Part shown: positions 1-36,926 of the stretch, piece after piece
Numbering within the stretch: position 1 is the stretch's first letter
Layout of the letters: each line of letters begins with the position of its first letter
From: a virus
Direction: 5' to 3' (one strand)
DNA: 36,926 nt
Virus record (IMG/VR): IMGVR_UViG_3300042562_001006
Span: 1 to 36,926 of that record
Notes under the pieces: model-generated
What the model saw: the letters and a program-made list of their open reading frames with translations, nothing else
Database searches by the model: none
What the model was told of the DNA's origin: nothing
Position numbers and translations under genes: made by a program

Positions 1-388
1 GTGGGTAGCGCCGCTGTGCTTCGGCCTTGAGCTTGTTTTTCCATTCGGTGGTCCCGGTAGTGTCTCCTTTGGTGCCAAGACGGAAATGCTTCTGCCAGTC
101 TTGCGGCCTGACTAGGATGACCGGCATTCGGAGCGACACAGCAATCCCGCGAACCAGCCCGCAGTTGAACGCGAGCGGGAAGATGGTGCTGCCCGGTAGC
201 GCCTTCCCGACAAACTTCGGCACGTCCTCGATGATGCACTTAATGCCTGGCCGCATACTGTAGAGCAGGCTAATTTCCTCCGCGATTTCGGTATCGCTGC
301 CCGGCATCCCCATACAGGAGGCGAGCGCGGCGCTGTCCCACGCGATCCCGCCGTTCACTCCTGGGTCGATTGCAATGTAACTGGTCAT
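1..388 (-). CDS. RuvC-like RNase H-fold endonuclease, 3' end cut by window edge
   Basis: The 129 visible residues start MTSYIAIDPGVNGG and include IIEDVP near residue 52. These match the first acidic residue (IDPG) and the second acidic residue (E in IIEDVP) of the RuvC/RNase H fold used by phage Holliday-junction resolvases. A later WKNKLKAEAQ stretch also occurs in phage resolvases of this kind. The ATG at 388 overlaps the stop of the upstream HTH gene (ATGA), so the two are co-translated. The frame is open at base 1, so the C-terminal catalytic acids are outside the window. Its place next to the terminase suggests it trims branched DNA before packaging. The fold call is strong; the exact substrate is inferred. 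Confidence 0.8.
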   Translation of the reverse strand, partial: MTSYIAIDPGVNGGIAWDSAALASCMGMPGSDTEIAEEISLLYSMRPGIKCIIEDVPKFVGKALPGSTIFPLAFNCGLVRGIAVSLRMPVILVRPQDWQKHFRLGTKGDTTGTTEWKNKLKAEAQRRYP

Positions 389-801
389 GATTTTGGTGCG
401 TCTTGTTCGATGTGCTCCCACTTTGCGTGGTGGACTGACTCGTAAATCTTCCGCTGCGGCTGTGGCCGCATCCCGTGCTTGGGCTTGAGGTGAAAGCTCT
501 CCAGCGTTTTCTCCACCTTCTTTGAAAATGCCTGCTTGGAGATCCGATGGCGCTTCGCGATCTGGTCCATGGACTCCTCGGCCCGACCGATTAGCCCGTA
601 GCAATAAGCGACCGCATCCAGCTCGACCATCGGAGTGGCTGAGTCGGCGATGTAGGCTAGGACGGCGCTGATGCCTTTCGCGTAGCTGTAGTGGTCAAGA
701 TCCCGCGCTTCGCGTTCCATCTGAAAACGTACGTACTCGCCCTTTACGATGTCGATGGCCTGCTGCCGGCTGAGATCCGCGTGTTGCCGCCACCGCCGCA
801 C
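385..801 (-). CDS. Helix-turn-helix protein upstream of resolvase/terminase (possible small terminase or late regulator)
   Basis: This is a 138-residue soluble protein. Residues about 76-97 (SMDQIAKRHRISKQAFSKKV) read as a sigma-region-4 or terminase-small-subunit type helix-turn-helix. The annotated start is a GTG at 801, but the same frame stays open up to about base 890 with good codon content and no ATG, so the true start may lie upstream. It is the first gene after the leftward promoter at 890-918 and overlaps the resolvase by ATGA. Position just before the packaging genes suggests a small terminase subunit; a late-gene activator is the alternative. The sequence does not decide between them. 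Confidence 0.6.
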   Translation of the reverse strand: MRRWRQHADLSRQQAIDIVKGEYVRFQMEREARDLDHYSYAKGISAVLAYIADSATPMVELDAVAYCYGLIGRAEESMDQIAKRHRISKQAFSKKVEKTLESFHLKPKHGMRPQPQRKIYESVHHAKWEHIEQDAPKS

Positions 802-889
802 GATGCGCTCGGCGAGGATGTCCTCTGGCTGCTCGACGTATTCGGGAGCGGCTACCTGAAAAACTGGGTGGTCGGTGTCGATGCGCTTT

Positions 890-918
890 ATTTACCACTA
901 ACGCTATTGAGACGCAAA
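890..918 (-). promoter_or_regulatory. Leftward promoter candidate for HTH/RuvC/late genes
   Basis: On the minus strand there is TTGCGT (918-913), a 17-base spacer and TAAATA (895-890). The -35 box sits inside the 906-926 dyad, so a protein bound there would cover it. It points at the HTH gene and, if the genome is circular, at the whole late operon. Confidence 0.45.
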
Positions 919-926
919 CTCAATAT
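906..926. promoter_or_regulatory. Operator dyad 1 (TATTGAG-N7-CTCAATA)
   Basis: A 21-bp inverted repeat with perfect 7-bp arms and a 7-base centre. It overlaps the leftward -35 box. A second, near-identical site lies at 980-1000 with centres 74 bp apart, which places both on about the same helix face. The binding protein is unknown; the early Cro-like HTH protein is a candidate. Confidence 0.6.
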
Positions 927-979
927 CATTGTAATTTGAGTTTTTTTAATCCAGTTGCAATTCTTCGTGGTAAAATACT

Positions 980-1000
980 ATTGAGATTCGTTCTCAAGAG
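980..1000. promoter_or_regulatory. Operator dyad 2 (TATTGAG-N7-CTCAAGA)
   Basis: It has the same left arm as dyad 1 and one mismatch in the right arm. It overlaps a possible rightward -10 (TACTAT, 977-982, 15 bases after TTGCAA at 956-961). A further dyad, GCGCA-N5-TGCGC (1001-1015), abuts it directly. The TGAGATT-C-GTTCTCA core also has a loose resemblance to a Fur box, which I treat as weak. Confidence 0.55.
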
Positions 1001-1043
1001 CGCAAATTGTGCGCGCGAGGCGGAAACCTGCCTTTTAGTACGT

Positions 1044-1153
1044 GTTCAAGAGATTACTTTTCCGGGGGGTACTTTTCCCGTACTCGACTTTTTTTGAACA
1101 CTACTTTTCCCATACGAGGTTTTTGTGGCTACAACTATTATGGTACTTTTTTC
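1044..1153. repeat. TACTTTTCC repeat cluster in the 466-base non-coding control region
   Basis: Copies of TACTTTTCC lie at 1055-1063, 1070-1078 and 1102-1110, with a variant TACTTTTTTC at 1144-1153. Copies 2 to 4 are followed by (C/T)(G/A)TA-like bases. GTTCAA (1044-1049) and TTGAAC (1094-1099) form flanking inverted arms. The AT-rich stretch to 1230 contains no convincing gene. The ACTACTTTT core recurs at the 3749-3813 operator, so these are likely protein-binding sites; a replication origin is also possible. Confidence 0.5.
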
Positions 1154-1230
1154 TCATATGTAAGAATTGTATCATATTTGATAATCAATCAATGTTTATC
1201 ATTATTGATAGACGCACCATGGATTGACTC

Positions 1231-1258
1231 TTGACCGCATCCCCTATCAGCGTACAGT
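1231..1258 (+). promoter_or_regulatory. Early promoter P1, near-leaderless
   Basis: TTGACC, a 16-base spacer and TACAGT, with only 9 bases (1259-1267) between the -10 and the ATG at 1268. Transcription would start within about three bases of the start codon. It shares -35, spacer length and the CATCCCC/TATCCCC spacer motif with P2 and P3. Confidence 0.6.
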
Positions 1259-1267
1259 CACCAACTC

Positions 1268-1507
1268 ATGACCAAGACCACCACCACCACCGAGACACTA
1301 GGCCAAACACTCATCGCCATCCGTCGCAAGCATGGACTCAGCCAATCGCAGTGCGCCCGACTCATCCCTGGTATGCCGCTCAAGATGCTCCAGAAGTACG
1401 AGCAACACGCGAGCGAGCCGCCCGTGTGGGTTCAACTGCTGCTCATTGATGCACTCATAAAAAAAGCGAAAAAGATTAAATTATCCGTTGACGGTATCCC
1501 CCGTTAG
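1268..1507 (+). CDS. Cro/XRE-like helix-turn-helix protein
   Basis: A 79-residue basic protein. Residues 11-50 (LGQTLIAIRRKHGLSQSQCA..IPGMPLKMLQKYE) follow the lambda-repressor/Cro-like HTH pattern, with the LSQSQCARLI helix pair as turn and recognition region. It is the first gene of the early rightward operon and lies next to the twin dyads, so it is the best candidate for the protein that binds them. Its last codons overlap promoter P2. There is no dimerisation or cleavage domain, so a Cro-type role is more likely than a CI-type one. Confidence 0.65.
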   Translation: MTKTTTTTETLGQTLIAIRRKHGLSQSQCARLIPGMPLKMLQKYEQHASEPPVWVQLLLIDALIKKAKKIKLSVDGIPR

Positions 1508-1517
1508 AGTATAGTGA
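1479..1517 (+). promoter_or_regulatory. Early promoter P2 within a 39-bp direct repeat (copy 1)
   Basis: TTGACG (1488-1493), a 16-base spacer and TATAGT (1510-1515), then 6 bases to the ATG at 1522. A start point 6-7 bases past the -10 would fall on the A of ATG, giving a leaderless mRNA. The promoter lies inside the last codons of the HTH gene. The whole 39-bp block is repeated exactly at 2050-2088. Confidence 0.65.
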
Positions 1518-1521
1518 TTAC

Positions 1522-1701
1522 ATGACGATCATCCAATGCCTCAAGACCGCCCGCAAGGGAATCACCAGCCGCCGCCACCTGCGCCTCGTTCGCGGCACCT
1601 TCGACCGCCAAACCGCTCACATGTCCGTTGAGTTGCGCGACTCAGCCCTGCGCACGTTTGACCGCATCGCCAAGGCGCACGGCAACTTTGACAAGTACTA
1701 G
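1522..1701 (+). CDS. Small basic protein, unknown function
   Basis: A 59-residue reading frame, ATG to TAG, placed immediately behind promoter P2. It is rich in Arg/Lys in its first half (TARKGITSRRHLRLVRGTFDR) and may contact nucleic acid. No family was recognised. Support comes from promoter placement and fit between neighbours. As an early phage protein it could be a host-takeover factor, but nothing in the sequence proves that. Confidence 0.5.
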   Translation: MTIIQCLKTARKGITSRRHLRLVRGTFDRQTAHMSVELRDSALRTFDRIAKAHGNFDKY

Positions 1702-1705
1702 ACCG

Positions 1706-1726
1706 CATCAAAGCCCTCCCGCTTTT
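1706..1726 (+). repeat. 21-bp direct repeat, copy 1
   Basis: The block from CATCAAAG through CCGCTTTT recurs exactly at 2006-2026, 300 bp away. Each copy follows a gene. In this copy no strong hairpin arm precedes it, whereas copy 2 forms one. Confidence 0.7.
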
Positions 1727-1740
1727 ACCCAATACCCAAT

Positions 1741-1998
1741 ATGAACTCTATTACCATCGGCTCCACAGTCCAGCACATCAAAACCCCCTCGCATTACGCC
1801 CCACGCATCGGCCAGGTCATCGACATCAAAGACGGACGCGCTCAGGTCGCTTGGACTGGCTGGCCTAAAACATGGGTCAAGTTTGATTCGATCAAAATGA
1901 CCGACGACGGCTGGCGCGCCACAGCCAACATGCCGCACACAGCAGCCCGGACCGTTACGCTGCCAGACGGCACAGTTTACCGCGAGTACCGCAAGTAA
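1741..1998 (+). CDS. Hypothetical early protein with SH3/KOW-like beta content
   Basis: 85 residues. The stretch IGSTVQHIKTPSHYAPRIGQVIDIKDGRAQVAW looks like a small beta-barrel of the KOW/SH3 type (G-Q-V-hydrophobic-D-hydrophobic-x-G-R-A-x-V-x-W), which in other proteins binds nucleic acids or ribosomal partners. The leader is C/A-rich (TTTTACCCAATACCCAAT) with no Shine-Dalgarno. It sits in the early operon between two 21-bp repeats. The fold is an inference by eye. Confidence 0.55.
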   Translation: MNSITIGSTVQHIKTPSHYAPRIGQVIDIKDGRAQVAWTGWPKTWVKFDSIKMTDDGWRATANMPHTAARTVTLPDGTVYREYRK

Positions 1999-2028
1999 GC
2001 GGACCCATCAAAGCCCTCCCGCTTTTTT
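1997..2028 (+). terminator. Weak intrinsic terminator
   Basis: AAGCGG (1997-2002) can pair with CCGCTT (2019-2024), followed by a T run to 2028. The stem is only 6 bp with a long loop, so termination would be partial. Promoter P3 restarts transcription just downstream. Copy 2 of the 21-bp repeat (2006-2026) forms most of it. Confidence 0.4.
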
Positions 2029-2049
2029 GATTTATTTGCAAAATAATGC

Positions 2050-2088
2050 AATTATCCGTTGACGGTATCCCCCGTTAGAGTATAGTGA
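2050..2088 (+). promoter_or_regulatory. Early promoter P3 within a 39-bp direct repeat (copy 2)
   Basis: TTGACG (2059-2064), a 16-base spacer and TATAGT (2081-2086), then 6 bases to the ATG at 2093. It is identical to P2 over 39 bp. The copied block includes the last codons and stop of the 1268-1507 HTH gene, here untranslated, so P3 probably arose by copying the P2 segment. Confidence 0.65.
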
Positions 2089-2092
2089 CCAC

Positions 2093-2440
2093 ATGCAAAC
2101 AACATCCCACACCGCCCGCCTGGCTGCTCTTAGCAACGCTTCGCAAGAAGCGTATGCGCTGGTTAAATCTTATTCCCGGCTACAGCTTGAAGGCCGTGAC
2201 GGCTACAACCCGCACGAAAGCAAACACGAGATGATCAGCGATGAGTTGATGGAGTGCATGCGCGCCGACCGCGACGAGCGAGCCGCCAACCTCAGCGCCG
2301 ACGAAACCACAGCCATCCGAGTTTGGATCAACTCACAAGGCTTTAAGTCGGCCAGCCAAGCCGATAGCGCCCTGCGCGACACCAAGGGCATCACGCTCGA
2401 CGGATTAAAAGCCGCCATGGCCCGCAACAACATCGCTTAA
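2093..2440 (+). CDS. Hypothetical early protein, 115 aa
   Basis: A mostly helical, charged protein (segments HESKHEMISDELMECMRADRDER and LSADETTAIRVWINSQG). No membrane segment, signal or known motif. It is expressed from its own near-leaderless promoter P3. I do not recognise the family. Its place in the early operon is compatible with a host-interaction or regulatory role. Confidence 0.55.
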   Translation: MQTTSHTARLAALSNASQEAYALVKSYSRLQLEGRDGYNPHESKHEMISDELMECMRADRDERAANLSADETTAIRVWINSQGFKSASQADSALRDTKGITLDGLKAAMARNNIA

Positions 2441-2483
2441 TCTCCCTTTCCTCCCTTACCACTCACCCCACCAACCAACTAAT

Positions 2484-2702
2484 ATGTACACTCTGATCGA
2501 CACCTTTAACAACAACACGATCCTGTCCAATCACCGCACACTGGCCAACGCTCTCAAGGCCCAACAAAAAGACGCCAAGCGCCTGCGCACTCGGCCAGGA
2601 TCAAGTGGCTGCTACGTCACCTACAAAATCGTCAAGAGTGACGACACCCCAATCACCCGCGACGAGATGATCGAGGCTGAGATTGCCGCCGGGATCTATT
2701 AG
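2484..2702 (+). CDS. Hypothetical small early protein, 72 aa
   Basis: Starts MYTLIDTFNNNTIL after a C/A-rich leader (CCACCAACCAACTAAT). The pattern of two short strands, a helix with Lys/Arg (ALKAQQKDAKRLRTR) and a strand pair (GCYVTYKIV) resembles small alpha/beta DNA-associated phage proteins. No specific family assigned. Same early operon as its neighbours. Confidence 0.55.
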   Translation: MYTLIDTFNNNTILSNHRTLANALKAQQKDAKRLRTRPGSSGCYVTYKIVKSDDTPITRDEMIEAEIAAGIY

Positions 2703-2747
2703 TCCCCTTATGTGCCCCTCATGTGCACATCCCACCACCACCCCAAT

Positions 2748-3011
2748 ATGAAAAACATCATCCTCGTCACCCTCATGATCACCCAGGCATCATCTTTCAC
2801 GTGGATCGTCTCCCTTGAAGCACGCCTCACCGACCGCCAGCCCACGGTATTCCTCCACCCATACGATACGCCAGCCAGCGACACACCGATCTTCATCGCC
2901 CCGCCTCCCGACCGCCCGTCCCGCCCGATCCAGCGCCAAGACACCGAGGATAGTCAGTTGCTGCCGCGCATCGCACTTGACACCGAGCCGGACGGTGCTC
3001 TTTTCCCGTAG
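2748..3011 (+). CDS. Small membrane-anchored or secreted early protein
   Basis: The ATG at 2748 follows a CCACCACCACCCCAAT leader and is preferred over an upstream in-frame ATG at 2712. The 87-residue product begins MKNIILVTLMITQASSFTW, a lysine plus hydrophobic core typical of a signal peptide or single N-terminal membrane segment. The remainder is Pro/Asp-rich (PPPDRPSRPIQR). Last gene before the strong terminator. An envelope-acting early protein such as superinfection exclusion is possible but unproven. Confidence 0.5.
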   Translation: MKNIILVTLMITQASSFTWIVSLEARLTDRQPTVFLHPYDTPASDTPIFIAPPPDRPSRPIQRQDTEDSQLLPRIALDTEPDGALFP

Positions 3012-3042
3012 TCTGGAAAATGGACGTTTAGGAAAAGGGGAG

Positions 3043-3075
3043 CCCCTACCAGTGAGTGCTGGTAGGGGTTTTTTT
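3043..3075 (+). terminator. Strong intrinsic terminator of the early operon
   Basis: A perfect 10-bp stem CCCCTACCAG/CTGGTAGGGG with a 6-base loop (3053-3058) and seven T residues (3069-3075). The same bases encode the last residues and the stop of the convergent minus-strand gene, so coding and termination overlap here. Confidence 0.85.
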
Positions 3076-3495
3076 GTGTCTTGGTCGCATCTCCGCCGGA
3101 GCGAGCAAAATCGTCTCCACCCGGTCGATCACCCGGTAGTGATTGCTCTTGTCGCCATAGGTGTTCACCCATTCAAGCATTTGCTCAACTCCGCACACCA
3201 TCGCGGCGTGTGTTACATCGGTCCAATTACGCCAAGAATGCCTCCGCCCGCGAGTTTGCAACACCACTTTCCGAGTGCGCGACCCGGCGCCCAAAAACTC
3301 CGCATAGTAGAGCGCGGCATCAACACCAGCCACACACCCGCTCTTTTGCGCGGAAACGGCCTCTGTAGCGGGTTTCGCCACCTCTTCGCTATGTCCACAG
3401 CCAACCGCACCTTGACGCCCTTCTATGGCCATTTGTGCGCGTTTCATCATTTCCGCTTTGCGTGCGGCTTGATCCGCATTGTGAGTGTTGCTCAT
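3046..3495 (-). CDS. Hypothetical protein, 149 aa, convergent to early operon
   Basis: Starts MSNTHNADQAARKAEMMKRA with an N-terminal charged helix. A central segment with Trp and His (RGRRHSWRNWTDVTHAA) and a C-terminal MLEWVNTYGDKSNHYRVIDRVETILL follow. No recognised domain. Its stop codon (TAG at 3048-3046) lies in the stem of the early terminator. It follows the 38-residue minus-strand ORF by 3 bp, implying a two-gene unit read from the 3616-3871 region. Confidence 0.5.
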   Translation of the reverse strand: MSNTHNADQAARKAEMMKRAQMAIEGRQGAVGCGHSEEVAKPATEAVSAQKSGCVAGVDAALYYAEFLGAGSRTRKVVLQTRGRRHSWRNWTDVTHAAMVCGVEQMLEWVNTYGDKSNHYRVIDRVETILLAPAEMRPRHKKTPTSTHW

Positions 3496-3498
3496 AAA

Positions 3499-3615
3499 TC
3501 AGATTTGATGACGTGATGCGGATTTTCTGTCGCCCTCCAAGGCGGACAAGAACGCGACGATAGGAGCGGGGCTTATTGGCCCGCCCTTTACTTGTAAGGG
3601 GTAAGTTTTAGACAT
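3499..3615 (-). CDS. Small ORF, 38 aa
   Basis: An ATG at 3615 opens MSKTYPLQVKGGPISPAP and closes 3 bp before the next minus-strand gene. A longer frame upstream to 3792 reads AT-rich low-complexity sequence across the inverted-repeat operator, so I reject that extension. TTGACG at 3657-3652 could serve as a -35 but no good -10 is visible. Function unknown. Confidence 0.35.
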   Translation of the reverse strand: MSKTYPLQVKGGPISPAPIVAFLSALEGDRKSASRHQI

Positions 3616-3748
3616 AGTCTTTTTAAACGTAATGAAGTAAATTCTGGAATCCGTCAATTTCACACCGCAGCGGTTTATCGTCTGATTAATATCGTTTTTA
3701 ATAAATTTAAAAAGTACTAATTCTATGCCGTTACTCGGAATATGTAAT

Positions 3749-3813
3749 TCAAAAAGTAGTATGACCGTTTTTTGTCCCTTGACGATAATCAAAACGCTTG
3801 TACTACTTTTTGA
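3749..3813. promoter_or_regulatory. 13-bp inverted-repeat operator pair
   Basis: TCAAAAAGTAGTA (3749-3761) and TACTACTTTTTGA (3801-3813) are perfect reverse complements separated by 39 bases. The right arm covers the -10 of the candidate rightward promoter. A partial third copy (AAAAAGTACTA) lies near 3709. The core matches ACTACTTTT at 1101-1109 in the left control region. Confidence 0.55.
3779..3806 (+). promoter_or_regulatory. Rightward promoter candidate P5
   Basis: TTGACG (3779-3784), 16-base spacer, TACTAC (3801-3806). The -35 and spacer length match P1-P4. The -10 is poorer and lies in the right operator arm. The next ATG is at 3872, giving a leader of about 60 bases, unlike the other promoters of this family. 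Confidence 0.4.
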
Positions 3814-3871
3814 GCCGCGAAATATACATCTAATACTTCGCAGCCTTTAACCTAAACAACAAAGCATTATT

Positions 3872-4552
3872 ATGTTCAGAAGACCACCAAAGTACCATCA
3901 TTATTGGCCTACGATTGCGCAAATGCCACCGCTTAAGCATTCGCTGATTGGAAAAAGCGAGGTCATAGAATGGATCATAAAGCAATTTCAGATTGAGGAA
4001 CAACTGGCCGCAGCGGTGTTTAGTTCTAGCAAGCAAGCCAAGTACATTGTCCAGCATGATGGACGTTGGCAAGGTGACGCGCGTTCTGGTTATGAGTTTT
4101 GGCGCAAGGGCGGAAAGTCTGGCGAGAAATCTGGAAAGAGTAAGCAGTCGCATGAAGAGATGCTTCAAATTGCTGAGTACAAAACCATGTTGAATGCTGT
4201 TTTTGCAGTGATGGATCAAAAACAACGCAACCTGACGATTGCTGAAGTAAAAGAGGTAATCGGCACTTTGTGGCCTAACGATCCATTGTGCGCCGCGCGC
4301 CGTAAGTTGGCTTTGCGGCTTTATAATAATTACATGAATTTAAGTTCAGACACCGCTCCGGGAGCAAAAATTACCGCGAAGGAATGCGAAAAAGAAGATG
4401 ATTTTAATGAGCTAACTAAAGAGCTGGCCCGCCATCCATACGAGGAAATTGATCCAGAAGAACCCGTCCTTACCCCCGAAGAAGAGCGAGCACAAACACT
4501 GGAAGCAGCCAAGGCTCGTTTTAAGTACCTTAAGAAATCCTACGGCATGTGA
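3872..4552 (+). CDS. Unknown plus-strand protein, 226 aa, AT-rich
   Basis: Mostly helical: N-terminal HYWPTIAQMPPLKHSLIGKSEVIEWI, a basic Gly/Lys/Ser linker (RKGGKSGEKSGKSKQS, about residues 78-93), then a helical middle, and a strongly acidic C-terminal region (EEIDPEEPVLTPEEERAQTLEAA) ending in a basic tail. It ends at 4552, one base before the primase stop, so it is convergent with the replication operon. It is the only rightward gene outside the early operon, with composition unlike its neighbours, and so may have been acquired separately. I do not recognise a family; the region from residue 1 to 75 recalls DNA-binding regulators, but weakly. Confidence 0.6.
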   Translation: MFRRPPKYHHYWPTIAQMPPLKHSLIGKSEVIEWIIKQFQIEEQLAAAVFSSSKQAKYIVQHDGRWQGDARSGYEFWRKGGKSGEKSGKSKQSHEEMLQIAEYKTMLNAVFAVMDQKQRNLTIAEVKEVIGTLWPNDPLCAARRKLALRLYNNYMNLSSDTAPGAKITAKECEKEDDFNELTKELARHPYEEIDPEEPVLTPEEERAQTLEAAKARFKYLKKSYGM

Positions 4553-6469
4553 TCAAAACGGACAAGCAGCCGTGCCAATCCACATGCCCGAATCTGGGTC
4601 GAGAATCACGCCACCATGATGCGGTTTCTTGACCTCGGCCCAGATTTTTTTGACCTCATCAAAGCTCAACCCAAGCGTAGATTTCATGTACTCCAGAACT
4701 GCGGGCTCTGACAGCAGCGGCATTTCGCGAAGAATGAGAGCCGCACCAGATGCAAGCGACGGGCTTTTGCTTAGTGCGTGATCATTTCGCTTGAGTTTGT
4801 ACAATGCGGCTTTTCCTTGGCGCTCAAAATGGCCGACGTTCCACTTCACAGCAAACGGATCTGTTTTTGGGTGTCCGCGAGCCACTAGTTCAACGTCAAA
4901 ATCGTACGCCGCCGGCGCTTCTCCCTTCTTCGGCCTTAGCGGCGGCGTAAAATAAACCATCGCATCTGGATCGCGAGCCCAGACACCAGAACCAGACGCG
5001 CGGTCGATCGCCGCCTTTTCGGAGCTGTCTCCTTTAGCAAAGTGGTGACTGTAGATTATACAGCACCCGACATTCCGCGCCACCTGCTCCAGCTCGTTCA
5101 GCAGCGAATTGATTTCACCCGCTGCGTTTTCGTCTCGATCGCCTAGGAGCTTGTAAATCGGATCTAGGATGATGGCCAGCGGTCGCTCCTTGAGCAGCGT
5201 ATCCATGAGTGCGTGCATCAGCTCTGTGACTTCCCGCATTTGACCGCGCATCGGCCAGATCATCAGATTGTCTGACCACACCTCCTCCGGCAGCAATCGC
5301 GATTCGCTGACCGTCATTAAGCGGTCGAGAATCTGCTCTCTGTGCAGCTCGCCGTCGATGAAGATGACCTTGCCTTGAGCGCATGGCAGCCCGAGCCACG
5401 GCGCGCCCGACGAGATAGATATGGCTAGATCTAGCAGCGTCCACGATTTGCGCGCCTTGGACGGCCCCGCAATCATCATCTTGGATCGCACGCTCAGCAG
5501 GCCGGTGATCAGATCCGGCAGCCCGTCCCCGAATGCGACGCTCTGCCTGAGCGTTTTTACGTTCAGCAGCTTTGGCAGCGGATTCGGTTCTGGCCACTCG
5601 CCCGGCCCGATCTGGGTGGCCAGCAGCGCCTGCAATACCCGCACGCCGTCCACTTCGCGAAGCACTCCTGGGCACCGACTCACCCGCGCCGGGTCGTTGT
5701 TCTTCGGGTCGCACTTGAGATGCGCAAAGATCTGATCGCGCCGCTCGTCCCATTCTTGTTTGTTAGCAGCGTCCACCCTGATCCATCCATGAATTGATCT
5801 CTTGCCGCTCGTCACGATCAGGCTGATCGGCAGTCCCGAGGTTTCTAGCGTGCGCCGCTGCTCCTCCGGATCACCATCGTCAAACTCTGCAAGTACGTGA
5901 CGGTAAGCGTGTATGTTGTCGTTTTTACGTCCGCCCTGTAACGTCGAAAGCGGATTGATGCCGATGTAAGCACCGCCGCCAGTTGAGCACACAAGATCAA
6001 TGGGACGTTTGGCGTGATGCCTCTCCCACTGCGTGCGGCTCTTGATCATCGCAGCGTCTGGAACCCACCTGTCTTCCTGCCACCTTGCATCGCACACAGC
6101 GACCAGCTCGTCAGGCAGGAATGCGGCCTGCAACGCCTGAATAAAGTCGTCCTTGTGCACGAGTGCCGGCGCAACCGAATGCGAGACTGTGCGTCGCGAC
6201 TTGATCGGATCGGTGACGACCGTGCTTTTGTAGCCGCTTTGAATCGCCGTGATTGATTCCGCCTCCCGCAGTCCGTCCTTGAGCGCACGCGGGAGCAGTT
6301 GGCTTTGCGCCTCGGCCTGCGAGATGCCAGCAGCAAAGAACTGTTGAGACATCGAGTAGAGCGTCGCGTTCCTCTGCCCCTTGGCGGCGCCGTTCTGCAA
6401 GTACGCGTGCACAGACTCCGGCAGTCTACTTTCTACGTTTTCTACGTGTAATCTTGGTGTGTATTTCAT
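4553..6469 (-). CDS. Primase-polymerase fused to RepA-like replicative helicase/ATPase
   Basis: 638 residues. Residues about 110-280 hold an archaeo-eukaryotic-type PrimPol core: acidic EFDDGD (195-200), SGKRSIHGW with the conserved His (221-229), and SRCPG (264-268). Residues about 320-560 are an AAA_25/RepA (RecA-fold) ATPase with Walker A GPSKARKS (335-342) and Walker B IILDPIY (433-439). The Walker A has Arg where Gly is usual, but keeps Lys-Ser. This fusion primes and unwinds DNA at the fork. It is the last gene of the leftward operon and overlaps the helicase by ATGA. Confidence 0.85.
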   Translation of the reverse strand: MKYTPRLHVENVESRLPESVHAYLQNGAAKGQRNATLYSMSQQFFAAGISQAEAQSQLLPRALKDGLREAESITAIQSGYKSTVVTDPIKSRRTVSHSVAPALVHKDDFIQALQAAFLPDELVAVCDARWQEDRWVPDAAMIKSRTQWERHHAKRPIDLVCSTGGGAYIGINPLSTLQGGRKNDNIHAYRHVLAEFDDGDPEEQRRTLETSGLPISLIVTSGKRSIHGWIRVDAANKQEWDERRDQIFAHLKCDPKNNDPARVSRCPGVLREVDGVRVLQALLATQIGPGEWPEPNPLPKLLNVKTLRQSVAFGDGLPDLITGLLSVRSKMMIAGPSKARKSWTLLDLAISISSGAPWLGLPCAQGKVIFIDGELHREQILDRLMTVSESRLLPEEVWSDNLMIWPMRGQMREVTELMHALMDTLLKERPLAIILDPIYKLLGDRDENAAGEINSLLNELEQVARNVGCCIIYSHHFAKGDSSEKAAIDRASGSGVWARDPDAMVYFTPPLRPKKGEAPAAYDFDVELVARGHPKTDPFAVKWNVGHFERQGKAALYKLKRNDHALSKSPSLASGAALILREMPLLSEPAVLEYMKSTLGLSFDEVKKIWAEVKKPHHGGVILDPDSGMWIGTAACPF

Positions 6470-7971
6470 CGTCCGAATTTCTGAGATATAAAGGTGCCTG
6501 CTTGAGTGAATGTCGCTGTCTGTGGTGACGGGTGCCCCAGTCGTTTAAGCAACCGCACTTGTTTGGGTGTTGCGAGGTTGGCCGCTCGGCGGATGGCCAG
6601 CTTGTCGAGGATCTTGGATGCGTGTCCTCGGCACGTGACCGATCCTGGGTCAAACCCAGCGCGGATCAGGATGTTGGTCTGCGCTTCGCTGACTTCTTTG
6701 TGGTGCCATTCCATCGTCGGCTCATAAGTAAGCAGCTCCTCGTCATCCAGAGCGTAGGCCATCTCCACGGCATCGTAGGTCTGCGCCGGTCGCTCTTTGA
6801 CCGCATCCAGCGTTTTCAAGAGCTTCTTGAGTCGCTGCGTCTCGACATCCTCAGCGGATTGGAACACCTCATCGCCTGCCTCAATTGCCGTTTCGATGCC
6901 CGCCACATCATCCGGCGACTTGGCAATCAGCCGCGAGATAGTAATAAGTTTGTGCTGGTCGGTCTGCCACAAGAAATCGAGCAGCAGAAGATCCTCTTTG
7001 CCCGGGTGGATGCGGGTGCCACGCCCCACCATTTGCGCAAAAAGCGCCCTCACCTGCGTCGGTCGAAGGATTGCGATACAATCCACATCCGGCTGATCAA
7101 AACCCTCTGTGAGAAGCATGGCGTTACAAAGCGCCGTGCCCTTTGGCGCATTTGCAAACCATGCCAGCGCCCCGTGTCGGTCCTCTGTGCTGTCCACTCC
7201 GGCCACGGCTTTTGATGTGACGCCGCACTTGTTAAGCATCGCGGAAAAGTCGCGCGCCATCTCCACGAGCGGCAAGAACACGATCGTCTTTCTGTCCTGC
7301 GTCTCCGATGCGATGGATTTGGCCACATCCCACAAGCGCGGACTGAGCGCCTCACCCAGATCGGAAACCTTGTAATCACCGGCCAGCTTTGCGACTGTGC
7401 GCAGATCGACCGTGACCGGCAGCTTTTTGACCTTGATGCGAGACAGATAGCCGTCACGAACAAGTCGAGCCAGCCCGACCTCGTATGCGATCTCCTCAAA
7501 ATAGGCGCCTAGATTGCGCTTGTCTCCTCGGTCCGGCGTAGCGGTCACGCCCAGAATCTTCGCATGGTTGTGGAAGTGCGACACCACCGACTGGTAGGAG
7601 TCGCTCAGCACGTGATGCGCCTCGTCCACCACCACCAGCCCAAAGTGATCTTTAGGCCAGCGGTCTTTACGTCCCATCATGGTTTGGACGCTCGCCACTA
7701 CCACCTGCGCATTCATTGATGCGTGGTGGCTGGCCTTCTCCATCTCCGCCACTAGTCCGGTGGCTCGATGGATCTTGTCGATTGCTTGTGTAAGCAGCTC
7801 TTCGCGGTGGGCCAAGACAAGCGTCCTGTGCGGTGTATGACTTGCCGCAATGTGAGCGAAGAGAATTGTCTTTCCGGCTCCAGTAGGAAGCACTGCCAAG
7901 AGCCGTTGTCGAGATTTGAATCCCTCGTGGATTGCAGTGAGTGCCTCCTGCTGGTAGTCGCGGAGCTTCAC
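6466..7971 (-). CDS. SF2 DEAD/DEAH-box DNA helicase
   Basis: 501 residues from a GTG start. Motif I LPTGAGKT (29-36), DEAH (116-119), motif III GVTATP (141-146), and motif VI QMVGRGTRIHPG are all present, so both RecA-like lobes are intact. It matches phage helicases of the RadD/UvsW-like SF2 group that remodel forks and branched DNA. It lies two bases after the SSB stop and overlaps the primase start, so it is translated with the replication set. Confidence 0.88.
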   Translation of the reverse strand: MKLRDYQQEALTAIHEGFKSRQRLLAVLPTGAGKTILFAHIAASHTPHRTLVLAHREELLTQAIDKIHRATGLVAEMEKASHHASMNAQVVVASVQTMMGRKDRWPKDHFGLVVVDEAHHVLSDSYQSVVSHFHNHAKILGVTATPDRGDKRNLGAYFEEIAYEVGLARLVRDGYLSRIKVKKLPVTVDLRTVAKLAGDYKVSDLGEALSPRLWDVAKSIASETQDRKTIVFLPLVEMARDFSAMLNKCGVTSKAVAGVDSTEDRHGALAWFANAPKGTALCNAMLLTEGFDQPDVDCIAILRPTQVRALFAQMVGRGTRIHPGKEDLLLLDFLWQTDQHKLITISRLIAKSPDDVAGIETAIEAGDEVFQSAEDVETQRLKKLLKTLDAVKERPAQTYDAVEMAYALDDEELLTYEPTMEWHHKEVSEAQTNILIRAGFDPGSVTCRGHASKILDKLAIRRAANLATPKQVRLLKRLGHPSPQTATFTQAGTFISQKFGR

Positions 7972-7972
7972 T

Positions 7973-8407
7973 TTAGAATGGGATTGTGTCCGTGTCGGTG
8001 TCCGTGTCGGTCTTAAATGGATTCTGCTTAGCGTCCTTGTCGAACAAGTACCCTTGCACCTTGTTTGACTTGTTGCCGTTGTAGAGTTCCACCTTAATCT
8101 TTGCGCGGCCTCTTTCTCCCACGAAGTTCATCGGGTCAATATCCATCTCTACGCCCACCCCTGGGTGCCTCCCTATGCAGTGTAAAAACGAATCAAGTTT
8201 CCACTCGCTCTTGCCGTCAAAGACGAGGTAGTCATACACGCCCTTTTCGTTTGGATGCGTGCCAACGCTCAGCTTTAGCTCGATCATTGGATTTTTTGAT
8301 TTACTCTCCTTTTCGACGGCATCGTTCACGATAAAATCGTAATCGCCGGGTTCGAGAATTTTGTACTCTGGTTCTTTGGGTGCGTTTGTTGTGTGTTTTA
8401 AGCTCAT
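7973..8407 (-). CDS. DUF669-family single-stranded DNA-binding protein
   Basis: 144 residues. The core (YKILEPGDYDFIVNDAVEKE, later MIELKLSV and an EMDIDP segment) matches the DUF669 phage SSB-like family found beside recombination genes. The C-terminus is an acidic repeat, DTDTDTDT, ending in IPF. Bacterial SSB proteins end in DDIPF, the docking tip for partner enzymes, so this tail probably mimics it. The ATG at 8407 overlaps the upstream nuclease stop (ATGA). A longer upstream frame is a shadow of the nuclease gene. Confidence 0.8.
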   Translation of the reverse strand: MSLKHTTNAPKEPEYKILEPGDYDFIVNDAVEKESKSKNPMIELKLSVGTHPNEKGVYDYLVFDGKSEWKLDSFLHCIGRHPGVGVEMDIDPMNFVGERGRAKIKVELYNGNKSNKVQGYLFDKDAKQNPFKTDTDTDTDTIPF

Positions 8408-9441
8408 GACTTTGATGGTTTGGTTTTTGGTTTTGGTTGGCTGGCTACGAATTGCGAGCCCGGCCCAGATTTGATTTCGTCCGTCGGGAAGGGAACGCCG
8501 CTTAATGCGGTTTCCCATAGCCCCTTGAACTTCTCGGCAGATAGACTGCCATACGCCGCAAGGATGTTGGCAATGCCTAGTTGTTCCGCATGGATTGCGA
8601 CGGTCTCCGGCTCGACGTATTCTCGCCCTCGCCGATTGCGCAATACGAAGCCAGGCACGTCCTCGCCCGTGTTGAGCTTGTCGCGTGCAAGTCCACGAGC
8701 GTAATCCTCCAGTCCGTCTTTGCTCGTGATGAGCGAGCACATATTGATGAACTGCGCCAGCTTCACCGGGTCATCCATCTCGGACTGCCAGTCGATGGTT
8801 GCCGGATCTTTGCCTGCCCAGAATGCGACCGTCTCCAGTCGTTCTGCGCAAGTGTACCGTTTGGCGCACCAGTTGCAGTAGTCGCATGGCGTCGCTACCG
8901 CCACCGGGTCATTTACTCTGGCCATCAGGTTACATATAATGCTCTCCGCCCATGGGCGTGTGAACTCCAGCGTTTTCATTGTACGAAGATCCGAATAGAT
9001 CAAGACCACCGTCCACTTGTCCACGTTGTAGCGAGACATAAAGCCCAACGCATAGAGTGCCTGCTGCTCCATGTAGTTGCGCTCCTGTCCTGTTTTGAGG
9101 TCGATCGATGTCCGAGCGTGTGGCAATGCGCAATCAGCCGTACCTTGCATTCCCATGGCCTGTACGCGCAAGTCGTCCTCCTTCCACAGGATGCTTTCGG
9201 TGGTGAAGATCTCCGGCCCGACATCCTCTGCTTCTTTGTTGGCCAGGATGCGGGTCATCCCGACTGCCCACGCGATGCCTCGGTGATCATCATTATTCGG
9301 ATCGAGCGAAGCCACTCCGCCCAGGACCTCACGATAGAGCTTGTCCAGCGTATTGCCTCGCTCCGCAGCCGGCCCCGCGCCTGCCATACCTTCAAAGCGC
9401 ACGCATTCGGCGAGCTTAGGTAAACTTGATGGCCTGCTCAT
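8404..9441 (-). CDS. DUF2800-type PD-(D/E)XK exonuclease with Cys cluster
   Basis: 345 residues. TADCAL (101-106, acid D103) followed by SIDLKTG (112-118, D114-x-K116) is the PD-(D/E)XK core. Cys186, 189, 192 and 198 (CDYCNWCAKRYTC) resemble the iron-sulphur-binding region of AddB/Cas4-type nucleases. Phage DUF2800 proteins pair with an SSB and a Sak4 or RecT-type annealing protein, and this one lies between exactly those genes. It probably resects DNA ends for recombination. It is coupled by ATGA overlaps on both sides. Confidence 0.85.
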   Translation of the reverse strand: MSRPSSLPKLAECVRFEGMAGAGPAAERGNTLDKLYREVLGGVASLDPNNDDHRGIAWAVGMTRILANKEAEDVGPEIFTTESILWKEDDLRVQAMGMQGTADCALPHARTSIDLKTGQERNYMEQQALYALGFMSRYNVDKWTVVLIYSDLRTMKTLEFTRPWAESIICNLMARVNDPVAVATPCDYCNWCAKRYTCAERLETVAFWAGKDPATIDWQSEMDDPVKLAQFINMCSLITSKDGLEDYARGLARDKLNTGEDVPGFVLRNRRGREYVEPETVAIHAEQLGIANILAAYGSLSAEKFKGLWETALSGVPFPTDEIKSGPGSQFVASQPKPKTKPSKS

Positions 9442-10364
9442 GACGCCACCTCCAGCCCGGCGGCCTGTTTGAATGCTTCCACGTTGCTCATGACGCGCGC
9501 TTTGTATTCGACGGACACATCATCGAGCCCTTGCCCTTCTTTCAGTTCTTTCCGAACAATCAGAAAAGCAATGACCTTTTCGGCGTGCGGAGTGAACGTC
9601 TCCACGAACGAGAGACGCGGCGCCGCCGGTTGTGTTGGTTCTACTGGTTCTGCGGGAACGGCTGATTTCAGGATCTTCCGGATCGTAGTGATGTCCCACG
9701 GCTCCACGTCTTGCAGCCCGTGCCGGTTCTTCGCGTCGGCGGTGGCTGAGTGCGCGCATCGCAATGTCCGCTCTCTTGCTGCCACGCCCTTCGCCCGGCC
9801 ATCTGATTCGCGGATAGCCAGCTTGAACGAGCCAAACAGAATCGCATCAGCCCACTCTTTGACGACTGGAGCGATCTGCTTTGCCAGCTTGAGTTGGTAG
9901 CGGTCGAACGGAGGATGGTCCGGAAGCTCCTGTCTCTTGACCTCGCTGTGCGCCAGCAGAATGACGTTGGACTTGACCGCCAGCTTGTCGAGCAGCGTCA
10001 GGAACTTCACCATTTCCTCTGCTGCGACGATGTAGCCCTTACCGTAGCCAAAATCCTCCACGCTGGCCTTGTTGTTGGCCTTGCATACGTGCTCCAGCAT
10101 CTTCTCCTCCAGCCAGTCGATGGTGTCGATGATGACTGTCGAAAAGTCGCTACCCTGCGCCAGCTCCTTCACGATGTCGCATGTTTGCGCGTAGCTCGTC
10201 GGCTCCACTCTAGCGCAGTCCAGATGGTGGCTGCCCTGCTCTAGGTCGATGATGAGCGGATCGGGGCACGCTGCGGCCAGGGTGGTCTTGCCGATGCCTT
10301 CGGGTGCGTAGATGACGATTTTCTGTGGTCGCGCGATCTTGCCGCGCGTGATGTTGAGTTTCAT
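9438..10364 (-). CDS. Sak4/RecA-like ATPase for single-strand annealing
   Basis: 308 residues. Walker A APEGIGKTT (20-28) and Walker B STVIIDTIDW (75-84) head an AAA_24/Sak4 P-loop domain. The C-terminal 80 residues carry a Pro/Ala linker and a helical region. Sak4 proteins promote annealing with a partner SSB, here the DUF669 protein two genes downstream. The ATG follows a C/A-rich leader (CGACACCAAACACC), with no Shine-Dalgarno. Confidence 0.82.
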   Translation of the reverse strand: MKLNITRGKIARPQKIVIYAPEGIGKTTLAAACPDPLIIDLEQGSHHLDCARVEPTSYAQTCDIVKELAQGSDFSTVIIDTIDWLEEKMLEHVCKANNKASVEDFGYGKGYIVAAEEMVKFLTLLDKLAVKSNVILLAHSEVKRQELPDHPPFDRYQLKLAKQIAPVVKEWADAILFGSFKLAIRESDGRAKGVAARERTLRCAHSATADAKNRHGLQDVEPWDITTIRKILKSAVPAEPVEPTQPAAPRLSFVETFTPHAEKVIAFLIVRKELKEGQGLDDVSVEYKARVMSNVEAFKQAAGLEVAS

Positions 10365-10403
10365 GGTGTTTGGTGTCGTGTTGTTGTCTTTGGAAGGGAA
10401 AGT

Positions 10404-11075
10404 CTATTGCTTAAGCTGAGACTGAACGTCTTGCAACTTCTGCAAATAAATCGCCGCATCCAGCATCTCCTCTTTTGCGTGCTGCATCCAATCTCCCACG
10501 CTCAAGTCGTCGCGCCTCATGGTCGTGCCGTACTTCAAAGCGCCGGCGGCCTGCCGTGCCCGAATCTGCTCGATAATTTTGTCCTCCACGCTTTGGCCGC
10601 GCCAATAGCGGACGAGTCGCAAAGTCTCGTGCTTCTCCGAAACGCCATAAGTAAACTGGTCCTCCCACTCCGGCATAAACACGTCCGACTCGTGCGGCAT
10701 GTTAAAGCAGTGCGGAATATGCGTGACGACGATCGACTCGCAGAGCGGCAGGAATTGCTTGTAGATCTCGGCTCCTCCGATAATCCAGACGTTGCCGCCC
10801 CTGCGCGCACAAGCAGTCTGTGCGCTCTCTATTCCTGGAACAAAGGTCACGTCTTTGCTGTTTGGTCTTACGTCTCTGCTCAGTACCACGTGGTGACGAT
10901 ACTCTAGCAGCTTAGGTAGTGAGTCGAAAGTCTTGCGGCCCATCAAGACGGTCGCGTATCTGGTGCGGCTGGCAAAGTGCTGCATGTCCGCCGGACTGCT
11001 CCAGGGAAGTTTGCCGTGTCGGCCAATGCGATTTTGTATGTCGATGGCGACGATTGCGTTGTAGGTGGTTTTCAT
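10404..11075 (-). CDS. Dihydrofolate reductase fused to a C-terminal nucleotide-associated domain
   Basis: 223 residues. Residues 1-158 are a complete DHFR: AIDIQNRIG, LPWSSPADM with catalytic Asp30, GRKTFDSLP and WIIGGAEIY (97-105). DHFR regenerates tetrahydrofolate for dTMP synthesis; no phage thymidylate synthase is visible here. Residues 160-223 (KYGTTMRRDDLSVGDWMQHA, then EEMLDAAIY) resemble the short MazG-like/phage nucleotide-associated helical module. The start overlaps the upstream stop (TAATG). Confidence 0.85.
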   Translation of the reverse strand: MKTTYNAIVAIDIQNRIGRHGKLPWSSPADMQHFASRTRYATVLMGRKTFDSLPKLLEYRHHVVLSRDVRPNSKDVTFVPGIESAQTACARRGGNVWIIGGAEIYKQFLPLCESIVVTHIPHCFNMPHESDVFMPEWEDQFTYGVSEKHETLRLVRYWRGQSVEDKIIEQIRARQAAGALKYGTTMRRDDLSVGDWMQHAKEEMLDAAIYLQKLQDVQSQLKQ

Positions 11076-11281
11076 TATAGATCAAATTTTGGGATGTCCA
11101 TCCAGCCAAAGATTTTGTAGAAATAGGTGGGCAGCCGATCGTCACTAGCGTTCATGGATTCATAGACTCCGTTTCCGATGTATTTATAAACGTCGTAGCC
11201 ATGTATTTCTCCTTCGGTTGATCCCCATGCTCCGAGGAACTGCCTGTCTTGCGGCGCGGTTTCAAATGGTTGCCAGTTCAT
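11075..11281 (-). CDS. DUF551-like small phage protein
   Basis: 68 residues opening MNWQPFETAPQDRQFLGAW. The W-x-P-x-E-T-A-P-x-D-R pattern matches the DUF551 family of small phage proteins of unknown role. The leader before the ATG is C/A-rich (CCAACACAACCACA). It is coupled to its neighbours by a TAATG downstream and an ATGA upstream. Confidence 0.7.
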   Translation of the reverse strand: MNWQPFETAPQDRQFLGAWGSTEGEIHGYDVYKYIGNGVYESMNASDDRLPTYFYKIFGWMDIPKFDL

Positions 11282-11571
11282 TGTGGTTGTGTTGGTTTAC
11301 TGTCGTGATAATATACGTCGCATGGCTCGCAACAATGAGGGCATACATGCCATTGAGTTGATCCCGGCTTGCCCGCAGTGACGGCGCGCGCTCCGCAGCA
11401 ATTCGAGCGAGCAATTCGCTGGGGTTGTGCCTGCTGTTCCAAAATAGCAATCGCTTGATCTATCGCTTCGCCTAGCTCTGTCGGCTCTGGCATTGGATCG
11501 TCTATGTTGCTACGCCTCCAAATGTTTGCTTTGCGAAGGTATGCGGCCAGCTCTTGAGGTGTTTTGGTCAT
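11278..11571 (-). CDS. Hypothetical protein with C-terminal zinc-ribbon-like cysteines
   Basis: 97 residues from an ATG at 11571, next to the upstream stop. The N-terminal half is helical (PQELAAYLRKANIWRR). The C-terminal half carries CCG..A and CPHCCEPC, suggesting a zinc ribbon. No family recognised. The start is fixed by overlap with the upstream gene; the 140-residue frame is a false extension. Confidence 0.6.
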   Translation of the reverse strand: MTKTPQELAAYLRKANIWRRSNIDDPMPEPTELGEAIDQAIAILEQQAQPQRIARSNCCGARAVTAGKPGSTQWHVCPHCCEPCDVYYHDSKPTQPQ

Positions 11572-11933
11572 GGTTGTAGCTCCTTGGTTAGCCGCTCGAC
11601 TTCGGCAGCCAGAATCCGTGCGGCGGCTGCTAGTTGCGCGTGTCCGCGCAGCTCGTCTTGGGCTGTTACCTCGCGTTCCATTTTGTCGGAGGCCCAGCAA
11701 TACTCCGACAAGTTGGAATCCTTGTATTTTGCGAAATAGATAGCCGCTCGCACGGCTTCTGTGATTGGTATTGAGGTCATGACTTTGCTTGTAATCACAG
11801 GCTTATGACTCTCACAGCTCTCGTAAGAGTCTGCGAGGATTTGATGCTGAGTGCACCATCCGGAGATTTTATGTTCGTCGTCTGGTGACCAAAACTGGCA
11901 CTTTACGCACGCTGGTAGATTTTCCATACTCAT
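11568..11933 (-). CDS. Hypothetical protein with N-terminal Cys-rich motif and C-terminal coiled coil
   Basis: 121 residues. CVKCQFW with later GWC and SCESH suggests a metal-binding N-terminus. A helical, probably coiled-coil C-terminus (QLAAAARILAAEVERLTKEL) follows. The family is not recognised. It overlaps the RNA ligase stop by ATGA, so it is made with it. Confidence 0.55.
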   Translation of the reverse strand: MSMENLPACVKCQFWSPDDEHKISGWCTQHQILADSYESCESHKPVITSKVMTSIPITEAVRAAIYFAKYKDSNLSEYCWASDKMEREVTAQDELRGHAQLAAAARILAAEVERLTKELQP

Positions 11934-12547
11934 GACTTCAAAGAGGATTTTGGTACCCCGTCATTATCCAAAGTCATTTTGAATCCGACGTTCCCGGCGG
12001 TATGAAACACCACGATGCCTTCGGGGTGCATGAATCCGGGCGCGGCTACGCTGCCTCGCTGGCTTAGCTCATATAATGCGGATTCGGCCATCGTTGTTAT
12101 ATTAGTGCCGCGCCTCAGGATCGGTACCAAACGGCAGCACCTCGGAAGAACGTCCTGCATTTTCACGATGCGCGGGTCAGCGGTCGGGATCTGCTGGGGT
12201 GTCTTACCATGCAGGCACCAGCGAGACACGTTAAACAAGCTGAACCCACGCTCGTTTAGTCCATAGTTGCGCTGTATGCCGCGTCCCCACCACTCACCAA
12301 AGTGGCGTCCCGGCCCGAGCTGCATCAGCTCGTCTTGGTGGTCTCGTGCCCACTTAGCGAATCCAAAATTATCGTCCTCGGGAGTGATCCACCGGGTACG
12401 GCTGCCGGTCAGCATTCTGCCGTCGTCGGTGATGTAGATCTGCGCGTTGGTGCCGTCGATTTTTTCGGTGATGATGACTTCGCGTTGCAGGCGTGCCATT
12501 TTGGGGAACGGCGTGAATGGGTGTTCTTGGGTTGTGTTCATGGTCAT
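11930..12547 (-). CDS. RNA ligase of the T4 Rnl2-like family (minimal)
   Basis: 205 residues, single adenylyltransferase domain. Nucleotidyl motif EKIDGTN (28-34, Lys29), GEWWGRG (84-90), EGIVVFH (176-182) and FKMT (189-192, Lys190) give motifs I, III-like, IV and V in order. It would activate with ATP and join RNA ends. The protein lacks the T4 Rnl2 C-terminal domain. An ATG at 12547 (or MNTT at 12541) follows the leader CAACC. It may repair tRNAs cut by host defence. Confidence 0.8.
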   Translation of the reverse strand: MTMNTTQEHPFTPFPKMARLQREVIITEKIDGTNAQIYITDDGRMLTGSRTRWITPEDDNFGFAKWARDHQDELMQLGPGRHFGEWWGRGIQRNYGLNERGFSLFNVSRWCLHGKTPQQIPTADPRIVKMQDVLPRCCRLVPILRRGTNITTMAESALYELSQRGSVAAPGFMHPEGIVVFHTAGNVGFKMTLDNDGVPKSSLKS

Positions 12548-12553
12548 GGTTGT

Positions 12554-12886
12554 TTATTCGATGATTTTTTCTATCAAAGGTGCGGGCGGTGCTTCGACTT
12601 CTCCGCCGTGCGCTTGTACAAATTCTTCGACTACGGAGACAGGTACGTAAGCCCAGATCTCGTCATTACCGCTTTGGTACTCTCTCCAAAGAGCTGGAGG
12701 CGAAAAAGGCTTTGATTCCTTATCCCAAATGTAACCGACCTCGACGGAGTTATAAGTAGTCCAATGACGGTTATATCGTTGTCTCGGGTGGCAGTAAGCA
12801 TACTCGCTGGCTTGGATGCTGAGCGACACGCCGTCGGCGCAATGCACTCGTGGTCGGATGTGTGTCTTTTCGTGGTAGTAGTTCAT
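12554..12886 (-). CDS. Hypothetical protein, 110 aa
   Basis: The ATG at 12886 overlaps the upstream stop (ATGA), which decides the start against the longer frame. The product is rich in Tyr, Trp and His (NYYHEKTHIRPRVHC, then HPRQRYNRHWTTYN) and has a Pro-Glu tail. No motif of known function was recognised. Confidence 0.55.
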   Translation of the reverse strand: MNYYHEKTHIRPRVHCADGVSLSIQASEYAYCHPRQRYNRHWTTYNSVEVGYIWDKESKPFSPPALWREYQSGNDEIWAYVPVSVVEEFVQAHGGEVEAPPAPLIEKIIE

Positions 12887-13095
12887 TTTGATTGTGGTTG
12901 TATATTCCCAAATAGTTGAACATCGAGGTCTAGTTCGGCTTTCTCGGCGCGGTCTTTCCAATAAAACGCCCACACCTTGGTCGAGTTAATGGCATTGGAA
13001 TCCATCCGGTAGTTGTGCCGCGCCGTATCCCGCAGCAGGTTAATGGTCTCCTGCTGTTGCAGCAGCAGGTCGAGAAGTGCTTGTTTAGTCGTCAT
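12883..13095 (-). CDS. Hypothetical helical protein, 70 aa
   Basis: Opens MTTKQALLDLLLQQQETINLL, an amphipathic helix that continues into a charged helix (KDRAEKAELDLDV). A small coiled-coil protein is likely; no family is assigned. It overlaps the upstream gene by 11 bp and the downstream gene by ATGA. Confidence 0.55.
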   Translation of the reverse strand: MTTKQALLDLLLQQQETINLLRDTARHNYRMDSNAINSTKVWAFYWKDRAEKAELDLDVQLFGNIQPQSK

Positions 13096-13282
13096 GTGGG
13101 ATTTTAGATAGAGCTTCTTTTAGAAGTGCTCGAAGAGAAATGTTTTCGTGCTCAAGCTGTTCCATGACACACCAGATTTTAAGCCCGTCGTAGGTTCCGT
13201 CAGCCTCACTAAACTTGCGGTCTGTAGCTACAAATTCTTCGTACACAGCCAAGGTGCGTGGGGTTAATGCGTATTTTTTCAT
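13085..13282 (-). CDS. Hypothetical protein, 65 aa
   Basis: MKKYALTPRTLAVYEEFVAT start at 13282, two bases after the upstream stop, is preferred over the 81-residue upstream start. Helical with a Leu-rich C-terminus (ISLRALLKEALSKI). Function not recognised. Confidence 0.5.
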   Translation of the reverse strand: MKKYALTPRTLAVYEEFVATDRKFSEADGTYDGLKIWCVMEQLEHENISLRALLKEALSKIPHDD

Positions 13283-13284
13283 CT

Positions 13285-13479
13285 TTAGTTGAGTGCGTAT
13301 TTCTGAGTTGTCGCTGGTCCGGTCTTGCATTGCAACACGAGCAGCCGAAAGCGCAGAAAGCTGATCTCTTCTTCCATCTTGGTCATCTCGACGTATATCG
13401 GCTCGATGTTGGTGATGCAGCCTTCGATGTCGGTGTTCGCTTTCCAGACGGCATCAGTGCGTGGTGTGTGTGTGGTCAT
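13285..13479 (-). CDS. Hypothetical small coiled-coil protein, 64 aa
   Basis: MTTHTPRTDAVWKANTDI is followed by a heptad-like EMTKMEEEISFLRFRLLVLQ. Typical of small phage proteins of unknown use with a TPRTDA opening. ATGA overlap with the upstream Cys-rich gene. Confidence 0.55.
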   Translation of the reverse strand: MTTHTPRTDAVWKANTDIEGCITNIEPIYVEMTKMEEEISFLRFRLLVLQCKTGPATTQKYALN

Positions 13480-13655
13480 GGTTTTGGTTCAAAGCATTCG
13501 CAGAACTCTTCCTCGTCGCCTTTTCGATGCAGCGGCTCCAGCGCGTGTTCAGCCCACCAAGGAAGCGGGACAGTGCATCTACCGGCGGGACAAGTGGTAG
13601 TTTGCCAAAAGTTCACGCAGTCGCTGCACGTCTGGGGTTGGGGTTGGTCGCTCAT
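13476..13655 (-). CDS. Cysteine-rich small protein, 59 aa
   Basis: The ATG at 13655 overlaps the upstream stop (ATGA) and replaces an over-long 80-residue frame. Cysteines in CSDCVNFW, TCPAGRC and FCECFEP form two pairs plus extra residues, suggesting a zinc-bound knuckle. Zinc-ribbon host-interaction proteins are common in phages, but no family is claimed. Confidence 0.55.
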   Translation of the reverse strand: MSDQPQPQTCSDCVNFWQTTTCPAGRCTVPLPWWAEHALEPLHRKGDEEEFCECFEPKP

Positions 13656-13870
13656 AACTGCGCATCTCGCACCTCCGTCTCGATCTTCAATGCAATCCGC
13701 GCCACCTCGACCCAGCAAAAGACGCTGATCTTGTTGAGCGGGTCGCAGACAAAGTCCGCCCAGGTAGGTGTGGTCATGTTGTGGTGCGCGCGTGCTTCGC
13801 GCATATATGCCGAGTAAAGGAGCCCGGCGTAGTTCATGAGTGCGTTAGAGTGTAGTGATTCGCTGTCCAT
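13652..13870 (-). CDS. Hypothetical protein, 72 aa
   Basis: MDSESLHSNALMNYAGLLYS opens a helical protein; TWADFVCDPLNKISVFCWVEVARIAL follows. Its ATG is preceded by CCAACACAACAAC, a leader typical here. No membrane segment is clear. Family not recognised. Confidence 0.55.
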   Translation of the reverse strand: MDSESLHSNALMNYAGLLYSAYMREARAHHNMTTPTWADFVCDPLNKISVFCWVEVARIALKIETEVRDAQL

Positions 13871-14072
13871 GTTGTTGTGTTGGTTTGTTGTTCTTGCGGA
13901 TGTGCCCGCCCATGTTCCTTGCCGTGCTCAAGCCTCGCCATGCCTTGACTCGCCCGGCATGGCCATGCCAAAATCCTTGAAAAAGTTCCCGGTCGGCGGA
14001 TAGCCAGAGCGCCGGGTCGCTCACAATATAGGAGGTTGATCTTCCCCCTTGGCGTTAAGGTCCTCTCGCCGA
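13871..14072. other. 202-base gap in the middle operon
   Basis: No supported gene. It contains a perfect 14-bp palindrome GGCATGGCCATGCC (13956-13969) and a nearby partial CCATGCC. Only very short ORFs overlap. It may hold an untranslated structured RNA, processing site or remnant of a lost gene. Confidence 0.4.
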
Positions 14073-14432
14073 TTAGACCAAAGTTTTCTTAGCACTGCGC
14101 TTTAGATATTCGCTCTCGCAAACCTCATCAATGCGGATGATACTTTCGCACTTGGGATGGCTCAGCATCTTGTTGCGGACTGTGTTCTGATTCGGACTGG
14201 TTGAGTACAGCTCTACTTTGCTGCCGTGCATGTCCTTACACTGGATGACCCAAAAGCGGCGGTTGGTCTTGATGATGTCTACTGGCTGAGCTACCTGTTC
14301 AACTTTGATTAGCTCTTGGAAGTCGAGCTTGCGGTGTGCGGCTGCGATTGCCGACCGCTCTGACAGTGCTTTGTAGACCAGCCGGATCTCGGCGCCGCTG
14401 GTCATTTTCATCGTAATTGCGTAGTGTTTCAT
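14073..14432 (-). CDS. Hypothetical protein, 119 aa
   Basis: A protein with alternating strands and a helix pair (MKHYAITMKMTSGAEIRLVY, then AIAAAHRKLDFQELIKVEQ) and a QCKDMHGSKVELY segment. The opening strand and LVYKALSERSAIAAAHRK resemble the 54-residue protein next upstream (VVVLTVDG, YAEARKKADMAM). They may share the small ferredoxin-like 'strand-helix' fold of phage accessory proteins. Function unknown. Confidence 0.55.
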   Translation of the reverse strand: MKHYAITMKMTSGAEIRLVYKALSERSAIAAAHRKLDFQELIKVEQVAQPVDIIKTNRRFWVIQCKDMHGSKVELYSTSPNQNTVRNKMLSHPKCESIIRIDEVCESEYLKRSAKKTLV

Positions 14433-14443
14433 AGTGTTGTGCG

Positions 14444-14608
14444 TTAATCTAAAACTGTGACCTGCAAGATGCGGTCAATATCCATTGCCATGTCCGCCTT
14501 TTTGCGTGCTTCGGCGTAGGACTTGGCTTGGTATTCTTTGGTCAGGATCTTGCCATCGACGGTCAAGACGACGACCCGGTAACGGATGCTGATTGTCGGC
14601 TTCCTCAT
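14444..14608 (-). CDS. Hypothetical protein, 54 aa
   Basis: MRKPTISIRYRVVVLTVDGK begins at 14608, overlapping the upstream stop (ATGA). It has strand-strand-helix-strand character (YAEARKKADMAMDIDRILQ, then VTVLD), similar in layout to the neighbour at 14073-14432. Role unknown; the 77-residue frame is an over-extension. Confidence 0.5.
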   Translation of the reverse strand: MRKPTISIRYRVVVLTVDGKILTKEYQAKSYAEARKKADMAMDIDRILQVTVLD

Positions 14609-14811
14609 ATCCAAGCAAAGAAAAGCGCGCTGTAGACGACAATTGCCAATATCGAGATTAGCAGGATGCACATACACCCGCCCGGCCCGTCGTCTGGGTT
14701 ATTTTTGTACCAATGCGCGGCTTCGCTTTTGGCGTCCCGCAGCATTCGGCGGCGACGTGATGCGGCTGCTGCGTAGACTTGAGCCATATCTTTGATCGGT
14801 TGTGGTTTCAT
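14605..14811 (-). CDS. Small membrane protein, 68 aa
   Basis: A charged N-terminal region (RRRRMLRDAKSEAAHWYKNN) is followed by GGCMCILLISILAIVVYSALFFAW, a single C-terminal transmembrane helix that would anchor a cytoplasmic domain. It is expressed early in the leftward operon. Possible superinfection-exclusion or host-envelope function; no homologous family recognised. Confidence 0.6.
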   Translation of the reverse strand: MKPQPIKDMAQVYAAAASRRRRMLRDAKSEAAHWYKNNPDDGPGGCMCILLISILAIVVYSALFFAWI

Positions 14812-14817
14812 ATTGTG

Positions 14818-14955
14818 TTATGGTTGTTTGACGATGCGGCTCAGCACGATGCGCAGGAAGACCGAGAGCGGCATGTTGACCTCGGCGGCTGCGGCCCTGA
14901 GCTTGTCCCGCAGCTCTTGCGTGATGCGCAGGGTGATGATTGTGTCGTTCTGCAT
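14818..14955 (-). CDS. Ribbon-helix-helix (Arc/CopG-like) regulator, 45 aa
   Basis: 45 residues, ATG at 14955, TAA at 14818. ITLRI (7-11) makes the beta-ribbon, followed by helix QELRDKLRAAAAEVNMPL and helix SVFLRIVLSRIV. This is the RHH fold that binds DNA as a dimer. It is the first gene of the leftward middle operon, placed 7 bases after the -10 of its promoter, so it may autoregulate the operon. Confidence 0.75.
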   Translation of the reverse strand: MQNDTIITLRITQELRDKLRAAAAEVNMPLSVFLRIVLSRIVKQP

Positions 14956-14962
14956 GTCGTCA

Positions 14963-14990
14963 TTTGTAAACGGTTTGAATACGCCGTCAA
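14963..14990 (-). promoter_or_regulatory. Leftward middle promoter P4, near-leaderless
   Basis: On the minus strand TTGACG (14990-14985), 16-base spacer, TACAAA (14968-14963), then 7 bases to the ATG at 14955. It matches the early promoters P1-P3 in -35, spacer and distance to the ATG. It lies just downstream of the late terminator. Confidence 0.6.
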
Positions 14991-15011
14991 CAGAAAAAGA
15001 TCAAAACACAT

Positions 15012-15047
15012 AAAAAACCCGCATCCCCTTTTTACAGGAATGCGGGT
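15012..15047 (-). terminator. Late-operon intrinsic terminator
   Basis: On the minus strand ACCCGCAT (15047-15040) pairs with ATGCGGGT (15024-15017) followed by a T run to 15012. The 8-bp perfect stem with a poly-U tail lies between the last structural gene and promoter P4, separating the late and middle operons. Confidence 0.85.
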
Positions 15048-15096
15048 CGCTTCACCCGGATGCGGCCCCGGTAGCGGCTCCGAGAGGAAGAGATTT

Positions 15097-15291
15097 CTAG
15101 CTCACCACCTCAGCATCAACCACCGGCGCTTCCTCCTTGCGGAAGATTGAGCACGCATCAAAGAGCTTTTGATGCAGGTGCGCAGCGGCTCCGGCGGACT
15201 GGATGCCTGCGGACTTGACCGCGATGTCGATCAGGTTGCTGAGTGCGACCGCTTCTTTTTCGGTCAGCGTGAGAGTGGCTTGTGGTTCCAT
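15097..15291 (-). CDS. Hypothetical last gene of late operon, 64 aa
   Basis: MEPQATLTLTEKEAVALSNL from an ATG at 15291; an upstream TTG at 15315 would add eight residues but is less likely. It is helical with a LSNLIDIAVKSAGIQSAGAA core. Small alpha-helical proteins of this kind occur near lysis/tail ends of phage operons. Role unknown. Confidence 0.5.
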   Translation of the reverse strand: MEPQATLTLTEKEAVALSNLIDIAVKSAGIQSAGAAAHLHQKLFDACSIFRKEEAPVVDAEVVS

Positions 15292-15356
15292 AGAGAGGCT
15301 AGGATGAAGCGGCAAGGAGGGGAATCAAGACCATATTGCTGAGGTCAGCAAAATGG

Positions 15357-15674
15357 TCACTCCGCAGAAGGAAGCGCGGCTTGCGCTTCGATCCACGTGC
15401 GCAGCGGGCCAACACAATCAATGACTGCTTGGAAGGCTACCGCGACCTCGGGGACCGCAGCGACGGCTTCCCAAAGTTTGTCGGTGTAAACCGGCTGATT
15501 GAGCGTGCCCGGGCCGATCTCCTGCGTGGTTGGATCGTAGGGCAGCAATTCGATGCGCACGTTGCCGGTGGTGAGCGTCGGCGCGTGCACGACTAGGTTG
15601 TACACCCACTGCTCCGTGTAAGTTTTCTCAGGGACAGCGGGGACGACGATTGGTTCTTCTGGAGTGATAGCCAT
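15357..15674 (-). CDS. Hypothetical tail-associated protein, 105 aa
   Basis: Pro/Val-rich opening (EEPIVVPAVPEKTYTEQWVYN) leads into a strand (VRIELLPYDPTT) and helical tail (VAVAFQAVIDCVGPLRTWI). No known motif. It follows the tail-fibre gene by 12 bp and is probably a virion or chaperone protein of the fibre. Confidence 0.45.
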   Translation of the reverse strand: MAITPEEPIVVPAVPEKTYTEQWVYNLVVHAPTLTTGNVRIELLPYDPTTQEIGPGTLNQPVYTDKLWEAVAAVPEVAVAFQAVIDCVGPLRTWIEAQAALPSAE

Positions 15675-15686
15675 AATGAAAATTGA

Positions 15687-16826
15687 TTAGATTGCAGTAA
15701 AGACAAGAGCAGTGCCGCCAGCGTTGAGAGTGATGCGGTAGCGGGTGCTGGTCCCGGCTGCTTTCATGATGATGCCGCTCGTGACCGTTTCGATTTCAAC
15801 GTCGCCACCTGTCACTTGCAACTTCGAGCTAGGAGCCGTCGTGCCGATGCCGACGTTGCCTGCTGCGGTGATGCGCATTCTTTCGGTGGCGTTTGTACCA
15901 AAAAAGATTGCCGCAGAACGCCTGTTAAAAAAGTATGCTTCGTTTGGAGAGGGAGTCGTCGTTCCACCTAATCCAAAGACAAACCCACCTAAATTGCCTG
16001 CAAAGGCTGTGTCATTGTCAAATGCAAGCTCTGTATACCCTGCGCTATTTGTGTTTTGTAACAAACAGAGATTAACCCCGCTAACGTTTCCAACAACGGT
16101 TAAAGGTCTGCTAGGAGCCGTCGTGCCGATGCCGACGTTGCCGGTCGTGCCAATGGTCATGCGGCGTGATCCGCCCGTTACGAAATCGAGGGGACGCAGC
16201 GTAGCACCTGCCGTTTCTGTCCCGATTTGAAAAGCAAGATCGGTCCCGTTGTACTTCGCAAACATCCGCTCGTAGACGGTGTTGCTCGACGAACTCGTCC
16301 CATAAACATTGAACGTCTGCGCGTTGGTGCCGTTGCGGAGGGCTAGGGTGTTGGCTGCATCGCGACACAAGGAAACCTCAATGCTTCCATCTAGTGTAGT
16401 ATTTCCTCCCCACGTCACACAGTAATCTCGTGCCATATGGTAACCATATGAGGCGGCACTTGAAGCAATCTGCATAGTGCCTAGCCCGATACCATTAAGA
16501 CCATTATAATTAAAAGCGCTAACAGCTCCTGCTTTATTTACATAAAATCTGCTTGTTCCACCCACCTGCAAATCCAAAAGCAAAGAGCTAGCCGCGCTCG
16601 CCGTGCTGATTGCATTCACCTTTAACGCCGTGAACGCCACCGCCGCATCATTCCACGTCTGACTGACCGTAATCGGAGCCGACGCACCTGCAAGCGTCCC
16701 ACTATTCAACAAACTATTCCGGCTCACCTTCTTCGAGATAGCGCCCGCCGTGTCCCACACGAACACCCAGTCGGCATCCGCTACGAACGTCTTTTCTGTG
16801 AACTGAGAAAGATTGAGATTGGCCAT
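15687..16826 (-). CDS. Tail fibre with VGIGTTAPS repeats
   Basis: 379 residues. The N-terminal part (NLSQFTEKTFVADADWVFVWDT) resembles phage fibre attachment segments. The C-terminal half contains at least two 'GNVGIGTTAPSxxLxV' repeats, a beta-structured repeat found in tail fibres and bacterial adhesins. The chain ends in VTSGIIMKAAGTSTRYRITL. It likely forms a trimer for receptor binding. Confidence 0.7.
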   Translation of the reverse strand: MANLNLSQFTEKTFVADADWVFVWDTAGAISKKVSRNSLLNSGTLAGASAPITVSQTWNDAAVAFTALKVNAISTASAASSLLLDLQVGGTSRFYVNKAGAVSAFNYNGLNGIGLGTMQIASSAASYGYHMARDYCVTWGGNTTLDGSIEVSLCRDAANTLALRNGTNAQTFNVYGTSSSSNTVYERMFAKYNGTDLAFQIGTETAGATLRPLDFVTGGSRRMTIGTTGNVGIGTTAPSRPLTVVGNVSGVNLCLLQNTNSAGYTELAFDNDTAFAGNLGGFVFGLGGTTTPSPNEAYFFNRRSAAIFFGTNATERMRITAAGNVGIGTTAPSSKLQVTGGDVEIETVTSGIIMKAAGTSTRYRITLNAGGTALVFTAI

Positions 16827-16830
16827 GGTA

Positions 16831-17037
16831 TTAAATGTAAACGACTAGATCGCCCGCCGATCCGACGCGCACCTTGTCTTCTGACACGGCGTCAATGTAA
16901 ACGTGGTGCGGGCCTGCGGGAGCCGCACCGCCGAGCGTCGCACCAATCATCATCAGCAGCTCATCGGTCGGCGAGTACGCCACCGGAATCTGCGCCGGGA
17001 GCTCCGGAGCGATGAATGATGTGAGGTTGGAGGTCAT
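16831..17037 (-). CDS. Small structural protein, 68 aa
   Basis: MTSNLTSFIAPELPAQIPVA, ending VRVGSAGDLVVYI. Four bases before the fibre start. Similar size to small baseplate or fibre-attachment proteins; no family recognised. Confidence 0.45.
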   Translation of the reverse strand: MTSNLTSFIAPELPAQIPVAYSPTDELLMMIGATLGGAAPAGPHHVYIDAVSEDKVRVGSAGDLVVYI

Positions 17038-17040
17038 GCG

Positions 17041-17283
17041 TTAAGCGCCGACTACTGTGCCCGTGCTGGTCGCGGTGTTGGAGTCTTTGGCCTTGATCGT
17101 GATCGGCGTGTTGGTCGGGATGATGTTGATTGCATCCTTAACGCCCATCTCCGCAATCAAAGCGCCGTTAGTGGCCAGCACGTACACCGGCTGCGTTGCT
17201 TCGATGCCGTAAATGGTGTTTGGCGTGACCGTCAAGGACGCGCTCGTGACGCCTGCTGCGAGGCTGAAGGTTTGTGTGGCCAT
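17041..17283 (-). CDS. Small structural protein, 80 aa
   Basis: MATQTFSLAAGVTSASLTVT followed by strands (PNTIYGIEATQPVYVLAT). A beta-rich small protein with a Thr/Ala-rich tail. Its ATG follows a TTGACA with 19 bases between. It may be a head- or tail-decoration protein of the fibre module. Function unknown. Confidence 0.45.
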   Translation of the reverse strand: MATQTFSLAAGVTSASLTVTPNTIYGIEATQPVYVLATNGALIAEMGVKDAINIIPTNTPITIKAKDSNTATSTGTVVGA

Positions 17284-17310
17284 GGCTTAATTGCGTGCGG
17301 TGTGTCAATC

Positions 17311-18489
17311 TTAGGGCATCGGGAAGAGCTTGGGATACAACCGCACCCGCTTGGTGTTGGTCGGCAGCACTGGTCCCATATCGACCACAAAGCGATGGCT
17401 CAAGTCGCGAGGATAGCCATTGTTGAGAGTGGTAAACGATGTGCTTGGCACGTCCGTCCATGTGATGCCGTCATCGCTCCACTGCGGAGCAAAGTACCAA
17501 GTGACAAACATTCTGGTGGCTGCTGGTACTGCGGTCAGGTAGGCTGTCCGCACTCCGCCCGCTTCCACGATCTGCACCGATGGCCCTGTCGCTGGCAGGC
17601 GCCGTGATGACATCGGATTGCCTCCGTAAATCATCTCTTCAAAATTGGTGAAGCCGTCGCTGTCCGGATCGTTGTAGAGACCGTCACTGCCAACAGTAAT
17701 TGCATACGCTGCCTTGAATGCGTTGAAGTTGGCGGTAGCCACAGTCGAAACCGCCGTTGTTGGATCGTCGGTCAGGTAGACATTTGCACCGCTGCCAAAG
17801 ATTTCAGATGCACCACCAGCCAAACCATAGCGCGCATACCCAAGCCCAACACGCTGCATCAGTGCCGTTTCCTCCGGCCCCCAGACTGCTCCGCCAGCAG
17901 GCGGCCAGTAGGAAATGCCGTCATAGCCTTGGTTTTTGAAAGTGGTTAAACCTGCTTCGCCGAACGCCGATGGCGGCCCGGTCGCGATCCAATAGATGGA
18001 CACGGTTGGGAAGTATGGTCGCATGGTTGCCGCGCTTACCGACGGAAAGAATAGACCGGCCAGGAGCGTGACGCGCTCAAGTGGAAAGCCCGCCTGCTGA
18101 ATCGCGTTGAGCATGGCGTTCTCTGTACCGGCCACCTTCGGCTCGATCATGACGCGCACCCGATACGGTTTAATCGCAAGCAACGCCTCCACCAGCGTCG
18201 GCACTTGCTGCCCGGCATACGATGGTCCAAAATCGACCCCTGCATCCAGCGCCTTGATCTGTGCCAGTGTTTTGCTGACCACCGTCCCGGTGCCGTTGGT
18301 CGTGCGATCCACGGTTGCATCGTGAATGCACACTGGCACCCCGTCAGATGTCAAATGCAGGTCAAGCTCGATCATGGCAACACCTGCCTTGGCAACGGCA
18401 TTGTAGCTCTGCACTGTGTGCTCTGGCTGCCCTAGAAGGTTGCCACGGTGTGAGCGAAGCTCAGCAAGATATGGTTCGCGGTTGTTCAT
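17311..18489 (-). CDS. Glycerophosphodiester phosphodiesterase-like tail enzyme with Verrucomicrobia-type C-terminal domain
   Basis: 392 residues from an ATG at 18489 (ATGA overlap with the fibre stop). Residues 10-245 are a GDPD TIM-barrel: HRG (14-16), PEHT (22-25), ELD (41-43), IHD (55-57) and IEPK (116-119, Glu117), all the catalytic and metal residues. Residues 274-285 (DPDSDGFTNFEE) plus YGGNP are a Ca-binding-type repeat common on exported proteins of Verrucomicrobia, followed by a 90-residue beta domain ending RVRLYPKLF. There is no signal peptide, so delivery by the virion is inferred. It may cleave phosphodiester polymers or lipids at the cell surface. Confidence 0.78.
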   Translation of the reverse strand: MNNREPYLAELRSHRGNLLGQPEHTVQSYNAVAKAGVAMIELDLHLTSDGVPVCIHDATVDRTTNGTGTVVSKTLAQIKALDAGVDFGPSYAGQQVPTLVEALLAIKPYRVRVMIEPKVAGTENAMLNAIQQAGFPLERVTLLAGLFFPSVSAATMRPYFPTVSIYWIATGPPSAFGEAGLTTFKNQGYDGISYWPPAGGAVWGPEETALMQRVGLGYARYGLAGGASEIFGSGANVYLTDDPTTAVSTVATANFNAFKAAYAITVGSDGLYNDPDSDGFTNFEEMIYGGNPMSSRRLPATGPSVQIVEAGGVRTAYLTAVPAATRMFVTWYFAPQWSDDGITWTDVPSTSFTTLNNGYPRDLSHRFVVDMGPVLPTNTKRVRLYPKLFPMP

Positions 18490-20213
18490 ACTGAAGGAGC
18501 CCCCATTGCTATAGCCAGATTGAAAAGCATCAAAGAGAATGTATCCGTTGCCGCGCCAGTAGTACCAATAGCCCGGCCAATATAGAAGAGAGACGAAGGC
18601 TGGTTGTGCAAGATGCCACCCGGCCCAAGTAGGCTGCCGGTCGTGTTGCCGTTGTAGAAGAGAAACCCGCCCAGTTTGTTGTCCCGGATAATGGCGTTTG
18701 CGTTGGTGTTTGAAGTCGTCAAATCCGTCGTGTCTGCGATACCCGCCGCCAGCCGTCTCCGGGTGCTGAATAGCGTCCCCTTGCGAGCAAAGTGGATCAA
18801 GCCCAGCGGATTTAACGCGCCCACCGTTCCACCCACATAAAGCTCCGGCAGACCAAGGTTCACATGTAAACTGCCGCCCGTCGATCCAACCGCCGCCCGG
18901 AACACGCCCGGCGTGGTCGTGCTGCGTGACGTGGTAAACCACCGATTCGTTCCGCCCGAGACTGCATCGTTCCGCGCACCGATCATGGTGTTGTCGTCCG
19001 TCAGCGGTGGCGAATGCGAGTAATAGGTTAAAGAGTAGTCCGTTTCCTCCCATACTTGTGCCACGGTTGAATCAAAGTCGATCATGCCGGAGTTAGTCAC
19101 TCCGGTCGGCGCGATGTATCCGCCCGGCTGCGTAAAATCACCGGCATTGTTGGCGCCGGTCGATGAGTTGCGAATGAATGGTCGGCTGGTGCTTGCCGGA
19201 TGCAGCCAGTCAAGAAGGTTGGCTTGCATGTTGCTGGCCCAGACTGGCAGCATTAGACGCGAGCGGCTGGTATTACCGCTGATCATGCCCATTGCATCGA
19301 CGTACTGGTAAAACGTGTTGATGGCGACGATCTGCGCATCAGTGAGCGTGACGCCTGCATCATTGAGCGATAGCAAGGTATCGCGCCCAGAACGCGGAAC
19401 ACGCGCCAGATCCAGCAGGAGATTGATTGATGCCCAGTGAGAAAGAGTGCCGCCCGCATCACCAAGTGGAATGCCAATCGTGTCCGTGAGCGACGGCGCC
19501 ACCGTTGGCAGTGAATGCACCTCAGAGAATGAATGTGTGTGAGATGGGGGCACTCCACCCGCACCGCTGACCAGTTGCCAATCACCAGCCGTGACGCCAA
19601 TCGACACCCAGACTTCCAGTGTATCGACCTGCACACCGATCAAGCCGAGTTTGTAAGGCACCGACGCCAGCCGGGCCTGTGTATTGGCGAATGATTCAGT
19701 TCCGCCGGCACTCTGCGCCACCGCACCGTAGACGATGCCGTTAATGTTGCGGAATGAGTAGACATCCGTCCTCGCTCCTATGCTCTGCACCGGGATTGAG
19801 TCGTTCGGCCATTTGATTGTCCCTGGCCACGTGACGATGTAGTTACCGCTTGTGTTGGTCACTGCGACCGTAATGCCTTGACCCGGCAGCGCGTTGGAAA
19901 ATGTGAACGTCGTATTTGCCGCCAGCGTCTTGTAAAAGCTCGTGCCGGTCGCCCAGTCAATGGCTGCGGCAGTCACGTTGGCGTCAGTGCCAACAACCGC
20001 ACGCACCGTCAGCTTGCCTTGAATTGTCTGGTCGGTGGTGAATGTATTGGCCGCCCCTACCAATGCCGCAGAAAGTGGAGCCAGCACTCCCGACCCATTA
20101 AACCCGATCGCCTTGTTGGTGTTTGCGCTCCCAAGCAGATCAATCCATTGATTGTCGCCGGAAGCGTCGCGTTGGATCAGTGAAACATTGGTTGGCGTAG
20201 TGACGGCGCTCAT
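18486..20213 (-). CDS. Tail fibre / receptor-binding structural protein, 575 aa
   Basis: A long beta-rich chain beginning MSAVTTPTNVSLIQRDASGD. The middle carries GSANTNKAIGFNGSGVLAPL and a SHTHSFSEVHSLPT segment that resembles the His-containing collar of phage fibres. The C-terminal part (Asn/Thr/Gly-rich, GGFLFYNGNTTGSLLG) is probably a lectin-like sandwich. Coupled by ATGA to the GDPD downstream and by TAATG to the gene upstream. Confidence 0.65.
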   Translation of the reverse strand: MSAVTTPTNVSLIQRDASGDNQWIDLLGSANTNKAIGFNGSGVLAPLSAALVGAANTFTTDQTIQGKLTVRAVVGTDANVTAAAIDWATGTSFYKTLAANTTFTFSNALPGQGITVAVTNTSGNYIVTWPGTIKWPNDSIPVQSIGARTDVYSFRNINGIVYGAVAQSAGGTESFANTQARLASVPYKLGLIGVQVDTLEVWVSIGVTAGDWQLVSGAGGVPPSHTHSFSEVHSLPTVAPSLTDTIGIPLGDAGGTLSHWASINLLLDLARVPRSGRDTLLSLNDAGVTLTDAQIVAINTFYQYVDAMGMISGNTSRSRLMLPVWASNMQANLLDWLHPASTSRPFIRNSSTGANNAGDFTQPGGYIAPTGVTNSGMIDFDSTVAQVWEETDYSLTYYSHSPPLTDDNTMIGARNDAVSGGTNRWFTTSRSTTTPGVFRAAVGSTGGSLHVNLGLPELYVGGTVGALNPLGLIHFARKGTLFSTRRRLAAGIADTTDLTTSNTNANAIIRDNKLGGFLFYNGNTTGSLLGPGGILHNQPSSLFYIGRAIGTTGAATDTFSLMLFNLAIAMGAPSV

Positions 20214-20773
20214 TAGGAAACAGCAGGGACGGAATAACTGACACCATCAACGGTGACGACGATCATCCCATCAATAACTGTGACCTCCCCGTCAATCGGT
20301 CCGGGTGGTGTGTCGGTTACTGCATCAAATCGGTAGATCGCACCGTTGTAAGCAAAGGACACAACCTCATTGACCACGGAGAATGCGATGGTGGTCACCG
20401 GCGTTAGTGACAAGCCGGACGGAATCACCTCGATGTTGCCGGATCTTAGAAGGTAAGGGAAGCCGTTGCTGTCGAGCCCGCCAATGGCAATCCAATAATT
20501 GTTGCTGTTGATCTCGTCGGAGAGCACGAGATTCATTTGTGCGGCGGTCAGAACAAACGTGACGGCGCCCCCTGCAACGTACCCCGCCGATGATGCCAGC
20601 GGAGTTGCTCCGACCTCTCTGGCATCGTTCTGGCGTTTCCACAACTCCAGCACCCATTCATCCATTGCCGGAGCGGCTGGGACGGCGCCCGTGATTAGCA
20701 GCGGCGTCGTTGAGAACACCGGCAGCATCCCAAGGTCGGCGGTCGTTTCGGTGAGTGAGATTGTACGAGTCAT
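20213..20773 (-). CDS. Structural protein of the fibre module, 186 aa
   Basis: Opens MTRTISLTETTADLGMLPVF; beta-rich, with an IEVIPSGLSLTPV region and VDGVSYSVPA ending. The first 110 residues resemble N-terminal domains of phage fibre or BppU-like baseplate proteins, but I do not have a firm match. Its ATGA overlap with the endolysin gene places it between lysis and fibre genes. Confidence 0.5.
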   Translation of the reverse strand: MTRTISLTETTADLGMLPVFSTTPLLITGAVPAAPAMDEWVLELWKRQNDAREVGATPLASSAGYVAGGAVTFVLTAAQMNLVLSDEINSNNYWIAIGGLDSNGFPYLLRSGNIEVIPSGLSLTPVTTIAFSVVNEVVSFAYNGAIYRFDAVTDTPPGPIDGEVTVIDGMIVVTVDGVSYSVPAVS

Positions 20774-21330
20774 CGTGTGGCTTGAAAGTGCATGCTATCG
20801 CGGCTCCAATAAGCCCCGCCGGAAAGCCAGCCTTCGTCGGCAAAGTACTCCATGACCTCCAGCGGCATGGATGCGTCGGTCGGCCAGGCGGTATTATTGC
20901 CGTTTGATCCTGCCATTAAGTCAATCGCAGCGCCCCAAGCGTGCAAGCTCTTGCGCGATCCGCCGCGCATGTTGCGGTCATTGTAGCAGCCCGCGTATTG
21001 CTTGAGCACGTGCGGATGCGTCTTGCTGATCGCAGTCAGCACGCGATGTAGGCTGGATGCGACCCGCGTGTGGCAGCGAATAGTTTTGACCGCTTGGCTT
21101 TCGTAATGCACGCCAAGGTCGGAGACCGATAGATTGACCAGATTGCTCTCGTCACCCGGCTGACCGTAGAACGCGATAAGCGATTGGTCGTCCTGCATCG
21201 GCCACTGCACCGGCACTGGTCGCAAGCGGTCGAGATGCTTCTGGCAGGCAGCACGAGACTTGGGCCCCCACACACCATCAGGAACGACGCCGATCTTTTC
21301 CTGCATCAGTTGGATGTCCTGTTTTGTCAT
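20770..21330 (-). CDS. Endolysin: M15-family peptidase with N-terminal peptidoglycan-binding segment
   Basis: 186 residues from an ATG at 21330 (the longer frame from 21486 is a false extension). Residues 4-34 (DIQLMQEKIGVVPDGVWGPK) are a short peptidoglycan-binding motif. Residues 128-138 (SLHAWGAAIDL, zinc ligands His130 and Asp137) and HFQATR (His181) give the M15/VanY-type catalytic site that cleaves peptide cross-links in the wall. No signal peptide, so release depends on a holin. Confidence 0.82.
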   Translation of the reverse strand: MTKQDIQLMQEKIGVVPDGVWGPKSRAACQKHLDRLRPVPVQWPMQDDQSLIAFYGQPGDESNLVNLSVSDLGVHYESQAVKTIRCHTRVASSLHRVLTAISKTHPHVLKQYAGCYNDRNMRGGSRKSLHAWGAAIDLMAGSNGNNTAWPTDASMPLEVMEYFADEGWLSGGAYWSRDSMHFQATR

Positions 21331-21428
21331 GGGGAAAAAGAACTCAGAATCCAGCCAAGCATGAAAAACCAGCATACAACCATGAGAGCGAAGAACGCGA
21401 CGTGAAGGAGTGCTTGGAGCGTTGGCAT
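21327..21428 (-). CDS. 33-residue single-span membrane protein, holin candidate
   Basis: A very short gene. The product is MPTLQALLHVAFFALMVV, then CWFFMLGWILSSFSP, which is one transmembrane helix over most of its length. Its start overlaps the upstream stop (TGATG) and its stop overlaps the endolysin start (ATGA), so it is translationally sandwiched. The overlap architecture argues it is real. A short single-span holin or antiholin fits; no family assigned. Confidence 0.6.
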   Translation of the reverse strand: MPTLQALLHVAFFALMVVCWFFMLGWILSSFSP

Positions 21429-21736
21429 CAGATGCGCTTGGTAAGTTTGGCGACGACCCACGCGAGCTGCACGATGACACTAGCAAAGTCGATCCCCTGC
21501 TGCACCCAGGGAGGTGTGCCGTGCGTCAGAGTAAAGCGCGGAGATGTGATGATCTCCCGCACCCGCATCGCTTTATCGAGTCCGGACACCGGCATCTTGC
21601 TGGCCAGCGTCACATTGTCCACGATGACTTGGAATTGCTCGTTCGACAAGCCAGCGACTAGCAGCCGCGCAGTTTCGGTGGCCTTGGCTACCGCATCGCG
21701 ATGCCAGAGTGATTTGAACCATGTAAAGAATTTCAT
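21428..21736 (-). CDS. Hypothetical lysis-cluster protein, 102 aa
   Basis: The ATG at 21736 is preceded by GGTGAG, one of the few Shine-Dalgarno-like sites in the window, and replaces a TTG at 21751. MKFFTWFKSLWHRDAV is amphipathic and the C-terminus (FASVIVQLAWVVAKL) is hydrophobic, so it may be membrane-associated. It lies between the lipoprotein and the 33-residue protein. Function unknown. Confidence 0.5.
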   Translation of the reverse strand: MKFFTWFKSLWHRDAVAKATETARLLVAGLSNEQFQVIVDNVTLASKMPVSGLDKAMRVREIITSPRFTLTHGTPPWVQQGIDFASVIVQLAWVVAKLTKRI

Positions 21737-21740
21737 AAGC

Positions 21741-21905
21741 TCACCAAGCAAGTGTCACCGACAAAAGCAAGCCTTCCATCATCCCTGCCTTGAAGCCGTC
21801 GCGCCAGTCTTCGCTCTTGTCCGGGAAGAGCGATGCGTCTGGCATCTGCTGGATGCTGACACACGAGCACGAGCCAAGCGCGAGAATGAGCAGAATGGTT
21901 TTCAT
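21741..21905 (-). CDS. Small lipoprotein, o-spanin-like, 54 aa
   Basis: 54 codons starting MKTILLILALGSCSCVSIQ. LALGSC is a lipobox with Cys13 as the lipidated residue. The chain ends with hydrophobic GLLLSVTLAW. It overlaps the upstream gene by ATGA. A short outer-membrane lipoprotein next to an i-spanin-like protein (22249-22545) and an endolysin fits an o-spanin, implying a Gram-negative-type envelope. At 54 residues it is at the short end of the spanin range. Confidence 0.6.
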   Translation of the reverse strand: MKTILLILALGSCSCVSIQQMPDASLFPDKSEDWRDGFKAGMMEGLLLSVTLAW

Positions 21906-22249
21906 CGCACTTTAGAATCTTGGCTCGATTTGTTGGCGTCCCGCGCAGCAATCAAACCAGCACCCGCTATGATCTCACCAGTTGCCAGTTGCAGCCCTTC
22001 CAGCGTCAGCGGCACCCCATCAGTCACGCGCAGCAGTGCATCGACCACAGCGCCCAATCCGTGCAAAATAAGAGCCACCCCGGCCAGCGTCGTTTTCCAA
22101 TTGAGCAGAAACGGCAGGATCTTGTTTGATAGCCATTTCATGGTCGTAGCGTGGATGATGTTTGATTTGATGACCGGCCTACCCGCTAGATCTTTCGCGC
22201 GCCGGACTTCTGGCCGCTTGCCAAAGATTGGGTGTCCGGGTGTGCGCAT
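21902..22249 (-). CDS. Membrane-active lysis-cluster protein, holin-like
   Basis: 115 residues from the ATG at 22249 (TAATG with the upstream gene), or 79 residues from the internal ATG at 22141 (MKWLSNKILPFLLNWKTT). The shorter start is supported by a hydrophobic helix WKTTLAGVALILHGLGAVV and a second hydrophobic stretch near GEIIAGAGLIAA, giving a two-span holin-like protein. The N-terminal extension is basic with no hydrophobic character. Start unsettled. Confidence 0.5.
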   Translation of the reverse strand: MRTPGHPIFGKRPEVRRAKDLAGRPVIKSNIIHATTMKWLSNKILPFLLNWKTTLAGVALILHGLGAVVDALLRVTDGVPLTLEGLQLATGEIIAGAGLIAARDANKSSQDSKVR

Positions 22250-22545
22250 TACGGGTTGAGCTTGTTGTCAATTTTGTCGAGCTTTTCGACTATCGACCGC
22301 AGTAGTTGCGTGTCTGCGCTGTCTTTGATCTCCAGATTGCGGACTGTGCTGTTGGTCGCGCCAATCGCGTCCTTCACGTCCCTAAGCGATTCAGTCTGCC
22401 TGTTAATCGCGATCTGGATCGCCGCCACCCATGTGCCCAGCATAAAAGCGCCGACAAGCAGCGCCCAGCCTAGTTTGACCACTAAGTCGAGGATCTTGAG
22501 TTTTGACTCAAAGTCCTGAAGTTGTTCGCGCGTGACAGGTTCCAT
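22249..22545 (-). CDS. Membrane-anchored coiled-coil protein, i-spanin-like
   Basis: 98 residues. A short cytoplasmic helix precedes a single transmembrane segment (LGWALLVGAFMLGTWVAAIQI, about 25-45), then a long coiled coil (ESLRDVKDAIGATN, LEIKDSADTQLLRSIVEKLD). This order matches i-spanins and other N-terminal-anchored lysis proteins. It is read with the lipoprotein downstream. Its ATG follows a TTGACA by 19 bases. Confidence 0.55.
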   Translation of the reverse strand: MEPVTREQLQDFESKLKILDLVVKLGWALLVGAFMLGTWVAAIQIAINRQTESLRDVKDAIGATNSTVRNLEIKDSADTQLLRSIVEKLDKIDNKLNP

Positions 22546-22570
22546 GTCTTGATCGCATTCGGTCTGTCAA

Positions 22571-22636
22571 TGGCTACTGCAACCGGAGTCGAACCGATAT
22601 GCGATACTATGATTTCGCACGCTACCGAGCGCAGTA
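22571..22636 (-). tRNA. tRNA-like element with CAU anticodon and encoded CCA (degenerate)
   Basis: On the minus strand the 5' acceptor UACUGCG (22636-22630) pairs with UGCAGUA (22581-22575), followed by G and CCA (22574-22571). The T arm AUCGG-UUCGACU-CCGGU (22598-22582) is standard. The anticodon arm UGCGA/UCGCA (22619-22600) presents U-CAU-A at 22612-22608 in a loop of ten, or seven with one bulge. The D region (CUCGGUAGCG) keeps GGUAG but is too short for a normal stem and the variable loop is one base. A Met or Ile2-type mini-tRNA, a pseudo-tRNA, or a tRNA-like RNA are all possible. Confidence 0.5.
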
Positions 22637-22644
22637 TCGGATGG

Positions 22645-23127
22645 TTATGGCAGCACGTTGGCGGAGCCATAGGCGACAACGCTGACCGTATACCCCACGC
22701 CGGAAGGTGTGATGGTCAAGGCTTCAGCAGCGGTAGCGTTACCCGCGTTCGGGTTGTAAATGTTAAGCACCCCGCCGACGCCGACATTGATTGATGTGAA
22801 CGTGATTTTGCCAAATGCCGAGCAGGCAACCGCAACGGAACCATTGGCTGGGCCTGCCACCGAAATGATATAGCCCAGCACCCGAGCAGGGATGATGGTT
22901 GCGCGCGTGATTGGATCAAGCTGCGCGACACCGTTAACCGTGATCGACAACACGCCTGAGCCGATCGTGATGTTTCCGGCAGAATTGGCAGTGAACTCAG
23001 CCGCAACACTCCACTGATCCGCAAGTGATACGTTAATCTCTGGCACCGAATGCCGGATGGGAGCGCGGACGGCGCTGGCTGCGTAGGAGTTTTGGAGCAG
23101 CGTGGAAAGTTTGAATGTGGATGGCAT
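22645..23127 (-). CDS. Tail protein, shorter paralog, 160 aa
   Basis: Shares its layout with the gene just upstream: S-x-x-LQNSYAASAVRAPI, then VPEINVS, DPITRATIIPAR and a C-terminal NIYNPNAGNATAAEALTI. The upstream paralog has the same frame but an extra inserted domain. Beta-rich and probably virion-exposed. Role in tail tip or fibre is inferred. Confidence 0.6.
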   Translation of the reverse strand: MPSTFKLSTLLQNSYAASAVRAPIRHSVPEINVSLADQWSVAAEFTANSAGNITIGSGVLSITVNGVAQLDPITRATIIPARVLGYIISVAGPANGSVAVACSAFGKITFTSINVGVGGVLNIYNPNAGNATAAEALTITPSGVGYTVSVVAYGSANVLP

Positions 23128-23131
23128 AAGA

Positions 23132-23887
23132 TTAAGAGCCTAGAACCAAGATGTTGACGTTGAGTCCGGTTGTTCCATTAAGGAAAACACTCAAAACATT
23201 TCCGTTAGCTGTTTTTACAGCCGACGCAGCGTTGTAAAGGAATGAACCGTTTTCGCGAATCGAGATTGCTGGAGACATTGTAAGCCCGCAAAAATCGGTT
23301 GCCGTAAGCTGAGCGCAAACGATGCCGGTTAATGTCCAACTTGCAACCGTAGTGCCAGCCCCGCCGACCCGATCAATACCCATCACAAGAGCCCCAGTCC
23401 CCGTGGTGTAGCTCGTGACAGTTCCCTCCATGTAGTTTGCCGCATTTGCCACGTCAGTCGCTCTCACCCGCATCCCGGCCACATAGGCTAGACCTGTTTG
23501 AGTTGTGAATGTTTTGGTGCCAGTTCCAATAACCAGAGAGCTTGACGGCGCGGTTGCCGTTGGCTGCACCGACGCAGGCGCAACAGTAGGGTCACGGCGA
23601 GTCACGGTCACATAAAAGCCTTTTAGGTTGTTAAAAACCAGAGTGGCATTTGTGATCGGATTGGTAAGCAATGCAGCCGTGCCACCGTTAAGGACTGAGC
23701 TAATTTGAAAGCTTGAGTTGACCGTCAGGGTGTTGACTGCTCCGCTGCCATAAGCCTCAAACACCCCCGAGATCAAGCTCTCCTCACGCACGATCAAGTC
23801 AGGCACTTGCTGAGTTGCGGAGGGAATGACCGAGTTGCCCGGATAGCTGTTTTGCGCTTTAAGCGTCAACGCGAAGATGTTCGGCAT
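23132..23887 (-). CDS. Tail protein, longer paralog with inserted beta domain, 251 aa
   Basis: Residues 1-97 and 189-251 align with the 160-residue paralog (shared NPITNATLVF, GFYVTV). Residues about 100-188 are an insertion with SSSLVIGTGTKTFTTQTGL, MRVRA, NYMEGTVTSY and GTTVASWTL, a beta module that recurs in many phage tail proteins. It therefore looks like a domain insertion into an existing scaffold. Its ATG follows a TTGACA with exactly 14 bases between. Confidence 0.65.
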   Translation of the reverse strand: MPNIFALTLKAQNSYPGNSVIPSATQQVPDLIVREESLISGVFEAYGSGAVNTLTVNSSFQISSVLNGGTAALLTNPITNATLVFNNLKGFYVTVTRRDPTVAPASVQPTATAPSSSLVIGTGTKTFTTQTGLAYVAGMRVRATDVANAANYMEGTVTSYTTGTGALVMGIDRVGGAGTTVASWTLTGIVCAQLTATDFCGLTMSPAISIRENGSFLYNAASAVKTANGNVLSVFLNGTTGLNVNILVLGS

Positions 23888-23909
23888 GAAAACACGATGG
23901 ATGTCAATC

Positions 23910-24785
23910 TTAGATGAAGGTGACAGTCGGCAGGCTGATAAACACGCTGCCGACTTGATGGTGCGTGATGGTCGATCCGGATCGGGTTAGAAGTCGGAGG
24001 TTGGCGGTTGTCGCACTAGAAGAAGGCTTGCTGGCCGACACCACAAAGGACGCACTCGATACCGTCCATTTTCGGATGTTTGCGGCAGCCTTCGTGTAAT
24101 TCTGAAATTGCACAAGCAATCCCTCCTCGCCGCCTTCCCCGTACCCGCCTTGGCCTCCATCTCCTGCATTTTTTGGTTCTGAAGGTGGAGAGTTTGTTCC
24201 GGCGGCGCCACCACCGCCACCAGTGCCGGGAGAGCCGCTTGACCCATTGCCTCCAGCCACGCCATTTGCCCCTTCTCCGCCTGTGGTCTTGCCTCCGCAT
24301 CCGCCGCCGCCGCCGCCACCACCACCGCCACCCGTGCCGCCGACGACGGTGAGCGTCTCTTGATCCGCAGTCGAGAGAGCACCGACTACTTGGCCTGTTG
24401 ATGGCGTAAATCCGATCTGAAGCCAAACAGAGAACCCAGTAGCCACCGCTAAAGTTGCGCCTGCTACAGTCGCCACCGATTCAGTCCAGCCACCGCTGCT
24501 TGGGTTGTTCACATCGTAGGTACTCCACGAAACGCCCAGCACTTTGCCGCCCAGGATGATGACGTTCTCGCCGGACAGAACGCCGGTGAAGTCGATAACG
24601 CTGGATGTGGCCGTCGCTCTGCCCTGCTTGCTTGAGACGATGATTCCGTCCTCGGTCTCTTGCAGCGTAATTCCGTTGCCAGCAATCGGCATCTGTTCGT
24701 AGATGGCTTTGCGGAACATGGCCAGCGTTTTCCCCTTGAGGAAATAATGCAGATTGCCAAAGAAGTTGGGAAAATCAGGGAACAA
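23910..24785 (-). CDS. Glycine-rich tail protein C (TTG start), 291 aa
   Basis: The TTG start at 24785 is supported by its paralogs, which all begin M-[L/F]-P-[D/E]-x-P. Residues about 1-150 are a beta-rich head (GKTLAMFRKAI, EQMPIAGNGITLQETEDGII). Residues about 150-225 are a polyglycine block with runs of up to eleven Gly. The C-terminus (ITHHQVGSVFISLPTVTFI) is shared with B and A. Glycine-rich sandwiches of this type tip the tail fibres of some T4-like phages. Confidence 0.7.
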   Translation of the reverse strand: MFPDFPNFFGNLHYFLKGKTLAMFRKAIYEQMPIAGNGITLQETEDGIIVSSKQGRATATSSVIDFTGVLSGENVIILGGKVLGVSWSTYDVNNPSSGGWTESVATVAGATLAVATGFSVWLQIGFTPSTGQVVGALSTADQETLTVVGGTGGGGGGGGGGGCGGKTTGGEGANGVAGGNGSSGSPGTGGGGGAAGTNSPPSEPKNAGDGGQGGYGEGGEEGLLVQFQNYTKAAANIRKWTVSSASFVVSASKPSSSATTANLRLLTRSGSTITHHQVGSVFISLPTVTFI

Positions 24786-25674
24786 AGGAGCTGATAAAGG
24801 TAGCTGCTGGCAGCGTTACGTGATACGAGCCAGCATGATATTGAGTGACCACGCCGTTCGTTTGTGATGCAATGCGAACGTAAATGTTGGTGGCTGGCGA
24901 TGCAGTCGGTTTAGTTGTGTGAACCTCAAGACTGGCAGAAGTGATTTGCCAGCGCCTAAACACCATTGAAAGATTCGTGTAGTGGGTAAACGATTTTGCC
25001 TGTCCGTTTCCGCCTGCTGCTCCGTTGCCTCCATCTCCACCTTCTGCTGGCGTTCCTGATTCGGAGTTTGATGTCGAATTAACTCCTCCAGGCGTGTAGT
25101 AGCCGGGACTGCCAGCAGTTTGTCCTGATGCGGCCTCACCGGTTGCGCCAGTAGATCCGACCGTGCCATCTCCACCGGCCCCGCCGCCACCACCGTCACC
25201 ACCCGCACCGCCGCCGCCGGTCGTGACCGACAAATTTGCCGCGCCTATAGCCGAAAGCGCGCCGCTCATATTTGCGTCGGTCTGTGAAAGCTGGATGCGC
25301 AACCACACGCTTTGACCGTCTGCCACAGCCAGCGTAGAAGGCCCGACAGTAAACTGTTCCGCTAGCCAGTCAGTCGGTAAAGGGTTGCTCATGGTTGGCG
25401 TTCCCCATGTGGTGCCGATGACCCGACCCACCGTAATATCGAGAGAGTTGGTGGCCGGTAGTGACGCCTTGAAGTCATGATTGATGGCGACCGTTGGCGC
25501 CACCTCCACCTGCTGGTCAGCGTGTAGCAGAATGCCCGCATTCGTCTCCTCCAGCCGAATGTTGGCGCCCTCGATTGGCGTCTGCATCGTGATCCGCCGC
25601 ACGATCTTTTCGAGCGTTTTACCGGTCAAAACGTAAACGTCGCCGAGGTTAAAGTTTGGAATGTCCGGCAGCAT
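24775..25674 (-). CDS. Glycine-rich tail protein B, 299 aa
   Basis: Same plan as C and A: MLPDIPNFNLGDVYVLTGKT opening, a central Gly-rich block (GGGGAGGDGGGGGAGGDG, about residues 151-225), and a C-terminal AGSYHVTLPAATFI segment. The start overlaps the upstream paralog's stop by adjacency at 25674/25675 and its stop overlaps C by 11 bp. Probably a receptor-binding or tail-tip protein. Confidence 0.7.
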   Translation of the reverse strand: MLPDIPNFNLGDVYVLTGKTLEKIVRRITMQTPIEGANIRLEETNAGILLHADQQVEVAPTVAINHDFKASLPATNSLDITVGRVIGTTWGTPTMSNPLPTDWLAEQFTVGPSTLAVADGQSVWLRIQLSQTDANMSGALSAIGAANLSVTTGGGGAGGDGGGGGAGGDGTVGSTGATGEAASGQTAGSPGYYTPGGVNSTSNSESGTPAEGGDGGNGAAGGNGQAKSFTHYTNLSMVFRRWQITSASLEVHTTKPTASPATNIYVRIASQTNGVVTQYHAGSYHVTLPAATFISSFVP

Positions 25675-26553
25675 TTAGGCGATGATGAAAGTGATTGCTG
25701 GTGGCGTGATTGAGATGCTGCCAGCAACATGCTGCGTGATGCTGGTCCCGCTAATGGTCGCCAGTTGAATCCATGAGACTGCCTCGCTCGATGCACCTTT
25801 GGCCGTGTGTAGCGAGATGCCATTAATCGACCATTTCCGGATCTGCGCCGTGCCCTTAGTTGCGCGTGTGAAAGTAACACTGCCCCCTTCTCCCCCTGCG
25901 CCGCCGTAGCCCCCAGCACCCCCGCTGGCGCCGTAGCTGTTGCCGAGTCCGGTCACCCTAGTTGGCGGAGTTGTAAGAATATCCTCCACAATGCCTCCTT
26001 GGCCGCCAACACCGGTGAAATCTCCGCTGTCTCCGCCTGAGCCATCTCTTCCCACAATATCCGGCCACACTCCGCTGTTTGCACCACCGCCACCACCACC
26101 ACCACCACGTCCGCCCGCAGCACCGGAGATGTTGTAAGTGGTCGTGCCAAGCGGTCCGGTCGTAGTGGTGTCGCTCTCCGACCACAGCACGCTGAGCCAG
26201 ACTTGTGTCACCGTGCCCGTCAAGGTGCCGCCGATGTAATTGACCTCTCGCTGCCAGTCGCCCGGCGTCGGATTGTCTCCCAGAATTGCCCCCCAGAGCG
26301 GGTACAGCAACTTGCCGGGTGCGACTACCACATTCGTCCCATCGAGCGACACAGCAAAGCCTAGAGCGAAAGGAGCTGCCACTCCGCCAGAGCCAAGGCG
26401 GTCGATAATCTGTCCGTCCTTGGTCTCGGTGATGATGACCGTTTCCGAGCTGAGCAGCCGCTGGAGTTTGATGCGATCGACCAGCCGGTTGAGCAAAAAG
26501 CCCGACCGTCCGCCGTTGACCTTCGGGTCGATGACTGGAAGTTCTGGCAGCAT
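25675..26553 (-). CDS. Glycine-rich tail protein A, 292 aa
   Basis: MLPELPVIDPKVNGGRSGFL start, a beta head with VIITETKDGQIIDRLGSGG (the same E-T-x-D/N-G-x-I core as B and C), and a Gly-rich block around residues 143-230 (GGRGGGGGGGGANSG, GGAGGYGGAGGEGG). The C-terminus AGSISITPPAITFII matches the paralogs. Start lies 1 bp after the upstream gene. Confidence 0.7.
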   Translation of the reverse strand: MLPELPVIDPKVNGGRSGFLLNRLVDRIKLQRLLSSETVIITETKDGQIIDRLGSGGVAAPFALGFAVSLDGTNVVVAPGKLLYPLWGAILGDNPTPGDWQREVNYIGGTLTGTVTQVWLSVLWSESDTTTTGPLGTTTYNISGAAGGRGGGGGGGGANSGVWPDIVGRDGSGGDSGDFTGVGGQGGIVEDILTTPPTRVTGLGNSYGASGGAGGYGGAGGEGGSVTFTRATKGTAQIRKWSINGISLHTAKGASSEAVSWIQLATISGTSITQHVAGSISITPPAITFIIA

Positions 26554-26554
26554 A

Positions 26555-27199
26555 TCAACCAGGCATATATTCGTAGATGTAGACCATACTCTGTTTTACC
26601 AAGTAGATCGACACTCCGTCGCCGTTGATCGTCTCAATCTCTAGCCCGTCCTGAATCCAGCCGAATGGGTAGTTGTAGACTGGCGTTGTCGGTTCTGTCG
26701 TAAACGGGTTTGTTGGAGGGAATGGCAGCGGCCCGAGTGCGATAGCGTTTTCCGGCCTTGTGGCGGTGTTAGGAAAGAACTCCGTCACTTGGTGAAACGT
26801 GCAGGAAAGGTTGATGTATTGCCCCTGAATCTCGCCTTCGTTTCCAGTCCCCGGCACCGTGCCTAGGCCGCTTTTGTAACTCTGGATCTTGCTCGACACC
26901 GTGCGCTTGACCGCCTGCGCGCCGAGTAGCCCCGCCGCCTGCACGTCAAACGAGTAGATGTTCGATCCCTCCTGCGTGACACTCACGCCGTTGAAGTACA
27001 TGTTCGGATAGAACGCTGGCTGCATCCCGGTTGCGAAGTGGGTAGCCGCATACGTTGCAGGCGTGTCGGTCCGCCCCCAGTACTTCAGAGTCATGGTGTC
27101 CCAGCCGCTTTCGGACACAGACAAGCGCAGTCCGTTCTCTGCTAGGATTGGGTCAGTTGATCCCGGCCAATGCGTATGGTTTGTTGGTGGCGTTGGCAT
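26555..27199 (-). CDS. Tail protein downstream of tape measure, 214 aa (Dit-like position)
   Basis: A beta-rich protein (NGLRLSVSESGWDTMTLKYW, VTQEGSNIYSFDVQ) with a Pro-rich segment and GWIQDGLEIETINGDGVSIY near the end. It sits where the distal tail protein usually lies, directly after the tape measure. I recognise no sequence signature of Dit or Tal families, so the assignment rests on position. Confidence 0.5.
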   Translation of the reverse strand: MPTPPTNHTHWPGSTDPILAENGLRLSVSESGWDTMTLKYWGRTDTPATYAATHFATGMQPAFYPNMYFNGVSVTQEGSNIYSFDVQAAGLLGAQAVKRTVSSKIQSYKSGLGTVPGTGNEGEIQGQYINLSCTFHQVTEFFPNTATRPENAIALGPLPFPPTNPFTTEPTTPVYNYPFGWIQDGLEIETINGDGVSIYLVKQSMVYIYEYMPG

Positions 27200-27201
27200 G
27201 G

Positions 27202-28971
27202 TTAAGCGGCTGCAAGGTTTTTGAGAATGTCTCTAATGTCCACAAGTGTCGCCTCTTTAGGAAGAGCGTCTGCCCATTTTGGCGTGATGTTTTTTCTCGC
27301 TTGTTCGCGGAATGCTTCGCGATCCGTTCTTTCTCGGTCAAGGATGTTCCTGCCCTTGTTCTTTTCCTCAGCCTCTTTTTTTAGCCGTGTCATTTCGTCC
27401 CGCACGTCGTCATTGAACGCTCTGCGGCGTTGGCGTTGCATGTCGTTATTGTCCCGGATCTCCTGCTTCCTCTCCGCTGGCGTGCGTCCCGCTTTTTCGA
27501 TCGAGCGTTGCACAGCTTCGCGGTTCTGGTCGCGCAGCTCTAGTGCCCCTCTTTCGGCTTCGTCTGTGATGCTTTGCTCCAGCCCAAGAATCTCTTCCTT
27601 AAGCCCGATAATGCGGTTGTATTGCTCGATTTGCCCTTCTGTCACGTTGCGTCCGTTTTTGACCGCATCCTCGAACGCTGAGACAGTCAGCTTGTCGAAC
27701 CCTCCCGGATCGTCGCCCATCAAGACATCGCCTTCTGCCTCCAGTGCTTTTTTGGCATTGGTCAGCTTCTCCGCATCAGATCCGGCCATGGACTGCTGAG
27801 CCGAGTACACCGATTCCTGTACGCTTTTGATTTTGCGCACCGTGTCCTCGTGCAAACTCAGCAGCTCCTTGGCGTCGGAGATGGCCTGATCGGCTGCCTT
27901 CTTGGCGTCGTCTTGTGCTTGTTTCTCTTTGGCGGCTTGCTCGTTTTTGAACTGCTCTTCCCACGCCCAACGCGCACGGTCTAGCTCTGCGTTCTCTTTA
28001 TTCCCTTGGTCGAGCTTCTCTTGGAGTTTCTTGCGATCTTCCGCTGCTTTCAAGGAATCTGCTTCCGCTTTTTTCTGCCGGTCCAATGCGCGAAGGAGCT
28101 TTCTTTGATCTTCCTCTTCAATGGCAACACTACTGCCCAAAAACTTTAGAGAAACCGCTTCTTCGTTAGCTTTAATCTCATTTTGTTTTTTGATTATATA
28201 ATCTAAAGAGGCCGACAGCCCGCCTGCAAGCATTTTTGTAAATCCAGAACTGCTCTCTCCGGTCATCTCTTTTAACGTATCAAATTTTGCTTTAATAGCA
28301 TCAATTTGACCGCCTAGCCCGCGTTCCAATTTAGGCATGGCCTCAGCCATTTTCAGCAATGTTTCAGCCACCTGCTTTCCGCTTAGGTTCAGCTTCTGCA
28401 AGTCCTCCGCGCGAGCAGATCCAAACGCTTGAGTGAGAAGTTTAGCGGTGACTGGAAGAGCTTCTTTCAACTGACCAAGTTCCTCGGCTAACGGCTTAGG
28501 CGATGCGTAAAGCTGCTGCAAGCCGTAGATAAACCGGCCCAGCTCTTCGCTGCCTCCACCTCCAGATGCGATTGCATTTTGGAGCGTTCTGATCGTTTTG
28601 AATGCGTTCGCTGCACTCATGCCAGCCGCTTGGAGCTGAAGAGTTGCCTTGGCCGCAACACCCATATTTAGACCAATTTCAGACGAAAGAGTTTTCAGCT
28701 GCTCATATTGCTGCATTCCCAAAAAGTCGTTTCCTGCTGTGGCCTTTAACGCGTTCTGGAGCTTTTCCGCTTCGATGTAAGTTGAAGTGATGTCTTTTGC
28801 TACAGAAACAAAAGCCGACCCGATGGCGCCACCGATAGCAATGTTCTTCAGCATCGAGAACGTTGCCGACATCTTCGACACCGCCGCATTCGTGCTCTTC
28901 ATCGCGCCGTCCAGCCCGGTCGTAAATTGACTGGAATCAAGCCTGAGTGATGCGTCTAGCGTAGCTGCCAT
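27202..28971 (-). CDS. Tape measure protein
   Basis: 589 residues. N-terminal DASLRLDSSQFTTGLDGAMK and KEALPVTAKLLTQ match tape-measure N-termini; a hydrophobic helix IAIGGAIGSAFVSVAKDI (about 47-64) precedes long helical, coiled-coil and Glu/Lys-rich regions. At about 0.15 nm per residue the tail would be near 90 nm, though processing is not known. It follows the tail-chaperone frameshift as in lambda. Its ATG is preceded by TTGACA with 14 bases between. Confidence 0.85.
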   Translation of the reverse strand: MAATLDASLRLDSSQFTTGLDGAMKSTNAAVSKMSATFSMLKNIAIGGAIGSAFVSVAKDITSTYIEAEKLQNALKATAGNDFLGMQQYEQLKTLSSEIGLNMGVAAKATLQLQAAGMSAANAFKTIRTLQNAIASGGGGSEELGRFIYGLQQLYASPKPLAEELGQLKEALPVTAKLLTQAFGSARAEDLQKLNLSGKQVAETLLKMAEAMPKLERGLGGQIDAIKAKFDTLKEMTGESSSGFTKMLAGGLSASLDYIIKKQNEIKANEEAVSLKFLGSSVAIEEEDQRKLLRALDRQKKAEADSLKAAEDRKKLQEKLDQGNKENAELDRARWAWEEQFKNEQAAKEKQAQDDAKKAADQAISDAKELLSLHEDTVRKIKSVQESVYSAQQSMAGSDAEKLTNAKKALEAEGDVLMGDDPGGFDKLTVSAFEDAVKNGRNVTEGQIEQYNRIIGLKEEILGLEQSITDEAERGALELRDQNREAVQRSIEKAGRTPAERKQEIRDNNDMQRQRRRAFNDDVRDEMTRLKKEAEEKNKGRNILDRERTDREAFREQARKNITPKWADALPKEATLVDIRDILKNLAAA

Positions 28972-28982
28972 GAACTTGTTGG

Positions 28983-29234
28983 TTATGTCAATGAGTTGAC
29001 AACTCGATTCGTCTTACGCCGCTGGATGTAATCCATCGCGTTCTTGATGGTCTCGTCTTCCATCATGTCGTGCCCGACCCACTGGGTTTCGATGCCTTCC
29101 TTGACCAGCGCAATGTGCAAATAGGCAAGCCCCCGACACAGCGGCAACTCCCACAAAACCTCCTGCTCCGTCAGTCCGGTCACGGGTCGCACCAATGACA
29201 CGTAGTGCGCTTGAAAGACCGGACTGGCTAACGC
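28983..29234 (-). CDS. Tail assembly chaperone T frame, translated as GT by -1 frameshift
   Basis: This is the downstream frame, open from the slippery site (29234-29240) to a TAA at 28983. It can also start at a GTG at 29201. The fused product would be 149 G residues plus 83 T residues, 232 in all. The T segment (GLTEQEVLWELPLCRGLAYL, MEDETIKNAMDYIQRR) is predicted to recruit the tape measure, as lambda GT does. It directly precedes the tape measure. Confidence 0.75.
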   Translation of the reverse strand, partial: ALASPVFQAHYVSLVRPVTGLTEQEVLWELPLCRGLAYLHIALVKEGIETQWVGHDMMEDETIKNAMDYIQRRKTNRVVNSLT

Positions 29235-29680
29235 TTTCCCTCGGCGCCGGCTGTTTGCACCACCTCGGACTGATTGGCCGTTGAGTCGTTCAGGATGCGC
29301 AGCCCAAGGCTGATTGCGTCACGCTCTTCTGAAATCTTGATGTTGGCGTCGATCCAGTCATCGCACGCATCAATCAACGCTTGGATGCCTTGTGCGCGCA
29401 GCTTGCGGAGTTGCGCGGTTGGCGTGATGCAAACGAAAATCAGCACCTTGCTGAGCGGCGCGAATAGCGAGAACTCGTCAAAGCAGGCGTCAAGCGTCGG
29501 GAAGCCGGACTTGTGGCACATCGAAACCCAGATGTCTTTCCGCGAGCACGAGACGCCTTCAAAGGTTTTCCCCTTCCACTCATAGGCCGCATTGAATGCG
29601 TCTGTTCTGCGCTGCTCCTGCTCGTTTGGCAGGTTCACTAGTGAAATCCCGTCGTCCTCTTGGGTTTGAATGTCTATCAT
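29228..29680 (-). CDS. Tail assembly chaperone G
   Basis: 150 residues, upstream frame of the G/GT pair. Acidic and helical, with VSMCHKSGFPTLDACFDEFS and LRKLRAQGIQALIDACDDW segments. The last codons GGA-AAG carry the slippery heptamer, then CGT-TAG. G coats the tape measure during assembly in lambda-like phages. The ATGA overlap with the gene at 29677 keeps it in the tail operon. Confidence 0.75.
   Translation of the reverse strand: MIDIQTQEDDGISLVNLPNEQEQRRTDAFNAAYEWKGKTFEGVSCSRKDIWVSMCHKSGFPTLDACFDEFSLFAPLSKVLIFVCITPTAQLRKLRAQGIQALIDACDDWIDANIKISEERDAISLGLRILNDSTANQSEVVQTAGAEGKR
29234..29240 (-). promoter_or_regulatory. Programmed -1 frameshift heptamer GGGAAAG
   Basis: In the G frame the reading is G-GGA-AAG, an exact X-XXY-YYZ slippery site and the same heptamer used by lambda G/GT. 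A -1 slip moves from frame G (codon starts equal 1 mod 3) into frame T (2 mod 3) and reads through 83 codons to 28983. Confidence 0.8.
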
Positions 29681-30078
29681 GGTCGGCCAGTTGCAAGGAA
29701 TCGGTCAGCCATTTCCATTCCCTTATTGGTAATGGATTCGCGCACATAGGCTGTGCGGGTGGTGCCCTTTCTTGTAATTAGCACTTGTCGCTCTGCTGAG
29801 TCAAGCGCGCGCTTGGCCGCGTGTCTGTTTTTGATAGCCATCAGGTAGCCAAGCAATTCATGATGCGGATCGAGCTTTTGCAGCTCGCCCGACATCAACG
29901 CCTTCATAAGATGCCCGACGTTGATCTCCGGCATTGTCACCGAAGTTGTGGAAAGGTACATCGTGACGTACTCCTTTCCATTGTCCGCCCGCACCTGCAC
30001 TACTGGCTTCATCACAACGCCCATGGTCATGAAGGCGGACGCAACATCAACGTCCGTGCAGGCGATCCAGCTTTCCAT
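29677..30078 (-). CDS. Tail-module protein, 133 aa
   Basis: MESWIACTDVDVASAFMTMG opens; later KKALMSGELQ-like and HHELLGYLMAIKNRHAAKRALDS helices, then ITRKGTTRTAYVRESITNK. It sits between the tube-like protein and tail chaperone G, where a minor tail or tube-end protein is expected. No specific family recognised. Confidence 0.5.
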   Translation of the reverse strand: MESWIACTDVDVASAFMTMGVVMKPVVQVRADNGKEYVTMYLSTTSVTMPEINVGHLMKALMSGELQKLDPHHELLGYLMAIKNRHAAKRALDSAERQVLITRKGTTRTAYVRESITNKGMEMADRFLATGRP

Positions 30079-30080
30079 AA

Positions 30081-30485
30081 TTAGACGACGAATGGGTATT
30101 GCTTCACTGAGAAGGTAGTCTTGGCCATCTCGGTGTTGGTCTCCGAGCGGTTTGGGTCCATGAAGATCATGGTGCCGTCATTCGGGTCAAACCCGTAGGT
30201 GAGGGCAGCAAAGTTGGCTAGAGTGGTCACTTCCGTCCCTGGATGCTGGTTGGCCAGTCCAAGAGTCTTATTGGACAGGTAACCATCGAACGCAAAGGTG
30301 ATCGTTGGGTTGCGGTACTCAAGCCCGAAGGTGGCCCCGGCGGCGTTAAGATAAGCCTTTTCATCACGCGCAGCGGTGATCGTCAAAGACTGAACGAGGA
30401 TGTCCGGTGTCACGGCATTGCTCTCATCAAGCAGCGTCGAGGATGGGATGTTTCCGTGTTGGATCAAAGCGGCTACAGCAGGCAT
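30081..30485 (-). CDS. Probable major tail tube protein
   Basis: 134 residues. A beta-rich protein, with SNAVTPDILVQSLTITAARD, TITFAFDGYLSN and GTMIFMDPNRSETNTEMAKTTF. Size and place between the terminator-like gene and tail chaperones fit a tube protein, though it is short for one. The ATG follows a TTGACA with exactly 14 bases. Confidence 0.55.
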   Translation of the reverse strand: MPAVAALIQHGNIPSSTLLDESNAVTPDILVQSLTITAARDEKAYLNAAGATFGLEYRNPTITFAFDGYLSNKTLGLANQHPGTEVTTLANFAALTYGFDPNDGTMIFMDPNRSETNTEMAKTTFSVKQYPFVV

Positions 30486-30505
30486 ATTTTAAGAGTTGAT
30501 GTCAA

Positions 30506-30991
30506 TCATTGCTGCGTCGATGCGCAGATGATGGTGAATGCGTACTCCGTCGAGAGCGTGTCATTCTCGCTCGACCCCGGCGTCATATTGTTACTGTGCT
30601 GCTTGAGCACGTAAACGCCCTGGCCGTTGCTGATTGCGTTGATCTTCTGGCCCAGTGTGGTCGTGTCCCACACGCCAAAGAGCAGCGCGGAAATGTTTTC
30701 CGCCCGCAGCTCGTGCCTAGGTCGAGCGTCCGCACCGAGCGTTAGATTCGCCTCCTGCCGATCCTCCACCATGTTTACGTTCAGTCGGCAGTGCCAGACG
30801 GTCCCGGCCTGCGGGATCTCGTCGGATTCGGTCACCCTCACCACAATAAAAGGTAGCTTGACCTCATCGTTTTCGCGGTCGTCGCAGAGTGTAAAGCCGG
30901 TAAATGCGGACAACGGCAAAAGCTCGTCATCGAGCACCGTAATCAGGCGCCGCTGTAGTCGGTCGGAGGGGCAGATTGGGTAGGTGATCAT
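30506..30991 (-). CDS. Probable tail terminator / tail completion protein
   Basis: 161 residues: MITYPICPSDRLQRRLITVL, then strands FIVVRVTESDEIP and VWHCRLNVNMVED with a LRAENISALLFGVWDTT helix. The alpha/beta plan and place between the HK97-gp10-like gene and the tube resemble gpU-type tail terminators. Assignment by position and length. Confidence 0.55.
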   Translation of the reverse strand: MITYPICPSDRLQRRLITVLDDELLPLSAFTGFTLCDDRENDEVKLPFIVVRVTESDEIPQAGTVWHCRLNVNMVEDRQEANLTLGADARPRHELRAENISALLFGVWDTTTLGQKINAISNGQGVYVLKQHSNNMTPGSSENDTLSTEYAFTIICASTQQ

Positions 30992-31665
30992 TTCTTGAAT
31001 CCTGTTTTCTTAGCCACGTCTTTTACGTCCTCTGCCATCCATTTGATAAACTGCCGACGCACCTCTGGAATGGATGAACTGAATGCCTTTGGTGCGATGA
31101 GGTACGCGCCTAAGCGTTGCACGCTGGCGAACGCATGGACTTTGCCATTTGATGCCGGGACAGCCTTGGTGCCGATTGAATGGCCCTTAAACCGCTTCTG
31201 ATTGCGAGGCATTCCGATCCTTGGCACGTTGAACGCCTTGTAGGCTGGAATGAACCCAGCAGCCAAGAATCCCACCGAGCGAACACGCGCATTTACAAAC
31301 CTTTCGACTGTCTCGTAAAAGTCGCTGACAAAAGACGCTGATTTGGCCCCACTACTAGCTTTTGGAAAATACTTGACGCCATGTTTTTTTCTAATGCGGG
31401 CCGCGATAATCTCAGCCGCTACCGTGTTGGTTAGCTGGTGGCGTTTTTTCTTTTCTGCTCGACTAAACTTTTTTGCTTGGCCAGTCAGTTCTATCCGCAC
31501 CTTTGCAGGCGTTATTGAACGACGTTTCACCTTTTCCGATGCAAACGGAAGCCAAAACCGCATAGCTTTATTCACGACCGATGCGTCGGTCTTCTTCTTC
31601 ATCCTCTTGTAGTCGGCCATTGCCCTTTCAAGCAGCGCCGTGTTAAACTTCACCATCAAACTCAT
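30988..31665 (-). CDS. Neck/tail-completion protein, HK97 gp10-like
   Basis: 225 residues; helix-rich and strongly basic (RMKKKTDASVVNKAMRFWLP, SEKVKRRSITPAKVRIELTG). This resembles gp10/gpZ-type neck proteins that sit between head and tail. Overlaps its neighbours by ATGA on both sides. Confidence 0.6.
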   Translation of the reverse strand: MSLMVKFNTALLERAMADYKRMKKKTDASVVNKAMRFWLPFASEKVKRRSITPAKVRIELTGQAKKFSRAEKKKRHQLTNTVAAEIIAARIRKKHGVKYFPKASSGAKSASFVSDFYETVERFVNARVRSVGFLAAGFIPAYKAFNVPRIGMPRNQKRFKGHSIGTKAVPASNGKVHAFASVQRLGAYLIAPKAFSSSIPEVRRQFIKWMAEDVKDVAKKTGFKK

Positions 31666-32021
31666 GCCGCCGTCGCCTCCATGTTTGGGTCAATCAGCTC
31701 CAGATCGTAAAACGGGCGGATCTGCGTGGTCGCAGCGCTGTCGATGCGGTAGATGACCGCTGTGGCCAGCACTGTGCCCATCTTGATCTCGTCGTTGATC
31801 TTTGGCACGGTCGTAAACTGCGCTTTCGTCGCAATCACGCTCACCGTGTCGTCCTTGACGATGATCTGAGCCATCAGGTTCCGGCTGTTCTTGCCGGTCG
31901 GCTGGTAGGCGTGAATCTGCACGTTGTTATGCCACACGTAAAGTTGCGCGCCGCTGGCATCCGTTCCAAATTTGGTGCGGATGCGTCCATGCGCGGAGGC
32001 GATGCGTTGAGCGTAGGTCAT
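31662..32021 (-). CDS. Head-tail connector / head-closure protein candidate
   Basis: 119 residues. MTYAQRIASAHGRIRTKFGT, then strands (QIIVKDDTVSVIATKAQF) and a PFYDLELIDP end. Its ATG begins only two bases after the U tract of the terminator at 32024-32060, so its translation depends on read-through. Position and size match head-closure proteins (gpFII or HK97 gp9-like). Confidence 0.5.
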   Translation of the reverse strand: MTYAQRIASAHGRIRTKFGTDASGAQLYVWHNNVQIHAYQPTGKNSRNLMAQIIVKDDTVSVIATKAQFTTVPKINDEIKMGTVLATAVIYRIDSAATTQIRPFYDLELIDPNMEATAA

Positions 32022-32023
32022 AC

Positions 32024-32060
32024 AAAAAAGCGGCTGACAAGGATAGAACCCTGTCAGCCG
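32024..32060 (-). terminator. Intrinsic terminator between capsid and connector genes
   Basis: On the minus strand CGGCTGACA (32060-32052) pairs with TGTCAGCCG (32039-32031), followed by C and six T residues, then GT and the next gene's ATG at 32021. The stem is 9 bp and perfect. It would cut transcription after the capsid genes and let only part continue to the tail genes. Confidence 0.75.
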
Positions 32061-32089
32061 CCCACGATGAAAACACCCAACACCAAAAA

Positions 32090-32500
32090 TTAGGTCAGCA
32101 GTCTGACTGAGGCGCTTACCGCGCTCATGTCGCCCGTAGTGCCGGCTGTGGTGAACTTGGCGTTCACGTAGCGCGGAGCGGGAGAAGGCAGCCGAAATCG
32201 GAAGGATGTTTGAGGGATTGCGCTGCCTGTGCCGGTCAGAACCGCCGAGAGACCCAAACTGGTCGTCGGAGTGGCCGTTGATCCACCCTGCAAGAGGATG
32301 GTGATCGTGTCCGCTGATGCGAGCTGCGTAGCAGTCAAAGCAGGGATCAAGACTTCTACTTCGGCATTCTCAGGGAAAAACCCTTTTGAGTTAGTGCCGA
32401 GGTCGAGGTCAGGAGACTGGACGTTGCCGTCAGAGGCGGTCAGAAGCCGAGCCTTGGTCAGGTCCGCGTCCTGAATGTTTCGAGAAAATTCGTTAGCCAT
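32090..32500 (-). CDS. Capsid decoration / cement protein candidate
   Basis: 136 residues, mostly beta with Thr/Ser/Ala-rich strands (VEVLIPALTATQLASADTIT, SFRFRLPSPAPRYVNAKF). Its size, fold and position right after the major capsid protein fit a Bbp16-like cement protein. The gene ends 30 bases before the terminator hairpin, so it is transcribed at the same high level as the capsid. Confidence 0.6.
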   Translation of the reverse strand: MANEFSRNIQDADLTKARLLTASDGNVQSPDLDLGTNSKGFFPENAEVEVLIPALTATQLASADTITILLQGGSTATPTTSLGLSAVLTGTGSAIPQTSFRFRLPSPAPRYVNAKFTTAGTTGDMSAVSASVRLLT

Positions 32501-32531
32501 TGTAATAATTCTTTAGATGTGATGCGCTTAA

Positions 32532-33455
32532 TTACTCAGCGATACCGATCGAGTCGGTGATGACGATTGGGATACCGTTGGACTCAAGTGGCAACGGAGC
32601 GAATACTTCGGCACCGGTGGCGGACTTGCTGCCGAGGGCGGAGAAGGCGGTGGAACGGCTTGACTGGAGCTGGAACGCCGAGCGGCGGTTCATCAACCAG
32701 TAGTTTGGCCGGTACCCAACCGGGTATTTACTGAGCAATTCAGCCAGACGCGCATCGGTGACACCGGCACCGGAGTCGCTGCCGACGGCGCTCAACCGGC
32801 CAACGCTGTATTTGCTGCCAACCTGCATCCCGACCCAAGCGGTCAAGTTTGCAACGTGAGCAGGATAGACCGAGCTAGTCCCCACATTTTCGATGCGCCA
32901 CTCACCCAGTTCAAAGGTAGTACCGGAACCGAAAACGAGCTGAACGCCTTGGGTGTCGGTGTTGATGCCGTAAACGGAGGACAAAGCAGTGCTACCGCCA
33001 GCACCAACTACGAGTCCGGAGTTGAAAGCGGTGTGAATCGCCTGCAAGCCAGGGAAGCCCTTGGAATCAACGCTGGTTCCGTAAATCACCTGCGAGCCGA
33101 GTTCAATCATCGCTTGGCGCATTACACCGATGGATTCGATGTCTTTCCACGCTTGTTCTCCGTCCTCGTAAGCGCGAGCCACCGCAACGTCGGCCTGCAC
33201 TGCACCGCTGAGAATGTAGCACTCGATGAGTTGATTCTCGAACTCCGATTTGCTCGGGGTCGATCCTTCGTTAGCGGCACGGAATCCGACGCCCGGATAC
33301 GAGACGCGCGACGCGATCTTGTAGCTGGTGCCTCGGATGGTGCGCGCTGGCATAATCTGAACCTCGGGAGCGTAGGTCAGCGTTTCCTCAATCAGCCCGA
33401 CAATGGTGTCGGAGCCGTTGAGTTTGGCAATATCGAGAAGATTGGCTTGTGGCAT
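32532..33455 (-). CDS. Major capsid protein (HK97 fold)
   Basis: 307 residues. N-terminal MPQANLLDIAKLNGSDTIVG, then a central YGTSVDSKGFPGL segment and the C-terminal PNYWLMNRRSAFQLQSSRS and IPIVITDSI that mark HK97-fold capsid subunits. It follows the protease-scaffold gene, so its order is protease, capsid, decoration. It lacks a long N-terminal scaffold of its own. Confidence 0.8.
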   Translation of the reverse strand: MPQANLLDIAKLNGSDTIVGLIEETLTYAPEVQIMPARTIRGTSYKIASRVSYPGVGFRAANEGSTPSKSEFENQLIECYILSGAVQADVAVARAYEDGEQAWKDIESIGVMRQAMIELGSQVIYGTSVDSKGFPGLQAIHTAFNSGLVVGAGGSTALSSVYGINTDTQGVQLVFGSGTTFELGEWRIENVGTSSVYPAHVANLTAWVGMQVGSKYSVGRLSAVGSDSGAGVTDARLAELLSKYPVGYRPNYWLMNRRSAFQLQSSRSTAFSALGSKSATGAEVFAPLPLESNGIPIVITDSIGIAE

Positions 33456-33473
33456 GGTCTTGAGAGAAAGTTG

Positions 33474-34385
33474 TTATGAGTTGGCCGAAACGTAGGCCGC
33501 TTCGGTTGGGAATTTTTCAGTGAACGCGCGAACCGCTTTTAAGCGATCGAGGCCGGTGGCCGTTCCGATGGCTTGATTCTTGGCTTCGTGGTAGGAGATG
33601 GCTGGTACCTTAACCTCTGGCTCGTTAATAGGAGCGGCAAAAGCAGCAGGAGCAGGAGCGGCGGCGGCTAAGCGAGCTTGTAGCTCGATGTCGCTGTTGC
33701 CAGACTGCAACGCTTTCAGATCGGCCTTGAGTTGTTCGCACTCGGCGAGCACTTTGGCGTTGTCGGCGGCAAACTGCGTAGCCACTTCGTCAAACTTAGC
33801 AGTGAAAGCGGCGAACTGCTCCGCGATGATGGCGGAAAAATCAACTTGAGGTTCTGGCGCAGGCGCCGGTGGGTCAATTGGCATAACATCTTCGTCACTG
33901 TCAATCTGATCAGCCGAGAACACGCCGTCAGCATTGGCTGCGGGTGTGTCTACAAAGTCAGCCGAGTATAAGCCGCGTGGGCGGGTCATGTAGTTGCCGC
34001 TTTCCTTGTCCAATTCTGGCGCATCCGCTGCAAACATCAAGGAGACGCCAAAAGCGGACGGGATTTCATTGATCATCTCCAGCAGCATCTCCTTTCCGCT
34101 GTGCGCATCGAACAAGGTCAGGTCAGCGAGAAGCTTGCCTTTGCTGACTCGGAAGTTCTCGTAATAGCCAACCGTGTCCTCGACCGACGAGAAGTGATTC
34201 AGCTTTGCCTTCACCCGGCCCTTCTCGATTGCTAAGGACTTAAACTTGTTGAGCGAACGCTTGTCCACGAACACCCCATGACCAAGCGCCGGGCCTTCTT
34301 GGATCAGCGAAACACCCATGATGGTGTTTCCTGAAACCTTGCCTTGAAACGCTGCGAATGTCTGAATCTCTTCGGTGACTGGCAT
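33474..34385 (-). CDS. Prohead protease with C-terminal scaffold-like region
   Basis: 303 residues from an ATG at 34385, 16 bases after the portal stop; a 440-residue frame reaching 34796 is a shadow of the portal. His64 (KLNH) and Ser115 (FGVSL) give the catalytic pair of the herpes-assemblin-like prohead protease, and SADFVDTPAAN (141-151) is the usual late motif. Residues about 178-225 form a coiled coil of the scaffold type. The ATG is 14 bases after a TTGACA. Confidence 0.8.
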   Translation of the reverse strand: MPVTEEIQTFAAFQGKVSGNTIMGVSLIQEGPALGHGVFVDKRSLNKFKSLAIEKGRVKAKLNHFSSVEDTVGYYENFRVSKGKLLADLTLFDAHSGKEMLLEMINEIPSAFGVSLMFAADAPELDKESGNYMTRPRGLYSADFVDTPAANADGVFSADQIDSDEDVMPIDPPAPAPEPQVDFSAIIAEQFAAFTAKFDEVATQFAADNAKVLAECEQLKADLKALQSGNSDIELQARLAAAAPAPAAFAAPINEPEVKVPAISYHEAKNQAIGTATGLDRLKAVRAFTEKFPTEAAYVSANS

Positions 34386-34401
34386 ACACGCCGCCCCGAT
34401 G

Positions 34402-36060
34402 TCAATCAGTGCTACCAGCCTCTGCCTCGTCCTCGGCAATATCTTCGGCCTCGTCCTCGGGTGATGCCTCGTCCTCGACTTCTGGCACGTCCTCCGCAGA
34501 CGCAGCCGCTGGCGCCGGTATAGCCGGCGCGTTAGGCGCCCGCCGCTCCAGCATGTAAATCGCTGTCGGCAGATCCAGCACTCCGCCAGATGCGTCTTGT
34601 ACCATCTTGGCGTCCTCGACAAGCTCCATGGCTTCAGCGCGGAGCAGACTGCGGATGATGTTGCGATCCTCACCGCGATCCGCTGCGATCTGCGTTTTGC
34701 TGATAATCCCAGCCATGGTCTCGTCGATGAGCGCCTTGGATTCGCGCCCGATGTCGGCTGTGACTTTGGCCGGAAAGCGCCACTCCCCCGCATCAAAGTC
34801 TGGTACGGCTGGCAGGTGACCGAGTTGGATGCCGCGAGCGATGACGCGGATTACGATCGGGTAAAGCAGCTTCTCCTCCAGTGTTAGCTGGGTCATTTCA
34901 AACTCACGAGCAGCCTGCGCCGCTTCCATCCGCACCGCTGTGCCTTGTCCCGCCCAGGAATAAATGAAACCGTAAGGCAGCCCAACGGCCAGCCCGGTCG
35001 AGCGGACAAGCGTGTCAAGAAACCCGTTAAAGGTCGGCGACGGGCGGTTAAAATCAACGGGGTTGAACGATTCGCCTTCTGCGAGGTACTGAATGGCGCC
35101 CGGCTCGACCTTCTTCATCCGGTCGGCATCCGACATGTAGTCGCTGTGCGTCGTGTCCAGCGAAACGTCTTGATCTGCGCTGCCGTCTGCGTTGTTGATG
35201 ACGCCGCTGATCGAGGACAAATACTTCACTGAGATTTTCTCGCACGCGAGGATCTCTTGAAGGTCTTTGATGTCGGTGATGGCTGCGTCGAACGCCGAGA
35301 ACCCGCGATAAGAGTCTAACCGGGTCGGGTCGAACAGGTGCAGGAACTCCTGCGCAGGCACCTCAAGCGCAGGCATCATGGACTCACCGGTCAGGCTGCG
35401 ATTGTAGATCCGGTATCGGATCGGCCTGCCCGTCGAGTCGATGACAACGCCGGAAAAGTCTTGCTCGCCTCTCTTAAGCGGCTTAAACGGCTTCGCATCC
35501 GTCCCGTTGCGATTAGGAATCGAGCCGATGCGGTCAGCCTCGATGGCTTGCAGTCGGATCGGACTGATCTTGAGCATCTCGTCGAGCTGCGTCATTGGCA
35601 CCTCGCTTACGATGTAGCCGATGTCCCCGTCCCGCTTCATCGACGTGACGCCCAGCCCGGCCAGCACGCGAAAATGGTGGCGCCGGGTCAGGTCGCAGCT
35701 CGACATCCACCTTTCCACGTAAGCCGTGATTGCTCTGTTGGCTTCCTCGGAGCTTGTGCGCGGCACGTACTGCAAGCGGCCCACGGAAAAGGTGCGGTAC
35801 TTGCGCAGAATGCTTTTGACCACGCTGCTGTTTTCTTCCAGCCATCGAGCCTCCCTAATTAGCGTCACCCGGTCGGTGTGGTTGCGGCTGGAATCAGGCT
35901 GATCCAACGCTTGACCGCTCGCCCGGCGATTCGTCGATGACTGAGCCCCGACGCGCCAATATCCCACCTTGTCGCCCGCCTCTAGCTGCGCCTTTGCGCG
36001 CTGGCGTTGCAAGGCGGTTGCCGGACTGAAAAACCTGATGGTCTGTTCGATAAAACTCAT
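34402..36060 (-). CDS. Portal protein (lambda gpB-like)
   Basis: 552 residues. Segments SVVKSILRKYRTFSVGRLQY, DLTRRHHFRVLAGLGVTSMKRDGD and SPIRLQAIEADRIG match the lambda-type portal family. The C-terminal 40 residues are a run of Asp and Glu (DVPEVEDEASPEDEAEDIAE). Overlaps the preceding 91-residue gene by ATGA. The acidic tail may line the channel or contact terminase; that is inference. Confidence 0.85.
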   Translation of the reverse strand: MSFIEQTIRFFSPATALQRQRAKAQLEAGDKVGYWRVGAQSSTNRRASGQALDQPDSSRNHTDRVTLIREARWLEENSSVVKSILRKYRTFSVGRLQYVPRTSSEEANRAITAYVERWMSSCDLTRRHHFRVLAGLGVTSMKRDGDIGYIVSEVPMTQLDEMLKISPIRLQAIEADRIGSIPNRNGTDAKPFKPLKRGEQDFSGVVIDSTGRPIRYRIYNRSLTGESMMPALEVPAQEFLHLFDPTRLDSYRGFSAFDAAITDIKDLQEILACEKISVKYLSSISGVINNADGSADQDVSLDTTHSDYMSDADRMKKVEPGAIQYLAEGESFNPVDFNRPSPTFNGFLDTLVRSTGLAVGLPYGFIYSWAGQGTAVRMEAAQAAREFEMTQLTLEEKLLYPIVIRVIARGIQLGHLPAVPDFDAGEWRFPAKVTADIGRESKALIDETMAGIISKTQIAADRGEDRNIIRSLLRAEAMELVEDAKMVQDASGGVLDLPTAIYMLERRAPNAPAIPAPAAASAEDVPEVEDEASPEDEAEDIAEDEAEAGSTD

Positions 36061-36332
36061 AGCGGAAAGGTTGAAAAGTCAGGTTTGAGGCGGTTGGAAA
36101 TGCCCGGATATTTTACGGGGTCGAGCTGGTGCATCCTCCGCATCACAGCCCGCATCAAAGTCATGACCGGTATACCGCCGTCTGATCCAGATGCGCGGGT
36201 TTCGGACTCACCGCCGCCGGATGTGCTAATCACGATGGTACCTTGGCCTTCGGTCAGCGCCGAAAGACACTGATCATAAAGCGTCTCGCAAAATTGCAGC
36301 GACGCATAGCGTAAAATTGAAGGGCCACCCAT
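36057..36332 (-). CDS. Head-joining protein candidate (gpW position), 91 aa
   Basis: MGGPSILRYASLQFCETLYD leads to a Ser/Gly segment (STSGGGESETRASGS) and VMTLMRAVMRRMHQLDPVKYP. It sits between large terminase and portal, exactly where gpW-like joining proteins lie, and it has their short helical form. The 211-residue upstream frame is a terminase shadow. The ATG is 14 bases after a TTGACA that overlaps the terminase stop. Confidence 0.55.
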   Translation of the reverse strand: MGGPSILRYASLQFCETLYDQCLSALTEGQGTIVISTSGGGESETRASGSDGGIPVMTLMRAVMRRMHQLDPVKYPGISNRLKPDFSTFPL

Positions 36333-36348
36333 AAAGTCACTCTGTCTG

Positions 36349-36926
36349 TCAAGCGTTGACAGCCTCCACGTCGTTTGTGATGATTTCGGCCTGTCCGATG
36401 ATCTTTTCGATGCAAGCGGCCAGAACCTGCATGGCTTCGGCATCGAACGAGTGGTTCTCGCCCAGCTTTTTAAAGAAAGTCTTGTTCTTGCCAGTCCGTT
36501 TGTCCTTCTCCGTGACAAAGACCTCGTTCTGAATCTCTTTAAAGTACCACTTCGGCGCATTGTGCGCGATCTGCCACGATGCCCCCTGGCCTGCGCGCAG
36601 ACGATGCAACACCAGCTTGATGTAGTCGCTGCTCCAGACAATACGGTCGCACAAGTCAGCCTGTCGAGCGTTGCGCACCTTGGATCGTGCAAGCCCTACG
36701 CCCGAATCGACGTGCTGGATCTGCGAATAAGGACGTTTGACCGACCGGCTCCGGCCTGTCCGCTTGTCCAGCAATGTCCACGTGAAGAACTGCGCCTTGT
36801 CGCCCTTGAGCGCGATCCAATTATTGGCTGCGCATTGCCGATAGACCTCACCCTGGTACCGCTCGAAACCGCAATCAACAAACACGCGCCGGTCGGTGAT
36901 CTCTAATCTCTTCTGCAAGTCAGCCA
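36349..36926 (-). CDS. terL: Terminase large subunit, nuclease half (5' end beyond window)
   Basis: 192 visible residues with no start inside the window. RRVFVDCGFERYQGEVYRQC (VFVD acid), WIALKGDKAQFF and NHSFDAEAMQVL (Asp) match the RNase-H-like nuclease domain of GpA-type large terminases, which cuts concatemers during packaging. The ATPase domain would lie past 36926. The codon register at 36926 is such that the frame joins the resolvase frame at base 1 without a stop. Confidence 0.8.
   Translation of the reverse strand, partial: ADLQKRLEITDRRVFVDCGFERYQGEVYRQCAANNWIALKGDKAQFFTWTLLDKRTGRSRSVKRPYSQIQHVDSGVGLARSKVRNARQADLCDRIVWSSDYIKLVLHRLRAGQGASWQIAHNAPKWYFKEIQNEVFVTEKDKRTGKNKTFFKKLGENHSFDAEAMQVLAACIEKIIGQAEIITNDVEAVNA

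Follow-up and report, generated by a model that had tools for sequence, protein, structure and literature searches.

A GDPD with a C-terminal Ca2+-loop module, encoded next to a tail fibre gene, as a candidate part of an exchangeable receptor-binding cassette in a family of tailed phages

In this work, we describe a 392-aa phage protein (P0001) in which a GDPD domain is followed by a C-terminal Ca2+-loop/beta module, and whose gene is exchanged between related phages together with the preceding tail fibre gene. With a probability that we put at roughly 55%, the phage is a small tailed one whose tail tip carries a receptor-binding cassette of two genes, and P0001 is the enzymatic half of it. 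The window, by which we mean the whole stretch of DNA that was analysed, comprises 36,926 bases and is the entire virus record IMGVR_UViG_3300042562_001006, possibly a fragment. The genes for terminase, portal, major head protein, tape measure, endolysin and fibres, which make up the head and tail region, lie in its right part on the minus strand, and all window features given below with coordinates lie on that strand.

The P0001 gene occupies positions 17311-18489 as a single open frame of 392 codons and a stop, opening with MNNREPYLAEL and closing with KLFPMP. The preliminary description had placed a GDPD fused to a C-terminal module here without giving a strand; the fusion is confirmed on the minus strand, and the plus-strand reading was rejected, as stops interrupt its frame 1. 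The GDPD domain takes up residues 1-247 (17749-18489). Its barrel had been called complete from the motifs HRG, PEHT, ELD, IHD and IEPK, which lie at residues 14-16, 22-25, 41-43, 55-57 and 115-118, and it does look complete: PF03009 matches residues 14-125 with an E value of 1.9e-25 (90.8 bits against a gathering score of 23.6), and the closest PDB chain is 2pz0 (E 1.4e-24), which is also the top Foldseek match (3.2e-17) of the AlphaFold model of residues 1-249. This model, obtained with a 30-row alignment of the window protein and viral loci, predicts an alternating alpha/beta barrel with a mean pLDDT of 79.8 and a pTM of 0.81, the weakly modelled parts being residues 1-7, 198-202 and 230-249; its best 50 Foldseek matches are all GDPDs or GDPD-like phospholipases D. 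When P0001 is aligned with 14 GDPDs of Verrucomicrobiota, H14, R15, G16, P22, E23, T25, E41, D43, D49, H56, D57, R62 and K118 are invariant. In the 30-row viral alignment H14, E41, D43 and H56 are invariant, R15 is kept in at least 90% of rows and K118 falls outside the conserved columns. With catalytic motifs and barrel intact-looking, hydrolysis of glycerophosphodiesters is the predicted activity. Among PHROG families the first match of P0001 is a tail fibre family, and the next two are named phosphodiesterase. A signal peptide, already reported as missing, is absent by hydropathy alone, the top 19-residue mean near the N-terminus being 0.2.

Residues 248-392 make up the Ca2+-loop and beta module. 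The Ca2+-binding type loop DPDSDGFTNFEE (residues 274-285; 17635-17670) is followed by GGNP at residues 289-292 and presents the pattern D.D.DG..N..E......P at the expected spacing; D276, D278, E285 and P292 are invariant in 25 rows, and the loop reads DPDGDG in three sister phages. The C-terminal beta region (residues 293-392; 17314-17613), delimited by profile, hhalign and a low-confidence model consisting mainly of strands, includes WSDDGITWTDV and a terminal RVRLYPKL stretch. Residue 392 is the chain end, so the module is terminal in P0001. An HMM built from 22 Verrucomicrobiota proteins, with P0001 left out, scores P0001 at 28.9 bits over residues 246-353, a region that takes in flanking F..F...Y and WSDD..TWT elements; as controls, 1000 shuffles reached at most 7.2 bits and the other open reading frames of the window at most 4.3 bits. 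In hhalign the module profile matches residues 255-348 with a probability of 94.8% (E 5.6e-8). The beta part alone (residues 291-392) gives a non-significant 5.9 bits (E 0.93), and the module signal therefore comes from the Ca loop, from what flanks it and from WSDDGITWTDV. The model of the module is poor (pLDDT 53), with a helix, a second helix after the Ca loop and then strands. Residues 265-392 matched no Pfam family at E<=10, TSP3-type and dockerin repeats included, and in the PDB their best match had an E value of 0.45. A match of residues 241-362 to a VP0 chain (9f5s, E 0.0063) was taken as chance because the module alone did not match this chain. The module found no match in INPHARED phages, and PLSDB plasmids were rejected as its source after yielding three weak matches (E 0.9-5).

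The module had been attributed mainly to Verrucomicrobiota, and among the three phyla tested, namely Verrucomicrobiota and two control phyla, this is supported. Profile A3, made of 20 of the 22 proteins above (the near-duplicates L088 and L098 being omitted) and the module of phage contig L005, matched at E<=1e-5 in 67 of 145 Verrucomicrobiota genomes versus 1 of 151 and 1 of 149 genomes in the control phyla, all sets being samples of their phyla and the sole positive in each control phylum being the genome picked for its motif match. The controls are the two phyla to which an Anaerolineae genome and an Erysipelotrichia genome belong, with names taken from record titles and from what we take to be their placement; Kiritimatiellae are counted, on our assumption, with Verrucomicrobiota. 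In each of three Verrucomicrobiota genomes, all 29 of 29 scored candidates match A3. P0001 by itself matches module regions in 5 of 11 Verrucomicrobiota genomes that were picked for the module (E 1.1e-5 to 8.2e-4), and also the Erysipelotrichia genome G046 over 32 residues (E 7.4e-4).

When 582 stretches from a motif scan of genome contigs were checked against the L005 module, at least 39 loci were confirmed, and 35 of the 39 listed are titled as Verrucomicrobiota groups; the scan is mildly circular, as the A2 patterns used drew also on the window, one sister and contig L006. The remaining four are one 'uncultured bacterium' and three contigs, of Anaerolineae, Erysipelotrichia and Thermoplasmata, that show the motif alone with matches of at most 36 query residues; some of the listed Verrucomicrobiota matches are motif-only as well. 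Matches reaching query residue 118 or beyond number 22 among the listed loci, all of them titled Verrucomicrobiota. The module forms the chain end in 22 of 22 bacterial proteins examined, in agreement with the tail-end position described before; these are mostly large proteins, with open frames of 284-1796 aa, and they are the ones from which the HMM was built. The Verrucomicrobiota version, DPDGDG..N..EY..GG.P with a beta part, shares with P0001 the Ca loop, the spacing to P292, the W344 region and the terminal position; there it ends open frames of 284-1796 aa, whereas the copy in P0001 ends a phage GDPD.

The module family is rare in viral contigs. The motif scan found the loop in five stretches, three of them from the window's own phage family and the others L005, where it ends a 1600-aa protein, and L006, where it sits inside a 927-aa protein; A3 confirmed the L005 contig and added a short motif match in L172. 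The 1600-aa protein (L005:1553-6355, minus strand) lies, judged by eye, among portal, protease and major head genes, and starts with what resembles a signal peptide; it holds RCC1-like and cadherin-like repeats, likewise judged by eye, and ends in the module. This module is 85% identical to that of a Prosthecobacter debontii MAG protein, and the whole protein looks like host-type cargo.

As to the origin of the fusion, the preliminary description had proposed capture from the host. The module is carried by none of the GDPD ORFs examined in bacteria, 32 from the 30 best loci (L134-L163) and 16 from 15 further stretches (20 minus five that repeat earlier loci, counted once); three of these 48 ORFs (2 of 32 and 1 of 16) run off a contig end, the best match L134 included. 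With the module missing from all these bacterial GDPDs and a host that is no more than probable, the data lend no support to capture of the fusion as a whole. P0001 has a match at E<=1e-5 in 205 of 387 Verrucomicrobiota genomes, with at most four candidates scored per genome, and the matches listed fall in the GDPD part. On the viral side the best 80 of 97 relatives were taken, of which L204 and L250 gave no GDPD ORF; among the 78 loci with such an ORF, the module is confined to the three that belong to the window's own family. The barrel comes last in 61 of the 76 other viral GDPD ORFs, and the remaining 15, with at least 100 residues behind it, show no module-profile match; in 34 of the 76 it stands behind at least 300 residues, whereas in P0001 it comes first. 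Stand-alone GDPDs of about 270 aa are present in other viral contigs. With the module absent from 48 bacterial and 76 other viral GDPD ORFs, the fusion is seen only in this phage family, and addition of the module could have taken place on the phage side. INPHARED holds 322 records with a GDPD match, 245 of them named Staphylococcus phages, and in no record does a single region reach 80% coverage of the query. Phage-tail GDPDs are already known; the fusion of a GDPD with a Ca2+-loop module is unfamiliar, and no description of it was found in literature titles and the opening parts of abstracts. We also observed GDPDs of about 617 aa from Verrucomicrobiota (L266:1865-3718 and L278:2099-3946, minus strand) with another C-terminal tail, which ends in an FFKL/FLRL-type strand and has no Ca loop; such bacteria do fuse GDPDs to C-terminal domains.

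Placement in the tail module, claimed before, holds: the gene lies in the tail/fibre region, directly after the gene of a 575-aa tail fibre (18486-20213; PHROG matches, some named tail fibre), and the fibre stop and GDPD start overlap in an ATGA (18486-18489) that is kept in 4 of 4 phages. Upstream of the pair are a gene for a 186-aa protein (20213-20773) and, in the same late gene run, the endolysin (Peptidase_M15_4 by Pfam/PHROG; 20770-21486); downstream is a gene for an 80-aa protein (17041-17283). Both the 186-aa and the 80-aa protein are present in sisters. The second fibre gene below the cassette (15687-16826) has sister copies that are 45-60% identical over 49-100% of their length and represents a second variable tail locus.

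A search with the portal gave 56 viral loci, 55 with 87-100% identity and one with 58%. The GDPD was found in 3 of the 33 records searched (30 of the 56 portal loci together with L004-L006), most records being fragments that do not necessarily cover the locus. Eight sister records, picked for size or for having the GDPD, were compared whole; the cassette locus is visible in only these 8 of 57 records or pieces, and the slot counts that follow are not frequencies. Three sisters (G011, G026 and G033) have the GDPD with 95-99% identity, always with the 575-aa fibre (95-98% identity), so that fibre and GDPD occur together in all four phages having the enzyme. It is absent from G016, G017, G019, G020 and G029, where the slot is filled by a spike of 978-1006 aa (G016, G017, G020) or a fibre of 397-407 aa (G019, G029). 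Related N-terminal anchors are found in all spikes and fibres filling the slot; in the window the anchor amounts to about 43 codons (20083-20213) and is common to the sisters with other spikes. DNA homology with G016, G017 and G020 ends at 20082-20083 (fibre codon 44) and resumes at 17315 (GDPD stop) in 3 of 3 comparisons, and these edges delimit a swapped cassette at 17315-20082 comprising the distal fibre and the GDPD coding region. Around the slot the short-fibre phages G019 and G029 match in patches.

The spikes of G016, G017 and G020 share slot and N-terminal anchor region with the cassette fibre; they differ from it in being one chain without a GDPD. A beta-helix signal was obtained in the two that were scanned, with Pfam Beta_helix at 2.5e-8 in G020 and at 1.2e-5, just under the cut-off, in G016 (G017 was not scanned), while a Pfam scan of the short fibres of G019 and G029 gave no match. 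The beta-helix fold is common in depolymerases. G026 has a GDPD 98% identical to P0001, yet for its tape measure the alignment takes in 39% of the length, at 35%, and in G033 a 95% identical GDPD goes with a 78% identical portal. Since GDPD identity is high in spite of the diverged tape measure or portal, fibre and GDPD appear to move between phage backbones as a cassette. Both the GDPD domain and the module are under strong purifying selection, since dN/dS, computed from the four phage sequences, lies at 0.017-0.043 over the whole gene, with 0.006-0.049 in the barrel and 0.026-0.066 in the module.

Known phage GDPDs provide partial parallels. The C-terminal domain of phage K gp155 (9f5m) and the phi812 central spike (9eul), which we take, partly from their PDB titles, to be tail proteins, are among the best 50 Foldseek matches of the barrel model and have the same fold and motifs as P0001. 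In the staphylococcal chains 9eul and 9euf the matched stretches are at residues 603-686 and 619-702 of 832-848 aa, whereas in P0001 the barrel comes first with the module behind; the staphylococcal tail GDPDs moreover serve phages of Gram-positive hosts. We know of no such C-terminal module on the GDPD of Lactobacillus delbrueckii phage Ld17. This enzyme is a baseplate glycerophosphodiesterase (Cornelissen 2016, as cited in PMC6116005), a GDPD in the adsorption apparatus as proposed here for P0001, in a phage of a Gram-positive host. For the enterococcal tail-associated GDPDs, some of whose genes are located in the tail module beside a peptidase, PMC10194240 gives three architectures: the GDPD on its own, joined to a membrane domain, or as BppU-GDPD. 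The module of P0001 is in none of them.

The host is probably a Verrucomicrobiota bacterium, as far as sequence likeness can tell. The window portal matches that of phage contig L005, which carries the Verrucomicrobiota-type module, with 139 bits. Portal profile A1 matched 14 of 240 sampled Verrucomicrobiota genomes at E<=1e-20 (best 192.6 bits) and 0 of 251 sampled genomes in one other phylum, a set without a known positive. Among 91 pattern matches in genome contigs there was no relative of the portal, and only distant portals were found there by profile. The portal matches and the module together favour Verrucomicrobiota as a probable host. In the best 15 rows of the INPHARED portal search an Exiguobacterium phage has the highest score (102 bits), and Verrucomicrobia phage P8625 (88 bits) is top by coverage and identity; the latter was rejected as a close relative, as its likeness to the window is limited to portal, terminase and helicase plus a single short match of low score.

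Several other genes of the window are worth recording. At 23910-26553 three genes in a row encode proteins of 291-299 aa that contain glycine-rich stretches, probably a tandem family; in G029, where the region is partial at the contig start, the other two of these three proteins align to the one present at 34-39%. The product of 10404-11075 has a DHFR-like N-terminal part followed by about 60 residues which, by eye, resemble a MazG/pyrophosphohydrolase-type segment, and is possibly a two-domain nucleotide enzyme. A KIDGTN motif as in RNA/DNA ligases is seen by eye in the product of 11930-12547, a protein found in G026 and G029 of the eight sister records, some of which are incomplete.

In the tail-tip reading, P0001 would be a depolymerase whose synthesis is tied to that of the fibre by translational coupling at the ATGA. 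It would sit on the virion beside the fibre and, during adsorption, would cut a glycerophosphodiester bond in a host surface polymer or lipid; cutting of surface polymers had been suggested in the preliminary description as well. In the presence of Ca2+ the module may hold the enzyme on the fibre or on the host surface layer, where the cell's own module-bearing proteins are expected, and the exchangeable tail part that carries P0001 probably recognises the host. Use on the virion, which the preliminary description had also advanced, gains indirect support because the gene is swapped together with the fibre in the receptor-binding slot; the location itself we infer. P0001 has no anchor of its own, and its barrel comes first instead of last as in most of the other viral GDPD ORFs; both points speak against a place at the tail tip. 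Together with the position of the gene just downstream of the endolysin (20770-21486) in the late run, which makes a role at release possible, the lack of an anchor and of a hydrophobic N-terminus, as well as the stand-alone viral GDPDs of about 270 aa, would also fit a soluble late protein that is released at lysis and degrades phospholipid head groups or envelope debris, or prevents virions from sticking to debris. We consider this unlikely, as the gene and the fibre are swapped together, the edges falling within the fibre gene and on the stop codon of the GDPD, and as the gene is missing in the five sister records that have another spike or fibre. A -1 frameshift at the ATGA could also join fibre and GDPD into one polypeptide, a spike of about 967 aa, but this is very improbable. 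In its favour, all four phages keep the overlap and the preceding ATGGGGGCT run, the summed length comes near the 978-1006 aa of the replacing spikes, and in many viral GDPDs the domain follows a long N-terminal part; by eye, however, no heptamer allows good re-pairing in both sites, and ATGA overlaps normally mean coupled re-initiation.

The module too can be read in other ways. Its likeness might be convergent: a common Ca2+ loop of TSP3/dockerin-like type would then be joined to a phage beta domain of separate origin, and nothing would link the module to Verrucomicrobiota. The non-significant score of the beta part alone, the motif-only contigs of Anaerolineae, Erysipelotrichia and Thermoplasmata and the match of P0001 to an Erysipelotrichia genome would allow this. 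Against convergence stand the profile match with its F..F...Y and WSDD..TWT elements, the hhalign result, the matches of P0001 alone in 5 of 11 Verrucomicrobiota genomes chosen because they have the module, and the same extreme C-terminal position, and we hold convergence to be rather improbable. The module could further be a sorting signal that places the GDPD outside the infected cell, in keeping with its being the last domain in all 22 bacterial proteins examined, mostly large ones; this seems scarcely credible for a protein without a hydrophobic N-terminus that matched no NCBIfam sorting family, with a module that has no Pfam family match.

Phage-tail GDPDs are known mainly from phages of Gram-positive hosts, and teichoic acids are thought to be their target, while the surface polymers and phages of Verrucomicrobiota are little studied. 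A GDPD with intact motifs, under strong selection and within a receptor-binding cassette, points to a glycerophosphodiester target on another type of host, probably Verrucomicrobiota. The module is abundant in this phylum and the copy in the window has no Pfam match; the phage version offers a small, testable handle on the binding partner of the module. A more specific idea, that a phage of a two-membrane host docks its tail-tip GDPD in the surface layer by means of the host's own surface-display module, we regard as doubtful; if true, it would mean a homing device borrowed from the host secretome, and a glycerophosphate-containing surface polymer of Verrucomicrobiota would be the phage receptor.
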